From: Salinibacter pepae
GTDB taxonomy: Bacteria > Bacteroidota > Rhodothermia > Rhodothermales > Salinibacteraceae
Reading direction: 5' to 3'
Assembly: GCF_947077775.1 (NCBI RefSeq)
Contig: NZ_CAMTTE010000001.1
Coordinates: forward strand, 3,066,501-3,130,500
DNA length: 64,000 nucleotides
The translations under genes were made by a program, and so were the position numbers. Shown piece by piece: positions 1 to 64,000 of the stretch. The notes below the pieces were generated by a model that was given only the letters and a program-made list of their open reading frames with translations, made no database searches and was not told the origin of the DNA. Position 1 is the stretch's first letter. Each line of letters begins with the position of its first letter.

Positions 1-1085
1 ATGGACCCGGCCTCGCCGATGCGGAGGAGGTAGGGGACGAGCACATGCGTGAGGGCGTACGAGGCGGTCCGGGCCGCATTCGAGGGCATGTTGGGCACAC
101 AGTAGTGGACGATGTCGTGCCGCCGGTAGGTGGGATCGGAGTGGGTGGTGGGGCGGCTCGTCTCGATGCAGCCGCCCTGGTCCATGACCGCGTCCACGAT
201 GACGCCGCCCGGGGCCATCGACTGCACCATGTCCTCCGTGACGAGAAGGGGCGAGCGCTCGCCGCCCGTGACCATGGCCCCCACCACCACGTCGGCCGAG
301 CGGACGGCCCGACGGAGGTAGTGCTCGCTGGCGACGGCCGTGGTGACGCTGCGGTCCAGCGTGTTTTCCAGGGTGCGCAGGGAGCCGAGTTCCGTATCGA
401 GCACGATGACGTGCGCCCCGTAGCCGAGGGCGGTGCGGGCGGCCCACTGGCCAATCACGTCGGCCCCCAGGATGACCACCGTGGCGGGCGGGACCCCCGA
501 GATGCCCCCGAGCATGACCCCCTTCCCCCCCTCGTTGCTTTCCAGGTAGCGCCCGGCAATCTGGATCGACACGGACCCGGTGATCTCGTGCATCATCCGC
601 ACGAGGGGGAACGTCCCGTCCGGGTCGCGAATGAATTCGAACCCGATGCCGGTAATCTGCAGCCGCATCAAATGGTGCAGAAACTCGGCGGTCGTGCCCC
701 CAAGATTGAGCGCCGAGAGGAGAATCTGGCCCTTCTGGAGAAGCTCCATTTCGTCCTCTACCGGCGGCCCCACCTTCACGATCAGGTCGCTTCGTTCGTA
801 GAGGTCGTCGGGGGCGGATACGAGTTCGGCCCCGGCGTCGACGTACTCGTCGTTCTGGAAATGGGCCTCGTGCCCGGCGCCCTCCTCCACGTACACCTCG
901 TGTCCGTTGGCGACGAGGGCCCCCGTCCCGCTCGGGGCCAGGGCCACGCGCTGCTCCTCGTTGCCCACCTCGCGGGGCACGCCGATGCGGAGAGACTCTT
1001 GCTCGTCGTCCTGCTTGAGGGGCTTCTCCTGCGTCATGAGGCCACGCTCACGCTCAAAGCCCTGCTGTAAAGAGGGAATCTCCAT
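1..1085 (-). CDS. ald: Alanine dehydrogenase, C-terminus outside window
   Basis: Cytosolic enzyme interconverting L-alanine and pyruvate plus ammonium with NAD. 361 codons are visible and the frame runs off the left edge, so only the last few tens of residues are missing. Seen: the family N-terminal signature RIGVPREVGNEEQRVALAP near residues 33-51, a Rossmann strand-turn around 203-209 reading VVILGAD followed by VIG (an Asp sits where the usual GxGxxG has its second Gly neighbour), and the conserved NMPSNAARTAS stretch near the visible end. ATG at 1085 was chosen; a second in-frame ATG lies at 1037. The longer form suits the long N-termini common in Bacteroidota homologues (inference). The gene is divergent from the DUF2520 gene. 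NAD(P) transhydrogenase alpha is the main alternative, but it is less likely at this length. Confidence 0.85.
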   Translation of the reverse strand, partial: MEIPSLQQGFERERGLMTQEKPLKQDDEQESLRIGVPREVGNEEQRVALAPSGTGALVANGHEVYVEEGAGHEAHFQNDEYVDAGAELVSAPDDLYERSDLIVKVGPPVEDEMELLQKGQILLSALNLGGTTAEFLHHLMRLQITGIGFEFIRDPDGTFPLVRMMHEITGSVSIQIAGRYLESNEGGKGVMLGGISGVPPATVVILGADVIGQWAARTALGYGAHVIVLDTELGSLRTLENTLDRSVTTAVASEHYLRRAVRSADVVVGAMVTGGERSPLLVTEDMVQSMAPGGVIVDAVMDQGGCIETSRPTTHSDPTYRRHDIVHYCVPNMPSNAARTASYALTHVLVPYLLRIGEAGS

Positions 1086-1344
1086 ATGGATCGGTGGGCC
1101 GCGAGGTACAGTGCATTCGGGGGACAAACGCCCGGCAATTTGGGCATTGGGTCCGCAAACGATCTAAACTATAAAAGCAACATCGCTTTTGCACACTCAG
1201 GCCCGTAGGGAAGGCACGAACGGGGCGCTTCCCTTCGTGCCCTCAGCAAGCGCCCGCCGGGCGGGCGATACGGTAGACCTTTTCCGGCCCGGCCCCTATG
1301 TTCGACGTTCCACCGAGTCCCCGCATCGAGCCGACTGTCCAGAG

Positions 1345-2265
1345 ATGTCCCGTAGCGCCCCCATCGGTCCGATTGCCATCGTAGGGGCCGGAGCTCTGGG
1401 CACGGCTCTCGCGCGAGGCCTCTCCGCAAACGGACACCAGGTTGAGGCGGTGGTGAGCCGGAACGAAGAAGACGCTCGGGCGCTGGCCAATCGGGTCGGG
1501 GCCTCCGTGGCGGGGACGACGGGAACGGCGCTGCCGGCCCCCGTCCGGCTCGTGCTGATCTGCGTGCCGGACGATGCAATTGAGGACGTGGCGGAGGACC
1601 TGGGGCACTGCGGCCATCCGTGGGGGGACACCGTCGTGGCCCACACGTCCGGGGCGAAGAGGGCGGCGGTCCTCGACCCCCTCGCCCGGCAGGGCGCCGC
1701 CCCCATGAGCTTCCACCCGGTGCAGACGTTTACGGAGGAGACGCCCCCCGAGGCGTTCGAAGGGATCGCCGTGGGGCTCGAAGGCGACGACCGGGCCCTT
1801 GCCGTGGGGGAGGCCCTGGCCGGCGTGCTCGGGGCGCAGCCCCTCCGGCTGACGCCCGACGAGAAGGCGCGGTACCACTGTGCCGCCGCCCTCGCCTCCA
1901 ACGGCCTCGTCGCGCTTCTGGGCGTCGTGGAGGAGGTGCTCGGGGGCTTGAAAGAGGAGGACACCGTGGCGTCGGGCGCCGCCCTCGTTGCGCCCCTCGT
2001 GGAGCACACGTGGGCTAACCTCAAGGAGGGGCGTCCGGAGGAGGTGCTCACCGGCCCCGTAATGCGGGGCGACACGGGCACTGTTCAGGCACACCTCGAC
2101 GCGCTGGAGCGGGAGGCCCCGCACCTTGTGCCCGTTTACGCGGCCCTTTCCAGGGAGATGGTGCGTGTGGCCGCGCGAGGCGGGCACCTGTCCGACGACC
2201 AGGCAGAGGCGCTCCGCTCCTCTCTGGGAACGGGCACGGACGCCGACCCCGACTCGGAAAGGTAA
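1345..2265 (+). CDS. Rossmann-like and DUF2520 domain protein
   Basis: 306-residue protein with an N-terminal NAD(P)-binding Rossmann motif (IAIVGAGALGTALARGL, residues about 9-25) and a C-terminal helical DUF2520 half, the architecture of ketopantoate-reductase/pyrroline-carboxylate-reductase-like proteins. The segment SFHPVQTF about 115 residues in is characteristic of this family, which is often annotated only as an oxidoreductase; the substrate is unknown. The frame remains open upstream to a TTG at 1189, but the ATG at 1345 lies just before the nucleotide-binding motif and is preferred. It is divergent from ald, with about 260 bp between the two starts. Confidence 0.8.
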   Translation: MSRSAPIGPIAIVGAGALGTALARGLSANGHQVEAVVSRNEEDARALANRVGASVAGTTGTALPAPVRLVLICVPDDAIEDVAEDLGHCGHPWGDTVVAHTSGAKRAAVLDPLARQGAAPMSFHPVQTFTEETPPEAFEGIAVGLEGDDRALAVGEALAGVLGAQPLRLTPDEKARYHCAAALASNGLVALLGVVEEVLGGLKEEDTVASGAALVAPLVEHTWANLKEGRPEEVLTGPVMRGDTGTVQAHLDALEREAPHLVPVYAALSREMVRVAARGGHLSDDQAEALRSSLGTGTDADPDSER

Positions 2266-2456
2266 GCCCCCTTTTGCGTTGAATGAACACGAGACTCCCT
2301 CTTTCTTGACAAGTGTGCGGCGGAATTTGGAACCCGCACCGGCCCTGCGATTTTGTGTGAGCCTGCTTTCAGGCGCCTTTGGGGCATCAATTGGAGATGC
2401 CACAGGTGCCATCGTGGGCGCCTCCTCCACTGCTGTTTCACAATGCGACATCCTGC

Positions 2457-3074
2457 ATGAGTACCGAGGCACACGAGCGCCAGACCGGATCGACGGCGGC
2501 CGAGGACGAACAAGAGGCCGGCCCGGGGCAGTTTTCGGGTCGGTCGCTCTTGCTGGCGGACGAGGACGAGGTGCCGTCTGAGGTCCCGAATCCGGACGTG
2601 GAGGCCCTCCGCGCCCTCGTGGCCGAGGCCGACTGCCAGTGTGCCCCGTACCAGTCGGTGGCGGTGGCCGCCGTGCAGATTTTAGAGAAGGCCCTTCGCT
2701 ACGAGCGGCAAGCGGCGAGCGCGGCCCTTTCGCTGGGGCAACAGGAGAAGATGAGATCCATGGTGGAGACGGCGGAGCAGGCTGTGTCGGTCCTGCGCGA
2801 CACGCTCACCGCGCAGGGGCACAAGGTGATGCATCTGTGCACCGAAAAGGCCCCGGTGGGGCCGGCGTCGGCGGCCGACGATGCGGGACAGCCCTGGTGG
2901 TTCACGCTGTCCAATGCGCTGGAGGTGCTGGAACAGGGCACCGACCAGATGACCTCGCTCACGACGGGCCAGTCGACGGGCAGTGCCGCCCGCGAGCTGA
3001 GCCAACTCACCGCGCAACTTCTTCGAAGCCACCACGATGCGCTGCTGCTGGAGGCCGAGGAGTGGATCTCGTAG
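2457..3074 (+). CDS. Hypothetical helical protein
   Basis: 205-residue protein of unrecognised family. The first 45 residues are polar and acidic (rich in Glu, Gln, Ser), then predicted-helical, Ala/Leu/Gln-rich sequence runs to the end, with a CQC motif near residue 60 and another Cys near residue 125 (MHLCTE). No signal peptide or membrane segment is visible. The ATG at 2457 is preferred over an upstream in-frame start at 2379, because the added residues look like read-through of intergenic sequence. It lies between the DUF2520 gene and lysS on the same strand, 135 bp before lysS. Amino-acid composition resembles neighbouring genes, so it is probably real; no function is proposed. Confidence 0.6.
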   Translation: MSTEAHERQTGSTAAEDEQEAGPGQFSGRSLLLADEDEVPSEVPNPDVEALRALVAEADCQCAPYQSVAVAAVQILEKALRYERQAASAALSLGQQEKMRSMVETAEQAVSVLRDTLTAQGHKVMHLCTEKAPVGPASAADDAGQPWWFTLSNALEVLEQGTDQMTSLTTGQSTGSAARELSQLTAQLLRSHHDALLLEAEEWIS

Positions 3075-3209
3075 GGCCTCCCGGCGGTCGGCTTGGCCTG
3101 CCGGCGGCCCCCGTCGTCTCGTTGCTACGCGAAAGGCCCCTGCGGCCGAGTGCCGTTTGCCGACCGCTCGTGTACGTTTGCTCTCTTCCATTGACGATCC
3201 AGTCCCCGA

Positions 3210-4754
3210 ATGTCCCCCGCATCCTCAGAGCTCAGTGAACAGGAACAGCGCCGGCGTGAGGAGCGCGACGCGCTCGAACGGCGCGGCATCGACCCCTACC
3301 CCTACGCGTGGGACGTGGATGCCCACGCCGACGAGATCCTCGATACGTTCGACGACGACCTGCATCAGCCGGAGGACGGCGAGGTCGGGGGGTACAAGGT
3401 CTCCGTTGCCGGCCGCATCACGGGGCTTCGGGTGATGGGGGGCTCGGCGTTCTTCGACCTGCGGGACGAGACGGGCACGATTCAGGTCTACGTGCGCGCC
3501 CAGGACCTGGGCGAAGACGTCTACGACGAGGTCTTCACGGAGCTGTTTGACATCGGGGACATTGTGGGCGTCGAGGGGTTCGTCTTCCGGACGGGGATGG
3601 GGGAGGTGACCGTCCGGGCCGCCGCCGACTTTCAGTTGCTGGCGAAGGCCCTGCGGCCCCTGCCGGTGGTGAAGGAGACCGAGGAGGAGACCTACTACGA
3701 GGTGACGGACAAGGAATTTCGGTACCGGCAGCGGTACGTTGACCTCGCAGTAAACGAGGATGTGCGGGGCGTCTTTCGGCAGCGGTCCGAACTCATCTCG
3801 ACGATGCGCGGCTTTCTGGACGAGCAGGGCTGTTTGGAGGTGGAGACGCCTGTCCTTCAGCCCGTGTACGGCGGGGCGTCGGCCGCCCCGTTCGAGACGC
3901 ACCACAACGCGCTCGACATGCCGCTTTACCTCCGCATCGCGAACGAGCTGTATCTGAAGCGGCTGTTGGTGGGGGGCTTCGAGGGGGTCTACGAGATCGG
4001 GAAGGACTTTCGGAATGAGGGCCTGAGCCGGTTCCACAATCCGGAGTTCACCATGATGGAGTGCTACGTGGCGTACAAGGACTACCGGTGGATGATGGAC
4101 CTAACGGAGGACCTTCTCCGCACGGCCGCCACTGCGCTGCACGACACGCCCACGGTGGCCTTCGAGGGCCACGAGATTGACTTCGGGAGGGAATGGACAC
4201 GAATTCCGTTCTTCGAAGCCATTGAGGAGGCGACCGGCTTCGACCTGTATCGGGCCGGGGCCGATCGCGTCTACGACGTGGCGGCGAACGAACTGGGGCT
4301 GGAAGAGGTCGAGGCCGACATGGGCCTGGGCGGGCTCCTCGACGAGATCTTCAGCGAAACGGTGGAGCCGACGCTCGTCCAGCCCACCTTCGTGACCGAT
4401 TATCCGATTGAGCTGAGTCCCCTCGCCAAAAAGCACCGCGAGAAGGAGGGGCTCGTGGAGCGATTCGAGCTCGTGGTGGCGGGGCGTGAGGTGGCCAACG
4501 CCTTTAGCGAGCTCAACGACCCTCAGGATCAGCGCGAGCGGTTTGAGCGGCAGGCGCGCCAACGCGCCGCGGAGGCGGACGATGACGTGGATCCGGAGAA
4601 CTTGATCGATGAGGACTACCTCCGGGCCCTGGAGTACGGCATGCCGCCTGCGGCCGGGCTGGGCGTCGGCATCGACCGCCTTACCATGATCCTTACCGGG
4701 CAGGAGTCGATCCGCGACGTCATTCTCTTCCCCCTGCTCCGCCCCGAGCAGTAG
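3210..4754 (+). CDS. lysS: Lysyl-tRNA synthetase, class II
   Basis: Charges tRNA-Lys with lysine in the cytosol. The 514 residues match the normal class II LysRS length. Residues about 60-150 form the anticodon-binding OB fold (VAGRITGLRVMGG, FFDLRDETGTIQVYV); the catalytic domain shows motif 2 at about 266-285 (FRNEGLSRFHNPEFTMMECY) and motif 3 near the C-terminus (GLGVGIDRLTMIL). The protein ends PEQ. Its last codons and TAG stop form the first unit of a 17-bp tandem repeat that continues past the gene (see the repeat entry). ATG at 3210 gives the usual acidic, charged N-terminal helix (SEQEQRRREERDAL). Confidence 0.97.
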   Translation: MSPASSELSEQEQRRREERDALERRGIDPYPYAWDVDAHADEILDTFDDDLHQPEDGEVGGYKVSVAGRITGLRVMGGSAFFDLRDETGTIQVYVRAQDLGEDVYDEVFTELFDIGDIVGVEGFVFRTGMGEVTVRAAADFQLLAKALRPLPVVKETEEETYYEVTDKEFRYRQRYVDLAVNEDVRGVFRQRSELISTMRGFLDEQGCLEVETPVLQPVYGGASAAPFETHHNALDMPLYLRIANELYLKRLLVGGFEGVYEIGKDFRNEGLSRFHNPEFTMMECYVAYKDYRWMMDLTEDLLRTAATALHDTPTVAFEGHEIDFGREWTRIPFFEAIEEATGFDLYRAGADRVYDVAANELGLEEVEADMGLGGLLDEIFSETVEPTLVQPTFVTDYPIELSPLAKKHREKEGLVERFELVVAGREVANAFSELNDPQDQRERFERQARQRAAEADDDVDPENLIDEDYLRALEYGMPPAAGLGVGIDRLTMILTGQESIRDVILFPLLRPEQ

Positions 4755-4807
4755 GCGGCCCCGAGCAGTAGGCGGCCCCGAGCAGTAGGCGGCCCCGAGC
4801 AGTAGGC
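4740..4807 (+). repeat. Four tandem 17-bp units covering the lysS stop
   Basis: Four consecutive 17-bp units with the core GGCCCCGAGCAGTAGGC start at 4740, 4757, 4774 and 4791; the first differs by one base (CG instead of GG at its start). The first unit encodes the lysS C-terminal PEQ-stop, so each copy carries a TAG stop. Because 17 is not a multiple of three, the extra copies put the stop in shifting frames. Copy-number changes would not alter the protein. This is probably replication-slippage duplication. Confidence 0.95.
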
Positions 4808-5012
4808 GGCCGCCTGGGCGCCGCGGCGCCGTGTTCACCGACTCCCAGTGGGCGGCGCGCACCGCCCGGAACACGGACGCCCGCCGCCGAAGGGCCAGGC
4901 GCTCGTCTGTCGGGGGACGTGTGGTGTTGGCGACAGCACTGCCCGTCCGTCGAGGCGGCCGGCTCCAAGAGCCGCACCACCGGGGCGAGCCCGCTCCTAA
5001 ATGGGCCCCACT
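4755..5012. other. Intergenic region between lysS and OmpA-like gene
   Basis: Convergent intergenic stretch of about 330 bp in total (4755-5084). Apart from the remaining tandem-repeat units and the terminator at 5013-5049, nothing supportable was seen; short frames here lack start signals and family resemblance. Confidence 0.5.
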
Positions 5013-5049
5013 AAAAAACGGGCGGACCCCCGCGAAGGGATCCGCCCGC
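5013..5049 (-). terminator. Intrinsic terminator of OmpA-like gene
   Basis: Read on the minus strand, a GC-rich stem (CGGGCGGATCCC paired with GGTCCGCCCG across a short TTCGCGG-type loop) is followed at once by six T residues (5018-5013). It sits 36-72 bp after the stop of the minus-strand PKD/OmpA gene, as expected of its Rho-independent terminator. Confidence 0.85.
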
Positions 5050-5084
5050 AGAGGCGGCTCAAATGAGCGTGGAAGGGACTCCTG

Positions 5085-6059
5085 CTACATGCCGTCGTCT
5101 TCACGCTGCGGCAGCGAGTCGGCGCGGCGGTACTGCCGCGTGCCGCCCTTCTTCGAGGTGATGCCTTCAACCTGGCCCTGACCACTGGTCATGATGCGGG
5201 AGCCGGGCACGCCGTTGTTCTGGTAGAAGCTGGACACGGCCTCGGCTCGGTCCTCCGAGAGCGACTGCACGTTGCGCTCGCCCGGCGCGGCGAAGCCTTC
5301 AACCTGCACGCTCAGGTTCGGGCAGTCGGAGAGGATGTCGGCGTTTTCCTGAAGACTTTCCTCTCCCTCCTCGGTCAGCGTGCTGGAGTTGCGATCAAAG
5401 AAGGCCGAGTTCATCTCGCTCACGGTGGTGCAGATCTCCGGGAGTACGCGGTTGACGCGGACGGTCACCGTCCGGGTCTCCTCCCCCACATCGTTGGACG
5501 CCTCCAAGCGCGCGGTGTACTGTCCCGGCTCCTCGTAGGTGTGGGTGGGCGACTGGCTCATCGACGAGGAGCCGTCCCCGAAGCTCCAGCTCCGTGACAC
5601 GGGCGTGTCCCCCTGCACGTTGCTGCTGAAGCGCACCGTCTCGCCTTCGTCGACGGGGTTGGGCGTCGCGTTGATCGAGGTGATAGAGGCGGGCTGGGGC
5701 GGCGGGACCACGCGCACGGAGATGGTGTCCGAGTCGGAGCCTCCTTCGTTGCTCGCCTGGAACCGGATGGCGTACTGCCCGGTCGAGCTGTAGCTGTGAT
5801 TCGCCAGCAGTCCGGAGCCGGTCGACCCGTCGCCGAACTCCCAGGTGTAGGTCAGGGGGTCGTCGGCCTCCGCCTCGTTGATTGAGGCTTCGAACGTGCC
5901 GGTCTCGTCAGTCTCAAGGGTGTCGGGGCCGCTTACCGACTGCACGACGGGGGCGGTCGCTCCACACCCGGCGAGAAAAAGTCCCCCGACAAGGAGGAGA
6001 AGAGGGGCCCAGAGTGAAGAGAGAGAGTGCGCGTTCGAAGAGATATTGGGGTTCATCAT
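5085..6059 (-). CDS. PKD-repeat OmpA-like lipoprotein
   Basis: 324-residue envelope lipoprotein. A hydrophobic signal ending in lipobox LAGC near residues 29-32 predicts lipidation. Two PKD (Ig-like) repeats follow at about 37-118 and 119-203, each with the TYTWEFGDGS or SRSWSFGDGS core and a closing HTYE/NHSYS strand. The C-terminal domain (about 208-300) is OmpA/Pal-like, which normally binds peptidoglycan: it keeps the LSEDRAEAV helix, but the usual HTDxxG loop reads FAAPGER, so the Asp that contacts diaminopimelate is missing. The likely role is tethering envelope layers (inference). Two ATGs lie in tandem at 6059 and 6056. The gene is followed by a good terminator and lies downstream of rpsT on the same strand. 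Confidence 0.85.
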   Translation of the reverse strand: MMNPNISSNAHSLSSLWAPLLLLVGGLFLAGCGATAPVVQSVSGPDTLETDETGTFEASINEAEADDPLTYTWEFGDGSTGSGLLANHSYSSTGQYAIRFQASNEGGSDSDTISVRVVPPPQPASITSINATPNPVDEGETVRFSSNVQGDTPVSRSWSFGDGSSSMSQSPTHTYEEPGQYTARLEASNDVGEETRTVTVRVNRVLPEICTTVSEMNSAFFDRNSSTLTEEGEESLQENADILSDCPNLSVQVEGFAAPGERNVQSLSEDRAEAVSSFYQNNGVPGSRIMTSGQGQVEGITSKKGGTRQYRRADSLPQREDDGM

Positions 6060-6343
6060 AGGGTTGATGGTGTTTTAAAGGAAGTAGAGGCCGAGAGAAG
6101 AGAAACGGTGGCTCCCCAGGGCCACCCCCACTGGAGAGTTCAGGGTTTCTACACGATGTGAAGGTATAGAACGTGGTTCGGACACGCAATTGCTTCCCCA
6201 AGAATAAATCCGGGGTCTTCAAGAAGAAATCGCCTATGGGGCGGGGCGGCGGTTGGCCCACAGAGGAAAAGGGGGCCGTGGGCGGGACGCCACGTTCGTC
6301 CCGGAGACTGCGTTGGCCGGGGCAAATTGGGGGGCCGAACGTG

Positions 6344-6598
6344 CTACTCCAGCGCATCCACGTGCTTTTCAAGCGTGCTCTTCCGGTTGGCGGCTTTGTT
6401 CTCGTGGATGATGCCTTTGGCGGCCAGACGGTCCAGGTCGCCCTTCACGTCGTTGAGAAGTTCTTCGGCTTCTTCCTTGTCGTCCAGGGAGCGGAGGGTT
6501 TTGATTTTCGTGCGGACGCGGCTCTTCTGCGACTTGTTGCGCTTCTGGCGCTTTTCATTCTGCCGCATGCGCTTCTTTGCAGATTCGTGTCGGGGCAT
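6344..6598 (-). CDS. rpsT: 30S ribosomal protein S20
   Basis: 84-residue S20, which binds the 16S rRNA 5' domain early in small-subunit assembly. The sequence is typical: basic N-terminal half (HESAKKRMRQNEKRQ, RNKSQKSRVRTKIK), then the conserved segment KGIIHENKAANRKSTLEKHV near the C-terminus (usual form KGxIHKNxAARxKSRL). Length is normal. ATG at 6598. The gene is monocistronic or the first gene before the OmpA-like gene, with 284 bp between them. Confidence 0.97.
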   Translation of the reverse strand: MPRHESAKKRMRQNEKRQKRNKSQKSRVRTKIKTLRSLDDKEEAEELLNDVKGDLDRLAAKGIIHENKAANRKSTLEKHVDALE

Positions 6599-6892
6599 GG
6601 TCTGGGGGTCGGTACGTGAGGAGAGGAGTGTGAGTAGTGTCGATCGGGCCTCCCTGAACGCATCGCACGGGCCGACGACGGGTTCCTGTCTCCCCGTCGA
6701 AGATTGTGCGAGTCGCCTCGGAGGGAATAGGTGTTCTTTTCGAAAAGCAGCCTAGAAACCGAAAACACCGCGGTCCGTTCCTCACCGCCAGGATACGTTT
6801 CTCCCTCCGCCCCGGACGGGCGGGCTGCTCGGCGGCACGGCCGAATCGGCCTGTCCCGTCCTTCCTCTGGTGCTTGGCAGAAGAAAGGTGTT

Positions 6893-7789
6893 ATGTGGTC
6901 GTTCTTCGCGGATCTCGTCCAGAAGGTGGGGACCGAGCAAACCATCGTCGTCATGGACGCGGAGGGGGTGGGCAAGACGCGACGCCACCACGTTCGCCCG
7001 TCGCGCATGGTCGCGATGTGGGGAGGGAGCCTGGCGGCGGCCGGTCTCCTCGCGGCCCTTCTGGTCGCATTTACGCCACTGCGTACCCAGATTCCGGGCT
7101 ACGGAACGGAGGAAATGAAGGAGAATGCCCGCCTCAACACCCTCCGTGTGCGGGCCCTTCAGGATTCGCTCGCCGCCCAACGGGATTACATTCAGCGCCT
7201 TCGTCGACTCATCACCGGTCGGGTTGAGCCGGCGCCCGCCTCCGACGGAGCCCGTTCGGAATCTGGGTCGGAAGGGGGGGCAGTGGCAACGGGGGAGGTG
7301 GGGCCCTCAGCGGGCGGAGGCGCTTCCGGCGCACCCGCCCGGAACGCCCACCAGCAACCGGCCTTCGCACCGAGCCCCCGTTCGGGCGCCGGCGCGGACG
7401 CCCCTGCGGGGCTTTCGTTTCCCCTCTCGCCCCCGGTTGCGAACGGGTTCCCGACCCGAGGCTTCGACGTGGCGACTGGGCACTACGGCATCGACGTGGC
7501 GGTGTCCGAGGGCGACTACGTCCGGTCCGTGGGGGGCGGGTACGTCGTCTGGGCCGACTGGGCGCAGGACGGCGGCTACACGATTGCGGTTCAGCATGCC
7601 GGTGGATACCTTTCGGTCTACAAGCACAACAAACGCCTGCTCAAACAGCTGGGCGACCGGGTGACGGCCCAAGAGCCGGTCGCGGTAACCGGAAACACGG
7701 GCGCCGTGACGACCGGCCCTCACCTACACTTTGAGCTCTGGCAGAATGGCCTTGCCCAGGGGCCGGACGCCTACATCGCAGGCTGGTAG
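6893..7789 (+). CDS. M23 family metallopeptidase, membrane-anchored
   Basis: 298-residue inner-membrane protein with a LytM/M23 peptidase domain, expected to cleave peptidoglycan cross-bridges in the periplasm. A single membrane helix lies near residues 44-62, followed by a short coiled coil (NARLNTLRVRALQDSLAAQRDY), a Gly/Ala/Ser-rich linker, and the catalytic domain from about 185. The zinc-binding H(x)3D is seen as HYGID and the second HxH as HLHFE. The ATG at 6893 is preceded by AAGAAAGGTG, a plausible ribosome site; the frame is open further up to 6731. It lies 50 bp before a bactofilin gene: M23 peptidase/bactofilin pairs are known cell-shape modules in other bacteria. Confidence 0.88.
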   Translation: MWSFFADLVQKVGTEQTIVVMDAEGVGKTRRHHVRPSRMVAMWGGSLAAAGLLAALLVAFTPLRTQIPGYGTEEMKENARLNTLRVRALQDSLAAQRDYIQRLRRLITGRVEPAPASDGARSESGSEGGAVATGEVGPSAGGGASGAPARNAHQQPAFAPSPRSGAGADAPAGLSFPLSPPVANGFPTRGFDVATGHYGIDVAVSEGDYVRSVGGGYVVWADWAQDGGYTIAVQHAGGYLSVYKHNKRLLKQLGDRVTAQEPVAVTGNTGAVTTGPHLHFELWQNGLAQGPDAYIAGW

Positions 7790-7839
7790 CCGATGTCAGG
7801 GCGACTGCCGTACCTCCTTTGGACTTCCATTTTTCGCTG

Positions 7840-8340
7840 ATGGGACTCTTCGCCAACTCGCAAACGGACGACGCTTCATCCTCCATGGCTAACCAGACAC
7901 GCACCGTTCAGGATCAGGTGAATCTCGTCGGCGAAGGCACGGTCTTCGAGGGAACCGTCCGGGCGAAAAGCGACGTCCGCGCCAGTGGGCGCATCGTGGG
8001 GACCCTCGAGGTCGATGGCAAAACAATGATTGCCGAAGAGGGGGAGGTAGAGGGGGAAATTATCGCGACCAACGTCGAGATTGCCGGGCAGGTACAGGGC
8101 GAGATTTACGTGGACGAGCGTCTGGTCCTCAAGAGCACCGCCCAGGTGGACGGGACGATCGAGACGGATCGCCTGGTCGTGGAAGAGGGGGCGGAGTTCA
8201 CGGGGGAGTGCGAGATGGGCACGACCCTTTCTGAAAGCAAGGCGCCCTCTGGGGAGGCGAGTTGGGAGCGCGATTCCGTGCGCTCCGAGCGATCTGAGGC
8301 CGAAGACCCGGAGCCGTCGGGCGAGGCAGCTGAGGCGTAG
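7840..8340 (+). CDS. Bactofilin (polymer-forming cytoskeletal protein)
   Basis: 166-residue bactofilin (DUF583). Residues about 20-125 form the right-handed beta-helix core, visible as repeating 17-18-residue turns with Gly and Val/Ile at regular spacing (GEGTVFEGTVRAKSDVRASG, EGEVEGEIIATNVEIAG, STAQVDGTIETDRLVVEEG). The C-terminal 45 residues are acidic and disordered. Bactofilins polymerise without nucleotide at the membrane and position wall enzymes; the gene follows an M23 peptidase, so a joint wall-shaping role is likely (inference). ATG at 7840 (MGLFANSQ) was preferred to an upstream in-frame start at 7819. Confidence 0.9.
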   Translation: MGLFANSQTDDASSSMANQTRTVQDQVNLVGEGTVFEGTVRAKSDVRASGRIVGTLEVDGKTMIAEEGEVEGEIIATNVEIAGQVQGEIYVDERLVLKSTAQVDGTIETDRLVVEEGAEFTGECEMGTTLSESKAPSGEASWERDSVRSERSEAEDPEPSGEAAEA

Positions 8341-8391
8341 ACACGGGCCGGGGCAGGGCCGTGCCGCACAGGCCATCGGTGCACGTTGGGT

Positions 8392-8703
8392 ATGAATCGT
8401 TCAGAAGACCGGGCTCACGCTGAACCGGACGAGGCGCCGAGCGACCGCCCCGGCGCTTCTCGGGCCGACGACGAGGGCTCCGCGGAGAAGCGGGGACCGT
8501 GGAGGCGTGCCCTCCGTGACATCACCCCGTATCTCGACCTGGGCTGGCGCCTCATGGGGGGGGCCGCCTTTCCGCCCCTCATTGGAGCGTACGTTGACTG
8601 GCAGCTCCAGACCGCCCCTTGGGGGTTGTTCGTCGGGGCGGCGATTGGACTCGTGGGGTCCGGGCTTCAGCTCCGACGGCTTCAACACGAATTCCGCTCT
8701 TGA
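8392..8703 (+). CDS. AtpZ/AtpI family protein
   Basis: 103-residue small membrane protein of the AtpZ/AtpI group, found at the head of F-ATPase operons and implicated in c-ring assembly or Mg2+/Ca2+ transport. The first 40 residues are polar; two membrane helices follow (about 53-68, reading LGWRLMGGAAFPPLIGAY, and 76-93, reading GLFVGAAIGLVGSGLQL) with the family's short WQLQT link. ATG at 8392 was chosen; a TTG two codons earlier is possible. It opens the atp gene string and lies 51 bp after the bactofilin gene. Confidence 0.75.
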   Translation: MNRSEDRAHAEPDEAPSDRPGASRADDEGSAEKRGPWRRALRDITPYLDLGWRLMGGAAFPPLIGAYVDWQLQTAPWGLFVGAAIGLVGSGLQLRRLQHEFRS

Positions 8704-8914
8704 CGCCGCAGCGGGCCGCCATAACGAGCCCGCCAAGTCTGGGGCGCGCTCCTCCGAAATTCTTTCATGCACGATTCACCGCTTCTCATAAGTCCCGCAC
8801 CGCCCCGATGCGTAGCTTCAGGGTCGGTGTGGGAACGTTGATGTGCGCAGCGTAGGGGTTTGCCCCACATTCATTGCCGCGCATCGCCCTCACTGACCAA
8901 CTGCCGGCACCGCG

Positions 8915-9229
8915 ATGACAACTGGGTTGTGGCTGGGTCTCGGAGGGGGAGCCGCAACGGTGGGGCTCCACGTCCTTGCCCGCATGCTGACGCACTACGC
9001 GGCCCTGCGGGCACCGGACCGAGAGACGTTCCTGATCATCGAGTTGGGCGGGCTCGGGGGACGAATGGGTCTTGTCTTCGTCGCAATGATCGTGGTCCTC
9101 CTGTACGCTCCGGTCCACGTGCCGACGTACGTAGGGACCCTGCTCGGGCTGCTCTTCGTGAGCATCGCGTTCGAGATTTGGATGATTGTCCGACGGATGA
9201 GACAAGACGGCCTCATGGCCCGAGATTGA
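8915..9229 (+). CDS. AtpI-like small membrane protein
   Basis: 104-residue protein with hydrophobic segments at about 3-22 and then two strong helices near 54-70 and 74-94, ending in a basic tail (RRMRQDGLMARD). Its place directly before atpB, 51 bp upstream, is the usual place of AtpI/subunit-I-type assembly factors in F-ATPase operons. Similarity to known AtpI is weak by eye, so the assignment rests on topology and position. ATG at 8915. Confidence 0.6.
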   Translation: MTTGLWLGLGGGAATVGLHVLARMLTHYAALRAPDRETFLIIELGGLGGRMGLVFVAMIVVLLYAPVHVPTYVGTLLGLLFVSIAFEIWMIVRRMRQDGLMARD

Positions 9230-9280
9230 AAGCGCCTAGTCCGTCGTGCACACGATCGCTATTTCATAGATACAGACCTT

Positions 9281-10519
9281 ATGATCGGTCGGGTTCGCCC
9301 TCTGCGAATTGTTGCCCTCCTCGTGCTGGGAATGAGTCTGGCATTGCCCGCGGCGCCTGCGAAGGCCGCGGACGGAGAGCTGACCCTTGAGGGCATCGTC
9401 AACAACACCATCCTCGGGCACGCCGAGGACGGATACTACCTCAACCTTAAGCCGTTTGCACAGGTTGAGCTCCCGCGCATCATGCTCGTCCGCACGGCGG
9501 ACGGCGCACTCACCCTCGAGGCGTACGGAAGCACGAAAGGGCTCCTGCAAAACGGGCCGTACGGCCTGGCCGCCCACGGGGACGAGGGGGAAGGGCACGC
9601 CGGCCCAATCACGGCGTCGGCCGAGCTCGCAGAAGCCATCGAGGCGAAGGAGCACCTCCACAGCACGGCGGTCCGCACCAGCGGCGAGGTCGTCGCGGAC
9701 CTCTCCATTTCTCGGCATCTCATCTTCGGGCTGCTGGCGATGCTCATCGTGCTGGGGGCCTTCATTGCCCTGGCACAGCGTTACAAAAGAGAGCACGACC
9801 GCCCCGAGGCGCCCCAGGGCGTCTTTCAGAATATGATGGAGGTGCTGGTCGTGTTCGTCCGGGACGAAATCGCGAAGCCCAACATTCCGGACGGAAAGTG
9901 GCGCACGTTTCTGCCCTACCTGCTGACGGCCTTCTTCTTCATCCTCGTCGCCAATATTTTAGGGCTCGTGCCGTTTGCGGGGGCGGCCACGTCCAACATC
10001 GCGGTGACGGGGGTGATGGCCATCATGACGTTCTCCATCGTGCTCCTCTACGGCTCGTCCGACTACTACAAGGAGCTGCTGACCGGGCCGCCGGACGCCC
10101 CTGTTCTCATTCGAATCATCCTGGTGCCCATCGAGATCATCGGTCTCGTAATGCGGCACCTTGCCCTCGCCATTCGTCTGTTTGCAAACATGATGGGCGG
10201 ATCGCTCATCATCTTCAGCCTCATCGGGCTGGTCTTCATGATGAACGTGATCATGGGAGAGGCGGCGGCCTGGTCGACCACCGTCATTAGCATAGGATTC
10301 ACCGTCTTCATCTTGCTGCTCAAGCTGCTCGTTGCCTTCATTCAGGCGTACGTATTCACCATTCTCTCGGCCCTCTTCATCGGAATGGCCGTGGAGGAGC
10401 ATCACCCCGACGGTGAAGAGGCGGCTGAGCCCGACGTCGGCCTCGACGGCCGGGTCGAAGACCGCCTCGACGCCGTGGAAGACAAGATGGAGGACCGCGT
10501 GCAGCCGACGACGGCCTAG
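9281..10519 (+). CDS. atpB: F1F0 ATP synthase subunit a
   Basis: 412-residue stator subunit that carries the proton half-channels beside the c-ring in the inner membrane. It starts with a signal-like hydrophobic segment (residues about 8-29, ending AAPAKAA) and an extended periplasmic region of about 110 residues, the long form seen in Bacteroidota. Membrane helices follow from about 148. The essential arginine is in LALAIRLFANMMGGSLI near residue 300. The C-terminal 40 residues are cytosolic and acidic with an EDRLDAVEDKMEDR coiled tail. ATG at 9281. It is followed by atpE after 99 bp. Confidence 0.95.
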   Translation: MIGRVRPLRIVALLVLGMSLALPAAPAKAADGELTLEGIVNNTILGHAEDGYYLNLKPFAQVELPRIMLVRTADGALTLEAYGSTKGLLQNGPYGLAAHGDEGEGHAGPITASAELAEAIEAKEHLHSTAVRTSGEVVADLSISRHLIFGLLAMLIVLGAFIALAQRYKREHDRPEAPQGVFQNMMEVLVVFVRDEIAKPNIPDGKWRTFLPYLLTAFFFILVANILGLVPFAGAATSNIAVTGVMAIMTFSIVLLYGSSDYYKELLTGPPDAPVLIRIILVPIEIIGLVMRHLALAIRLFANMMGGSLIIFSLIGLVFMMNVIMGEAAAWSTTVISIGFTVFILLLKLLVAFIQAYVFTILSALFIGMAVEEHHPDGEEAAEPDVGLDGRVEDRLDAVEDKMEDRVQPTTA

Positions 10520-10618
10520 CGCCGGGGCGATGTCCGGAGGACGCCGTCAGGCTGCGCAACGCACGACCGCTGCACGACCACTCGCACACTGTACACATCA
10601 CACTCGGAGAAGAACACT

Positions 10619-10849
10619 ATGGACCCCGCTGCTCTTGCATACCTCGCCGCCGGTCTCGGAGCCGGCATTTCTGCCGTTGGCGCCGCGATCGGAATTGGCC
10701 GGCTGGCCAGCTCCTCGATGGACGGGGCGGCTCGCCAGCCCGAAGCTGCCGGAGACATTCGAGGCCTAATGATTGTCTCTGCCGGTCTTATTGAGGGTGT
10801 GGCCCTGTTTGCCCTCATTATTTGCCTCCTCCTCGTTCTCTTCGTCTAA
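10619..10849 (+). CDS. atpE: F1F0 ATP synthase subunit c
   Basis: 76-residue hairpin of two membrane helices joined by the conserved polar loop ARQPEAAGDIRG; multiple copies form the rotor ring. The ion-binding carboxylate is the Glu in GLIEGVALF (near residue 60). Sodium-type rings carry Gln in helix 1 and Ser/Thr after the Glu; here those positions are Ile (GIGRL) and Gly-Val, so the ring looks proton-coupled. ATG at 10619. Confidence 0.96.
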   Translation: MDPAALAYLAAGLGAGISAVGAAIGIGRLASSSMDGAARQPEAAGDIRGLMIVSAGLIEGVALFALIICLLLVLFV

Positions 10850-11157
10850 CGGCCGTGCCGAAACGGAACGAGAGGGCGCACGTGCAGTCCACGCTGCCTC
10901 GGGTCGGGCACGATTAGAGACTCGACGGTGCGAGGGGCAGCGTTGCAAGCGGCCCGCCCCGCCCAGAAGAACGTGGCCGTCCGCCGCACTCTTCCCGCCA
11001 CAACGGTTCGGGGATGCGTCTCCCGATGCCACGGCCGAGGCCCACGAGGCGCCCCGAGGCCCCCGCCCGGGGCGGCGGCCCGTTGTCGGCCTCCATCGTG
11101 TTGCCCTCGCGCCCGCGCCCTGCAGTTAAATTTCGTCGTCCGGTTTGTCCTTTGCCT
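10850..11157. other. 308-bp gap between atpE and atpF
   Basis: GC-rich spacer inside the atp string. It contains several short frames but none with a start site or family resemblance, and no strong intrinsic terminator on the plus strand, so transcription may run through. GC-rich inverted segments (around 11044-11085, GGCGCCCCGAGGCC-type) could fold in the mRNA. Confidence 0.5.
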
Positions 11158-11667
11158 ATGACCGCCCTGTTTGCCCAGAGCCTCGTCACCCCATCGGTGG
11201 GGCTCATTTTCTGGAAAACCGTCGCGTTCCTGATCTTCCTCTACATCCTCTACCGATTCGGGTGGGGGCCGATCACCGAGTCGCTGGAGGAGCGAGAGGA
11301 GGAGATTGAGCACTCCATCCAGCGCGCCGAAGAGGCCCTCGAAGAGGCCAAGGCGATTCAAGCGGAGAACGAAAAGGCCCGCCGCGAGGCAGAGCAGAAG
11401 GCCCAGCAGATCCTTCGGGAGGCTCGCGACTCGGCCGAAGAGCTCCGCGAGGAGGAGAAGGCCAAAACGCGCCGTGAGATCCAGGAGATGAAGGAGCAGG
11501 CCCAGGCCGAAATCGAGCGTGAGAAGCAGGCGGCCCTCCAGGAGCTCCGTGATGAGGTGGCCGACCTCGCCATCGAGGCGGCTCAGAAAATCATCGAGAA
11601 CGACTTGGACGCCGACCGGCACCGGCAGCTCGTGGACGACGCCCTCGACGACTTCCCGACGAATTAG
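11158..11667 (+). CDS. atpF: F1F0 ATP synthase subunit b
   Basis: 169-residue peripheral-stalk subunit: one N-terminal membrane helix (about 16-33, IFWKTVAFLIFLYILYRF) followed by the typical GPI turn and a long, highly charged coiled coil (about 40-150) that reaches the delta subunit on F1. The frame continues upstream to 11014, but ATG at 11158 gives the normal length and places the membrane helix at the N-terminus. It is followed 57 bp later by atpH. Confidence 0.95.
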   Translation: MTALFAQSLVTPSVGLIFWKTVAFLIFLYILYRFGWGPITESLEEREEEIEHSIQRAEEALEEAKAIQAENEKARREAEQKAQQILREARDSAEELREEEKAKTRREIQEMKEQAQAEIEREKQAALQELRDEVADLAIEAAQKIIENDLDADRHRQLVDDALDDFPTN

Positions 11668-11724
11668 CGCCCGGGATGGGATGGACCCGGCCCGCGCGCC
11701 CAATCTTTTACTCCAGACAGCCGT

Positions 11725-12297
11725 ATGAGCCAGCGCACGGTCACCCGGCGGTACGCCGCCGCGTTATACGAAGAAGCCAACGCGAATGGCGTCCTTGAGG
11801 CCGTCGACGAGGACATCCGGATGCTTCTTGAGAGTCTCGACTCCAACCGCCCGCTGGTCCGGGTCTTCGAAAGCCCCGTGATCCCGCAGGACAAGAAGGA
11901 TTCCATTGTCCGTGAGCTCCTGGGCGATCGGGTCGAAGGCCTGACGGTGCGATTCCTTCGGCTGCTGATCCGGAAGGACCGCGAGACGATGACGGAGGCC
12001 ATTCTCGATCAGTACCAGACCCTTCGCGACGAACAGCGCGGCATCGTGGATGCGGAGGTCACGGTGGCCCGCCCCCTGGCCGACGAGACCCGCACGGCGC
12101 TCGTGAGGAGTCTGGAGGAGAAAACGGGCAAGGAGATTCGCCTCCACCTGCACGAGGACGCGGACCTGATCGGGGGGCTTGTGGTCCGAATTGGGGACCG
12201 TGTCTTCGACGCCAGCGTGCGCAGCCAGCTCGGCGCCCTCCACGACCGGCTCCGTGAGGCGACCCTTTCGGAAAATGCCCTCGACGACGGGGCGTAG
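11725..12297 (+). CDS. atpH: F1F0 ATP synthase subunit delta
   Basis: 190-residue OSCP/delta subunit linking the b stalk to the top of F1. N-terminal RRYAAALYEEA (residues about 8-18) is the family signature, and the C-terminal part shows the conserved DLIGGLVVRIGDRVFDASVRSQL segment in two stretches near 150-172. Normal length; ATG at 11725. Upstream of atpA by 59 bp. Confidence 0.95.
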   Translation: MSQRTVTRRYAAALYEEANANGVLEAVDEDIRMLLESLDSNRPLVRVFESPVIPQDKKDSIVRELLGDRVEGLTVRFLRLLIRKDRETMTEAILDQYQTLRDEQRGIVDAEVTVARPLADETRTALVRSLEEKTGKEIRLHLHEDADLIGGLVVRIGDRVFDASVRSQLGALHDRLREATLSENALDDGA

Positions 12298-12356
12298 CCC
12301 TCCGCGGCCCGCCGCCGTCCCACTTGTTCTTCACGACTTGATCTCTCGATCCTTCC

Positions 12357-14012
<1,656 letters not shown>

Positions 14013-14164
14013 CCCCTCGCCGCGGCCCCGCTGCGCGGCGACGCGGCTTGATCAGTCCCCCGCGAACCGATCGGGGCGGCCTCGGACGAAGCGCCCGCGC
14101 TTCCTCCACTGCCTGTTGGCCGTCCCCATTCCCACTCCTGCACGACGACCCCCCTGCCTGATCC

Positions 14165-15091
14165 ATGGCGAACCTTCGCGACATTCGGAACCGGATCGAC
14201 TCGATCGAGAACACCAAGCAGGTGACCCGGGCCATGAAGATGGTGGCGGCGGCGAAGCTGCGGCGGGCCCAAGAGAAGATCTTTCGGGCACGGCCCTACG
14301 CGTACAAAATCGGGGAGCTTACCAATCACCTCAAGCAGGAGCTCGACCCCACGGCCCACCCCTTCTTCCAGGCGCCCGACGAGGCCTCCGGGGCCCTGGT
14401 GATCGTGATCACGGCCGACCGTGGGCTCTGCGGGTCCTTCAACAGCGACGCCATCAACACCGCGGAGCACCTGATCGAGACCACCTACGCGGAGACGCAG
14501 TCGGCGGACGACCTGTTCCTGCTGTGTGTCGGAAAAAAGGGGCACAAGCACTTTCAGAAGCGGGACCACCGCCTCGTCGGTGACTACAAAGGCGTTTTTG
14601 ACGGCCTCAACTTCGAGGTGGCCCAACAGGTCGTGGAGGATGCGGTGGAAGGCTTCGAACGCGGCATCTGGGGCGAGGTGAAACTCGTCTACAACGAGTT
14701 CAAGAACACCATCGTCCAGAACCAGATCGTAGAACCCCTGCTGCCCATCCCGGAGGAGCGGTTCGAGACGCCGGTCATGGAGGAAGAGGCCGATGGCTTT
14801 GACCTCCCGGCGAACGGCCGGGCCATCGACTACATCTTCGAGCCGGGGGCCCCTGCGTTGCTTGATGAGCTCGTCCCCCGCTACCTGTACTACCAGGTGT
14901 GGCGGGCGCTTCTCGAATCGAACGCAGCCGAGCAGGGCGCGCGGATGGTGGCGATGGACAACGCGACCTCCAACGCCGAGGAGCTGATCGAGGACCTTAC
15001 CCTTGAGTACAACCGGGCCCGGCAGAGCGCCATTACCCGTGAGCTGCTGGACATTACCAGCGGGGCGGAGGCCCTCGAAGAATCCGGGTAG
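14165..15091 (+). CDS. atpG: F1F0 ATP synthase subunit gamma
   Basis: 308-residue central rotor shaft of F1. N-terminal helix MANLRDIRNRIDSIENTKQ plus VTRAMKMVAAAKLRRAQ and the C-terminal ARMVAMDNATSNAEELI plus LEYNRARQSAITRELLDI helix are the conserved gamma signatures that form the coiled shaft. ITADRGLCGSFNSD near residues 80-93 is also typical. ATG at 14165. The gene is last in the string: no atpD (beta) or atpC (epsilon) follows, and tRNA-Ser comes next. Confidence 0.97.
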   Translation: MANLRDIRNRIDSIENTKQVTRAMKMVAAAKLRRAQEKIFRARPYAYKIGELTNHLKQELDPTAHPFFQAPDEASGALVIVITADRGLCGSFNSDAINTAEHLIETTYAETQSADDLFLLCVGKKGHKHFQKRDHRLVGDYKGVFDGLNFEVAQQVVEDAVEGFERGIWGEVKLVYNEFKNTIVQNQIVEPLLPIPEERFETPVMEEEADGFDLPANGRAIDYIFEPGAPALLDELVPRYLYYQVWRALLESNAAEQGARMVAMDNATSNAEELIEDLTLEYNRARQSAITRELLDITSGAEALEESG

Positions 15092-15183
15092 AACCCAGAT
15101 TGGGCAGAGCACCCGTTCGCGGCGGGGGGCGTCGCGCCCGTGCAACACTGTCCGCGGCGCAACATACCACAAGACCAGAAGAC

Positions 15184-15273
15184 GGAGAGGTGGCCGAGCG
15201 GTCGAAGGCGCTCCCCTGCTAAGGGAGTAAACGGTGATGAGCCGTTTCGGGGGTTCGAATCCCCCCCTCTCCG
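15184..15273 (+). tRNA. tRNA-Ser (GCU)
   Basis: 90-nt class II tRNA. The acceptor stem GGAGAGG (15184-15190) pairs with CCTCTCC (15266-15272), with discriminator G at 15273. The anticodon arm is CTCCC-CTGCTAA-GGGAG, giving anticodon GCU. The long variable arm AACGG-TGATGAG-CCGTT is diagnostic of serine. T arm GGGGG-TTCGAAT-CCCCC. CCA is not encoded. Confidence 0.97.
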
Positions 15274-15282
15274 CCGTCCGCG

Positions 15283-15319
15283 CCGGTCCCGATCCTGTCG
15301 GGACGGGCCTTTTCTTTTT
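15283..15319 (+). terminator. Intrinsic terminator after tRNA-Ser
   Basis: Stem GTCCCGA (15286-15292) and TCGGGAC (15298-15304) with loop TCCTG, outer CC/GG pairs, then CCTTTTCTTTTT. It is 10 bp after tRNA-Ser and probably ends the tRNA transcript and any read-through from atpG. Confidence 0.85.
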
Positions 15320-15369
15320 CGGGCCCTCCGCGTTCTGCGTGGGCTTGCCCCTCACGACGACTCTCCCTG

Positions 15370-16848
15370 ATGGCCGAGTCTATGTCCAGTCGTCCCACCG
15401 TCGCCATCGCCGGAGCCACGGGCTTTGTGGGCACGGCGTTGCGGGACGCCCTGCGGGACGCGTACAACGTGGTTGGGCTCACGCGATCGCCGGTGCGGGC
15501 CCAGGCGAACGCGGGGCCGGCCTCCGCCGAGGAGTGGCGACACGCCGACCTCTTCGACCCCTACGCGGTGCAGGACGGACTGGAGGGGGCCGACTACGCC
15601 ATCTACCTCGTCCACTCCATGCTCCCGTCGGCCCGGCTCACGCAGGGCCAGGTGGCCGACCTCGATCTCCTGCAGGCCGACAACTTTGCACGGGCGGCCG
15701 AAGCGGAGGGCGTCGACCAGATTCTGTACCTCGGGGCGCTCATCCCCGAGGACAAAAGCCCCCTGCCGTCGCCCCTCCGGCGCCGGCTCGAGATGGAGGC
15801 GGTCCTCGGCTCCACGTCCGTCCCGCTGACGACGCTCCGGGCCGGGCTGATCGTGGGGGCGGGCGGCACGTGGCTGAGCATGCTGCTCAATCTGGTCCGA
15901 CGCCTCCCCGTCATGGTCCTGCCGTCCTGGACCCGGGCCGAGACCCAGCCCATTGCCCTCCGGGACGTGGTGCGGGGGCTGGAAAAAAGCCTGGGCAATC
16001 CGGAGACGTACGAGGCCACCTACGACGTGGGAGGGCCCGAGGCAATGAGCTACCACGAGATGCTGCTGCGCACCGCCGACGTGCTGGGGCTCCGGCGCCG
16101 CACCACGACGGTGCCGATGGAGTCGCCCCGCCTCTCGAAGCTCTGGGTCTGGCTCTTCGGAAGCGTGCCCTGGGCCCTCGTGACGCCCGTGATCGACAGC
16201 CTGCGGTTCCAGACGCGCGTGCAGCCGAACGAGATGCACCGGTGGCTCCAGCACGACGCCCTGTCGTTTGAGGGGGCCCTGGAGGCCTCCGTGGACGCAC
16301 GCGGCCACCCGCTGCCCAACCCGCGAGACGATCTGCGGGAGCAAGAAGACGCCGTCATCCGCGACCAGAGCGTGGTCCGCTCGGTGCAACGCATGCCGTG
16401 CCCCCCGGAGTTTACGGCGCGGGACGTGGCGGACGAGTACCTGCGATGGCTGCCGCGCCTGGGGTGGCCCATGCTGCAGGTGCACGTGGAGCACGGGCGG
16501 GTCGCGCACTTCGAGCTGCGCCCCGTCGGCACCCTCCTCAAGCTCCGGTTTGCGGCCGACCGCAGTCCCGAAGGGCGGCAGCTCTTCTTCGTGACCGGCG
16601 GGCTGCTGGCACAGGGCGACGGCGAGCGGTCCGGTCGTCTCGAATTTCGGCAGGTGCTGGGGGGCGAGGCCGTTCTGGCCGCCATCCACGACTTCTCGCC
16701 CCGGCTGCCGTGGTACGTCTACAACAGCACGCAGGCACTCGCCCACCTCGTGGTGATGTGGGGCTTCCGGCAGCACCTGGAGCGCCTCACGCAACGACAG
16801 TCCGAAACGCCCTCCGTTTCGTCCGCCCTCCACGGCCCCTCCTCGTAG
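15370..16848 (+). CDS. NAD(P)-binding SDR-type protein with DUF2867
   Basis: 492-residue two-part protein. Residues about 9-300 are an atypical/extended short-chain dehydrogenase (nucleotide-binding VAIAGATGFVGTALRDAL at 11-28; NmrA-like LYLGALIPEDKSPLPSPLR region). Residues about 325-480 resemble DUF2867 (VTGGLLAQ, GRLEFRQVLGG, DFSPRLPWYVYNSTQALAH). This fusion is found in uncharacterised bacterial proteins; its substrate is unknown. There is no signal peptide. ATG at 15370, 51 bp after the terminator. It lies upstream of the helicase gene on the same strand, 64 bp away. Confidence 0.8.
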   Translation: MAESMSSRPTVAIAGATGFVGTALRDALRDAYNVVGLTRSPVRAQANAGPASAEEWRHADLFDPYAVQDGLEGADYAIYLVHSMLPSARLTQGQVADLDLLQADNFARAAEAEGVDQILYLGALIPEDKSPLPSPLRRRLEMEAVLGSTSVPLTTLRAGLIVGAGGTWLSMLLNLVRRLPVMVLPSWTRAETQPIALRDVVRGLEKSLGNPETYEATYDVGGPEAMSYHEMLLRTADVLGLRRRTTTVPMESPRLSKLWVWLFGSVPWALVTPVIDSLRFQTRVQPNEMHRWLQHDALSFEGALEASVDARGHPLPNPRDDLREQEDAVIRDQSVVRSVQRMPCPPEFTARDVADEYLRWLPRLGWPMLQVHVEHGRVAHFELRPVGTLLKLRFAADRSPEGRQLFFVTGGLLAQGDGERSGRLEFRQVLGGEAVLAAIHDFSPRLPWYVYNSTQALAHLVVMWGFRQHLERLTQRQSETPSVSSALHGPSS

Positions 16849-16912
16849 GTCGTGCCTGCTCTGCCTCACGAACCCTGTTCCGCCCGATCCGCTCGGGCCG
16901 TTTTGACCCTCG

Positions 16913-18178
16913 ATGTCTACCTTTGCCGACGCGCCGTTTACCGAGGACCAGGAAGAGGCGTACGACCACGTCTACGATCGCCTCGCGCAGGGCGAGCGGT
17001 TTACGGGGCTGCGCGGATACGCAGGCACTGGGAAAACGTACCTCGTGAGTCGCCTCGTGGAGCAGCTGCTGGACGAGGACTGCACGGTGACCGTCTGCGC
17101 CCCGACCCACAAGGCGGTGCAGGTGCTGAGCGACGAGCTCGGCGACGCCCCCGTGCAGATGCAGACGCTCCACTCCTTCCTGGGCCTCCGACTGCAGCCG
17201 AAACAGGACGGGGAGTATGAGCTGGTGGCGGAGGAGGAACGCAACTTCGCCGAGGGGGTGGTGATCGTCGACGAGGCGTCCATGATTGGCCGTGAGGAGT
17301 GGTCCCACATTCAGGACGCGCCCTTCTGGGTGCAGTGGCTCTTCGTGGGCGATCCGGCGCAGCTGCCCCCGGTCAACGAGGACCCGTCGCCCGCGCTCGA
17401 CGTGCCGGGCCCCACCCTGGAAACCATCCACCGCCAGGCGGCCGACAATCCGATCCTCGAGCTCGCGACCAAGATTCGCACCGGGGCCGACGGCCGCTTC
17501 GGCAGCACCTTCGAGGACGGAAAGGGCGTGGCCGTCACGCGCAACCGGGAGGAATTTCTGGACAGCATCCTGAGGGCCTTCGACGCCGACGCGTTTGCGG
17601 AGGACGCGACCCACGCCCGGGTGCTCGCCTACCGCAACAAGACGGTGCGCCGCTACAACCGCGAGATTCGCGCCGAACGGTACGGGGCCGACGCGGACCG
17701 GTTCGTGGAGGGGGAGTGGCTGGTCGGCACCGAAACCTGGTACTACGATGGCGTGCAGCGGCTCACCAACAGCGAAGAGGTGCGCGTCAAGAAGGCCCAG
17801 GTGGAAACGTTCGAGGCCGACGACCAGAGCGAGTGGACCGTCTGGGAACTGAAGATCCGCACGCCGGGGCGCGGCCTCACGCGCACGATTCACGTGCTGC
17901 ACGAGGAGGAGCGGGAGCGATACGAGAATGCGCTAGAACGCCGGCGCAACAAGGCCGAGGACGACCCGTCCACGTGGGATCGGTTTTTCGACCTCCGCGA
18001 GCGCTTCGCCCGCGTCGACTACGCGTACGCCACGACCGTGCACCGGGCGCAGGGCTCCACCTACGACACCGTGTTCGTGGACCACCGCGACCTGCGCGTG
18101 TGTCGGGGCGAGGAGCGGGGGGCCCTCCTGTACGTGGCCGTCACGCGCCCGTCCCGGCGGCTTGCACTGCTGGTGTGA
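16913..18178 (+). CDS. SF1B DNA helicase, Dda-like
   Basis: 421-residue ATP-dependent helicase of the RecD/Pif1 superfamily 1B. Motifs seen: Walker A GYAGTGKT (about 38-45), motif Ia CAPTHKAV, motif II VIVDEAS (about 117-123), motif III FVGDPAQLPPV (about 143-153), motif V TTVHRAQGSTYDTVFV, motif VI LLYVAVTRPSRR at the end. The segment WDRFFDLRERFARVDYAYA just before motif V closely matches the layout of phage T4 Dda (WSDFWDAKSQFSKV followed by the HKAQG motif), and there is no RecD N-terminal domain. The likely role is in replication or recombination repair (inference). It is short compared with RecD2. ATG at 16913. Confidence 0.85.
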   Translation: MSTFADAPFTEDQEEAYDHVYDRLAQGERFTGLRGYAGTGKTYLVSRLVEQLLDEDCTVTVCAPTHKAVQVLSDELGDAPVQMQTLHSFLGLRLQPKQDGEYELVAEEERNFAEGVVIVDEASMIGREEWSHIQDAPFWVQWLFVGDPAQLPPVNEDPSPALDVPGPTLETIHRQAADNPILELATKIRTGADGRFGSTFEDGKGVAVTRNREEFLDSILRAFDADAFAEDATHARVLAYRNKTVRRYNREIRAERYGADADRFVEGEWLVGTETWYYDGVQRLTNSEEVRVKKAQVETFEADDQSEWTVWELKIRTPGRGLTRTIHVLHEEERERYENALERRRNKAEDDPSTWDRFFDLRERFARVDYAYATTVHRAQGSTYDTVFVDHRDLRVCRGEERGALLYVAVTRPSRRLALLV

Positions 18179-18215
18179 AAAGCCAGAGGCGCCTCGGGCC
18201 CGGAACGATACGTCC

Positions 18216-19436
18216 TCACTCGGAACGCCGCTCCGCGACGGCCTCCACCTCCGTCCAGACGCGAAGCAGATTCGTCCCGAGGATCTGCTGAATCTCTGGG
18301 TCCGAGTAGCCGCGCCGGAGGAGCTCGGCGACGAGGACGGGGTAGCCCGACGCGTCCTGCAGGCCCTCCGGCAGCGCAAAGACGCCGTCGAAGTCGGAGC
18401 CCAGGCCCACGTGTTCGGCCCCGACAAGGCCCACGGCGTGGTCGATGTGGTCGGCCACGTCCTGTACCGTGCCGATCGGATGTTCGTCACGGATTTTTTC
18501 TTCGTAGAGAATGGCCTCGCGCGAGTCCTTCGCCCAGCCCCTCGCGTCGATGTGGGCGTTCATCTCCGCACGAATCGGGTCGTCCTGTTCTCGGTATTCG
18601 GTGCGCAGGAAGGAGGACCCGAACGTAATCATCACGACGCCGCCCGTGTCGGCAATGCCCTGGATGAGTGCGTCGCTCACGTTGCGTTCCCAGCCGGGGG
18701 TGAAGTGGCGGCAGGAGGAATGGGAGGCAATGACGGGCGCCGCCGACGCCTCAATCGCGTCCCGGGCCGTCGCGTCGGTGACGTGGGAGACATCCACCAT
18801 GATGCCGAGCCGGTTCATTTCCGCCACCACGTCCGCCCCGAACGGACTCAGTCCGCTCCACCGCGGCTCGGCGTCGTCGTAGGACGAATCCCCGAGTCGG
18901 TTGTGCGCGCCGTGCGTGAGGGTGATGTGCCGGATGCCGCGCTCGTAGAAGTGCTCCACGTTGTCGAGGTCGCCGCCGAGGCCGGCGCCGTTTTCCATTC
19001 CCAAGGGAAGGGCCACGGCCTCCGTCGTGGCAATCTGCCGCACCTCGTTCGGCGAGGTTGCCAGTGCAAACTCGGTCGGGTGATCCGTCGCGATCGTCTC
19101 CACCAGGTCGATGAGCGCGTTGGCCCGGTTCGTCGCGGCGGCGGGGTTGCTCTGCAGGTATGGGGGAATGTAGATGGACATGAAGGGCGCGTCGAGGCCG
19201 CCGGCCCGGGCCCGCGGGTAGTCGACGTCGCCCCCCACCGTGGAGTCGGCCGGGTTTTCGTAGAAGTCATTCAGGCGGGAGGGCAGGTCGACGTGGCCGT
19301 CCACGAGGAGGGAGGCCTGGACGAGGCGGTCGGCCCGGGCCTCGATCGACGCGGCGGGCTGTGCCTGAGAGACCCCGTTCCCCATCAGAAGAAGCACGAA
19401 GGAGCCAACGATCAAAGAAGAGGGCGGGGCCGGCAT
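18216..19436 (-). CDS. Membrane dipeptidase, peptidase family M19
   Basis: 406-residue secreted zinc dipeptidase hydrolysing dipeptides including D-residue forms. A signal peptide occupies residues about 1-26 (ends VSQAQ). M19 motifs: first zinc site DGHVDLP (about 44-50), central Glu in FPL-GMENG region (ALPLGMENGAGLGG), metal histidines in SHVTDATARDAI and VIASHSS, and GLGSDFDGV near the C-terminus. The frame extends upstream to 19589, but ATG at 19436 places the signal correctly. It lies 68 bp downstream of the BtuF-like gene on the same strand, probably as an operon. Confidence 0.9.
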   Translation of the reverse strand: MPAPPSSLIVGSFVLLLMGNGVSQAQPAASIEARADRLVQASLLVDGHVDLPSRLNDFYENPADSTVGGDVDYPRARAGGLDAPFMSIYIPPYLQSNPAAATNRANALIDLVETIATDHPTEFALATSPNEVRQIATTEAVALPLGMENGAGLGGDLDNVEHFYERGIRHITLTHGAHNRLGDSSYDDAEPRWSGLSPFGADVVAEMNRLGIMVDVSHVTDATARDAIEASAAPVIASHSSCRHFTPGWERNVSDALIQGIADTGGVVMITFGSSFLRTEYREQDDPIRAEMNAHIDARGWAKDSREAILYEEKIRDEHPIGTVQDVADHIDHAVGLVGAEHVGLGSDFDGVFALPEGLQDASGYPVLVAELLRRGYSDPEIQQILGTNLLRVWTEVEAVAERRSE

Positions 19437-19504
19437 GACGAAGGCGGGGCGGTGGAAAGAAGAATCCTCCAGAGAGGGGACGGGGGGATGCCGAAGCGGG
19501 GGGA

Positions 19505-20311
19505 TCACCTGCGCGGTGCAGGGACGGGCAGGCGCTCGCGCAGGGTCTTCAGGTACGACGGGGTGTCGAGAAGCCGCGGGCCGTACCACGAGAACGGCTG
19601 GCCGTCCACGACCTCGACCGACGTCTCGGGGAGGGCCTCGCGGAGGTCGGCCGTGAAGGCGTCCTTTTCGTGGAAGGGAAAGGGCTCGCTGGAACAGAGG
19701 ACGACGTCCAGGTCCTGCCCGGCAAGGTCGGCGATCGTCACGTCCGGGTACCGGGTTTGATCGCCGTAGGCGTTTTCGAGGCCGCCCCAGTGCATCACGT
19801 CATGGATGAACGTGTCATTCCCGACGGTCATGTAGGGGTCGCGCCAGATGAGATAGGCGGCGCGGAGGGAAGTAAAATCGGGCAGGGACTCGAAGCGCGA
19901 AATAATCTTGCCGACCAGGGTGGAGGTTTGGTCGGACGTTTCCGTGAGCGTGCCCACCGTGCGGATCATGCCGAGGGCGTCCTCAACGGTCTTCACCTCC
20001 GTGACGAACACCGGCGCAATCTCATCGAGCGTCTCGACGTCCTCGGCCGTGTTCTCCTCGTGGTTGGCGAGAACGAGGTCCGGGTCCAGGTCGCGGACGG
20101 TGTCGAAGTCGACCTGCTTCGTGCCGCCGACGATGGCCTTTTCCGAGCGCCAGTGTTCGGGCCGCTCACAGAAGCGGGTGATGCCGACGACCTCGTCCGC
20201 CAGGTCCAGATGCGCCAGCAGTTCCGTCTGGCTGGGCACCAGGGAGAGGATCCGGCGGGGCCGGTGGTCGAGTGTGACGGGGTGGCCGCGGGCGTCGGTG
20301 GCGGTAGGCAT
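19505..20311 (-). CDS. Helical-backbone metal/cobalamin-binding protein, BtuF-like
   Basis: 268-residue protein of the ABC-transporter periplasmic-binding (BtuF/FhuD) fold: RRILSLVPSQTELLAHLDL (19-37), VGITRFCERPEHW, VGGTKQVDFDTVRDLDPDLVLAN (near 61-85), and a long linking helix around 110-150. These proteins usually bind cobalamin or chelated iron. No signal peptide or lipobox is visible, so as annotated the protein is cytoplasmic; either the true start is elsewhere or this is a non-transport member. No permease or ATPase genes are adjacent. ATG at 20311; divergent from the MetE-like gene. Confidence 0.8.
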   Translation of the reverse strand: MPTATDARGHPVTLDHRPRRILSLVPSQTELLAHLDLADEVVGITRFCERPEHWRSEKAIVGGTKQVDFDTVRDLDPDLVLANHEENTAEDVETLDEIAPVFVTEVKTVEDALGMIRTVGTLTETSDQTSTLVGKIISRFESLPDFTSLRAAYLIWRDPYMTVGNDTFIHDVMHWGGLENAYGDQTRYPDVTIADLAGQDLDVVLCSSEPFPFHEKDAFTADLREALPETSVEVVDGQPFSWYGPRLLDTPSYLKTLRERLPVPAPRR

Positions 20312-20446
20312 TGGAAAACTGGACTATGAGAGGGTTGAGTATTGCAAAACGACGGCTTGAGCCGGGTTGATTCCTGGAGAGAAGAATCGTTTCGGAGGCT
20401 GGGGCGTGTGGTCGGCCCGCATTCTCCCTTTCAAGTCGCACCCCCC

Positions 20447-21517
20447 ATGTCCCTTCCCACCGAGCCCATCGGCAGCATTCCCCGCCCCGAAGAGGTCATC
20501 GAGGGCCTGAAGGCGTACCGACGGGGCGACCTGAGCCAGGAGGCCCTCGATCAGATTGCCGACCGGGCCCTGCGGGCCACCGTCGGCGCGTTCGAGGACA
20601 CCGGCTCGCCCGTCATCACGGATGGGGAGCAGGCCAAGCCCAGCTTTCTGACCTACCCAATTGAGGGGGCCGACAACGTCGAGCCCGGCGGGGTCGAAAT
20701 TCCGTTCGAGGCGGGACACACCCGCACCCTGCCCCGCCTCACCGCAGGCCCCTTCCGCTACCAGACCTACGCGGCAGGGTACCTGGAGCGCGCCCAGGCC
20801 TACGCGAGTGTGCCGGTGAAGCAGAGCGTCATATCGGCCTCGGCCCTTAGTTTCCTCTACCCGGACGACGGCCTCGACGGGTACTCGCGCGCGGCGTTTC
20901 TGGAAGACCTGGTCGACGCGGTGGAGGCCGACATTCGCCGGTGCCTCGACGCCGGGGCGCACGCCGTCCAAATGGACTTTACGGAGGGCCGACTCGCGGT
21001 GAAGCTCGACCCCTCGAAGGAGTTGCTTCGCGAGTTTGTGGCGCTCAACAACCGCGTCCTCGACCGCTTCTCCGACGAGGCGCGCCAGCGAATCGGCGTG
21101 CACACCTGTCCGGGGGGCGACAAGGACTCCACCCACAGCGCCGACGTGGACTACGCAGAGCTTCTGCCCCTGCTTTTCGACCTGAACGTGGGGCGCTTCT
21201 ACATGCAGTTCGCCAGCGAGGACGAGCCGGCGCGCGTGCTCGACGTTGTGCGCGAGCACAGCACGGACGCCCAGACGATCTTCCTCGGCGTGACGGACGT
21301 GAACGATCCTCGTGTGGAGTCGCCCGAGGAGGTGCGTGACACGATTTTACGGGCGGCGGAGCACCTTTCGCCGGAGCGACTCGGGACCACCGATGACTGT
21401 GGCTTTTCGCCGTTCGGGGACGACCGGTCCACGGCCCGACGCACCGCGTTCGACAAGATCGAGGCGCGGGTGGAGGGGACGAGGCGGGCGCGGCAGACGC
21501 TCGGGCTTCCGGAATAG
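20447..21517 (+). CDS. MetE-like (cobalamin-independent methionine synthase C-domain) protein
   Basis: 356-residue protein with the fold of the catalytic half of MetE/UROD-like methyltransferases. The zinc ligands of the family are visible: HTCPGGD (His and Cys) near residues 223-229 and the last Cys in DDCGFSPFGDD near 320. It lacks the N-terminal MetE half, so it resembles core-MetE/MesD-type enzymes that use simpler methyl donors or need a corrinoid protein (inference). MSLPTEPIGSIPRP at the start is typical of this subgroup (GSIPRP). ATG at 20447 was chosen; the frame is open to 20342. It is divergent from a cobalamin-binding-like protein and its stop lies 1 bp from the convergent mpl stop. 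Confidence 0.8.
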   Translation: MSLPTEPIGSIPRPEEVIEGLKAYRRGDLSQEALDQIADRALRATVGAFEDTGSPVITDGEQAKPSFLTYPIEGADNVEPGGVEIPFEAGHTRTLPRLTAGPFRYQTYAAGYLERAQAYASVPVKQSVISASALSFLYPDDGLDGYSRAAFLEDLVDAVEADIRRCLDAGAHAVQMDFTEGRLAVKLDPSKELLREFVALNNRVLDRFSDEARQRIGVHTCPGGDKDSTHSADVDYAELLPLLFDLNVGRFYMQFASEDEPARVLDVVREHSTDAQTIFLGVTDVNDPRVESPEEVRDTILRAAEHLSPERLGTTDDCGFSPFGDDRSTARRTAFDKIEARVEGTRRARQTLGLPE

Positions 21518-21518
21518 C

Positions 21519-22994
21519 TCATTCCGATTGCGCCAGCGCGTCGGGCAGGCGCTCGGGCAGGCCGCCGAAGCGGCCGTTGCTCATGAGGAGGGCCACGTCG
21601 CCGGGCTGCAGCGTGTCTGCAAGGGTGGGGAGCACGGCGTCGACATCCTCGAACACCTCGGCGGGGACGCCGCGGTCGCGGATCGTGTGGGCCACGGCCG
21701 TCGGGTCGAGCATCGCGTCGGCGTCGTCGTTGTGACGCACCGGCGGGGCCTTCAGAAACACGCGGTCGGCGGCGTCGAAGGCGGTCCCGTAGGCGGCCTC
21801 GAAGCGTGTGCGCCGGCTCGTGTTGGACCGGGGCTCGAAGATGGCGACGAGCCGCCGGTCCGGATGGGCCGCCCGGAGGGCCTCCACGGTGGCCTCTACG
21901 GCGGTGGGGTGGTGCGCAAAGTCGTCGACCACGAGCACGTCGTTGGGGCGGCCGCGGACCTGCTGGCGCCGCTTCATGCCCCCGAACGAGGCGAGCCCCG
22001 TCGCAATGGTGGAGGGGGACACGCCTTCTCGACGGGCGAGCAGGGCGGCCGCCAGCGCGTTTTGCACGTTGTGCCGCCCCGGGAGGGGGAGGCGGACCTC
22101 CTCACGGTGCCGGCCCATGCGCAGGGTGAACGACAGGGCGCTTCCGGTGGGCGTCAGGGCCTCGGCACACACGTCGTTGGAGGGGGCGAGCCCGTAGGTC
22201 CGGACCGGGGCTCGGGTGTGGGCGGCGAGGGCCCGCACGGCGGGGGCGTCGCCACAGAGGGCCAGGTGCCCGTCGCGGGGCAGGCGGCCGACGAACTCCT
22301 CGAAGGCCCCTCGATAGTCGTCCCGGTCGACAAAGATGTCCGCGTGGTCGAACTCCAGGGAGGTGACGATGGCCGATTGCGGGCGATAGTGCAAAAACTT
22401 GGGCTGCTTGTCGAAGTACGCGCTGTCGTACTCGTCGCCCTCCACCACGAAGGGGGCATCCGAGCCCAGCGCGTAGCTCTGCTCCGCGTCCTCCATGACC
22501 CCGCCAACAAGAAACCCGGGGTCGACGCCGGCGTGCCGGAGCAGGTGCACGAGCAGGCCCGTGGTGGTGGTTTTCCCGTGCGTGCCGGCGACGACGAGGG
22601 GGCGCCGCTCCCGAAGGAAATGATGGGCGAGGGCCTCGGGAAACGACTGCTGCGGAAGGCGCTCCTCGCGGGCGTGTGCGGCCTCCGGGTGGGTCGGCGT
22701 GCAGGCGTTGCCGACGACCGTCAGGTCGGGAGGGGGCACGAGGTGCGAGGGGGCGTAGCCGTTGTGGACCGGAATGCCCCGCTCGGCGAGATGGGTGCTC
22801 ATGGGCGGGTACACCCCGTCGTCGCTCCCCCGAACGTCGCGCCCGGCCTGGTGGAAGAGGCCGGCCAGGGCCCCCATGCCCGTCCCACAGATGCCAATGA
22901 GGTGGACATCTTCGATCTGGGCGGGCGGCGGCACGTCGGGACGCGAGAACTGCCGGAGCGACGCGTCCGGCAGGTCGTCGACGGGACGAGGCAT
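21519..22994 (-). CDS. mpl: UDP-MurNAc:L-Ala-gamma-D-Glu-meso-DAP ligase
   Basis: 491-residue ATP-dependent Mur-ligase-family enzyme that reattaches recycled murein tripeptide to UDP-MurNAc in the cytosol. The N-terminal UDP-binding GICGTGMGALAGLF (about 34-47), ATP P-loop GTHGKTTTT (137-145), VVEGDEYDSAYFD and LEFDHADIF motifs, and C-terminal MSNGRFGGLPERL near 475 together favour Mpl over MurC. ATG at 22994. It is only 11 bp after the CNNM-type gene on the same strand, so likely co-transcribed. Confidence 0.9.
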   Translation of the reverse strand: MPRPVDDLPDASLRQFSRPDVPPPAQIEDVHLIGICGTGMGALAGLFHQAGRDVRGSDDGVYPPMSTHLAERGIPVHNGYAPSHLVPPPDLTVVGNACTPTHPEAAHAREERLPQQSFPEALAHHFLRERRPLVVAGTHGKTTTTGLLVHLLRHAGVDPGFLVGGVMEDAEQSYALGSDAPFVVEGDEYDSAYFDKQPKFLHYRPQSAIVTSLEFDHADIFVDRDDYRGAFEEFVGRLPRDGHLALCGDAPAVRALAAHTRAPVRTYGLAPSNDVCAEALTPTGSALSFTLRMGRHREEVRLPLPGRHNVQNALAAALLARREGVSPSTIATGLASFGGMKRRQQVRGRPNDVLVVDDFAHHPTAVEATVEALRAAHPDRRLVAIFEPRSNTSRRTRFEAAYGTAFDAADRVFLKAPPVRHNDDADAMLDPTAVAHTIRDRGVPAEVFEDVDAVLPTLADTLQPGDVALLMSNGRFGGLPERLPDALAQSE

Positions 22995-23005
22995 ACGGCG
23001 CTACA

Positions 23006-24211
23006 TCAGGAACGGTCGGAGGGCTGTTCGTCCGTCGGGGACTCCGACGAGGACCGCCGCGCCATCTCGGCGGCCACCTGCGACTCCGTCTCGGCGGTGG
23101 TATCGGACTCCAGGACGGTCTCACTGGATGTCTCGGCCTCGGCGTTGGTGGGGGCCTCCAGCGCCTCGTCGGAGACCATGCCCAGCTCGCGGGCGCGCTT
23201 GAACCACTGCTTGCGGGCGAGGGCCTGCATGTCCTCCACGGAGTCGGCCTCGTCCACGATCTCAAGCCCGAGGAGCGTTTCGACCACGTCCTCCATCGTG
23301 ACGACCCCCGCCACCCCGCCGTACTCGTCCACCACGAGCGCGATGTGCTCCAGGCGATCGAGCAGGCGCTCCAGCAGGTCGGGCAGGGCCAGGGTCTCGT
23401 GCACCACCAGAATGTCGCGGGAGATCTCCGAGAGGGAGACGTCGAACTCCTCCTGGGCGGCCCGGAGGAGCATCTCGTCCTTGAGCACGTAGCCGGTAAT
23501 GTCGTCCGGGTCGTCGTCGTAGACCGGAATTCGGGAGAACCGAAACTCGTCGTGCTCCTCCACCATGTCGCCGATCGTTCTGTGCTCCGGCATCTGGAAG
23601 ATGACGGTGCGGGGGGTCATCACGTCCTTCACCCGCAGGGAATTGAAGCGGAAGAGGTTCCGCAGGATGCGGGACTCTTTTTCCTCGAAGACGCCCTCCT
23701 CCTCCCCGAGCTCGGCCATCGCCGTGAACTCCTCGCGGCTGAAGGCCGCCTCGTCCTGGTCCTGCGAGAGCAGGTACGTCAGGCCCTGCGACAGCTTCAC
23801 GAGGGGCCACATCACGATGATCGTCGCCGTGAGGAGGCGAACGAGTGCCGGGGTGAGCGTTCTCCAGTAGACCGCCCCGAGGGTCTTCGGAATGATTTCC
23901 GAGAGAACGAGAATCAGAAGGGTGAGGACGCCCGCGACGATGCCGGTATAGGCCTCCCCAAAGACGACGGCAGCCTGCGCGCCCACGCCGGCCGCGCCCA
24001 CGGTGTGGGCGATCGTGTTGAGGCTCAGGATGGCTGCCAGCGGGCGGTCGACGTTCTCCTTGAACTGGTGCAGCCGCTTGCCGACCGTGCTCCCCTCGCG
24101 CTCCAGGGCCGCTACGTAGGAGGGCGTCACGCTTAGCAAGACGGCCTCCATCACGGAGCACAGGAAAGAGACCCCGATCGCCAGTGCAACGTAGAGGAGA
24201 AGTAATCCCAT
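23006..24211 (-). CDS. CNNM/CorC-type transporter-associated protein
   Basis: 401-residue membrane protein of the CNNM/HlyC-CorC family linked to Mg2+/Co2+ handling. The DUF21 membrane domain spans about 1-170 with the family MEAVLLSV and SEIIPKTLGAVYW motifs. A CBS pair follows at about 195-325 (VMTPRTVIFQM, FSRIPVYDDDPDDITGYVLKDEM, LVVDEYGGVAGVVTMEDVVE). The C-terminal CorC_HlyC domain is absent and replaced by an acidic, Ser/Thr/Glu-rich disordered tail of about 60 residues. ATG at 24211. Confidence 0.88.
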   Translation of the reverse strand: MGLLLLYVALAIGVSFLCSVMEAVLLSVTPSYVAALEREGSTVGKRLHQFKENVDRPLAAILSLNTIAHTVGAAGVGAQAAVVFGEAYTGIVAGVLTLLILVLSEIIPKTLGAVYWRTLTPALVRLLTATIIVMWPLVKLSQGLTYLLSQDQDEAAFSREEFTAMAELGEEEGVFEEKESRILRNLFRFNSLRVKDVMTPRTVIFQMPEHRTIGDMVEEHDEFRFSRIPVYDDDPDDITGYVLKDEMLLRAAQEEFDVSLSEISRDILVVHETLALPDLLERLLDRLEHIALVVDEYGGVAGVVTMEDVVETLLGLEIVDEADSVEDMQALARKQWFKRARELGMVSDEALEAPTNAEAETSSETVLESDTTAETESQVAAEMARRSSSESPTDEQPSDRS

Positions 24212-24527
24212 TCGCGATCAGCGGAGAGCTCAAGAACAGTCGGGGGGGACAGGGCCGAAAAGGGGACCCCATCCGGGCGCCCGCAGAGTGCCCAGGACGC
24301 GTTCCAGGTCGTGTTGCAAACGGACCCCTCATAAATGCGGATGGGGGCTTTCGGTTTCTTGGGCGCGGCCGAGGCGGTGGGGGCGAGGCCGAAGGCCCCC
24401 AGCGGGCGACGGATCCGCCCGGCGGCAATGCGGGCGCAACACGAGATTTTCACGCGTTCGTCCGGGCCCAAGCGGCCGTCTTCCGGCCCCGATGCGACCG
24501 TGAAAGACAGAGGGGGCGTCCTCGCCT
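24212..24527. other. 316-bp gap between RND permease and CNNM-type gene
   Basis: Two minus-strand genes flank it. It must hold the 3' end of the efflux operon and the promoter of the CNNM-type gene, but no clear terminator or promoter motif could be picked out, and overlapping short frames on both strands look like shadows. Confidence 0.5.
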
Positions 24528-27500
24528 TCACGTCTTGGGGGGACGATCCGCCTGTGGCGTCGAGGAGTCGCCCGCCGGGGCCCCGTCGCCGGGGGAGCCG
24601 TCATCGAGCAGGCTGTCCGTCACGACCGTCTCGCTGACGATTGAGGCGTCGTCCGAGCTGCCGCCAAAGGCCGTCGTCAGGCGCAGGCTCACGGAATCAA
24701 ATACCGAGTACATGACGGGGACGATGACGAGGGTGAGAAAGGTGGCAAAGGTGAGCCCCGAGATGATGGCCGTCCCCATGGGGCCCCAGAACTGCGTATT
24801 TTCGCTTCCGAACTGGAAGTTTGGGGCGAAGTCGGCCAGCAGGCCTACGAAGTCGACGTTGATGCCGAAGGTGAGGGGAACGAGGCCGAGAATGGTCGTG
24901 AGGGCAGTGAGGAGGACCGGCCGCAGGCGCGTCGCGCCGCCCTCAACGATGGCCGCCTGCTTGTCCTGGCCGCGCCCGCGGAGCTGCATGATGTAGTCGA
25001 CCAGCACAATGTTGTTGTTCACCACGATGCCGGCCAGGGCAATGATGCCGATGAAGGTGAAGAGGTTGAAGGGCGTGCGCGTGAGAATGAGACCCAGCAG
25101 GACACCGATCATGCTCAGGCCCACGGCGACCATGATGATGAACGGGGCGCTGATCGAGTTGAACTCCACGATGAGGATGAGCAAAATCAGGGAGGCCCCG
25201 ATCAGGAGCGCCGTCGTGAGGAAGCCGAAGGACTCTTGCTGATCCTCGTTGCCCCCGGTGTACTCCATCGTGTAGCCCGGAGGCAGGCCCTGCCGGTACT
25301 CGGAGAGCTCGTCCTGCACGCGGGTTAGCACCTCTGGGCCGTTGTAGCCGGGGGCGGCGGCGCCGGAGACGGTCACCACGCGGTTCTGGTCGATTCGGGT
25401 GATGGACCCGAAGCCGGTCCCTTCCTCAATGTCGGCCACCGAGGTGAGGGGAATCTGCTGGCCGCGGGGGTTGGTCACGGTCAGGCTCCCGAGGCTCTCG
25501 ATGCTCTTCCGGTCCTGCTTCTGGAGGCGCACGGTGATGTCGTACTCGTCCTCCCCGCTGCGGTAGGTGTCGGCCTCCGTGCCCTGGATGGCGGTCCGCA
25601 CCGTCTGGGCGATCTGGCTCGTCGAGAGGCCGTACTCCGCCGCCTGGGCGCGGTCCACGTCGACCTGCACCTCGGGCCGTCCGGTGTTCAGGTTGTCGGT
25701 GACATCGACGAGGCCGGGGAGGCGCCCGCTCTGGGCCGCGTCCGTGAGCCGGCGCTTGACCTCGTTCGAGATCTGGACAATCCGCTCAAACTCCGGCCCC
25801 GAGAGTTCAATGTTGACCGGGGGGCCGGTCGGGGGGCCCTGCTCCTGCTTCGTAAACTCAATCTCGGTGCCCGGAATGCCCTGCAGTTGGGCACGCATCT
25901 TCTCCAGGGTGCGGGTGGACGACTCCGGCCGCTCGGCGTAGTCCACCATGTTGAGGGAGACGCGGGAGCGCTCGGGCTGCTGGGCCCCGCCGCCGAACTG
26001 GGCGTCCCCGCCCACCCCCACATTTACCAGGAGGTTTTCGATGTTGGCCTCCGAGTTCGGGTTCTGGTCCAGCAGCGTCAGGATGCGGTCCCCCACCGTC
26101 TGGGCGATGCGGTTGGAGGCCTCGATGTTGGTGCCCAGCGGCGCCTCGGCGGTAATTTGCACCCGGTTCGGGTCCGTGTCGGGAAAGAACGCCTGGCCGG
26201 TGGGGGCGACCAGGTAGAGCCCGACGATGAGCACGAGGCCGCCGAGCGAGCTGTTCAGGAGCGCCGCCCGGGTGTCCGTCAGCAGAAGGCGGTCGCGGGT
26301 GTTGAAGAGGGCCCCAATGAGGCCCACCCCCACGACGAACACGGGGGCCGCCGCCAGGCGAAGCAGGGTCCTGAGGCCGATGCCGCCGGCAAGGTAGTTG
26401 AGCCCGAGCACGGCGAGCATCACGGCGAGCAGGCCACCGCCCCCCTTCACGCTCGTCCAGCCGCCCAGGTAGATGCTTTCGAGGGTGTGCACCAGAACGC
26501 CGAGGGCGCCGAGGGCCGCCAGCGCGCCGCCCGGCACGAGCAGCAGCAGGCCGGCGGTCTGGCCGGCCACCGTCGTGATCAGGCCGCCCCCGGCGGCCAG
26601 CAGGGCGCCGGCGGCCAGGGCCGTCAGCGCGCCCGTGTTGCGCAAGAAGGCGTACGGCACCGAGTAGTCGCGCTCCAGCATCCGCTGCAGGTAGCCGCGG
26701 TACCAGCGGATCAGGCGCGGCAGGCCGCTCTCGACGAAGCGATCGCCGATGGGGGACATCACGTAGACGTGCAGAAGGTAGAGCGCCGGAACCGCCGTCG
26801 CGACCACGACCAGCGTCTTCCAGTTCGCGATGCCGAGGGTCACGCCCAGGAGCAGAATCAGCCCCACGCCGCCGTATCGCGCCAGGGCCGGCCACTGCGA
26901 GGAGCCCTTCTCCCCGTTCGATCGGCCCTTCACCTCCACGAAGAAGCCCGTAATGACCGGGTTGATGATGAGGGCCACGAACAGCGAACTCGTGAGCGTA
27001 ATGATGAGCGTGAGGGGCATATAGCTCATAAACTCCCCAATGATGCCGGGCCAGAGCAGCATCGGAGCGAAGGCCGAGACCGTCGTGGCGGTGGCGGCGA
27101 CCACCGGCCCCCCCACTTCGGCGGTGCCCAGCCGGGCGGACTCCCACCGCGAATAGCCCTGCTCCCGGAAGCGGTAGATGTTTTCGATCACCACCACCGC
27201 GTTGTCCACCAGCATGCCCAGGGCGATGATGAGGGAAAAGAGGATAATGAAGTTGAGGGTGTACCCTAGCGCCTGAAAGACGAGGAAGCTGGTAAACATG
27301 GACAGCGGAATGGCGATGCCCACGAGCGTGGCGTTGCGCACCCCCAGGAAGAACAGCAGCACGGCGATCACGAAGATCAGGCCGCTAATGATGTTGTTCT
27401 CCAGGTCCGTCACCAGCGACTGTACGTTCTCACTCTGATCCCCGGTCAGCAGCACCTCCGTGCCGCTGGGAAAGCTGAACGCATCGAGGGTCGACTTCAC

Positions 27501-28454
27501 CGCGTCGGAGGTCTCCAGAATGTTGGCGCCGGGGCGCTTCGTGACGTTTAGCGAGATGACCTGAGCCGTGCGGCGCTCCGACGCGGGCACGGATACGGTT
27601 TCGCCGTCCGCGCGCTCTCGCTTCAGGACGCGGAGGCGAGAATAGGACGTGCGGTCCTTGAAGCCGAAAATGACGTCCGCGACGTCTTTCACCTGTACGG
27701 TGCGACCGTTCGCGGTGGTCTTGACCACCAGTTCTTCGATCTGCTGGGCCGGCTGGTCGAACTGGCCGTCAACCCGAACGAGGTAGTTCAGTCGGTTCAC
27801 GTCGATGGAGCCCCCCGGGATGTTCGTGTTCTCCTGCTGGATGGTGTTCACCAGGCTGTTGTAGGAGACGTTGTAGTTTTTGAGGGCCGCCAGGTCCACG
27901 TTCACCTGCACCTCGCGCGTGAGCCCCCCAATCAGGTTGGCCTCCAGCACGCTGGAAATGCCTTCGAGGTCGTCCTGCAGGTCCTCGGCCACCGTCTTCA
28001 GCCGCGCCAGCGAATAGGTGCCGGAGAGGTTGACCGTCATGATGGGGAACTGGTCGGTGTTGATCTCGTCGACCAGCGGCTCCTCTACGGCCTCGGGCAG
28101 GTCGGGCTGGGCGCGGTCCACGGCCCGGTTCACCTCCTGGTAGGCCTTGTCCGTGTTCACGTCCGGCGTAAACTCGACGACGATGGTGGAGACCCCCTCC
28201 GAGGAGGTGGAGCGCATCTCGTCGATGCCGTTGATGGAACTGATCTCCTGCTCGATCACCTGAGAGACGGTCGACTCCACGTCGCTCGGACTGGCGCCCG
28301 GGTAGACCGACGTTACGACGATCTGCGGGAACTCGATCGACGGGTTTGACTCCTTCGGAATCGTGAGGTAGCTCGCCAGCCCGCCGACCGCCAGGATCAG
28401 CGTGAAGACGGCAATTGCCGTGCGGTACTTGATCGAGAGGTTCGTGATCGTCAT
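24528..28454 (-). CDS. RND efflux permease (HAE-1/AcrB type) with large membrane insertion
   Basis: 1308-residue inner-membrane drug/proton antiporter, the pump of the tripartite system encoded with the upstream fusion protein and TolC. The RND layout is clear: TM1 near 13-31, porter domain, TM2-6 from about 355, GMLVDNAVVVIEN (proton-relay Asp near 417), second porter half, then GIVVNNNIVLVDY in TM10, where the AcrB lysine position is Asn. Usual length is about 1030-1060; the extra about 200 residues lie between TM6 and TM7 (about 520-735) and hold five or six further hydrophobic segments. The C-terminal tail is disordered. ATG at 28454, 93 bp from the fusion-protein stop. Confidence 0.93.
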   Translation of the reverse strand: MTITNLSIKYRTAIAVFTLILAVGGLASYLTIPKESNPSIEFPQIVVTSVYPGASPSDVESTVSQVIEQEISSINGIDEMRSTSSEGVSTIVVEFTPDVNTDKAYQEVNRAVDRAQPDLPEAVEEPLVDEINTDQFPIMTVNLSGTYSLARLKTVAEDLQDDLEGISSVLEANLIGGLTREVQVNVDLAALKNYNVSYNSLVNTIQQENTNIPGGSIDVNRLNYLVRVDGQFDQPAQQIEELVVKTTANGRTVQVKDVADVIFGFKDRTSYSRLRVLKRERADGETVSVPASERRTAQVISLNVTKRPGANILETSDAVKSTLDAFSFPSGTEVLLTGDQSENVQSLVTDLENNIISGLIFVIAVLLFFLGVRNATLVGIAIPLSMFTSFLVFQALGYTLNFIILFSLIIALGMLVDNAVVVIENIYRFREQGYSRWESARLGTAEVGGPVVAATATTVSAFAPMLLWPGIIGEFMSYMPLTLIITLTSSLFVALIINPVITGFFVEVKGRSNGEKGSSQWPALARYGGVGLILLLGVTLGIANWKTLVVVATAVPALYLLHVYVMSPIGDRFVESGLPRLIRWYRGYLQRMLERDYSVPYAFLRNTGALTALAAGALLAAGGGLITTVAGQTAGLLLLVPGGALAALGALGVLVHTLESIYLGGWTSVKGGGGLLAVMLAVLGLNYLAGGIGLRTLLRLAAAPVFVVGVGLIGALFNTRDRLLLTDTRAALLNSSLGGLVLIVGLYLVAPTGQAFFPDTDPNRVQITAEAPLGTNIEASNRIAQTVGDRILTLLDQNPNSEANIENLLVNVGVGGDAQFGGGAQQPERSRVSLNMVDYAERPESSTRTLEKMRAQLQGIPGTEIEFTKQEQGPPTGPPVNIELSGPEFERIVQISNEVKRRLTDAAQSGRLPGLVDVTDNLNTGRPEVQVDVDRAQAAEYGLSTSQIAQTVRTAIQGTEADTYRSGEDEYDITVRLQKQDRKSIESLGSLTVTNPRGQQIPLTSVADIEEGTGFGSITRIDQNRVVTVSGAAAPGYNGPEVLTRVQDELSEYRQGLPPGYTMEYTGGNEDQQESFGFLTTALLIGASLILLILIVEFNSISAPFIIMVAVGLSMIGVLLGLILTRTPFNLFTFIGIIALAGIVVNNNIVLVDYIMQLRGRGQDKQAAIVEGGATRLRPVLLTALTTILGLVPLTFGINVDFVGLLADFAPNFQFGSENTQFWGPMGTAIISGLTFATFLTLVIVPVMYSVFDSVSLRLTTAFGGSSDDASIVSETVVTDSLLDDGSPGDGAPAGDSSTPQADRPPKT

Positions 28455-28547
28455 CGCGGAGGGGACGGATGGTGCAAGGCAGAGTGTCTATCGCGGCGTG
28501 GGGGGCGCCGCCCCTTGCCACTGAAGGGCATTCCTGTTCAGTCCTGT

Positions 28548-29702
28548 TCAGTCGGTCGGCGGGGTGGGCAGCGACGAGCTGCCCTCGTACGGCGTGCCCG
28601 CCGCCGTGGTGCTATCGTACTGCTGGGCAATGCTGACCGGGGCCCCCGGGGACACGTCGTTCTGTCCCACAACGATGACCTCGTCGGTGGCGGAGAGGCC
28701 CGACTCTACGACGACGCGTCCCCCGCTGGAGGGGCCGAGCGCGAGGGTGCGTTTCCGGGCCACGTCCGTCGAGTCGGTTCGCTCCGCCACGTAGGCGTGC
28801 GTGCCGGACTCGTCCCGAACGACGGCCGAGCGGGGAATCGTGATGGCGCTGTCAATGACGGCGCGGGTGACACGGAGGTTGACGCCCATCTCGGGCTTCA
28901 GTGTGCCGCGCTCGTTCGACACGGTCGCCTCGATGCTGAAGGTGCGGCTCTCAGGGTCAATTGTGCGTCCCACGAACGTGACTTCGGCGGTGCGGACCCC
29001 CGCCCCGTAGCGCCGAAAGTCGAGCTGCACGGGCGTGCCCACCTGAATGTCGTTGGCGTAGCGCTCCGGAACGCCGGCGGTGACCTTGACCCGTCGGGTG
29101 TTCACCAGGCGCGCGATTCGAGTGCCCGGCGAGGCCTGCTCGCCCACCTCCGTAAACCGCTCCTCGATGCTGCCGGCAAAGGGCGCTCGTATCTGCGCGT
29201 TGTTGAGCCGGGTTTGGGCCTGGGAGAGCGCGGCCCGGGCCTGGTTGCGCTCCGAGCGCACCTGCTCAAACTCCAACGCGCTGATCACGGAGTCGCGGTA
29301 CAGCGGCTGCTGGCGCTGGAAGCGATCCCGGGCCAGGTCGTACTGGGCGCGTGCCTGCTCGACTGCCGCCTCGGCCTCTTCTGCGTCGATCTCGGCCACG
29401 ATCTCGTCCTCCTCCACGCGCGTGCCCAGGTCCCGAAGCATCGTCACGGGGCCGCTGGTCTGGGCCGAGAGCGTGGCGTCGTCGAGGGCCTCCACGCTGC
29501 CGGTCAGGCTAACGACATCGGTGAACGAGCTGGGGGACAGGACGAGGGTTTCCACCCGCGAGGCCTGGGGCGTGCGCCCCTGACCGGCCCCCTCCGAGGC
29601 GGCGCCGTTGGTACACGCAGTCGTTCCTGCCAAGAGGCTGAGGAGCAGTGCGGCCGCGACCGGGCGCGACCAGGAGAAGAAAGAAACCGTGGGCCAATGC
29701 AT
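28548..29702 (-). CDS. RND periplasmic adaptor (membrane fusion protein)
   Basis: 384-residue adaptor joining the RND pump to TolC. An N-terminal hydrophobic signal ends near TTAC, so it may be lipid-anchored, though the lipobox is not ideal. Then come the barrel-sandwich (lipoyl-like) halves (SGPVTMLRDLGTRVEEDEIVAEID), a helical hairpin (AEAAVEQARAQYDLARDRFQRQ and the following repeat) and the second lipoyl strand NAQIRAPFAGSIEERFTEVGE, then beta-barrel and membrane-proximal domains. ATG at 29702 was chosen over an in-frame start at 29750. It sits between the TolC gene and the permease on the same strand. Confidence 0.9.
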   Translation of the reverse strand: MHWPTVSFFSWSRPVAAALLLSLLAGTTACTNGAASEGAGQGRTPQASRVETLVLSPSSFTDVVSLTGSVEALDDATLSAQTSGPVTMLRDLGTRVEEDEIVAEIDAEEAEAAVEQARAQYDLARDRFQRQQPLYRDSVISALEFEQVRSERNQARAALSQAQTRLNNAQIRAPFAGSIEERFTEVGEQASPGTRIARLVNTRRVKVTAGVPERYANDIQVGTPVQLDFRRYGAGVRTAEVTFVGRTIDPESRTFSIEATVSNERGTLKPEMGVNLRVTRAVIDSAITIPRSAVVRDESGTHAYVAERTDSTDVARKRTLALGPSSGGRVVVESGLSATDEVIVVGQNDVSPGAPVSIAQQYDSTTAAGTPYEGSSSLPTPPTD

Positions 29703-29806
29703 CGCGAAGCGGGGAAACGTTGTCGGAAAGGGAGAAGGGCCGAAAGGCATGACGCGTAGACGGAGCCGTTCTGACGCGGACCGCCGGGGCGGGCGGAGAC
29801 GGCGCG

Positions 29807-31489
29807 TTATTCGAGACGGGCGGTCTCGAAGGAGGCGGCGTCCGGCACCCCGGCGGGCTGTCCGACGGCGGTCTCGAAGGCGCTCTTGGCGTTCAGGTAA
29901 TCCCGGACGGCCCGCAGGTAGTTGAGGCGGCTCTGGTCGAGCTGCCGCGAGGCCTCGCGCACCCGAAACGGGCTGGAGACGCCCTGCCCGAGTCGCTGCT
30001 GGGCGAAGCGGTAGTTGGTGCGGGCGGTCTCCAGGTTCGTGGACTGGGATTGAATCCGCTGGCGCGCCGCCTCCAGATTCCGCAGGGCGCGTTGCACCTG
30101 AATGCGGACGGACTGGCGGAGCTGAGACACCTGCAGCTCGGCGCGCTGCACCGCCACCTCCTGCTGTTGAATGCTCGACCGCCGCTGAAAGCCGTCGAAG
30201 AGGGTCCAGCTCAGCTCCAGGCCGACGCTGAGCGAGGGGTTCCAGTACGAGTCCGCAAAGACACCCCGTGTCCGCGTGTCGAACTCAAACGGGTCGGTCG
30301 GGTCCGAAATCACGGAGGTCCGGTCGCTCGGGACGCGCCCGGACATCGACAGGTTTGCCACCGCCGCGACGGTGGGAAAGTAGCGGGCCTGTTCCGTGTC
30401 CTTGCGCACCTCTTGCAGCTCGGCGTTGAGGCGGGCCCGCTCCAAATCTGACCGGTTTCGGAGGGCCCGATCTACGGCACTCTGGACCGAGACCTCCGCG
30501 TACTGGTCGCGCGGGCCGGCCTCTAAGTCGTCGGTGAGTTGGATTGCGGCGTCGGCGTCAATGCCCATGGTCTGCTTCAACCCATCGAGGGCCGAGGCGT
30601 AGTCGGAGCGGGCCTGCACCAGTTGCGTCTCGCGGTTGGCCCGCTCCACCTCTGCGCTCAGGCGCTCGGACTTCGGCACGGTGCCGGCCGAGACCTGCTG
30701 GGACACCTCCCGGAATGTCTCTTGCGCCCGCTGTAGGCCCTGCCGGGCCACGTCGATCTGCTCGCGGGCCAGCAGGGCGTCGTGGTAGGCCTGCCGCACC
30801 TCGTTGACGAGCACCCGCTTTTGCCGATCGAGGGCCGTCTGGTTGAGGTCCTTGAGCGTCTGGGCCCCCTGCACCGCCGCGATGGCCTGGCCGTTGTAGA
30901 GCGTCTGCCGGAGGCGGAGGGCCCCGTTGAACTGGTTGGCCACCCCAAATGGATTTCCTCCTCCACTGCCCGGCGTAATGCCGGCCTCTCGGCGCCCGGC
31001 CTGCTGGCGCCTCCGAAACTCCTCGATGGTGATGGGGGCGGTATTCGGGTCCCCATCCGTCCGGCGCTGTTCGTTGAACGTAACCCACTCCGACGCGCCG
31101 CCGCCGGAGAAGAGCCCTGTAACGTCGCTGCCCGCGAACGGGTTGGCGGTCCTGATATTGCGGGTGTAATTGCCGGTGGCGTCGAGCTGGGGGTACAACC
31201 GCCCCCACGCGCTCTGAATGCGGGCGTCGGCGTTGCGCACGTCGAGCTGCACGTCCCGCAGGGAATAGCTCTCCTCCAGGGCGACCTGAATTGCGTCGGT
31301 GACGGAGAGCGGGGTGCCCGACCGGCCACGCGCGGATGCCCGGTCCTGTGAGGGGGCTGGGCGGGCTGTGGTGTCCGAGGGGCGGATCGGCTCAATCGGC
31401 TGGGCCGGTGCGGCCGACGGTGCCAGAAGAACCGCGCAGGCGCACACCGCAAGCCCGACGGCCAAAAGCGAGGAATAGAAGGTACGCAT
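29807..31489 (-). CDS. TolC family outer-membrane efflux protein
   Basis: 560-residue outer-membrane channel of the efflux system. Signal peptide residues about 1-29 (ends APSAAPAQ), then two long coiled helical repeats of the OEP family: LSVTDAIQVALEESYSLRD, NQTALDRQKRVLVNEVRQAYHDALLAREQIDVARQGL, and the second copy SVQSAVDRALRNRSDLERARL and RIQSQSTNLETARTNYRFAQQRLGQGVSSPF. A Gly/Asn/Arg-rich insert at about 100-165 is larger than usual. ATG at 31489 places the signal properly; an in-frame upstream start (31555) would overlap tetR. It lies 37 bp after the regulator gene. Confidence 0.9.
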   Translation of the reverse strand: MRTFYSSLLAVGLAVCACAVLLAPSAAPAQPIEPIRPSDTTARPAPSQDRASARGRSGTPLSVTDAIQVALEESYSLRDVQLDVRNADARIQSAWGRLYPQLDATGNYTRNIRTANPFAGSDVTGLFSGGGASEWVTFNEQRRTDGDPNTAPITIEEFRRRQQAGRREAGITPGSGGGNPFGVANQFNGALRLRQTLYNGQAIAAVQGAQTLKDLNQTALDRQKRVLVNEVRQAYHDALLAREQIDVARQGLQRAQETFREVSQQVSAGTVPKSERLSAEVERANRETQLVQARSDYASALDGLKQTMGIDADAAIQLTDDLEAGPRDQYAEVSVQSAVDRALRNRSDLERARLNAELQEVRKDTEQARYFPTVAAVANLSMSGRVPSDRTSVISDPTDPFEFDTRTRGVFADSYWNPSLSVGLELSWTLFDGFQRRSSIQQQEVAVQRAELQVSQLRQSVRIQVQRALRNLEAARQRIQSQSTNLETARTNYRFAQQRLGQGVSSPFRVREASRQLDQSRLNYLRAVRDYLNAKSAFETAVGQPAGVPDAASFETARLE

Positions 31490-31526
31490 GAGAGGCGTCG
31501 TCACGTCGGAGGGAGGATCGAACACG

Positions 31527-32228
31527 TCACGCAGAGGCCGAGGAGGCATCCCCAACCGCCAGACCGTCGAACAGAATGGTCGTTAGGGCGTCGGCCGCCC
31601 GGTCGGGGTTGTCCAGGGGCCGAACCGCGCCGGCGGGGCCGTTGGTGGGGGCGTGGTTGCCTTCGAGAATGTGGTGCGTCCCCATGCTCCGAAGGCTCGT
31701 GAACAGGACGTTCGCCACCAGTGTGGGGGAGAGGCGTCGAATCTCCGCCTGGTCCATTGCCTCACGGAGCACAGGCACAAGAGTGCCCAGCACACGCTCC
31801 TGCTGCCTCTCGAAAAACTCGACGCGCTCGGTCTCGTCGCTGAACGCAATGGTGTGAATCTCCTTCACCAGGACGAGAAACAGGTCCTGCTGGTCGCGAA
31901 CCATCTCGAAGTAGCGCACCACGAACTCGTGGACCGTGTCCCGCAGCGGACGGGCGCCGGGGGACGCGTGGAAGACCGTCCGGATGAGCCCTTCCAGCTC
32001 CTGGGAGGCCTCGTCGAAAACGGCGAGAAAGAGCTCTTCCTTTCCCCCTTCGAAGTAGTTGTACAGCGTCCCCTTGCCGAACTCCGCCCGCTCCGCAATC
32101 TCGTCGAGCGTCGCGTCGGCGTATCCCTCCTCCGCGAAGACGGCCCGTGCGGCATCGAGCATGGCCTGTCGTCGTCGCCTGCGCTCACGCTCGCGACGGG
32201 ACAGAGACGGATCGGAGGAACTGGCCAT
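31527..32228 (-). CDS. TetR/AcrR family regulator of the efflux operon
   Basis: 233-residue dimeric repressor. The N-terminal HTH reads [38 protein letters not shown] (about 22-59, in the canonical TetR pattern), preceded by a very basic arm ([11 protein letters not shown]). The C-terminal ligand domain is helical. It is first in the operon regulator-tolC-adaptor-permease, all minus strand and closely spaced. A perfect split palindrome at 32266-32298, 38 bp before its start, is the likely operator, so it probably represses itself and the pump (inference). ATG at 32228. Confidence 0.92.
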
Positions 32229-32265
32229 GAAGCGAAAGCGCCCGGATGGCTGAACGGTCAGAATA

Positions 32266-32298
32266 TGACTGCTGAGTCACTGAGTGACCATATAGTCA
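32266..32298. promoter_or_regulatory. Candidate TetR operator (double dyad)
   Basis: Symmetric about base 32282: TGACT (32266-32270), 5-bp spacer, GTCACT (32276-32281), G, AGTGAC (32283-32288), 5-bp spacer, AGTCA (32294-32298). Both inner and outer arms are perfect inverted repeats on the same axis, the form bound by TetR-family dimers. It lies 38 bp before the TetR-type gene. Confidence 0.75.
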
Positions 32299-32521
32299 CT
32301 TGTCGGGCGGTCCGTTCGCCGCGTTTGGGAAACGCGCCATGAAGATCGGACGGGGATCCTGCGAAGGAGCGACCGTGGTCGGGGCCGGCCGGTCGTTTCT
32401 GAAGGCGGGCGTCGTGGGGGGGGCTCCACTGGATGCCCCCGTATTGAACCCCCGGATCCAGATGGGGATGGCCTCCGTGGAGGCGAGGCCTGGGGCCGAG
32501 AGCGGTGCCCCGTGCCGCGCA

Positions 32522-33868
32522 CTAGCGCTCCACCGCGGCGCAGCCGAGTCCCTCCAGCGACTCGTTCAGGAGCGACAGGCTTTCGGTGGTGTCCACGCGG
32601 GCCTCAAGCCGGGTCAGCAGGTTGAGCAGGCCGACCAGGGCCTTGTTGAGAAAGATGAAGTGCGGAGACCCTGTGGCGGCGCGGAGGTGGGAGGCCTGCT
32701 CGAAGCAGTCCTGCAGGCGGTTCCGAAACGCCGGGTCGCCGAAGTTGAAGGACGACTGGCGGTAGGGCTCTACGATGAGCGAGCCGTACTCGTCGAAGAA
32801 GTGGCGCAGTTCCTCTTGGGTCTCTGCCGGGAGGCCGTCGTGGAGGATGTCGAGGGTGTACAGGAGGTCGGTGATCTGGTCCTCGTCGTCGGCCATGCGG
32901 GCCCGGAAGAGGCGCAGCATGTCGTCGCGGAACTGCTGGGGAAAGGTCTTCACGCAGCCGAAGTCGATGACCCCGAGCCGCCCGTCGTCGCGGAAGAGGA
33001 AGTTGCCGGGATGGGTGTCGGCGTGGAGAGTACGGGCATTGCCCGCCACCTGCTCGTGGAGAAAGTCCCACAGCAGCTGCCCAAATCGATCGCGCTCGCC
33101 TGGGCCCGGATCCGCATCGAGGAAGGCATCGAGGTGCCGGCCGTCCACGTGTGTCATCGTCAGGACCGTCTCGGCCGTCCGGTCGGGGACCGGGCGGGGG
33201 ACGACGAGTTTCTCCCCGTCGTACTGGTCCGCGAAGTGGTCGATGTTCTGCGCCTCGTTCAGGTAGTCTGTTTCCTCCTGGAGCCGGGCCTTCACCTCCT
33301 CAAAGTGGGCGTCCACCCCGTCGCCCTGAATCAGGCGCTCGAACAGCGTGCGGGCCACCGACAGGTCGGACTCGATGGTCTCCCGCACGTTCGGATACTG
33401 CACCTTCACCGCGACCGCCCGCCCGTCGTCCAGGCGTGCCCGGTGGACCTGGCCGAGCGAGGCGGCGGCCATTGCCTCCGGCTCGAAGTCGTCGAAGAGC
33501 AGTTCCGGAAAGCGCCCGAGCCCGTCCCGAATCCGCTTGCGCACCAGCGCTTTGTTCATCGGGGGCACGCTGTACTGTGCCTCCGCCATCACCTCCATGA
33601 ACTCGTCCGGCAGCAGCCCGGTGTCCATGCTCATCGACTGGGCGAGCTTGAGGGCCGTCCCGCGGAGGCGGGTAAACTCCTCGAAGAGATCGCGGGCGTT
33701 CTGTGCGTTGAGCTCTCGCTTCCGCGCTTCCGGATCGTCCGCGCCGGTGGCCCGGTCCATGAGGTACTGGGCGTAGTTCTTTCCCACCTTCAGTCCCGTC
33801 TTGGCGAAGAGGCCGCTCCGCTCCAGCTTGGAGGCGGGAAAGTCGTCGGAAGCGTCGTCTGAACTCAT
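32522..33868 (-). CDS. ABC1/AarF/UbiB family atypical kinase
   Basis: 448-residue protein-kinase-like ATPase of the UbiB/ABC1 family, associated with isoprenoid-quinone or lipid metabolism at the membrane. Family features seen: KxGQ-like region as RLRGTALKLAQSMSMD (about 62-77; the usual KLGQ reads KLAQ), the Ala-rich loop AAASLGQVHRARLDDGRAVAVKVQYP (about 123-148, in place of a Gly loop, with the catalytic Lys in VKVQ), HADTHPGNFLFRDD and GVIDFGCVK (metal-binding). The C-terminal membrane helices of UbiB are absent. ATG at 33868; the frame is open far upstream, but those codons translate intergenic repeats. Confidence 0.88.
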   Translation of the reverse strand: MSSDDASDDFPASKLERSGLFAKTGLKVGKNYAQYLMDRATGADDPEARKRELNAQNARDLFEEFTRLRGTALKLAQSMSMDTGLLPDEFMEVMAEAQYSVPPMNKALVRKRIRDGLGRFPELLFDDFEPEAMAAASLGQVHRARLDDGRAVAVKVQYPNVRETIESDLSVARTLFERLIQGDGVDAHFEEVKARLQEETDYLNEAQNIDHFADQYDGEKLVVPRPVPDRTAETVLTMTHVDGRHLDAFLDADPGPGERDRFGQLLWDFLHEQVAGNARTLHADTHPGNFLFRDDGRLGVIDFGCVKTFPQQFRDDMLRLFRARMADDEDQITDLLYTLDILHDGLPAETQEELRHFFDEYGSLIVEPYRQSSFNFGDPAFRNRLQDCFEQASHLRAATGSPHFIFLNKALVGLLNLLTRLEARVDTTESLSLLNESLEGLGCAAVER

Positions 33869-33925
33869 TGCAGAAGTGCCGTGTGGAGGAGTCCTACGCA
33901 AAATCGGTAAACGGCCCCACGGACC

Positions 33926-33990
33926 GAAGTATTGCGTATTGCGTGGTGCGTATCGGAGCAAGTACGCAATACGAACTACGCAATACGACC
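33926..33990 (-). repeat. Hairpin-forming intergenic repeat, copy A
   Basis: Plus-strand text carries ATTGCGTATTGCGT on the left and, on the right, TACGCAATACG (33963-33973) then TACGCAATACG (33977-33987) followed by ACC, forming an imperfect hairpin. The right arm matches copy B at 39986-40013 (ACGCAATACGAA, then GCAATACG and ACC). It is 58 bp upstream of the ABC1 kinase start. Confidence 0.75.
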
Positions 33991-34026
33991 CGCCGGATGG
34001 AGGCAACTCGTTCCGGAGGGGAGCAA

Positions 34027-34665
34027 TCATCCTCGGGAAAAGAACCGCCCCACCAGCGGCAGGCGCCCCAGTCCCAGCGAATCGTGCTGCACGATGTGCC
34101 AGGCAAGATTTAGGCCACTGGATACGCCGCGGAAGGTCACCAGTTCGGCGACGAACGCAACGAGCTTGTCGACGAGCGCCGTGGTGGCCTCCTGGTCCTC
34201 GGTTTCGTCCCGGATCCAGTGGCGGATGAGGGCGAACGTGACCTCGGTCAGCACCTCGTGCACCGGCCACAGGCCCGTGACGAGCTGGTTTGTGCCCGGC
34301 ACGAGGCCATCTTCCGTTAGGAGGCCGCGGAGGGCGCTCCGCACCCCGGTTCGGAACGAGGACTGGTAGCGGGCCCGGTCGTCGAAGGTGGCCTGGACGA
34401 ATGCGCGGTGCTCCCCGAGCGCGTCGAGCAGAATGTAGTAAAACGACGCCAGTCGCTCCTCGAAGGAGAAGTCCTCGTAGCCGGTCGTGGCCGCGGTGAG
34501 CATCCGGTACTGCTCCAGCGCAAGGTCGTAGAAGGCCGGGGGCAGTTCGTCGACCGTCTCGAAGTGGGCCTCGAACACGGCCCGTTCAACCTCGGCGTCA
34601 GCACAGACCGCCGGCACGGTCAGGGGCGCCTCCTGCGCTCCGCGGAGCCGGAGGGCCGCTTCCAC
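34027..34665 (-). CDS. TetR-like HTH protein, start uncertain
   Basis: About 212 residues. The N-terminal stretch EAALRLRGAQEAPLTVPAVC followed by ERAVFEAHFETVDELPPAFYDLA has the spacing of a TetR helix-turn-helix, and the rest is helical like a TetR ligand domain. GTG at 34665 is the only ordinary start codon near the front, but it cuts into the first helix; the frame stays open upstream to a TAA about 90 bp away (encoding IPDPDAFAEKKQL just before the GTG) with no ATG, GTG or TTG, so a rare start such as ATT, or an upstream sequence change, is possible. It lies upstream of the ABC1 kinase on the same strand, with a repeat between them. Function is not otherwise known. Confidence 0.65.
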   Translation of the reverse strand: MEAALRLRGAQEAPLTVPAVCADAEVERAVFEAHFETVDELPPAFYDLALEQYRMLTAATTGYEDFSFEERLASFYYILLDALGEHRAFVQATFDDRARYQSSFRTGVRSALRGLLTEDGLVPGTNQLVTGLWPVHEVLTEVTFALIRHWIRDETEDQEATTALVDKLVAFVAELVTFRGVSSGLNLAWHIVQHDSLGLGRLPLVGRFFSRG

Positions 34666-34845
34666 GAGCTGCTTTTTCTCGGCGAACGCGTCGGGGTCGG
34701 GAATGGGGCCACGAAAGAAAAGGAGGAGGGAACAGTGGGCACTCCCTTACGCACGATGCCGTGGGATTTTCCACGGGCCGCGGTGCCAGACGCCGAAGCA
34801 GGCCCCATCGGGCCGCGTCGCCTCCCAAACGCATCCATTCGCGCC

Positions 34846-36150
34846 CTATGCCGCAACGTCGTTCTCGGGCACCCCCGTGGCCGTCTCCGTGTCGGGGTGG
34901 CTGCTCCATTCGTACCACCCGCCGTCGTAGACCGAGACGTGGGGCCACCCCATCAGGTACGCGTTCATAAACGCCTCGCTGCCGCGCCAGCCCGTGCCGC
35001 AGTAGAAGGCGATCTGCTTGTCGGGCGTGATGCCCATCTCGGCCCACTTCCCGGCGATCTCCGAAAACTCCCGCGTCGTATAATCGAAATTGCGGTAGTT
35101 CTCCATGTGGTAGGCGTCGCTTCCACAGTTGCCGAACACCGCCCCCGGGATGCGGCCGGTCTTGTCGATGTAGTGGTAGCCGCTGCGCTCCCCAATGAAC
35201 TCGGCCCAGCTGCGCACGCTGACGAGGTCCCCGTCGTCGGCCTCCAGGAGATCCTCGGCCTCGTCGAGGGTGAGCATGTACTCCGGATGGGTCGGCACCT
35301 CGGCCCCGAAGTCATCCACCGGCGCCGGCTCCACGTCGTCGGTCGAAACGTCGTAGCCGGCGGACTCCCACGTGCTGATCCCGCCGTTGAGGATCTTGAC
35401 GTCCTCCACGCCGGCGTACAGCATCAACGCCGCACACCGCATCGCGCCCAGGTGACCCGCGCTCTGGGCGGGATCGTCCTGGTCGTACGTCGGGTAGGAG
35501 AAGCGCCCATACAGCACCACGGTGGTGTCGTGGCGAATGCCGTGGTCCTCGAGGGCCGACTTCAACTCCTCTGGGGAGCGCCGATTCCACGTCTCTGGCG
35601 ACTCCAGGGCATTCGTGTTGAGCGGGATGGCGCCGGGGATGTGCCCGTCCTCGTAGTCCTGGCGGTAGCCGAAGTGCGCGTGGCACAGGACATGATCGTC
35701 GCCCCGCATGCCAGGAGGCGTCTCGCCGGTGCGGAGGCGCTGTACCCACTCCGGATAGACGAGCTGTCGGTACCGCTCCATGCGCTGGAGGGGCCGGTCC
35801 GGGTCGGGCGCCCAGTCCTCCAAAAAGCCGTCGTAGACGCCGACCGCCTCGAAGCCGAGGCGCGAGAGCTTATCCGCCATTTCCGCCGCGGCATCGGCGG
35901 TGTAGCCGTACACCGTCACGGGGGCATTCTGCGACAGTCCCTTCTCGTCGAGCACCTCCACCCAGTCCATGTACTGCGTCCATTGCAGGGGCAGGCTCTT
36001 GGCGCCCGGTACGTGCCCGCTCCGGGACTCGTCTTGAAGGGGCCAGCCGTTATAGGCCGCGATGGGGCGAACGTCGAGAATCGTGTGGTCGGGGGCTTCC
36101 GCCTGCAGGGCGAATGCTTCGGTGGAGACGGTGTGGATCGTTTCTTCCAT
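34846..36150 (-). CDS. Sulfurtransferase with three rhodanese domains
   Basis: 434-residue cytosolic rhodanese-type protein (no signal at the chosen ATG, 36150). Three repeats: about 1-110 (HTILDVRPIAAYNGWP, SGHVPGAKSLPL), 125-265 (HFGYRQDYEDGHIPGAIPLN, KILNGGISTWESAGY) and 290-425 (LVSVRSWAEFIG, GRIPGAVFGNCGSD, VSVYDGGWYEWS). Only the third has the catalytic CxxxxR loop (FYCGTGWRGS); at the equivalent places domains 1 and 2 read YGYTAD and YGRFSY without Cys. It should transfer sulfane sulfur from thiosulfate or a thiol to an acceptor such as cyanide or thiols; the exact substrate is unknown. Confidence 0.87.
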   Translation of the reverse strand: MEETIHTVSTEAFALQAEAPDHTILDVRPIAAYNGWPLQDESRSGHVPGAKSLPLQWTQYMDWVEVLDEKGLSQNAPVTVYGYTADAAAEMADKLSRLGFEAVGVYDGFLEDWAPDPDRPLQRMERYRQLVYPEWVQRLRTGETPPGMRGDDHVLCHAHFGYRQDYEDGHIPGAIPLNTNALESPETWNRRSPEELKSALEDHGIRHDTTVVLYGRFSYPTYDQDDPAQSAGHLGAMRCAALMLYAGVEDVKILNGGISTWESAGYDVSTDDVEPAPVDDFGAEVPTHPEYMLTLDEAEDLLEADDGDLVSVRSWAEFIGERSGYHYIDKTGRIPGAVFGNCGSDAYHMENYRNFDYTTREFSEIAGKWAEMGITPDKQIAFYCGTGWRGSEAFMNAYLMGWPHVSVYDGGWYEWSSHPDTETATGVPENDVAA

Positions 36151-36635
36151 CAGTCCGGGGAGGGGGCATAACAGAAAAACGCTCGCCAACGAATTTGAGG
36201 GAGCAGGCGATAAGACGCAACTCTCGAAGGCCGCCGCTGGACAGTCGAATACAGAAAAACCCGCAACAACTTTGGCGGAGCGTCGGAGCAAGGCGGCGGG
36301 ACGTGGGCGAGCCCCGGCACAGACCCCGGTGGATCGACGGATGCCACGTGCGCCCGGCCCGGCGCCTCCGGCCCCCCGAGGGAAGAGGACGGCAAACCAG
36401 AGAATCGCGAGTGACAGCAGAAGCGGTGCCCGCCCGAGCCGGCTCGATCACCATCGCGTGCGCCTGGCCTCGAACGTTCGGGGGGGAGCGACCGCTCCCC
36501 GCGACAAGACGGCGCTGCCCGACGGGATTTGCTGTCCCCATCCGGTGTGGGGCCGAGTCTACAGGAGGAAAGGCCGCGGTGATAGAAAAGGCACTGTCGG
36601 GGGGGCAGACGAGCAGCCGCCCGTGCACGTGGAGC
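36151..36635. other. 485-bp region without a recognised gene
   Basis: Between the rhodanese gene and the CoA-binding gene, both on the minus strand. Long open frames exist on both strands (for example a minus-strand frame over 36050-36628) but they show biased, Arg/Pro/Ser-rich composition typical of shadow translation and match no family. An inverted GGGGAGC-GACC-GCTCCCC lies near 36484-36500. No riboswitch consensus was recognised. Confidence 0.5.
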
Positions 36636-37067
36636 TCACGCGAGAAGCCGGTCGTACTCGATTTTGATGCACCGGTTGCGCACGTAGAGCAGCCCCGCCG
36701 CTTCGGCCTGGGCCTTTGCCTCCGTGGTCGACACCCCGAGCTGCGTCCAGATCACCGGGTGCTCGTCCGTCTGCTCGACGCGCTCAATTGCCGACCGGAC
36801 CATGTCCGCCGTGTGCTCTGGGGCGCGGAAGATGTCGACGATGTCGAGGTTCACCGCCGCCGGGAGGCTCGGCAGGTCCGGGTAGCACGGTTCGCCGAGC
36901 ACCTCGTCGTAGTTCGGGTTGACCGGCACGATGCGGTAGCCGCGGTCCTGCAGGTACCGGGCAATCTTGTGGCTCGTGCGCGTCGGGGTGGCCGAGCAGC
37001 CAACCACCGCAATCGTGTCGGCCGTGTCGAGCACAGTGAGCAGGTCCGGGGACGGATTGCCGGGCAT
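36636..37067 (-). CDS. CoA-binding domain protein, YccU-like
   Basis: 143-residue stand-alone CoA-binding Rossmann protein. TIAVVGCSATPTRTSHKIARYL (residues about 18-39) is the nucleotide-binding start; YRIVPVNPNYDEVLGEPCYPDL and VDIFRAPEHTADMV follow the YccU family pattern, as does the ending VYVRNRCIKIEYDRLL-type motif (here LYVRNRCIKIEYDRL). It lacks the ligase domains of succinyl-CoA synthetase. Role unknown. ATG at 37067. Confidence 0.88.
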   Translation of the reverse strand: MPGNPSPDLLTVLDTADTIAVVGCSATPTRTSHKIARYLQDRGYRIVPVNPNYDEVLGEPCYPDLPSLPAAVNLDIVDIFRAPEHTADMVRSAIERVEQTDEHPVIWTQLGVSTTEAKAQAEAAGLLYVRNRCIKIEYDRLLA

Positions 37068-37255
37068 AGAACGATTGAATTCGTGCGTGGGCAGTGGAGA
37101 GGCGGAGAGGCGGTGCTTACCCTATGCCTTACTGCAGGATCCTCTTCTCCCCTCCGTCCCGTACAATTCGGTGTTCGTTACGGCCTTGTGCCGAGTGCGA
37201 ACCGGGGAGCGTTCTCGGCGCCACAGTCCACTAGATCGTCCAACCGCCGCCCGTC

Positions 37256-39847
37256 ATGGCCTATCCGTTTCACGACATTGAAACCAAGTGGCAGCAGTAC
37301 TGGGAAGAGCACCAGACCTTCCGCACGCCCGACGAGGTGCCGGACGACCAGGAGGAGTTTTACGTGCTCGACATGTTTCCGTACCCCAGCGGGTCGGGCC
37401 TCCACGTGGGCCACCCGGAGGGCTACACGGCCACCGACATCGTGGCCCGCTACAAACGCAAGCAGGGGTTCAACGTGCTGCACCCGATGGGGTGGGACGC
37501 GTTCGGCCTGCCCGCCGAGCAGTACGCGCTGAAGACCAACACCCATCCGCGCGAGACGACGGAGAAGAACATCGCGCAGTTCAAGCGGCAGCTGAAGCGC
37601 CTCGGCTTCTCGTACGACTGGCAGCGGGAGATCAACACCACGGACCCGGACTACTACAAGTGGACCCAGTGGATCTTCCTGCAGCTCTACGAACAGGGAC
37701 TCGCCTACCAGTCCGAGGAGCCGGTGTGGTGGTGCGAGGAGCTGGGCACCGTGCTGGCGAACGAGGAGGTGATCGACGGACAATCTGAGCGGGGCGGCTA
37801 TCCCTGCGAGCGGGTGCCGATGCGGCAGTGGGTGCTCAAGATTACCGAGTACGCCGATCGGCTGCTGGAGGGGCTGGAGGACCTGGACTGGCCGGAGAGC
37901 ACGAAGGAGATGCAGCGCAACTGGATCGGCCGGTCGGAGGGGGCAAACGTCTACTTCGACCTCGTGGGCGTGGACGATTCACTGGAGGTCTACACCACGC
38001 GGCCCGACACCCTCTTCGGCGCCACCTACATGGTGCTGGCGCCCGAGCACGAGCTGCTCGACGCCATTACGACCGACGAGCACCGTGAGGACGTAAACGA
38101 GTATTGCCGACAGGCGCTCCGGAAGAGCGAGCGAGAGCGCCAACAACAGGGCGACAAGACGGGCGTGTTTACCGGCGGCTACGCCGTGAACCCGGTGAAC
38201 GGGGAGGAAATTCCGATCTGGGTGGCCGACTACGTGCTCGTCTCCTACGGCACCGGGGCCATCATGGCCGTCCCCGCCCACGACGAGCGCGACCACGCGT
38301 TTGCCGAGAAATACGACCTGCCGGTCCGGGCGGTCGTGGAGGGGGGCGACATCGACGAGCAGGCGTACACGGGCGACGGGCCGCACGTCCATTCGGCCAA
38401 CGAGGCGGTCTCCCTCAACGGGCTCCACAATGAGGAGGCGAAAGAGGCCATCACCGAGTGGCTCGACGAGGAGGAGAAGGGGGAACGCACGGTCAACTAC
38501 CAGCTGCAGGACTGGCTCTTCAGCCGCCAGCGCTACTGGGGGGAGCCGTTCCCCATCGTCTTCACGGAGGACGGCACGGACAAGCCGGTGCCGGAGGAGG
38601 AGCTGCCGGTCACGCTGCCCGACATCGACACGTTTGAGCCGAGCGGCACGCCCGAAGGGCCGCTGGCCACCATCGAGGACTGGAGGGAGACCACCGATCC
38701 GGAAACGGACGCGCCCGCCACCCGCGAGACGAACACGATGCCGCAGTGGGCAGGGTCCTGCTGGTACTACCTCCGCTTCATCGACCCGGACAACGACGAG
38801 CGGCTCGTCGACCCGGAGAAAGAAAAATACTGGATGCCGGTCGACCTGTACGTGGGCGGCTCCGAGCACGCGGTGCTGCACCTGCTTTATGCCCGCTTCT
38901 GGCACAAGGTGCTCTACGACGCGGGCGTGGTTTCCACGAAGGAGCCATTCCAGACGCTGGTGCACCAGGGCATGATCCTGGGCGAGACGGAATACACGGC
39001 GTACCGGGACGACGCCGGCGATTTCGTCTCCGCCGAGCAGGTGGATGACGATGCCGACCTCACGCCCGTACCGGTGGACGACGGGGACGTCGAGAAGGAC
39101 GGGGACGTGTTCGTTCTCGCGGATCGGCCGTCGGTGCAGGTCGACGCCCGCAGCCACAAGATGAGCAAGAGCCGCGGCAACGTCATCAACCCCGACGACG
39201 TGGTCGACGAGTACGGGGCCGACACGCTCCGCCTCTACGAAATGTTCATGGGGCCGCTGGAGCAGGACAAGCCCTGGAGCACCGACGACATGGAGGGGGT
39301 CCATCGGTTTCTCAACCGCATCTGGCGCCTGGTCGTCGACACGGACAGCGGCGGGCTTGCGGTGAGCGACGAGGAGCCGGACCGCGGGCAGCTCCGCACG
39401 CTGCACCGCACCATCAAGACGGTGACGGAGGACATTGAGGCGCGAAACTTCAACACCGCCATCGCGGCGATGATGGAGTTCGTGAACGCGGCCAACAAGT
39501 GGGACGCACTGCCGCGGCAGGTTGGAACGCCGTTCGTCCTGCTGCTGAGTCCGTTCGCGCCGCACCTCGCCGAGGAGCTGTGGGCCCGGCTCGGCCACGA
39601 CCAGTCGCTGGCCCACGCGGACTGGCCGGCGTACGACGACGAGCTGATCCGGCGGGAGGTCGTGGAGATGCCCGTGCAGGTCGACGGCACCGTTCGCGCC
39701 ACCATCGAGATCGACGCCGACGCGGACGAGGCGGACGTGCTCGCCGCCGCAAAGGAGGCCGAGAATGTGGCTCGTCACCTCGACGGCGAGGACCTCCAGC
39801 GCGAGATCTACGTGCCGGGGCAGATCGTGAACTTCGTCACCGAATGA
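37256..39847 (+). CDS. leuS: Leucyl-tRNA synthetase
   Basis: 863-residue class I synthetase that charges tRNA-Leu in the cytosol. The HIGH-type motif is in [15 protein letters not shown] (about 43-57), the CP1 editing domain lies at roughly 220-410 ([19 protein letters not shown] and the [15 protein letters not shown] threonine-rich region), the WCxE-type and [16 protein letters not shown] motifs follow, and KMSKS is at 635-639. The C-terminal domain is complete ([13 protein letters not shown]). A small acidic insert before KMSKS ([21 protein letters not shown]) suits a halophile. ATG at 37256. Confidence 0.97.
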
Positions 39848-39907
39848 GCCTGCATCTCGTACGGAGGTGGTGTGGGCCAGGCTTGATGCTGCATTGGCCG
39901 ACACCGT

Positions 39908-40013
39908 GATGCGTGAAGAGTGACGCGTGAGAGGGAAAAGTCCCCGTCACGTTCCCACGAGTCACGGTTCACGTTTCACACCTCACGCAATACGAAACAT
40001 GCAATACGGACCT
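39908..40013 (+). repeat. Hairpin-forming intergenic repeat, copy B
   Basis: Starts with GATGCGTGA (39908-39916), identical to copy C. Its TGCGTGA pairs with TCACGCA (39984-39990), which runs on as ATACGAAACATGCAATACGGACC, the arm shared with copy A. Several TCACG/CGTGA words lie between. It ends 55 bp before the bshB1 start. Confidence 0.75.
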
Positions 40014-40067
40014 TCAGCCCAGGGCAGTTCTCTCTCCGGTTAGCAATCCTTGAAGATCGCACTTCCC

Positions 40068-40826
40068 ATGTCCAAACTTGATGTCCTCGCCCTCGCCGCC
40101 CACCCCGACGACGTAGAGCTCTGCGCGGGGGGGACCGTGTGCCTCCTTGCCCAGCAGGGATACGACGTGGGCATTGTCGACTTCACGAAGGGCCAACTGG
40201 GGTCGCGAGGCACCCCCCAGCAGCGGATGGAGGAGGCCGAGCGCGCGTCGGACATCATCGGCCTCAGCGCCCGGGAAAACCTCGGGCTGATGGACGGGGA
40301 CCTCCGCAACACGAAGGCCAACCAGCGACGGGTCATTGAAGCCGTGCGCCGGTACCGGCCCGACATTGTCCTCCTCAATGCCCCAGAGTCCCGCCACCCC
40401 GACCACAGCGACGCCGCCGACCTGTCGACCGACGCCCTCTACTACAGCGGGCTCCAGGAGATTGAGACGACCGGCCCCGACGGGGCCTCCCAAGAGCCCT
40501 GGCGGCCGCACCACGTGCTCCACTACATGCAGGCCGTCTCCTTCGAGCCGACGATGGTGGTGGACGTGACCGACGTATGGGACCAGCGCATCGAGGCGCT
40601 GCAGGCCTTCGCGTCGCAGTTCCACAACCCCGACTACGAGCCGGACGCGGACGAGCCGGAGACCTTCGTGTCCAACCCGGAGTTCTTCGAATGGGTAAAA
40701 TCGCGGGCCCGCACCTACGGATACACGGTGGGCGCCACCTACGGCGAGCCGTTTAAGTACCGGCACGGCCCCTTCGGCGTCACGGACCTGCCCGGCGTGC
40801 TCAGCAAGGAGAAGGAGTTTCGGTGA
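40068..40826 (+). CDS. bshB1: Bacillithiol biosynthesis deacetylase BshB1
   Basis: 252-residue zinc LmbE-family hydrolase that removes acetyl from GlcNAc-malate, the second step of bacillithiol synthesis. Metal motif AAHPDDVELCAGGT (about 9-22) and the second site ESRHPDHSDAADLS (about 105-120) are clear; the segment GQLGSRGTPQQRMEEAE is typical of BshB1 rather than MshB. ATG at 40068 was chosen over a TTG at 40050. The thiol would serve redox balance in this lineage. It follows leuS with the copy B repeat between. Confidence 0.9.
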   Translation: MSKLDVLALAAHPDDVELCAGGTVCLLAQQGYDVGIVDFTKGQLGSRGTPQQRMEEAERASDIIGLSARENLGLMDGDLRNTKANQRRVIEAVRRYRPDIVLLNAPESRHPDHSDAADLSTDALYYSGLQEIETTGPDGASQEPWRPHHVLHYMQAVSFEPTMVVDVTDVWDQRIEALQAFASQFHNPDYEPDADEPETFVSNPEFFEWVKSRARTYGYTVGATYGEPFKYRHGPFGVTDLPGVLSKEKEFR

Positions 40827-40929
40827 GCTAGATCCCACGTGAATTGCGGGCGGGGCGGGCCCAGACCCCGCAACAAACGACCGGGCTACGTTTTTAGCTA
40901 CAATCAAACCCGCCCAGGGCGGTTGGGAG

Positions 40930-40956
40930 TTGACACCGCTCCCCACGGCGTAATAT
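40930..40956 (+). promoter_or_regulatory. Candidate sigma-70-type promoter of efp
   Basis: A perfect TTGACA (40930-40935) is followed after 15 bp by TAATAT (40951-40956), or after 18 bp by TATATT (40954-40959). It is in an AT-rich pocket unusual for this GC-rich window and lies 44 bp before the efp ATG. Confidence 0.55.
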
Positions 40957-40999
40957 ATTACCCCACTGCAACTGCGACGAAACGACCTGCCTCCACCCC

Positions 41000-41578
41000 A
41001 TGGCGGACACGAGTGACTTTCGAAACGGCATGACGTTCATCTGGAAGGACGATCTCTGGGAGATCGTCGACTTCCTCCACGTCAAGCCCGGCAAGGGCGG
41101 GGCGTTCGTGCGCACCACCCTCAAACACGTGAAGGACGGCCACGAGGTGGAGGAGACGTTCCGGGCGGGAGCAAAGGTCGACGAGGTGCGGGTCGAGCGC
41201 CGCGAGCACCAGTATCTCTACGAGGACGACTACGGCCTTCACTTCATGGACCAGGAGTCCTACGAGCAATTCTCGATGCCGCCGGAGCAGGTAGAGGGGC
41301 GCGAGTTTTTGAAGGAGGGGGGCGACGTCGACATTGTCTTCCGCACCGACACCGAGGAGCCGCTCCGCACCGAAGTGCCGCAGAAGGTGGACCTTGAGGT
41401 CACGGAGACCACGCCCGGCGTGAAGGGCGACACCGCGCAGGGCGGGGACAAGCCCGCGACGTTGGAGAGCGGGGCGACCATCGACGTGCCGCTCTTCATC
41501 AACGAAGGGGACGTCGTCCGCCTCAACACCGAGACCGAAGAGTACGAGACCCGCGTATCGGCCGCCTCCACCGTGTAA
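41000..41578 (+). CDS. efp: Translation elongation factor P
   Basis: 192-residue EF-P, which relieves ribosomes stalled at polyproline. Three beta-barrel domains are recognisable: the N-terminal KOW-like part with the tip loop KPGKGGAFVRTTLK (about 30-43, Lys at the tip), FRAGAKVDEVRVE, then the C-terminal SGATIDVPLFINEGDVVRLNTETEEY segment near 155-185. Normal length. ATG at 41000. Next gene accB begins 45 bp later; efp-accB-accC is a widely conserved order. Confidence 0.95.
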   Translation: MADTSDFRNGMTFIWKDDLWEIVDFLHVKPGKGGAFVRTTLKHVKDGHEVEETFRAGAKVDEVRVERREHQYLYEDDYGLHFMDQESYEQFSMPPEQVEGREFLKEGGDVDIVFRTDTEEPLRTEVPQKVDLEVTETTPGVKGDTAQGGDKPATLESGATIDVPLFINEGDVVRLNTETEEYETRVSAASTV

Positions 41579-41623
41579 CCCGGGGCGTGCCCGCCGTTCT
41601 TTCGCACACACGTATCCAGACGC

Positions 41624-42256
<633 letters not shown>

Positions 42257-42376
42257 GGGCAGTCTCACGCAGCAGTGAGGGCTCCGGGATGGCCTGGGGC
42301 CGTCTTCCCGTTGCGCCTGCTCGGGGGGCTTCGCTGTCGTCGGAGAAAATGGAGTGGCCCCCAACTTTGGTGTTCC

Positions 42377-42438
42377 GATGCGTGATACGTGACGGCGTCG
42401 ACCTCGAACACGCACCTCACGCACCACCCTCACGCATC
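42377..42438 (+). repeat. Hairpin-forming intergenic repeat, copy C
   Basis: GATGCGTGA (42377-42385) is a perfect inverted match of TCACGCATC (42430-42438), with further CGTGA and TCACGCA words between. The same GATGCGTGA opens copy B. It ends 47 bp before the accC start. Confidence 0.75.
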
Positions 42439-42485
42439 ACGCTCCCTGAAAACCCGCACGTCACATCGGATTCTGTTGACCCCGC

Positions 42486-43853
42486 ATGAGTGACCTCCAA
42501 AAAATTCTGATTGCCAACCGCGGCGAGATTGCGCTGCGCGTGATCCGCACCTGCCACGAGATGGGCATCAACACCGTGGCGGTATACTCGACGATCGACC
42601 GCGACGCCCTGCACGTCCGATTTGCCGACGAGGCCGTGTGCATCGGGCCGGCGGCGTCCGGGGAGAGCTACCTGCGGCCCGACCGCCTCATCGCCGCCGC
42701 GGAGGTCACGGGGGCCGACGCCATCCACCCCGGCTACGGGTTCCTCGCCGAGAACGCCGAGTTCAGCCAGATCTGCGCCGACAACGACATCGAGTTCATC
42801 GGCCCCTCCGCCGAGACGATCTCCCTCATGGGCGAGAAGTCGAAGGCGAAAGAGGAGATGCACAAGGCGGGTGTGCCCATCGTAGAGGGGTCCGACGGCA
42901 CGGTCGACGACCTCGACACCGCCTCCGAGATCGCCTCCGACATCGGGTTTCCGGTCATGGTCAAGGCCGTTGCGGGCGGGGGGGGCACCGGCATGCGGCT
43001 GGTGCGGGAGGCCGATGGGTTTGAGCGGGCCTTCAATGGGGCCCGCTCCGAGGCCGACGCGGCCTTCGGGAACCCTGAGGTGTACATCGAAAAATTTGTC
43101 GAGAAGCCGCGCCACGTCGAGATTCAGGTTCTGGGCGACGGGCAGGGCAACGTGATGCACTTTGGGGAGCGGGAGTGCTCCATTCAGCGCCGGCACCAGA
43201 AGCTGCTTGAGGAGTGCCCCTCGCCGGTCGTTGACGAGGCGCTCCGCGAAGAGATGGGCGCGGCTGCCATTCGGGGGGCAGAGGCCGTGAATTACGAGGG
43301 CGCCGGCACGGTCGAATTTCTGGTGGGGGCCGACCGCAACTTCTACTTCATGGAGATGAACACGCGCATCCAGGTGGAGCACCCGGTCACCGAAGAGGTG
43401 ACGGACTGCGACCTGGTGGAGTACCAGATTCGGGTGTCGATGGGCGAGACCGTGGACAGCGAGGAGCGCCCCCCCATGGAGGGTCACGCCATCGAGTGCC
43501 GCATCAACGCCGAGAATCCCTTTCAGAACTTCAGCCCCGCCCCGGGCGACATCACGGCGTTTCACCAGCCCGGCGGGCACGGCATCCGGATCGATACGGC
43601 GGCCTACTCGGGCTACCGCATCCCGCCCACCTACGACTCGATGATCGCCAAGCTCATTGCCTACGGCAAAACCCGCGAGCAGGCGATCCGCAAGATGCGC
43701 CGGGCGCTTGCCGAGTTCGTCGTGGAGGGGGTCGACACCACGATCCCGTTCCATCGGCAGCTGATGGACGACGATCGGTTCCAGCAGGGCAACTTCGACA
43801 CCCGCTTCCTCGACGACTTCGAAATGCACGCCGCCCCGGCGGAGGTCGCGTAG
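42486..43853 (+). CDS. accC: Biotin carboxylase of acetyl-CoA carboxylase
   Basis: 455-residue ATP-grasp enzyme that carboxylates biotin on AccB. N-terminal [25 protein letters not shown]-binding glycine loop [13 protein letters not shown] (about 160-172), the catalytic region [24 protein letters not shown] (about 290-313) and [14 protein letters not shown] are all conserved. Length is normal. ATG at 42486; accB lies 229 bp upstream, a gap occupied by the copy C repeat. Confidence 0.97.
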
Positions 43854-43989
43854 GGCGCAGAACACGCTCAGGGCGCATGGGGAGCGCCCCCGTCCGGCGC
43901 GCCCGCAGCACGAGCAAGGGAAACCGGGCCCGCGCCCTTGAGGGCCGGGCACGCCTACATTCTTCTTCTAGCTGGTTCGCAGGTGCCTC

Positions 43990-45204
43990 ATGTCGACCTC
44001 CACCCACTCCGTTCGATTTAACGACCGCGTGGCCGCGATGCAGCCGTCCGCCACGCTCGCCATGAAGGCCCGTGCCGAGGAACGACGACGGCAGGGGCAC
44101 CCGGTCGTGGCCCTCAGTGCGGGGGAGCCGGACTTCGAGACGCCGAAGCCGATCTCGGACGCCGGCGTGGAGGCCATCCGGAGCGGATTCACGAACTACA
44201 CGGAAAACCCGGGCACGCTCGAGTTGCGGGAGGCCATCTGCAGCAAGCTCGACCGCGACAACGACCTGTCGTACACGCCGGAGCAGGTGGTGTGCTCGAA
44301 CGGGGCGAAGCAGTCCCTCGCCCTGGCCATCCACGCCCTCTGCGACGAGGGCGACGAGGTCCTCATTCCGGCGCCCTATTGGGTGAGCTACCCGGAGATG
44401 GCGCGCTTCAGTGGGGCCGAGCCGGTACCGGTGCCCACGGACGTGGACAACGGGTACCGCCTGACGCCCGCGGCCCTGGAAGGGGCGATCACCGAGCGGA
44501 CGCGGCTGCTCATCCTGTGCACCCCGTCCAACCCCACCGGGACCGTGTATTCGCCCGACGAGCTGGCGGCGCTCGCCGACGTGCTGCGCGACCACGACGG
44601 GGTCTACGTCGTGTCCGACGAAATTTACGAATACGTCCTGTACGACGCCGAACACCGCGCGTTTGCGTCGCTTCCGAACATGAAGGACCGGACCGTTACG
44701 GTGAACGGGTTCTCCAAGGGCTTCGCCATGACGGGGTGGCGGCTCGGCTACATGGCCGCGCCGGGGCCGATTGCCGAGGCCGCGGGCAAGATCCAGGGGC
44801 AGTTCACCTCGGCGCCTAGCAGCATCACGCAGAAGGCGGGCGTGGCGGCCCTGGAAATGGACAAGGAGCCGGTGGAGGAGATGGTGTCGGCCTTTCGGCG
44901 CCGGCGCGACGTGGTCCTGGAGCGCCTCCGTGCCATCGACGGGGTGCAGTGCCCGACCCCCGAAGGGGCCTTCTACGCGTACCCGGACGTGTCGGCCTTC
45001 TTCGGAGCCACGGCGCCGGACGGCTCGACGATTGAGGACGGCGGCGACCTCTGTTTCTACTTGCTGGAGGAGCAGGACGTGGCCCTCGTCCCGGGGCCGG
45101 CGTTCGGGGAGCCCGACGGGCTTCGCCTGTCCTACGCCTCGTCGATGGAGGATCTCGAAACGGGCCTCGACCGCATTGAGGCCGGGCTCGCGGCGCTTCG
45201 CTGA
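43990..45204 (+). CDS. Class I pyridoxal-phosphate aminotransferase (aspartate type)
   Basis: 404-residue aminotransferase, most likely aspartate or aromatic/aspartate:oxoglutarate. The PLP-binding Lys is in NGFSKGFAMTGWRLGYM (about 236-252); LSAGEPDFETPKPI, TNYTENPGTLELREAI, NPTGTVYS and the substrate-carboxylate Arg region GLRLSYASS near the C-terminus fit the AspC subgroup I-gamma. ATG at 43990. It follows accC by 136 bp. Confidence 0.92.
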   Translation: MSTSTHSVRFNDRVAAMQPSATLAMKARAEERRRQGHPVVALSAGEPDFETPKPISDAGVEAIRSGFTNYTENPGTLELREAICSKLDRDNDLSYTPEQVVCSNGAKQSLALAIHALCDEGDEVLIPAPYWVSYPEMARFSGAEPVPVPTDVDNGYRLTPAALEGAITERTRLLILCTPSNPTGTVYSPDELAALADVLRDHDGVYVVSDEIYEYVLYDAEHRAFASLPNMKDRTVTVNGFSKGFAMTGWRLGYMAAPGPIAEAAGKIQGQFTSAPSSITQKAGVAALEMDKEPVEEMVSAFRRRRDVVLERLRAIDGVQCPTPEGAFYAYPDVSAFFGATAPDGSTIEDGGDLCFYLLEEQDVALVPGPAFGEPDGLRLSYASSMEDLETGLDRIEAGLAALR

Positions 45205-45267
45205 CGGGGGCGACGCCGAGTGGCACCGGGGCCCGATCACGATTGTTACTGACGCACGCTTTCGCTC

Positions 45268-46515
45268 GTGGAACCGAATCAGTCCCCCGGTGACGCCCGG
45301 ATTGAGGTGAACAGCGATCCCGACTCGGCCTCGGCGGCGGCCGCGCCCCAACCGACCGCGGACCGCTACTGGTTGCACCTCCTCCTCTTCGTGCTCACGC
45401 TGGCATCCACGGTGTACGTGGGGGCCTCGTGGTGGGCGAACCGACTGCTCCACTACGAGGCGCACGACCAGACGATCTCCCTCTTCGTGCTGACCCTCAA
45501 TCAGGCCTGGCTCGTCGACGGGCTGCGCTACGCGATTCCGCTGGTCGGCTTCCTCACGGTGCACGAGTTTGGGCACTACTTCGCGGCGCGCTACCACGAC
45601 GTGCGCACGTCACTGCCCTACTACATCCCGTTTCCGTTCAACGGCATCGGCAACTTCGGGGCCGTCATCAGCATTCGGCAGCGCATCCCGAGCACACGCT
45701 CGCTCTTCGACATTGGCGTGGCCGGGCCGCTGGCGGGGTTCGTGGTCGCGCTCGGGGCCCTGATCTACGGCTTTGCTACGCTTCCGCCCCCCGAGTACCT
45801 GCTCGACCTGCCGGGCCACGAGGCGCTGAAGGCGCACATCCGCCAGCACGGAACGTTCCCGGACGCGCGCCCCGCCTCGGGCAACGGGATGCCGGTCCTG
45901 GTCGTGGGGTACACGCCGCTCTACTGGGCCCTGTCCCAGGTTTTCGCGAACGTCCCCCCGATGTACGAGATGTACCACTATCCGGTCCTCTTTGCGGGGT
46001 GGCTCGGGCTGTTCTTCACGGCGCTCAACCTGCTTCCGGTGGGCCAGCTCGATGGCGGGCACGTGCTGTACGCGCTGCTGGGGGACGCGTGGCACCGCCG
46101 CTTCGCGCAGGCCTTCGTCTTCGTGCTGCTGTTCTCGGGGGGCATCGGGTTCATGGATGGAATGCGGCAGTCGCTTCAGGACGTGAGTCCGTGGTTGGGG
46201 CGGGCGTCGTGGGTCATCCTCGCGGCGATCTACTACGGCTACCTGTACAAAATCTTCGGGGGAACCGACCAGCGCACCTGGGCCGGACTGGTGGGCCTTT
46301 TGTCGGGGGTGGGCGCCGCGATGGCGCTCGGCTGGACGGGCCTCGGATGGACCGGTTGGCTCGTCTGGAGTCTTCTCATTATCTTCCTCGTCCGGGTGAA
46401 GCACCCGCCGGTTCTGCGGCCGCAGCGACTGACGCCCGGCCGGCGGATCCTGGGCTACCTGGCCATCGCCATCTTCATTCTTTGCTTCAGCCTACAGCCC
46501 CTGAGTACGGTGTAG
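45268..46515 (+). CDS. Site-2-type membrane metalloprotease, peptidase M50
   Basis: 415-residue polytopic membrane protease. The zinc motif HEFGH is in FLTVHEFGHYFAARYHDVRTSLPYYIPFP (about 88-116) and the second metal site in NLLPVGQLDGGHVLYALLG (about 254-272). At least six hydrophobic segments are visible. There is no PDZ insertion, so it is closer to the simple S2P/YdiL-like type than to RseP. A GTG start at 45268 is used. It may cleave anti-sigma factors or signal-peptide remnants (inference); no anti-sigma gene is adjacent. Confidence 0.88.
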   Translation: MEPNQSPGDARIEVNSDPDSASAAAAPQPTADRYWLHLLLFVLTLASTVYVGASWWANRLLHYEAHDQTISLFVLTLNQAWLVDGLRYAIPLVGFLTVHEFGHYFAARYHDVRTSLPYYIPFPFNGIGNFGAVISIRQRIPSTRSLFDIGVAGPLAGFVVALGALIYGFATLPPPEYLLDLPGHEALKAHIRQHGTFPDARPASGNGMPVLVVGYTPLYWALSQVFANVPPMYEMYHYPVLFAGWLGLFFTALNLLPVGQLDGGHVLYALLGDAWHRRFAQAFVFVLLFSGGIGFMDGMRQSLQDVSPWLGRASWVILAAIYYGYLYKIFGGTDQRTWAGLVGLLSGVGAAMALGWTGLGWTGWLVWSLLIIFLVRVKHPPVLRPQRLTPGRRILGYLAIAIFILCFSLQPLSTV

Positions 46516-46595
46516 TCCCCGGCGCCTCGAAGACATAGCCAGTAGGAACGGCACGGGCGCCTGCGAATACCCGACTCGATCCGGGCTTCTCTGCC

Positions 46596-47129
46596 ATGGT
46601 GGACTCGACATTGCCCATGCTGGGCCGTCTGCTGGGGGCCGTGCTGATTGGGGGGGGGCCGGCCTTGTGGGGCGGCTGCGACATGGTGCCGGCTCCGGAT
46701 CGTGACCAGCGCCGGCCGTCGGTGGCAAACCTTCAGATCACGCCCGACAGCGTGCACGAGTCGGATCTGTCCGAGGGAGAGATTGTGGATTCCCTCGCTC
46801 AGGTGACGGTCGACCTCTCCGCCCGGGCGACGGACCCGGACGGGACGGTGGCACGAGTGGCGTTTCTGTTCGAGCCGTCGTCGAATCCTCGAGGGACTCT
46901 CTCCGGCACCCTTTCGGAGTTGAGTGAAGAGGGGCGCTACGGCGGGCAGTTGGAGCTGTCGATTCCGCTCCGCGACGAGATCTACACCCTGCGGGTCTTT
47001 GCGGTGGACGACGACAGCCTATCGGGCAACCAGGTGACGGGGCAGTTTCGGTTCGTGCCGTCGGACACGTCGGAGGCCGGAGGAAACGCTCTTCGCATGC
47101 AGATGCATCGCCGCCCAGACGACTTGTGA
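46596..47129 (+). CDS. Hypothetical lipoprotein-like protein
   Basis: 177-residue protein with an N-terminal hydrophobic stretch ending LWGGC near residue 28, a possible but imperfect lipobox. The remainder reads as one Ig/cadherin-like beta domain (VTVDLSARATDPDGTVARVAFLF; YTLRVFAVDDDSLSGNQVTGQF). No exact family was recognised. Its TGA overlaps the GTG start of the next gene by four bases (GTGA), implying translational coupling with the propeller protein. Confidence 0.7.
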   Translation: MVDSTLPMLGRLLGAVLIGGGPALWGGCDMVPAPDRDQRRPSVANLQITPDSVHESDLSEGEIVDSLAQVTVDLSARATDPDGTVARVAFLFEPSSNPRGTLSGTLSELSEEGRYGGQLELSIPLRDEIYTLRVFAVDDDSLSGNQVTGQFRFVPSDTSEAGGNALRMQMHRRPDDL

Positions 47130-48739
47130 ACCGCCTTCTCGCGTCGCTTATCGTGCTGGGACTGGCGGCCGCGCCGGCGTGGGGACAGGCCCCGCCGCGC
47201 CTGCAGGACCTGCGCCCGACGACGGGCCTGGCGAGCAATACGGTCCAGGCGCTGGCGTCGGCGGGCGACTCGCTGTGGGCGGGGCCCCTGCTCACGGTGT
47301 ACACGGAGGACGAGGCGCGCCTGTTCACGCCGGACGACCCGGCGGTGACGCGTCGGCTGGAGGACGGAAGCAACGTCGTGCTCTCGCTGGCCGCCGAGGG
47401 CGGCGTGCAGGGGGGCTCGGCCGTGTGGGCCGGGCTCGCGTTCGATGCGGGCGGCAATGCGATCGGGGCGGGCGGGTTTTTGGTGTCGACCGACGGTGGG
47501 GCGTCGTTCTCGACGCGGCCGGTCCCGCTGGACGACCCGGCGGACACGACGGTCGCCTACGGGGCGTCGACCCTTCCGGCAATTCCCGTCACGCAGGAGA
47601 CGAGCGCCCCGCCACGAGACATCGCCCTTGGACGCGGGGGCACCGTGTGGGTTGCCGGGTCGCGGAGCGGGCTCCGTCGCTCGGCCGACCAGGGAGAGAC
47701 GTGGTCCCGCGTCGTGCTCCCCCCAGACACGAGCATGCGGATCGAGCCGTCCCGGCCGGACACCTTTCTCGTCGCTCCGCCCCAAAGCGACGGCCGCGGC
47801 TTCCAAAATTACCGGGCGTTCAGCGCGCTGGTGGACGAGACGGGCACGGTGTGGGCCGGCACCGCGGCCGGCCTCAACCGCTCCACGCCGGGCGACGTCG
47901 GCCCGTCCGGGGATCGGGCCTGGCGCCTCTTTCGGCCGGACGGCACCCCAAACAGCCTGACGGGCCAGCTCGTGCTCGGGTTGGCCGAGCAGCCGCGCCC
48001 CGACGGGCGCAATCCGGTCTGGATCGCGACCCTGCGGGCCGACGGGGGAAGCGTGCTCCAGCGCAGCGGGCTGACGGTGACGCCGGACGGGGGGGAGACC
48101 TTTCGGCAGCCCCTCATCGGGGAGCAGGTGAACGACGTGGCGGCCCGCCGGGCACGCGTCTACGCCGCCACCGAGAGCGGGCTCTTCGTGTCGGAAACCC
48201 AGGGACGCACGTGGCGCACCGTCGAAGAGGTGGCGCTCGCCGAGCCGGAGCAGGCGTTTCCGGGGGAACTGACGGCCCGCGCCGTGGAGGTTACGCCCGC
48301 GGCGCTCTGGGTGGGGACGACGGCGGGCCTGCTGCGCCTGGACCGGGCGGACGAGCCGCGTCTGCTTCCCGATGCCCCCGACGCGCCGCGGCCGGAATGG
48401 CAGCTGTTCCGAACCGAGGTGCCCGTCAATCCCGACGAGCCGACCGAGCAGGTCCCCGACGTCGAGACCTATGCCTACCCGAACCCATTCGTCCCGTCGC
48501 GCGACGACGCGGTGCGGATCGTCTACGACGTTCCGGAGCCGCAGACGGTGGAGGTGTCCATCTACGACTTTGGGATGAACCGTGTGCGCACGCTCGAAGA
48601 GCAAGAGCCTGCGGGCCAGCAGGAAATCGTCTGGGACGGGACCGACGCCTCGGGCCTCCGTCTGCCCACCGGCACGTACCTGTACACGGTGGAGGTGGGG
48701 GGCACAACGGTGCGGGGCAAGATCCTGCTGTCAAATTGA
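47126..48739 (+). CDS. Secreted propeller-like protein with FlgD/T9SS-type C-terminal domain
   Basis: 537-residue exported protein. Signal peptide 1-20 (ends PAWGQA). The middle contains repeated motifs of beta-propeller/two-component-regulator-like blades (SLWAGPLLTVY, VWAGLAF, VWVAGSRSGLRRSADQGETWSRV, VWAGTAAGLNRS, VYAATESGLFVSETQGRTWRTV, LWVGTTAGLLRL). The C-terminal 80 residues are a FlgD-Ig-like sorting-type domain (YAYPNPFVPSRDDAVRI, VEVSIYDFGMNRVRTL, GLRLPTGTYLYTVEVGG, GKILL). It starts at GTG 47126, overlapping the previous stop. The PorV-like gene follows within 48 bp. Likely a type IX secretion cargo or surface protein (inference). Confidence 0.8.
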   Translation: MNRLLASLIVLGLAAAPAWGQAPPRLQDLRPTTGLASNTVQALASAGDSLWAGPLLTVYTEDEARLFTPDDPAVTRRLEDGSNVVLSLAAEGGVQGGSAVWAGLAFDAGGNAIGAGGFLVSTDGGASFSTRPVPLDDPADTTVAYGASTLPAIPVTQETSAPPRDIALGRGGTVWVAGSRSGLRRSADQGETWSRVVLPPDTSMRIEPSRPDTFLVAPPQSDGRGFQNYRAFSALVDETGTVWAGTAAGLNRSTPGDVGPSGDRAWRLFRPDGTPNSLTGQLVLGLAEQPRPDGRNPVWIATLRADGGSVLQRSGLTVTPDGGETFRQPLIGEQVNDVAARRARVYAATESGLFVSETQGRTWRTVEEVALAEPEQAFPGELTARAVEVTPAALWVGTTAGLLRLDRADEPRLLPDAPDAPRPEWQLFRTEVPVNPDEPTEQVPDVETYAYPNPFVPSRDDAVRIVYDVPEPQTVEVSIYDFGMNRVRTLEEQEPAGQQEIVWDGTDASGLRLPTGTYLYTVEVGGTTVRGKILLSN

Positions 48740-48786
48740 GGGACCCGCCCGGCGCCGCCGACTTTCGCTCACGTGCTCGTTCTTCC

Positions 48787-49854
48787 ATGCGCAGCTGGAG
48801 TCTCACATCACTGATTCGCCGTCTGGGACGGCACGGGGGCCTGAGCATGCTGCTCGGGGTCGGGCTCATGGTCGGGATGTCGGTCCCGGCAAGCGGTCAG
48901 GACGTGGGGACGGGCGCGTTTTCGCGACTGGGGTTTGGGGCCCGGGGCATGGCGCTGGGCAACGCGCTGGTGGCCGACCCGTCCGCGGACGTGAGCCCCC
49001 ACTACAACCCCGCCCTGCTTCCGTCGGCCTCCGGCCAGCGGGTCTCGGCGTCCGCCGCGCTGTTGTCGTTCGACCGGGAGCTGCAGTTCCTCGAATTTAC
49101 GGCGCCCCTCGGGCCGACCGCCGGGATTGGACTGAGCCTCACCCACGCCGGCGTCAACGACATCGACGGCCGCAACGCGGATGGCGCCCGCACCGAAACG
49201 CTGTCGACCGACGAGTTTGCGCTCTCGCTTGCGTTTGGCAACCGCTTCGCGGACTGGCTGGCGGTGGGGACAGCCCTCACGCTCTACCAGTCCGACCTGC
49301 TGCCCGAGGTGGACCCCGTCCGGGGCTTTGGCGTCGACCTGGGCGTGCGGGTGCAGCCCACTGGGCGACTGTCCCTGGCCGCCACTGTTAAGGATCTGCT
49401 GGCCAAATACGAGTGGGACGCCGCCCCGGCAGGCGGGGGCAGCCACACGGACCGATTTCCGGTGCGGGTACAGGTGGGGGGGAGCTATTCACTTCTCGAC
49501 GAGCGCCTCCAATTCTTGGCGGAGGTAGAGTCCCGATACACCACGCGGGACCGGCGCGACCTACAGACGCTCGTAACGTCGGGCGGCCCGCGGGCCCAGA
49601 CGCGCACCGAGTCGTTCCTCCTGCACGACCTGCGGGCGCGGGTGGGGGCCGCCTACCATCCCGTTCAGATTCTTCGGCTCCGGGTGGGGGTCGACCGCCT
49701 TGGGGTAGACGACACGAACGGCCTTCGTCCCAGTGCCGGGTTTGGCGTGCGGCAGTCCATCGGGGACCTCGACCTCCGCGTCAGCTACGCGGCCACGCTT
49801 GAGCCCTACGTCCGAACCGTCATGAACACCGGAACCGTGGAGCTTTTTCTGTAG
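48787..49854 (+). CDS. PorV/PorQ family outer-membrane protein
   Basis: 355-residue predicted outer-membrane beta-barrel. Signal near residues 17-38 (ends PASGQD). The motif FSRLGFGARGMALGNALVADPSADVSPHYNPALL (about 44-77) is the PorV/UPF0164 family opening; amphipathic strands follow to the C-terminal TVELFL. PorV shuttles type IX secretion cargo to the attachment complex, and the gene just upstream encodes a protein with a sorting-type domain. ATG at 48787; the frame is open for 1.6 kb upstream only as a shadow of the propeller gene. Confidence 0.82.
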   Translation: MRSWSLTSLIRRLGRHGGLSMLLGVGLMVGMSVPASGQDVGTGAFSRLGFGARGMALGNALVADPSADVSPHYNPALLPSASGQRVSASAALLSFDRELQFLEFTAPLGPTAGIGLSLTHAGVNDIDGRNADGARTETLSTDEFALSLAFGNRFADWLAVGTALTLYQSDLLPEVDPVRGFGVDLGVRVQPTGRLSLAATVKDLLAKYEWDAAPAGGGSHTDRFPVRVQVGGSYSLLDERLQFLAEVESRYTTRDRRDLQTLVTSGGPRAQTRTESFLLHDLRARVGAAYHPVQILRLRVGVDRLGVDDTNGLRPSAGFGVRQSIGDLDLRVSYAATLEPYVRTVMNTGTVELFL

Positions 49855-49962
49855 GGAGAGCGGGTTGAGAGTGAAGGGTTGGTGGGATCAGGGGGCGTGT
49901 AGGAAATCCTGCTCACGAAAAGAGGTGCAGCGGAAAACCCGCAACACGAAACGCCCCAACGC

Positions 49963-50763
49963 TCAACCGCCAAGCTGAGCAAACAGGTCGAGGAAGGCCT
50001 CCGGCCCGATTCCCGACACGCCCGTCCGGATGCGGAGGGCACACCACAGGTCGAGCAGCATCATCTGGGCGGCGTGGATGGGGACGGCGATCCAGAAGGA
50101 GCGGCAGCGCCAGACGAGGGCGCCCAGCGCGATGCCGCCCACGACGGAGAGCAGCGCCTCCGGCCACGGCTTCGCGATGTGGAGGGCGGCGAAGGGGAGG
50201 GCCTGCACAAAAATGGCCGACAGGCCGAAGGTGGGCGCGGTGCCGAAGAGCACGAACCCGCGCCACAGGTACTCCCACCCGACCCAGTAGAAGAGAAACA
50301 GGGCCTCGTAGATGAAGAACACGGCCCAGTCTCGGGTCGCCGGCTGGTAGTGCGGGTACTGCTCCTGGAACGCCGCGCCGTCGGAGAGCACCCACGTTCC
50401 CACCGCCACGACCGGCAGGTAGAGGGCAGCGACGACGCTCGCAAAGCGCCATTCGCCCAGGCCCAGGCCGATCTCGTCCAGGGTGGACGCAAAGAATGCC
50501 CGGAGGGCTGCCGCCGGCACCACGAAGCCGAGCAGGCCCTGCATCCCGAACCACCAGCCCCAGGTCGCCAGTCCCTGCCAGCTTCGAGGAATGAATCCAG
50601 CAAGGTGGGTGCGGAAGAGCCCGCGGTCTCCCAGAATGACCTGGAGGACGACGAGCACCGCCGCGCCCGTGAGGACGAACGTCGTTTGCCCGTCGAGGGA
50701 CGCGGCGGCCCGGCGGAGGCGACGCCACTCGGTCCGGAGGCGGGCGGCCAGTGCGTGCAGCAT
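49963..50763 (-). CDS. CPBP family intramembrane protease
   Basis: 266-residue polytopic protein of the CPBP/Rce1-like (ABI) family. The catalytic Glu-Arg motif appears as GWEYLWRGFVL (about 165-175; the first Glu of EExxxR is Trp), followed by FAALHI and HAAQMMLLD. About seven membrane segments. Such proteins cleave prenyl-type or peptide substrates in the membrane or help bacteriocin immunity; specificity is unknown. ATG at 50763; it follows the S9-type gene by 90 bp on the same strand. Confidence 0.82.
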   Translation of the reverse strand: MLHALAARLRTEWRRLRRAAASLDGQTTFVLTGAAVLVVLQVILGDRGLFRTHLAGFIPRSWQGLATWGWWFGMQGLLGFVVPAAALRAFFASTLDEIGLGLGEWRFASVVAALYLPVVAVGTWVLSDGAAFQEQYPHYQPATRDWAVFFIYEALFLFYWVGWEYLWRGFVLFGTAPTFGLSAIFVQALPFAALHIAKPWPEALLSVVGGIALGALVWRCRSFWIAVPIHAAQMMLLDLWCALRIRTGVSGIGPEAFLDLFAQLGG

Positions 50764-50852
50764 GGGGGCAGGAAGTTGAGCAGCGAACGCGGTGCCGAGA
50801 AGACCGGGGCGGGGGCGGCAGTGCCCCTGCGCGCCCACGGGGGCCGGTGGGG

Positions 50853-53582
50853 TCAGGGCCGAGGGGGCGATTGAGAAGCGGTCGGGGGCGCAGGGGGCTC
50901 CAGGAAGCGCGCAAGGAACTCGTAGGTCCGCACGAGACGATCCAGGCGCTGGCGTGGAGAGGCCGAGGCAGACATGTCGTGTCCCACCCCAGGGTACCGC
51001 ACGTACTCGACGGGCCGATCCAGGATCTTGAGGCGTTTGTACAGGCGCTCGCCCTGAGACGGCCCCATACGTCGGTCGGCCCCGCCCTGCATCAGCAAAA
51101 GCGGCGTGCGGATCCGGTGCGCGTACGTGAGCGGCGAGTTGCGGTGAAGGGCGGCCCAGGGCGTCTGGGCGGTCGAGTCGGGAAACGGAAGCCGGGAGGA
51201 GAGGACAGAGTCGCCGAGCGAACGCGGCGGAACGCCGTCCCAGGGATATCCGCCAAACTCTGCCGGCACGAGGCGCCACGCACGGCCGCCCCCCAGCAGG
51301 GCCGGGAGGTCGTACACGCCGTTGAGCGCAACGGCCGCGGCGAATCGGTTCGTTCGGCCGAGAATCCAGGCAGTCAGGGTGCCGCCGTACCCGGTGCCAC
51401 CGAGGGCCACCTGGGTGGAGTCCGTCCAGGACAGCGCCGCCGCGGAATCGGCGAGCGCGAGAAGATCGCGGGCAGGACCGGGGCCCCAGTTTTTGTCGTT
51501 GGCGCGCCGGAAGGCCGTCCCGAAGCCCGCTGAGCCCCGTGGAAACCCCTCGACGAGCCCCAGGCCGCGCCCCGCGAGGTACTGCCGCTCGAACCACGCC
51601 TCCGGCGTATAGGGGGCACTCAACGCCGGAGGTCCGCCACGCGCCTGCACGAACAGGGGATGCCGGAGCGAGTCCGCGAAGGCGGCCGGGCGCGTCACCC
51701 ATCCGGTGACGGCGAGGCTGTCGTGGTAGACCGTCATGCGGTCGGGGGGGGCCACGTGTCGGCGAGACAACCACTCGGCGTTGGGGGTGGCGAGGGGGCG
51801 CTCGTTGTTGAAGCTGACGGTATTGGCGTAGAGGGCCGAGGGCGTGGTGGGGTCCGTTGAGGCGTATACGGCGGTCGCGTCGGTCACGTCGAACGAGTGT
51901 ATGGCCCGTGCGGCCGACGTCAGTTGTTCAGCCTCGGCGGGCCGAACCAGGGTCGAGTCGAGCGTGAACGTATTTCGCGATGTGGCCCGGTCGGTAGGCA
52001 GGGTCGGACTTGGGGCCTGGGGAGCCCCCTCGGTCGTGTCCTGGGCGAAGGGGGTGAAGCGGAAGAGGGGGCGTCCGCCCTCCGAGGGGGCCGTCGTGTA
52101 CAGGTACCAGCCATCGGGGGCCCACGTGACCGACGTCACGTCGCGGTCGAGGGCGCTCGTGAGAATGCGGGGCTGGGAGCGGCCATCCAGTGCAAAAAGC
52201 CCGATCTCGGCGGGGGCGTCGCTCGATGGGGCGAGCGATTCGAGCCGGAAGGCCACCGTACTGCCGTCGGTCGTGATGGAGGGAGACGTCAGGGCATGGT
52301 TCTCAATGCGGAGCAGGCGACGGAGCCGAGGGGTGTTCAGATCGGCCACGTACAGGGTGCGCCGACGGACGCGATCGGGCGATTCGGTCGTGGCGGGCGT
52401 CCCGCTTACGACGACCTGCTCGCCCCCGGGCAGCCAGTCGGCCTGGCCGTAGGAGCGGTAGCCGCCCGTCAAGAGGCGAGGCGTGGGGCGCGGCGGGCGC
52501 CCGGAGCGGATGCCCGCGGGAAGGTCCACCACGTAATGATGGCGGTAGGCCGGCGTGGGCCGGAGCTGCCGCTCGCCCTGCAGCTCGAGTCGGGAGGAGA
52601 CGAGGGCCGTCTCGGAACGGCGGTTCTGGTGCATCCATCGCCGGACCTGTGCGAGGGTGCCGTCCGGGGCGGCGGCGGTGTCGGGCTGCACGGCAACCGT
52701 CGTCGTATCGGGACGGAGCCGAAACCGGTCAAAGACTGCCCGTAGGCTATCGGAGGAGAGCGTCGCGAGGCGACGCACGGGCGGGGCGGAGAGGGTGTCC
52801 GGGAGGGACGACTGCTGCGGAACCTGGAGGGTGTCGGTCGTGTCCGGGGGCGTCTGAGGCCGGCCGTCCGCGTCCACCGTGAGGGTATCGACGGGACGAA
52901 GCGTCCGGTCGTGTCGGAGGACGAGAAGGGTGTCGGGCGGAGGGGTGCGAATGGTATCCGACGCCGTGCGGCCGGGCCGTTCAGTAGGGGGACGGCGGGC
53001 TGTCTGGCGCCGAACGGCCGGCTCGGGGACGCGGCTCGCGAAGAGCAGTCGCTCTCCATCCGGGCCCCACTGGGGGGCCTGGGCCCCGTGCGGCGTATCG
53101 GTCAGCCGATACGGAACGCCTCCGTTGAGAGGAATCACGAACACCTGCGGCGTGCCGTCTACGGGGCGGACGAAGGCAAGGTGTGTGCCGTCGGGGTGCC
53201 AGGCGGGCTCGCGGATGTCGTGTTCGTCTTGGAACAGCAGGCGCGGATCGTCCCGGCCGCTCGTCCGGGCCACGTACAGCCGGGCACGAGGCGCAGGGGC
53301 CGGGCCGGGTGAGAGGCGACGCACCGTGTAGGCCACGGACCGCCCGCGGGGGGACAGGGCGACCTCCGTCACCTCCCGCATCCGGTACAGGTCCCGGGCC
53401 TGGACGGGCCGCTCCCCGTCCGAGGCGACTTGTGCAGATGCCGTCGTGGGAAGAAGGAGGCCCGTGAGGAGACCCACCAGAAGGACAGGGACGGTCGTGC
53501 GGCGGACGCTAGGGGGATGCGGTGACGCCGAGCCGGAACAGATTTGCATCAACGCCAGGATTGATTTGTCCACGAAAGCCAT
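50853..53582 (-). CDS. S9 prolyl-oligopeptidase-fold protein lacking the nucleophile Ser
   Basis: 909-residue exported protein. A signal peptide lies near residues 27-50 (ends TTASAQ). Residues about 55-600 are a propeller with TolB/WD-like blades (SPRGRSVAYTVRR, WHPDGTHLAFVR, WGPDGERLLFASR, WAPDGWYLYTTAP). The C-terminal alpha/beta-hydrolase domain keeps the Asp (QGGADRRMGPSQG) and His (PGVGHDMSAS), but the nucleophile elbow reads GGTGYGG: Gly (codon 51390-51392, residue 731) sits where GxSYGG has Ser. The middle also has an insert with Asp/Thr/Pro-rich disorder. ATG at 53582 or 53549; either start overlaps the PagL-like gene's end. Confidence 0.85.
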   Translation of the reverse strand: MAFVDKSILALMQICSGSASPHPPSVRRTTVPVLLVGLLTGLLLPTTASAQVASDGERPVQARDLYRMREVTEVALSPRGRSVAYTVRRLSPGPAPAPRARLYVARTSGRDDPRLLFQDEHDIREPAWHPDGTHLAFVRPVDGTPQVFVIPLNGGVPYRLTDTPHGAQAPQWGPDGERLLFASRVPEPAVRRQTARRPPTERPGRTASDTIRTPPPDTLLVLRHDRTLRPVDTLTVDADGRPQTPPDTTDTLQVPQQSSLPDTLSAPPVRRLATLSSDSLRAVFDRFRLRPDTTTVAVQPDTAAAPDGTLAQVRRWMHQNRRSETALVSSRLELQGERQLRPTPAYRHHYVVDLPAGIRSGRPPRPTPRLLTGGYRSYGQADWLPGGEQVVVSGTPATTESPDRVRRRTLYVADLNTPRLRRLLRIENHALTSPSITTDGSTVAFRLESLAPSSDAPAEIGLFALDGRSQPRILTSALDRDVTSVTWAPDGWYLYTTAPSEGGRPLFRFTPFAQDTTEGAPQAPSPTLPTDRATSRNTFTLDSTLVRPAEAEQLTSAARAIHSFDVTDATAVYASTDPTTPSALYANTVSFNNERPLATPNAEWLSRRHVAPPDRMTVYHDSLAVTGWVTRPAAFADSLRHPLFVQARGGPPALSAPYTPEAWFERQYLAGRGLGLVEGFPRGSAGFGTAFRRANDKNWGPGPARDLLALADSAAALSWTDSTQVALGGTGYGGTLTAWILGRTNRFAAAVALNGVYDLPALLGGGRAWRLVPAEFGGYPWDGVPPRSLGDSVLSSRLPFPDSTAQTPWAALHRNSPLTYAHRIRTPLLLMQGGADRRMGPSQGERLYKRLKILDRPVEYVRYPGVGHDMSASASPRQRLDRLVRTYEFLARFLEPPAPPTASQSPPRP

Positions 53583-54228
53583 TCGACAGGTGGTGGTAGC
53601 GGTAGCCAGCAGTGAGAGTCAGGGTGGGGGTGAGGACCACACGGACGCCCGCCCCCAGATCGAACATAAAGTTCAGCGACCGCCCCAGCGCATTGGGCAC
53701 GGAGCGGTCGAAAAACGCGAGGCCGGTGCTTCCCGCGACGAACGGTTGGACGCGTTTGTGGGGCCGGTAGGTGAGGCGTAGGCCCACCGGGCGGACCCCA
53801 ACGCCGACCGCGGTTCGATCCTGGGGACGAGAGGACGACATCCGCGCCGGACTCGATTCGTCGGATGGGAGGGCGGGAAGGGCGCCAGACGGGATCGACA
53901 GGAAGAGAACGGGAAGCAGGTCTGCCGTGTACGTGAGGGTCGGGCCGTCGAAACTCGGAGAGGGGGAGGCCGGCGCGAGGAGGCGGTGGTAGCGCAGCCC
54001 CACCAGTCCCACTCGGGCGCGCCGGATGTTTCCGATGAGGCGTCCGGTCGCGAACGAACCGGCGGCCCATACGCCGACGGCATTCGTAGAGGGGGCGAGG
54101 CTGTCCGCAGGCTGGCCCGCGCAGGGAACAACGACACCGAGGCTGACAAGTACAGTGACGACGATGAGGCGAGCGTGCAAAATCGGGAGCAAGTTCGTCC
54201 GTAGCAGCGCGTGAGGGCGGGGGCGCAT
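53509..54228 (-). CDS. PagL-like lipid A 3-O-deacylase/acyloxyacyl hydrolase family protein
   Basis: 239-residue exported beta-barrel-like protein. Signal about 18-38 (ends VPCAGQ). The C-terminal stretch GYRYHHLSNGFRGQINPGVDAN matches the PagL signature HxSN followed by NPG; the His and Ser are in HHLSN, and the PagL Glu position is not obvious. It would deacylate lipid A in the outer membrane. A Ser/Pro-rich loop at about 120-150 is atypical. ATG at 54228 was chosen; the frame is open to 54297. It overlaps the start of the S9-type gene and is divergent from the alpha/beta hydrolase gene. Confidence 0.75.
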   Translation of the reverse strand: MRPRPHALLRTNLLPILHARLIVVTVLVSLGVVVPCAGQPADSLAPSTNAVGVWAAGSFATGRLIGNIRRARVGLVGLRYHRLLAPASPSPSFDGPTLTYTADLLPVLFLSIPSGALPALPSDESSPARMSSSRPQDRTAVGVGVRPVGLRLTYRPHKRVQPFVAGSTGLAFFDRSVPNALGRSLNFMFDLGAGVRVVLTPTLTLTAGYRYHHLSNGFRGQINPGVDANLFRLGVTASP

Positions 54229-54302
54229 CCATGTCAGCAACACACGGCGCCGGGGGCCGGGGCCGTGCGAGCAGTTCATTCTCTCACTCAACCCCATCCT
54301 AC

Positions 54303-55079
54303 ATGGAGCTTTTCCACAACCAGTACGGCGACTCCGGGCCTCCGTTCATCCTTCTCCACGGGCTTCTGGGCGCGCACGGCAACTGGCACACCCTCAGCCG
54401 GACGGCGTTCCGAGACGTGGCCCGCGTGCACGCCGTGGATCAACGCAACCACGGACGGTCGCCCCACGCCGACGCAATGGACTACCCAACCCTCGCGACG
54501 GACCTGCGGCGGTTCATCGATCGGCACGACCTCGCCCCGGCCGCCGTGCTGGGCCACTCGATGGGCGGGAAGACCGCCATGCAGGCTGCGCTCTCGCGTC
54601 CGGATCGGGTTGACCGGCTGATCGTCGTGGACATGGCCCCGAAGGCGTATCCGCCCCACCACACCAAACTGCTGGATGCACTCGCCCGCATCAACCCGAC
54701 GGCGTACGACGGCCGCGACGAGATTGACGACGTGCTGGCCGAGGACGTGCCGTCCTGGCCCGTCCGCCAGTTTCTGCTCAAAAATCTCGACTACGACGGC
54801 GAGACCTACACCTGGCGCATGAACTTGGACGCCATTCGTGCGCACTACGACGACATTACGGCGGCCCTGCCCCGCACGCCGACCTACGAGGGCCCCGCCC
54901 TCTTCGTGCGGGGCGGGGCCTCGGACTACGTGGCCGACGCGGACCGCGAGGGCATCCGGGCGCGCTTCCCCAACGCCGAGCTCGTGACCATCGACGGGGC
55001 GGGCCACTGGGTCCACGCCGACGCCCCCGACGCACTGGCCGAGGTGGTGACCGACTTCCTCACCGAGGCGGCACCGTGA
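54303..55079 (+). CDS. Alpha/beta-fold hydrolase (YbfF-like esterase)
   Basis: 258-residue cytosolic esterase. Oxyanion region LLHGLLGAHGNW (about 17-28), nucleophile GHSMGGKTAMQ (Ser near 85), and catalytic His in GAGHWVHADAPD near the C-terminus. QRNHGRSPHAD is typical of YbfF-like acyl-CoA/short-chain esterases. ATG at 54303 is preferred; an upstream in-frame ATG at 54231 would add 24 low-complexity residues. 75 bp before the SDR gene. Confidence 0.88.
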   Translation: MELFHNQYGDSGPPFILLHGLLGAHGNWHTLSRTAFRDVARVHAVDQRNHGRSPHADAMDYPTLATDLRRFIDRHDLAPAAVLGHSMGGKTAMQAALSRPDRVDRLIVVDMAPKAYPPHHTKLLDALARINPTAYDGRDEIDDVLAEDVPSWPVRQFLLKNLDYDGETYTWRMNLDAIRAHYDDITAALPRTPTYEGPALFVRGGASDYVADADREGIRARFPNAELVTIDGAGHWVHADAPDALAEVVTDFLTEAAP

Positions 55080-55154
55080 GCGGGGGTCGACACGGGACGC
55101 GCCAGTTCGTAGGTTGCGGGCGCACCACTCTCGTACAATTCCCCACGTGTACTC

Positions 55155-55958
55155 ATGGACCTAGGACTTTCGAATCGGACTGCTTTCGTGGCCGGGGCGA
55201 GCAAGGGGCTGGGCCGGGCGACCGCCCACGAGCTCGCCCGGGAAGGGTGCAGTGTCGCCCTCTGTTCGCGAGACGGAGACCGCATCCGGGCGGCGGCGGA
55301 GGCCGTCCGCGACGATACGGGCGCCGAGGTGTTGCCCCTCGTCTGTGACGTCACCGATGCGGAGCAGGTCGAAAGCGCCATCGCCCAGACGGCCAATACG
55401 TTCGGCGGCCTCCACGTGCTCGTCACCAATGCCGGCGGCCCGCCCTCCGGAGCGGCCACCGAGCTGGACCCGTCCGACTACCGCGACGCGGTGGAGCTCA
55501 ATCTGATGAGCACCATCTCGCTCTGTGACGCCGCGCTTCCACACCTCCGCACGGCGGCGGCGGAGGACGACCATGCCCGCGTCATCATGGTAACGAGTGT
55601 GTCGTCGAAGCAGCCCATCCCCACCCTTGCGCTGTCCAACACGGCCCGCGCGGGTGTGCAGGGCTACGCCAAGAGCCTGGCCGACGACCTGGGGCCCACC
55701 GGGATCACGGTCAACACCGTGCTGCCCGGCTACACCCGCACCCAGCGGCTCGAAGACCTGGCCGACGAGATACAGGAGCGAACCGGCCAGTCGCGGACGG
55801 AGGTCGAGGCGGGCTGGGCGGATGACAACGCGCTTCCACGCATTGGCGAGCCGGACGAGTTTGCCGCGACGGTGGCCTTCCTTGCCAGTGCGCGTGCCGG
55901 CTACGTGACCGGTGTGTCGTTCCCCGTCGATGGGGGCCGCAGCAAGCACCTCCTGTGA
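55155..55958 (+). CDS. SDR-fold protein without the YxxxK catalytic pair
   Basis: 267-residue short-chain dehydrogenase-like protein. NAD-binding GASKGLGRATAHEL (14-27), NAGGPPSG (the NNAG motif reads TNAGG), Ser of SVSSKQP, but the expected catalytic YxxxK reads SNTARAGVQGYAKS: Asn replaces Tyr and Arg the Lys-spacing residue. This is the known ketoacyl-ACP-reductase-like subgroup with a non-canonical active site. It may bind rather than reduce a substrate, or use other residues. ATG at 55155. Confidence 0.85.
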   Translation: MDLGLSNRTAFVAGASKGLGRATAHELAREGCSVALCSRDGDRIRAAAEAVRDDTGAEVLPLVCDVTDAEQVESAIAQTANTFGGLHVLVTNAGGPPSGAATELDPSDYRDAVELNLMSTISLCDAALPHLRTAAAEDDHARVIMVTSVSSKQPIPTLALSNTARAGVQGYAKSLADDLGPTGITVNTVLPGYTRTQRLEDLADEIQERTGQSRTEVEAGWADDNALPRIGEPDEFAATVAFLASARAGYVTGVSFPVDGGRSKHLL

Positions 55959-55990
55959 GGCGCCGCGCGCTCCCCATCGATCGGGGAGAA

Positions 55991-56016
55991 AATAAAAAAG
56001 CCCCGGACCGCGGGGC
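55991..56016 (-). terminator. Intrinsic terminator, minus strand
   Basis: On the minus strand GCCCCG (56016-56011), loop CGGTC, CGGGGC (56005-56000) is followed by TTTTTTATT. Probably ends transcripts from the alpha/beta hydrolase at 56212-57216. Confidence 0.8.
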
Positions 56017-56134
56017 GGGGAGGGGGAGGGCGCGGCCCGGGGCAAAAACCCTGGAGCGGGCGGCAGCCTGTGGCTGCTGCCCTGTCGTAATTCGCCCATT
56101 CATAAGCACACGCCGATTTTTTTGCTCCGCTAAC

Positions 56135-56163
56135 TTTCGGTGAACCGGATCGATTCACCGAAA
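56135..56163 (+). terminator. Perfect 10-bp inverted repeat, possible terminator
   Basis: TTTCGGTGAA (56135-56144), nine-base loop, TTCACCGAAA (56154-56163), followed on the plus strand by TTTTC. It lies 180 bp after the SDR gene stop and may end that transcript, or bind a protein. It is less GC-rich than the other terminators. Confidence 0.6.
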
Positions 56164-56211
56164 TTTTCTGCCCCTCACGGAAGGGGACGGGTGCGCCTTC
56201 GTCCGGGTGTC

Positions 56212-57216
56212 TCAGTGGAGGTCGAGGAAGGCGTCCACGGCATCGAAAAAGGGCGCTGGGGCCTCCCAATGGGGGAGCAGGCCGCCAGGAAGGGCCTGGT
56301 GGGAAAGGTCGCGGGCGTTCTGGGAGAGGACCGCAGGGAGTCGCTCGAACGACTGCACAGTGGAACCGGGCGTGGTGGGGGTAAGGAAAAGGGTGGGGCG
56401 GTAGAGGCGAGCGTAGACGTCGTCTGAGACGTTTGGGACCGAGAGGGTGCCGTCCACGAACCGGAGCGGGGCCCGGTAGGCCCCACGGACCTGCGCAGTC
56501 TGTTCGGCGTAGTCGAGCAGCGCGTCGGGGATGGCGTCCGGGCTCAGGAAGATCTGCCGGGCGTAGTAGTCTCGGAGTGACGCGCGGCGGGTGAGGCGGT
56601 GGTAGAGCAGTTCGAACGTGCCGGTGTGGTCGGCCAGGGCGAGCCCCAGACGGCCGGGCGTGGACGGGCCCTGCGTGGGGGCGAGGCCGGTCGGGGACAC
56701 GAGCACGAGTCGGCGCACGAGCGGGGCGGCTTGCAGGGCCCCCTGGGCCGCGTACTCGCCCCCCAACGACAACGCGATGACGTCGGCGGGGGCGCCAGGC
56801 ACCTCGTCGAGGAAGTGGTAGAGCTGCCGTTCGTACAGCGCCGGGGCGTAGGCGCGGGGCCCCCGGTCCGACCGCCCGAAGCCGAGCCAGTCGAGCGCGT
56901 AGACGGGCCGGTCGGTGGTCGCTGTCAGATGCTCGGCGATGGGCTGCATCTCACGGCTCGAGGCCACGGCGTTGAAGCTGTGGAGCAGCACGACCGGCGG
57001 CCCGGTGCCGGGGCGGACGTAGCACTGGGCACGGCCGTCCGGCGTTTCGACCGGACGCGGTTCTAGGTCGAGCGCCGGGGGCAGAGACAGCGGCGACGGC
57101 AGCGTGCGTCGGTAGGCCCAGCGGGCGGCGGCAAGGCTGGCGTAGGTGCCGGCCAGGGCCGCCCCGGCGGTCAGCACGGCGCGCCCGAACGAGGAGGACG
57201 AAGACGAATCGGACAT
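56212..57216 (-). CDS. Alpha/beta-fold hydrolase, membrane-anchored
   Basis: 334-residue hydrolase. An N-terminal hydrophobic segment near 11-30 suggests a membrane anchor or signal. Core: VVLLHSFNAVASSREMQPIAEHL (about 74-96), DWLGFGRSDRG, nucleophile ALSLGGEYAAQ (Ser near 146), and His in LPHWEAPAPF near the C-terminus. It resembles a chloroperoxidase/epoxide-hydrolase-like family; substrate unknown. ATG at 57216. Its transcript probably ends at the terminator at 55991-56016. Confidence 0.85.
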   Translation of the reverse strand: MSDSSSSSSFGRAVLTAGAALAGTYASLAAARWAYRRTLPSPLSLPPALDLEPRPVETPDGRAQCYVRPGTGPPVVLLHSFNAVASSREMQPIAEHLTATTDRPVYALDWLGFGRSDRGPRAYAPALYERQLYHFLDEVPGAPADVIALSLGGEYAAQGALQAAPLVRRLVLVSPTGLAPTQGPSTPGRLGLALADHTGTFELLYHRLTRRASLRDYYARQIFLSPDAIPDALLDYAEQTAQVRGAYRAPLRFVDGTLSVPNVSDDVYARLYRPTLFLTPTTPGSTVQSFERLPAVLSQNARDLSHQALPGGLLPHWEAPAPFFDAVDAFLDLH

Positions 57217-57343
57217 CGGAACGGAAGGGGGGCGGAAACAATAGGTCGGATCCTCGAACGCCGCTCCGGCACCGACGTTCAGCCTGGAACCCGTCCCGCT
57301 CCGTTCGCTACGCCTTCGCGGACGCGTCCGGGCGGCCGAGTAT

Positions 57344-57416
57344 GCCCCTGTAGCTCAACTGGAGAGAGCGGTGGCCTCCTAAGCCGCAAGTCGCGGTTCG
57401 AGTCCGCGCAGGGGTA
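57344..57416 (+). tRNA. tRNA-Arg (CCU)
   Basis: 73-nt tRNA. Acceptor GCCCCTG (57344-57350) pairs with CAGGGGT (57409-57415; first pair G-U), discriminator A. Anticodon arm GTGGC-CTCCTAA-GCCGC gives anticodon CCU. T arm GCGG-TTCGAGT-CCGC. CCA is not encoded. Confidence 0.95.
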
Positions 57417-57447
57417 CTGCGCATTTCAGTCAGCCATCAGTAGACGT

Positions 57448-57648
57448 ATGAGCACCTGTGCGGCCACCAACAAGGACGGAACCCCGTGCAGCAACTCCAC
57501 GGCGACGGGCAGTGCGTACTGTCACGTGCACCAAAACGCCGGTGCGGACACGGAGGCGGACGAGCACGGGTTCGGGGTGATGCTGGCCAGTGCCCTCGCC
57601 GTCATTCTCGTGACCCACGTCCTTCTGCAGTTCGTGTTGGGGGCGTAA
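57448..57648 (+). CDS. Small Cys/His-motif membrane protein (DUF5763-like)
   Basis: 66-residue protein. C4, C14, C25 and H28 form a CxnCxnCxxH pattern (TNKDGTPCSN, SAYCHVH) like the short DUF5763-type zinc-ribbon that recognises K.G.PC and YC..H. A membrane helix spans about 43-62. It starts 32 bp after tRNA-Arg and is probably a single gene. ATG at 57448. Role unknown. Confidence 0.75.
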   Translation: MSTCAATNKDGTPCSNSTATGSAYCHVHQNAGADTEADEHGFGVMLASALAVILVTHVLLQFVLGA

Positions 57649-57697
57649 GCAGTAACGGGGATCCAGGAGGTCCCCTTTGCACAGGGCCGGCAGAGGG

Positions 57698-58447
57698 TCA
57701 CTCCAGGGCCTCGTCGATGTGGGGGCGGAGGTCGTCGATGGTTTCGTACATCCAGTCGAAGTAGCCGGGGTGGTCGCGCTGGATGTCGCGGAGGGTCTTC
57801 CCGTCGTGCTTGCCGAAGCACACCACCACCGCGTCGCCGTCCTGCTTGAGGCGGCGCTGGTCGTCGAGATAGTCGCCCCGAATCTGTTGGGCCAGGTCGG
57901 CCGGCGTGCCGTCGATGTCGTGGTCGGCCAGTTGGCGCTGCAGAACCCGCCCGGCCGCCTCCACGTCGCTGAGGGCGTCGTGGGCGTCGTCGAGCGCGTC
58001 GCCGGTGTACCGCTCGTAGAGGGCCGAGAGGGTGCGCGGACGCAGCACCTGTTCCAGGCGGTACGGGTCGAGGACGACGCGGTCGTCGGGGCCCGGAAGC
58101 GTCCGCCCGTGCCGTTCAAATTCGGCCTGGAGGAGGGGGATGTCGTACGCGAGGGCGTTGTAGCCGGCCAGGTCGGCGTCGGCGAGAAGGGGGGCGATGC
58201 GGTCGAGGTGGGCCTCCAGCGGGGGGGCCTGCCGGACCTCCTCGGGCGAGAGCCCCGTCAGGTCCGTGACGGCCGTCGGGATCTCTTCTTCCGGATCGAC
58301 GAGCACATCGACGGTCTCGTCCAGTGCGGCCCCGTCCTCGCTCGGCACGAATCGCTGCATCCCGATCTGGATGACGCGGGCCGCTTGGGGGTCCGTGCCG
58401 GTGGCTTCAAGGTCGAAGAAGACGAGGGGGCGTTCGAGGTGGAGCAC
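57698..58447 (-). CDS. DEDDh 3'-5' exonuclease with C-terminal DUF3820-like segment
   Basis: 249-residue DnaQ-fold exonuclease. DLEATGTDP gives the first acidic pair (D12, E14), GYNALAYDIPLL the middle Asp, and HDALSDVEAAG the His-Asp pair. About residues 205-245 (FGKHDGKTLRDIQRDHPGYFDWM) form a DUF3820-type segment often fused to such exonucleases. Resembles stand-alone DNA polymerase III epsilon-like proofreaders of Bacteroidota. ATG at 58447. Confidence 0.88.
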   Translation of the reverse strand: MLHLERPLVFFDLEATGTDPQAARVIQIGMQRFVPSEDGAALDETVDVLVDPEEEIPTAVTDLTGLSPEEVRQAPPLEAHLDRIAPLLADADLAGYNALAYDIPLLQAEFERHGRTLPGPDDRVVLDPYRLEQVLRPRTLSALYERYTGDALDDAHDALSDVEAAGRVLQRQLADHDIDGTPADLAQQIRGDYLDDQRRLKQDGDAVVVCFGKHDGKTLRDIQRDHPGYFDWMYETIDDLRPHIDEALE

Positions 58448-58540
58448 GAGCGGGGGCGACGATGGATTCGACAGGCAATCGACACGCCCCCATATGCGCG
58501 GCTCGTGCGAAAGATCGCGGTCGTCCAGATGGAGGAAGGG

Positions 58541-59011
58541 TTAGTGCTGCGGGAGCACCGAGTCGAGCCACTGCACGAGGGCGCTCTGGTCGCCTTCAGT
58601 GCGTAGCTCCAAGAGGGCCCGTTGGAGCGCAAACTCCAAAAGGAGGCTTCGTGACACGGTCGTGGCGTACCGGGAGCCGAGAACCGACACGGCGTTCTCC
58701 AGCTGGCGGGAGAGGTCCGCCCGCACAGACCCTACGGAGACCGGCTGGAGGGACGGGTCCGGTTCGGGAAGCTCTGACGGGGGCGCCATGGAAAGGGCCA
58801 GCTTCTGCTCCAGGGACGACGCTTCGGCGTGCGAGTCCGCCTCGCGGGGCCGGTCCGATTGACCCTCGGGCGCGGGCGGCGGGGACTGCGTGGCCTGCTC
58901 GGTGGCGTCGGGGGGAGGGGCGTCGTACACCATGTCCTGATCCACCGCCTTCATCCAGCCGGGGATCGTGCCGTCGCCATTGAGGGAGTTGGACGAGGAC
59001 GACTTGCTCAT
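58541..59011 (-). CDS. Small partner of ParA, possible ribbon-helix-helix protein
   Basis: 156 residues. The first 95 are polar, Ser/Pro/Glu-rich and likely disordered; the C-terminal 60 (VSVGSVRADLSRQLENAVSVLGSRYATTVSRSLLLEFALQRALLEL) resemble a ribbon-helix-helix domain, a strand followed by two helices, as in ParG-type partition proteins. It starts 24 bp after the ParA stop on the same strand, the place of a ParB/centromere-binding partner. The assignment is by context and pattern only. Confidence 0.6.
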   Translation of the reverse strand: MSKSSSSNSLNGDGTIPGWMKAVDQDMVYDAPPPDATEQATQSPPPAPEGQSDRPREADSHAEASSLEQKLALSMAPPSELPEPDPSLQPVSVGSVRADLSRQLENAVSVLGSRYATTVSRSLLLEFALQRALLELRTEGDQSALVQWLDSVLPQH

Positions 59012-59035
59012 GGGAGCGTCGGGGTCGGGCAGGAA

Positions 59036-59875
59036 TCATGCGGCAGTCGCAACGCGGGAGCGCTCTACGACTTCGTCGGCGAGGTTAAGGTAGTACGAGG
59101 CGGCGTCGGCGGCCCCGTCGTACTCCATGATGTTTGTGCCGTGGGTGGCCACCTCATTGACTTTTGAGCGCCACGGGATGGCGGTCTCGAAGAGGATGTC
59201 GGAGTACACGTCCTCGAACTTCTCCTGCATGTCGCTCACCAGGCCGGAGCGCAGGTCGAGGTCGTTTGGCAGCAGGCCCAGGATCCGCAGGCTGTCGTTG
59301 TGCACCTTCCGGATTTGCTTGATGGTCTCCTGGAGCTGGCTAACGCCCCGCATGCTAAACCGGTCGGCGTGGATCGGCACGATGATCCCGTCGGCCCCGG
59401 CCAGGGCCGTTGCGATGCTGCGGCCGAGGGACGGCGGGCAGTCCACTAGGCAGTAGTCGTGCTTCATGGTGGAGCTGGAGTTGCGCTGCACCTCGGCCGT
59501 GCGGAATTCCTGGACGCGGCACCGGAACTGCTGGGGAAAGACCGGGCTTCGGCCGATGACCGAGTCGAAGCTTGCCGCCGCCATGCGCCGGTCGGAGGGG
59601 ATGAAGTCGACCCCAACGGACTCGGACGTGCGGAGCACGTTGGGGAATGACCACTCGTCGGTTGCGTCTCCGTCCCAGGTGGCGAGGGAATCGAAAATGG
59701 TTGCGTCATCGTCGGTCGCCTCCCGCCCCATGAGCCAGTCGGTGGCGTTCATTTGGGGGTCGTAGTCAATGACCAAGGGATCGTGGCCCTTGTGTTTGAG
59801 GGCCGTGGCCAGGTTGACGCTCGTGACGGTTTTCCCAACCCCGCCCTTCTGGTTGATGACGGCAATGGTGTACAT
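59036..59875 (-). CDS. ParA family partition ATPase
   Basis: 279-residue deviant-Walker ATPase. MYTIAVINQKGGVGKT carries the Walker A with signature Lys (about 10-16), followed by the A' CLVDCPPSLG and the VPIHADRFSMRGVSQLQ region. It lacks an N-terminal HTH, so it is the small chromosomal/type Ib-like form that relies on a partner for DNA binding and autoregulation. A TTG five codons up (59890) is possible. Iterated half-sites lie 27-67 bp upstream. Confidence 0.9.
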   Translation of the reverse strand: MYTIAVINQKGGVGKTVTSVNLATALKHKGHDPLVIDYDPQMNATDWLMGREATDDDATIFDSLATWDGDATDEWSFPNVLRTSESVGVDFIPSDRRMAAASFDSVIGRSPVFPQQFRCRVQEFRTAEVQRNSSSTMKHDYCLVDCPPSLGRSIATALAGADGIIVPIHADRFSMRGVSQLQETIKQIRKVHNDSLRILGLLPNDLDLRSGLVSDMQEKFEDVYSDILFETAIPWRSKVNEVATHGTNIMEYDGAADAASYYLNLADEVVERSRVATAA

Positions 59876-59901
59876 GGCACTTTGGGGCAACGACGAGGAA
59901 C

Positions 59902-59942
59902 AAGAGCTGTAGCGTTTGGCTCTTTAAATCGCTGCAAAGAGC
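59902..59942. promoter_or_regulatory. Alternating half-sites before parA
   Basis: AAGAGC (59902-59907), GCTCTTT (59919-59925) and AAAGAGC (59936-59942) alternate in orientation at 17-bp steps; the last two form a perfect 7-bp inverted repeat with a 10-bp spacer. They lie just before the parA start, as expected of an operator or partition site for a dimeric ribbon-helix-helix protein. Confidence 0.65.
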
Positions 59943-60106
59943 ATTCCGGGACGCCGAAGGTACAACGTGGCGGGTGTGTCGCGAGGGGAATGGAGAAAGT
60001 ACTCACGTCGATGGGTGCATATGTACACCGTCGGCGACGCCCCATCAGGATGTCGTACGGCGCGCATCGACGGCCCCGCCTGACGATCTTGACGAGGCCC
60101 GCCGGT

Positions 60107-61123
60107 TTATTCGGCACTGCGGAGGAAGGACGCGGCGACGGGGAGGTGGTCGCTGGTCGCGGCCATCGAGTCGGCAGGCAGGGGGCGGGCCACGCGGACC
60201 GAACCGTCCACGAGCCGGTCAGAGAGGGCGGGATTGGGCAGAAGGTAGTCGAGCTGACGGACGGGATTGTCCGCGGGATGGGTGGGGGTGGGGCGGTCGG
60301 ACAGTGGGTCCGTAAACCGGACGTTCCCCGGGATGCGTCCGGGCTGGACCGAGTCCGGCGCCGGCCGGTCGGGGTTGTTGAGCAGGAGGCGCAGCTCGGG
60401 GCTGTCGGGGCGGGAGTTCAGGTCGCCCGCCACGAGCATCTTAGCCGCCGGTCGGTCTTCGCGCAGGCGAGACAGCTCCGCGTGCAGGAAGCGAATCTGG
60501 CCGATGCGCCAGCCCCGATCCGACGCGCTGCGCCCGGCCTTTAGGTGGGCACCGATCAGCGTCCATACTCGGTTTGGCGCGACCCGCACGTCGGCCGTCC
60601 ACAGGCGGTGGTTGGTGAGCGACTGGGCCGCGGGCTTGCCGTTGTCGGTCTCCTGGCCCACGACAGGGGTCACCACGTCCGCGTAGTTGCGCACCACGCC
60701 GAGCGGGTAGCGGCTCAGGAGCACCACGTTCATGTACCAGGTGGGGCTCTCCACGGAGGTGGCGAAGCGGTAGCCTGTGTCCCCGAGGCGGTCTTCGACG
60801 AAGGACTGGAGGAAGGCCTCGCTCTCGGCCTCCTGCAACACCAGGAGGTCCGCGTCGAGCCGGCGCAGGGCCCGGGCCACGCGCCGCCTCCGGTTCTTCA
60901 GGTCCGGTGCGGGGGTGTTTTCGGTGCCGGCATCGATGTACGGGTTGTCGTGCCCGTCTACGAAGTGCTCTAGGTTCCAGGTCGCGACCCGGACGGTATC
61001 GGCGTCCGGAAACGCGTAGTCGGCCGGAAGGGCCATTCCGGTCGTGGGAGAGGGGGATGGGGCGTCCGGCCCGCAGGCGGTGATGAGGCAGACAGCAAGA
61101 AAAAGTGGAGGGAAGGGGCGCAT
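60107..61123 (-). CDS. Endonuclease/exonuclease/phosphatase family lipoprotein
   Basis: 338-residue exported protein of the EEP fold. Signal and lipobox at about 10-17 (LITAC). Metal and catalytic motifs: VATWNLEHF (about 48-56), LVLQEAESEAF, IGAHLKAG, AGDLNSRP, and SDHLPVAASF near the end. Members act on nucleic acids, phosphoinositides or phospholipids; the extracytoplasmic place suggests scavenging. ATG at 61123. Confidence 0.85.
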   Translation of the reverse strand: MRPFPPLFLAVCLITACGPDAPSPSPTTGMALPADYAFPDADTVRVATWNLEHFVDGHDNPYIDAGTENTPAPDLKNRRRRVARALRRLDADLLVLQEAESEAFLQSFVEDRLGDTGYRFATSVESPTWYMNVVLLSRYPLGVVRNYADVVTPVVGQETDNGKPAAQSLTNHRLWTADVRVAPNRVWTLIGAHLKAGRSASDRGWRIGQIRFLHAELSRLREDRPAAKMLVAGDLNSRPDSPELRLLLNNPDRPAPDSVQPGRIPGNVRFTDPLSDRPTPTHPADNPVRQLDYLLPNPALSDRLVDGSVRVARPLPADSMAATSDHLPVAASFLRSAE

Positions 61124-61249
61124 GAACGGGATGCAGCGTGCGATTGGCGGAGGTGGGAAGGGTGTGCAACGTAGGCCCTGGTGCGGACCATCGTGAAGGC
61201 TGAAGTTTAAAACCCGGTCCGCTTTCTTCCACACACCCAGTTGAGTCCA

Positions 61250-61804
61250 GTGTCTTCTGCGTATTTGGGGCTTGGGTCCAACGAGGGCGACCGCCTGGAG
61301 CACCTGCAGCGGGCGGCCGAGCGGCTGCAACAGCGCGACGCCCTCACCGTGGTGGGCGTGTCCCCCGTGTACGAGACCGAGGCCCACACGACCTCGCCGG
61401 ACGAGACGCAGCCTCCGTTTTTGAACGCCGTGCTTCGGCTGACCGTCGAGGCCGACCCGCGTCCCCTCCTCCGACTGGCGCACACGGTGGAGCAGGCGGA
61501 GGGGCGCACCCGGGCCGCGGAGCAGCGGTGGGGGCCCCGCCCGCTGGACGTCGACCTACTGGCAGTCGGCCCCCTCACCCGAGACACCGAGGCCCTCACG
61601 CTTCCCCATCCGCGCCTTGCGGAGCGCCGGTTCGTGCTCCGCCCCTGGGCCGACCTCGCGCCAAACTTCGTCGTCCCGCCGCCGTTCGACCGCTCTGTGC
61701 AATCACTGCTCGATCAGTGCACGGATCCGGCTTCCATTCGACGGACGGACCACACGATTGGGGAGGGACGAGCCTCCCCTGAAGTCCTCCGTACGGAGAG
61801 GTAA
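61250..61804 (+). CDS. folK: HPPK, folate pathway pyrophosphokinase
   Basis: 184-residue 2-amino-4-hydroxy-6-hydroxymethyl-dihydropteridine pyrophosphokinase, preceding DHPS in folate synthesis. YLGLGSNEGDRLEHL (about 5-19), PPFLNAVLRL and the RWGPRPLDVDLL motif (the conserved R.GPR.LD.DLL) are clear. GTG at 61250 gives MSSAYLGLGSN, the normal start; TTG at 61241 is an alternative. No ribosome site is clear. Divergent from the EEP gene. Confidence 0.92.
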   Translation: MSSAYLGLGSNEGDRLEHLQRAAERLQQRDALTVVGVSPVYETEAHTTSPDETQPPFLNAVLRLTVEADPRPLLRLAHTVEQAEGRTRAAEQRWGPRPLDVDLLAVGPLTRDTEALTLPHPRLAERRFVLRPWADLAPNFVVPPPFDRSVQSLLDQCTDPASIRRTDHTIGEGRASPEVLRTER

Positions 61805-61889
61805 GTCTTCGAAGACCTCGGCGGGGAGGGCCCGAGCCGACGGCCCCGCCGGATGCGCCCCGACGCTCCTCCCGAAACTGCCACGCCCA

Positions 61890-62543
61890 ATGTCCCCGAC
61901 GACCCCGCCGGACGCTCTCGACTACGTGGCCATTGAAGGCGCGATCGGGGCGGGCACCACCACCCTGACCGAGCTCCTGGCCGACCGCTTCGAGGCCGAC
62001 CCCGTACTCGAACGGTTTGAGGACAATCCGTTTCTGGAGCGCTTCTATGCGGACCGGGAGCGGTGGGCCTTCCAGACGCAGCTCGCCTTCCTGGCAAGCC
62101 GGTTTCGGCAGCAGAAAGAGCTGTCCGAGCGCGACCTCTTCCGCGACTTTGCGGTCAGCGACTACACGTTCGACAAGGACCGCATCTTTGCCCGCCAGAC
62201 GCTGAGCGGCGACGAACTCCAGCTCTACGAGTCGCTCTTTCGCCTCATGGAGCCGACCGTCCCGTCGCCCGACCTCGTGGTGTACCTGCGTTCCTCCCCC
62301 GAGCGGCTTCTGCAAAACATTGAGAAGCGCGACCGGCCGTACGAGCGCGACATGGATCCAGGCTACATTGCGGACCTTCACGAGGCCTACGACCAGTACT
62401 TTCGGCAGTACGAGCGCACCCCGCTCCTCGTGGTGAACGTCGCGGAGATGGACTTCGTCGAGCACCCGGCGGACTTTCGGGCACTGGTGCGGCACATCGT
62501 CGCCCCGTCCGACGAGCGGTCCCGCTACGTCCACCCGTCGTAG
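61890..62543 (+). CDS. Deoxynucleoside kinase
   Basis: 217-residue dNK/dGK-type salvage kinase. P-loop EGAIGAGTTTLTELLADRF (about 14-32), ERFEDNPFLERFYAD near 38-52, the DYTFDKDRIFA region and the LID motif EKRDRPYERDMDPGY near 155. Phosphorylates a deoxynucleoside (likely dAdo/dGuo) in the cytosol. ATG at 61890; the frame is open upstream as a folK shadow. It follows folK by 85 bp. Confidence 0.9.
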   Translation: MSPTTPPDALDYVAIEGAIGAGTTTLTELLADRFEADPVLERFEDNPFLERFYADRERWAFQTQLAFLASRFRQQKELSERDLFRDFAVSDYTFDKDRIFARQTLSGDELQLYESLFRLMEPTVPSPDLVVYLRSSPERLLQNIEKRDRPYERDMDPGYIADLHEAYDQYFRQYERTPLLVVNVAEMDFVEHPADFRALVRHIVAPSDERSRYVHPS

Positions 62544-62588
62544 CGGCGGGGCTTGTCCCGACAGCACGGCCCTTCGCAGACGCGCATC

Positions 62589-62858
62589 ATGGAGTACCTC
62601 GTTCTCGGCATCATTCTGTATTTTATCCTGCGGACGTCCGGGAACCTCGTCCGTCTGATGGGGGGCGAGGAGGGGACGTCTTCCCGGAAGGGCCCGACGC
62701 ACGAGTCCCCATCCCGTCAAACCGAGTGGAAAGGCCCCTCGCCCCGGAAGCGAACGGGGACGGCGCGCGACGAACCGACGTTCTGGGGACAAGACGTGGA
62801 GGACGCAAACTGGCGGGACGTCAACGGAGAGGCGAGCTCCCAGGGCTCGTCCCGCTGA
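62589..62858 (+). CDS. DUF4834-like small membrane protein
   Basis: 89-residue protein with one N-terminal membrane helix (about 2-20, YLVLGIILYFILRTSG) and a polar Ser/Arg/Glu tail. The layout, a short helix then a charged tail, fits the Bacteroidota DUF4834 family. ATG at 62589, 45 bp after the kinase. Role unknown. Confidence 0.65.
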   Translation: MEYLVLGIILYFILRTSGNLVRLMGGEEGTSSRKGPTHESPSRQTEWKGPSPRKRTGTARDEPTFWGQDVEDANWRDVNGEASSQGSSR

Positions 62859-62871
62859 TGCCCGGTCGGCG

Positions 62872-63555
62872 TTACTCCGACGTGCCAAACTCGAAGGTGA
62901 GAGTCGTCTGGCTGGCAACCGGCTGTCCGTTCTGCTGCGCGGGGCGGAAGCGCGACCGGCGGGCGGCAACGAGGGCGGCCGCCTCCAGGCCGTGGTCCAG
63001 GCGCGCGACGGTGCGGGCCCGCCCCTCGTCCGGGAGCCGCCACCGTTTGAGGACAGTTGCCCCCGTCACCCGTCCCGTCTCGGACACCTGTACGGCGACG
63101 CGAACCCGGGCCTGTACGCTCGCCTCGCGGGCAGCGGTCGGATAGTCGGGCTGTACGGCACGGAACAGGCGGGCGTTGGTGTCGGGCGTGCGGGCCGCAC
63201 GGGGCGTGTCGGTCGTGCCGTCCCGCAACTGATCGTCGTCCCCGGGGACGTCGACGGCCAGGGCGGACGTGCCGAACTCGATCTTGTCTTCGATCACGAC
63301 GTTGTTGGGGACGACCGTGGGGGGCGCCGGGGCCGGTGAGGGCGGCGTCTGCTCGCGGGCCTGTGCCGTCGGCTGCACCTCGTTCATGTGGATGCGGTCC
63401 GCACTCCGCTCCCCAAACGGACCCTCCGGGGCTCGTGGGGACGGCGCCGGCCACCAGCGCACGAGCGCAACGCCGAGCGCCAGCACGACGGCCAGCGCCC
63501 CGAGAAGGCGGCGTCGGTACGCGTGGTCGGACCTGGAGGCGGCAGCTCGGCGCAT
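62872..63555 (-). CDS. TonB C-terminal domain protein
   Basis: 227-residue protein with an N-terminal membrane helix (about 16-36, LLGALAVVLALGVALVRWW), a Pro/Ala/Thr-rich periplasmic linker with an EDKIEFGTSA stretch, and a C-terminal TonB domain (about 140-225: LFRAVQPDYPTAAREASVQARVRVAVQVSETGRVTGATVLK, ARRSRFRPAQQNGQPVASQ). It would couple the inner-membrane force to outer-membrane receptors or act in envelope integrity. No ExbBD is adjacent. ATG at 63555. Confidence 0.85.
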   Translation of the reverse strand: MRRAAASRSDHAYRRRLLGALAVVLALGVALVRWWPAPSPRAPEGPFGERSADRIHMNEVQPTAQAREQTPPSPAPAPPTVVPNNVVIEDKIEFGTSALAVDVPGDDDQLRDGTTDTPRAARTPDTNARLFRAVQPDYPTAAREASVQARVRVAVQVSETGRVTGATVLKRWRLPDEGRARTVARLDHGLEAAALVAARRSRFRPAQQNGQPVASQTTLTFEFGTSE

Positions 63556-63750
63556 CGAACGGACGGGCGGTAGGGGACGACATCGTATCTTTAAGAACGG
63601 GGCCCAACATCTGTTTCTGAGGGGGGACGGCCCCGGTTTATGATGCAACCGCGAGGGGGCGTTTGAAAACCAGCGAAACGAGGCCCCAGTCAGGAAATCC
63701 GGTTGCGAAACTTTTCGGCCTGCTTGTACTTTGATCGGCAGGTTTTGTCA

Positions 63751-63834
63751 ATGTCACCAATTTCGAGCGCCATGTCTCCCGACATTCCCCCCGAACCTGG
63801 GCCCTGCTCATTGGCACCGACCCCGTTGGATTAG
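63751..63834 (+). CDS. Candidate leader ORF of carA, 27 codons
   Basis: Two in-frame ATGs (63751, 63772) and a TAG at 63832-63834 give 27 or 20 residues, Pro-rich (MSPDIPPEPGP, LAPTPLD). It ends 9 bases before the stem of the carA terminator, so a ribosome at its stop would cover the stem. A function as an attenuator peptide is inferred from this position alone. Confidence 0.45.
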   Translation: MSPISSAMSPDIPPEPGPCSLAPTPLD

Positions 63835-63843
63835 TTCCTCTGC

Positions 63844-63868
63844 CCTCCCCATTTGGGGAGGTTTTTTT
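63844..63868 (+). terminator. Intrinsic terminator in carA leader
   Basis: CCTCCCC (63844-63850), loop ATTT, GGGGAGG (63855-63861), then seven T. A textbook terminator 45 bp before the carA ATG, possibly an attenuator. Confidence 0.9.
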
Positions 63869-63913
63869 ATGGCCCCCGGCGCCGCCGTTTGTCACTGACT
63901 CTCCTCCTGTCCC

Positions 63914-64000
63914 ATGACCCACGCACCCTCCTCCCCGACCCGCGATCCCGCCAAGCTCGTTCTGTCCGACGGCACCGTCGCCCGAGGCGTAGCACTTGGC
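63914..64000 (+). CDS. carA: Carbamoyl-phosphate synthase small chain, N-terminus only
   Basis: 29 codons to the window edge: MTHAPSSPTRDP then AKLVLSDGTVARGVALG, matching the CarA start (LVLEDGTVFxGxSFG in others). CarA is the glutaminase subunit that feeds pyrimidine and arginine synthesis. ATG at 63914; the rest lies outside the window, so the call rests on this short match and the leader context. Confidence 0.7.
   Translation, partial: MTHAPSSPTRDPAKLVLSDGTVARGVALG

Follow-up and report, generated by a model that had tools for sequence, protein, structure and literature searches.

What is left for an S9 peptidase to do when the nucleophile of its catalytic triad has been replaced? The question arises from one gene, here called pseudo-S9, in a stretch of 64,000 nucleotides from Salinibacter pepae, the whole of which we call the window. 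The initial annotation had described the open reading frame at 50853-53582 on the minus strand as an S9 protein with Gly at the nucleophile place, and both a Pfam match and gap-free alignments to PDB structures bear this out.

The gene and its catalytic residues

The gene and the residues relevant to catalysis are located as follows.

50853..53549, minus strand: pseudo-S9 gene from its preferred start, 898 aa
51390..51392, minus strand: codon GGG of Gly731, at the S9 nucleophile (Ser) position
51393..51395, minus strand: codon ACC of Thr730, preceding the nucleophile position
51639..51641, minus strand: Arg648 of RGGP, a His in 53/54 Ser-bearing tree rows (98%)
51075..51077, minus strand: triad Asp836, present in the window, lost in L013, L015, L016 and L017
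50979..50981, minus strand: triad His868, present in the window, lost in L015, L016 and L017

The longest reading frame, 50853-53582 on the minus strand, has 909 aa. The ATG at 53549 is a likelier start than 53582, because an ATG recurs at the same place in seven of the nine other complete genus loci (L009-L013, L017, L018) and in L020 outside the genus; it is absent from L015 and L016 in the genus, and from L024. The protein consists of a beta-propeller and an alpha/beta-hydrolase domain, with Pfam matches to PD40 and to Peptidase_S9 (7.7e-31, 107.7 bits against a curated cut-off of 22.6). Judged by eye, its N-terminus resembles a signal peptide, having a hydrophobic stretch and the end ASAQ. 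At 115.7 bits it stays below the 900-bit equivalog cut-off of NCBIfam DPP5 (NF053518). A long insert rich in Pro, Thr and Asp occupies residues about 190-330 of the propeller; it occurs in the genus and in some sister genera, is mostly missing from the rows of genera g7 and g9, and is in part modelled at low confidence.

An AlphaFold2 model built from 48 alignment rows reached a pLDDT of 79.5 and a pTM of 0.76. In this prediction strand 709-719 and helix 721-730 lie on either side of Gly720 (=731), in the manner of a nucleophile elbow. The best structural matches of the model in VIA-align are S9 enzymes (8wt1 with Z 36.4 and an rmsd of 2.8 A over 617 residues; 5yzo with Z 33.5), and the predicted fold is a propeller joined to an alpha/beta-hydrolase. 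For the Salinivenus iranica protein, which lacks Ser, Asp and His, the fold is still predicted (pLDDT 76.3), helped by the active relatives in the alignment.

The elbow reads GGTGYGG and the codon at 51390-51392 is GGG, just as first annotated. Aligned without gaps to the GGSYGG of 8wt1 and 5yzm, the elbow places Gly731 under the Ser, and the nucleophile of the GxSxGG motif of active S9 peptidases is thereby missing. The preceding residue 730 is Gly in Ser-bearing rows; the genus has Thr, Arg, Gln or His there. The other two triad residues of an active S9 peptidase, which the annotation had also reported as remaining, are in place as Asp836 and His868. The HGGP typical of this S9 subfamily is changed to RGGP, whose Arg648 falls opposite a Tyr, that of YGGP, in the genome's own DPP4-like protein; this Tyr we take to be the Tyr547 site of DPP4.

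Loss of the serine across the genus

The genus set comprised 13 genomes, including Salinibacter altiplanensis (G001), Salinivenus iranica (G003) and Salinivenus lutea (G004). Matches at 1e-60 were obtained in 11; G008 has an N-terminal piece only, which required a looser cut-off; G009, 62% complete, gave no match. These 11 genomes supply 12 copies of the elbow, two of them contig pieces from G010. The Ser is absent from all 12, replaced by Gly in 11 and by Ala in one (L017) with a degraded elbow. Among the copies that reach the other triad positions, the Asp is kept in 7/11 and lost in 4/11, the His kept in 8/11 and lost in 3/11; L017 lacks all three triad residues together with the elbow motif. 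The rest of the family was represented by 14 genomes, of which 12 matched at 1e-40 and 11 of these extend through the elbow. Ser and Asp are present without exception in the 11, as is the His in all ten that extend to it. Whether Gly is fixed in orthologues, a check proposed by the initial annotation, thus has a divided answer: it prevails within the genus, save for the one Ala, and outside it the Ser stands.

Nucleophile codons are GGG, GGC or GGA in the genus (GCG in L017) versus TCC or TCG in the other family rows, so that the change from Ser to Gly took at least two substitutions. An error of sequencing or assembly as the source of the Gly, a reading for which we found no point in favour, has a negligible probability: the loss recurs in 12 copies out of 11 genomes, under differing Gly codons (GGG, GGC, GGA), and a base error is excluded. 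That an active paralogue from this subfamily has replaced the gene was considered and rejected: across the 13 genus genomes, some incomplete, the sole second match at E<=1e-60 is a contig piece in G010, which is likewise without Ser. Three other S9 proteins read in the window's genome (L002, L003, L007) are distant and have the Ser.

A wider contig scan with two short conserved patterns returned 61 loci, which are therefore a sample, and 58 were long enough for alignment. Seven loci have no Ser (L038-L043, L063), and their contigs and coordinates identify them as records of genus genomes already in the set. The remaining 51 bear Ser and come from Bacteroidota, Planctomycetota, Opitutae and Acidobacteriota among others; 49 have the elbow GGSYAG or GGSYGG, the exceptions (L095, L098) being poor or distant rows. 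Every Ser-bearing row that reaches the His has one, followed mostly by Asp, Glu or Asn. Among viral sequences, 37 pattern matches yielded no confirmed copy.

A tree of 65 rows (54 with Ser, 11 without) was calculated in IQ-TREE under LG+G4 by quick search after removal of four trait columns, with SH-aLRT as its only support measure and no bootstrap. A single branch (SH-aLRT 100) splits off the 11 Ser-less rows, so one change suffices; the program warned of unusual composition in L015, L016, L017 and L024, among others. The sister row L024, from genus g2, has the complete triad of Ser, Asp and His together with RGGP; at its Arg, the other 53 Ser-bearing rows have His. In the Ser-less rows the same site is Arg in ten and His in L017 (HGAP). 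Alignment and tree together show the loss of the Ser to be a genus-wide character that arose once, in the ancestor that Salinibacter shares with Salinivenus, here counted in the genus. In the simplest order the starting point was an S9 peptidase, active and of the acylaminoacyl-peptidase or S9-carboxypeptidase type, in which HGGP became RGGP in the common ancestor with g2; the nucleophile then disappeared in the genus ancestor and Asp and/or His later in three lineages, Asp in L013, Asp and His in L015/L016, and Asp and His in L017. Columns lost genus-wide amount to 16/112 in the hydrolase domain versus 1/38 in the propeller (Fisher p 0.07), so a concentration in the hydrolase is no more than suggested.

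The retention of Asp836 and His868 in the window's protein and its close relatives leaves room for an enzyme working with another nucleophile, for instance Thr730 or a water activated by Asp and His. We consider this very improbable. The initial annotation's suggestion of another Ser or Thr finds no support near the elbow, because residue 730 varies in the genus (T, R, Q or H) and some lineages have lost the Asp and His too; HGGP is likewise gone, as are other conserved residues.

Conserved neighbours and rate of change

Two neighbouring genes serve as context and, in one case, as a yardstick.

53509..54219, minus strand: PagL-like outer-membrane protein gene (PF09411, 5.1e-12), start not fixed
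49963..50763, minus strand: CPBP (Rce1-like) membrane protease gene, downstream, with motifs WEYLWRG / FAALH / HAAQM

The 3' end of the PagL-like gene lies over the pseudo-S9 start by 41 nt (53509-53549); this overlap, together with the recurrent ATG described above, suggests translational coupling of the two genes. All 10 of the genus loci that are complete, the window's among them, have the order PagL-S9-CPBP in one direction. From the S9 stop to the first candidate CPBP start there are 58-109 nt in eight of the nine other complete genus loci; in L018 the candidates lie at -4, 62 and 104. CPBP also stands directly 3' of an active S9 gene in 12 Rhodothermus/Rhodothermales loci (L049-L052, L054-L060, L062), and among the 10 measured, four overlap by 4 nt, while in the other six a candidate start lies no more than 14 nt away. 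In the sister locus L044 the CPBP gene is 1.2 kb from S9, and none was found in about 6-8 kb of downstream sequence in L046, L047, L048 and L097. The pairing is therefore ancient, with breaks in several sister genera, unless it was lost and regained; a CPBP partner shared by every orthologue did not hold up. In g2 and g8, as in the genus, the PagL-like gene adjoins S9; in g3 (L045) it is 1.9 kb off. The clustering first noted with PagL-like and CPBP genes is therefore kept in the genus, whereas CPBP is away from S9 in several sister genera. A conserved neighbourhood is no demonstration of a functional link, and the envelope role that the annotation derived from it is best put as a role the protein may have.

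Several details of the neighbours are recorded here in their own right. WEYLWRG is found in 28/30 CPBP rows (some genomes twice), both exceptions belonging to one genome; where the window's CPBP has WEY, EE is presumably usual in the family. The best NCBIfam match of this protein is archaeomyxosortase MrtA, below its cut-off. In L063 (about 10,700-11,500; the genome of L018) the CPBP gene beside pseudo-S9 is short of about 20 residues in frame, EYLWR among them, which could be an assembly error since L063 is a MAG. The window's PagL-like protein has HHLSNG, a motif we assume to be tied to PagL catalysis; 19/21 locus rows share it (several genomes counted twice), and HHTSNG replaces it in L024/L044, one genome.

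The reading frame has been kept. Ten complete frames occur in ten genus genomes, with identities down to 48%. Nei-Gojobori counts per domain gave hydrolase dN/dS values of 0.156, 0.188, 0.177 and 0.164 for the window against L009, L010, L011 and L012, 0.186 for L009-L010, 0.210 for L010-L011 and 0.320 for L013-L018; seven of the eight genus pairs computed thus lie at 0.156-0.320. The eighth, the Salinivenus pair L015-L016, has 0.646 at a dS of 0.048, with which drift is compatible. For the window and L009, at a dS of about 0.04, the first propeller part has 0.669 and the insert 1.28. Active pairs have hydrolase values of 0.079, 0.063 and 0.183, and as the last (L028-L029) is as high as in the genus, dN/dS alone cannot separate the genus from active orthologues. 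Between the window and L038, S9 has 0.247, PagL 0.260 and the other five genes 0.074-0.192; S9 ranks second highest of seven genes in both pairs for which all seven were compared.

With the CPBP distance as yardstick, in pairs that are not independent, the median hydrolase ratio is 2.07 in 44 genus pairs versus 0.43 in 54 active-orthologue pairs, and the propeller ratio 1.92 versus 1.09. In active orthologues no part evolves more slowly than the hydrolase domain; in the genus this domain is about five times faster relative to CPBP. The additional constraint on the catalytic domain is gone, yet in most of the genus some constraint persists.

A slow decay, in which activity was lost, selection merely relaxed and the protein is disappearing, would fit the stepwise loss of HGGP, Ser and then Asp/His, the faster hydrolase domain, the Salinivenus ratio and the excess of S9 over most of its neighbours. 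The ten complete frames at such divergence, the low ratios of the other seven pairs and the gene order held in every complete genus locus speak against it, and we judge it unlikely.

Possible roles and known pseudo-peptidases

In our assessment pseudo-S9 is probably a secreted, non-catalytic pseudo-peptidase that lost its Ser at the level of the ancestor and whose shell is kept for a binding or scaffold role. The fold and frame are kept and a catalytic residue is lost and fixed in the clade, as in a pseudoenzyme; that the protein is inactive we infer. The possibility of a pseudo-enzyme, raised at the outset, gains strong support at the sequence level from the elbow and triad losses, the single-change tree and the rate shift. 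As the gene has been kept intact since the loss, it probably has a job other than cutting peptides; without a nucleophile there would be no acyl-enzyme, and the propeller-hydrolase shell would hence be kept for a non-catalytic role. The likeliest ligand would be a peptide or protein of the periplasm or outer membrane, possibly one encoded by the neighbouring CPBP or PagL-like gene; the peptide binding suggested in the initial annotation is thus a possible role. The Salinivenus ratio, the window-L009 values for propeller and insert, the losses in L017 and the high rank of S9 among its neighbours count against this explanation, no genus-specific invariant pocket emerged, and the separation of CPBP from S9 in several sister genera weakens the idea of CPBP as partner.

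The closest solved structures by sequence and fold are the Geobacillus S9 carboxypeptidase (8wt1) and the Deinococcus S9 peptidase (5yzm/5yzn/5yzo), which in wild-type form have GGSYGG, whereas the window's protein has Gly and the long propeller insert. Its active orthologues by tree, Longimonas halophila L047 (L022 standing in) and the Rhodothermus MAGs L051 and L052, have Ser, Asp, His and HGGP, unlike the window's protein; L051 and L052 share the adjacent CPBP gene with it, and in Longimonas none was found beside S9. Bacterial pseudo-orthocaspases, in the part of the source available, are also protease homologues without catalytic residues, but are unrelated and of the cysteine type (PMC6426788). 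A survey from 2008 described 42 inactive serine-protease homologues from 91 prokaryote genomes in five families; those named in the accessible part include S1, S8 and S12, and S9 is not among them (PMC2605481). Within the literature covered, searches for a Salinibacter S9 family peptidase or pseudoenzyme, and for S9-family pseudoenzymes in bacteria, found nothing relevant, and the S9 pseudo-peptidases named in the portions of the cited literature at hand are mammalian DPP6 and DPP10.

According to the sections consulted, human DPP10 (DPPY) is an S9B pseudo-peptidase that modulates Kv4 channels; its elbow is GKGYGG, with Gly651 for the Ser and Lys for the preceding Trp, Asp568 stands at the equivalent of DPP4 Tyr547, and an engineered Gly-to-Ser change did not restore activity (PMC4350108). 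As far as that account goes, the likeness to the Salinibacter protein comprises the propeller and hydrolase fold, the Ser-to-Gly change and a changed preceding residue (a Gly in the case of the Salinibacter elbow G[TRQH]GYG), and extends to a third site, where Arg648 of RGGP replaces His. In fly, DPP10 is described in the corresponding excerpt as both binding Kv4 and digesting peptides, so a binding role can coexist with catalysis (PMC4873792). A bacterial counterpart of DPP10, acting on the CPBP protease (or the PagL-like protein) as a substrate adaptor or a regulator, would have arisen from the old S9-CPBP pair by changes at the same three sites. We regard this as a tentative idea of low probability, weakened by the separation of CPBP from S9 in several sister genera.

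Descent from a DPP4-type S9B peptidase was not found: pseudo-S9 is nested among Ser-bearing GGSYAG orthologues in a tree that held no S9B row, and its profile is much closer to 8wt1 (1.3e-130) than to DPP6 (3.8e-18). This nesting among Ser-bearing orthologues makes the loss separate from that of DPP10, from which the Salinibacter protein further differs in being bacterial and in having relatives that also lack Asp and His. A lineage-wide bacterial S9 pseudo-peptidase is thus a new case of a known kind. Its path is visible from active relatives through an intermediate sister genus to lineages that kept the protein but are without one, two or three of the triad residues. Such a natural series lends itself to the question of what a propeller-hydrolase shell does without catalysis.
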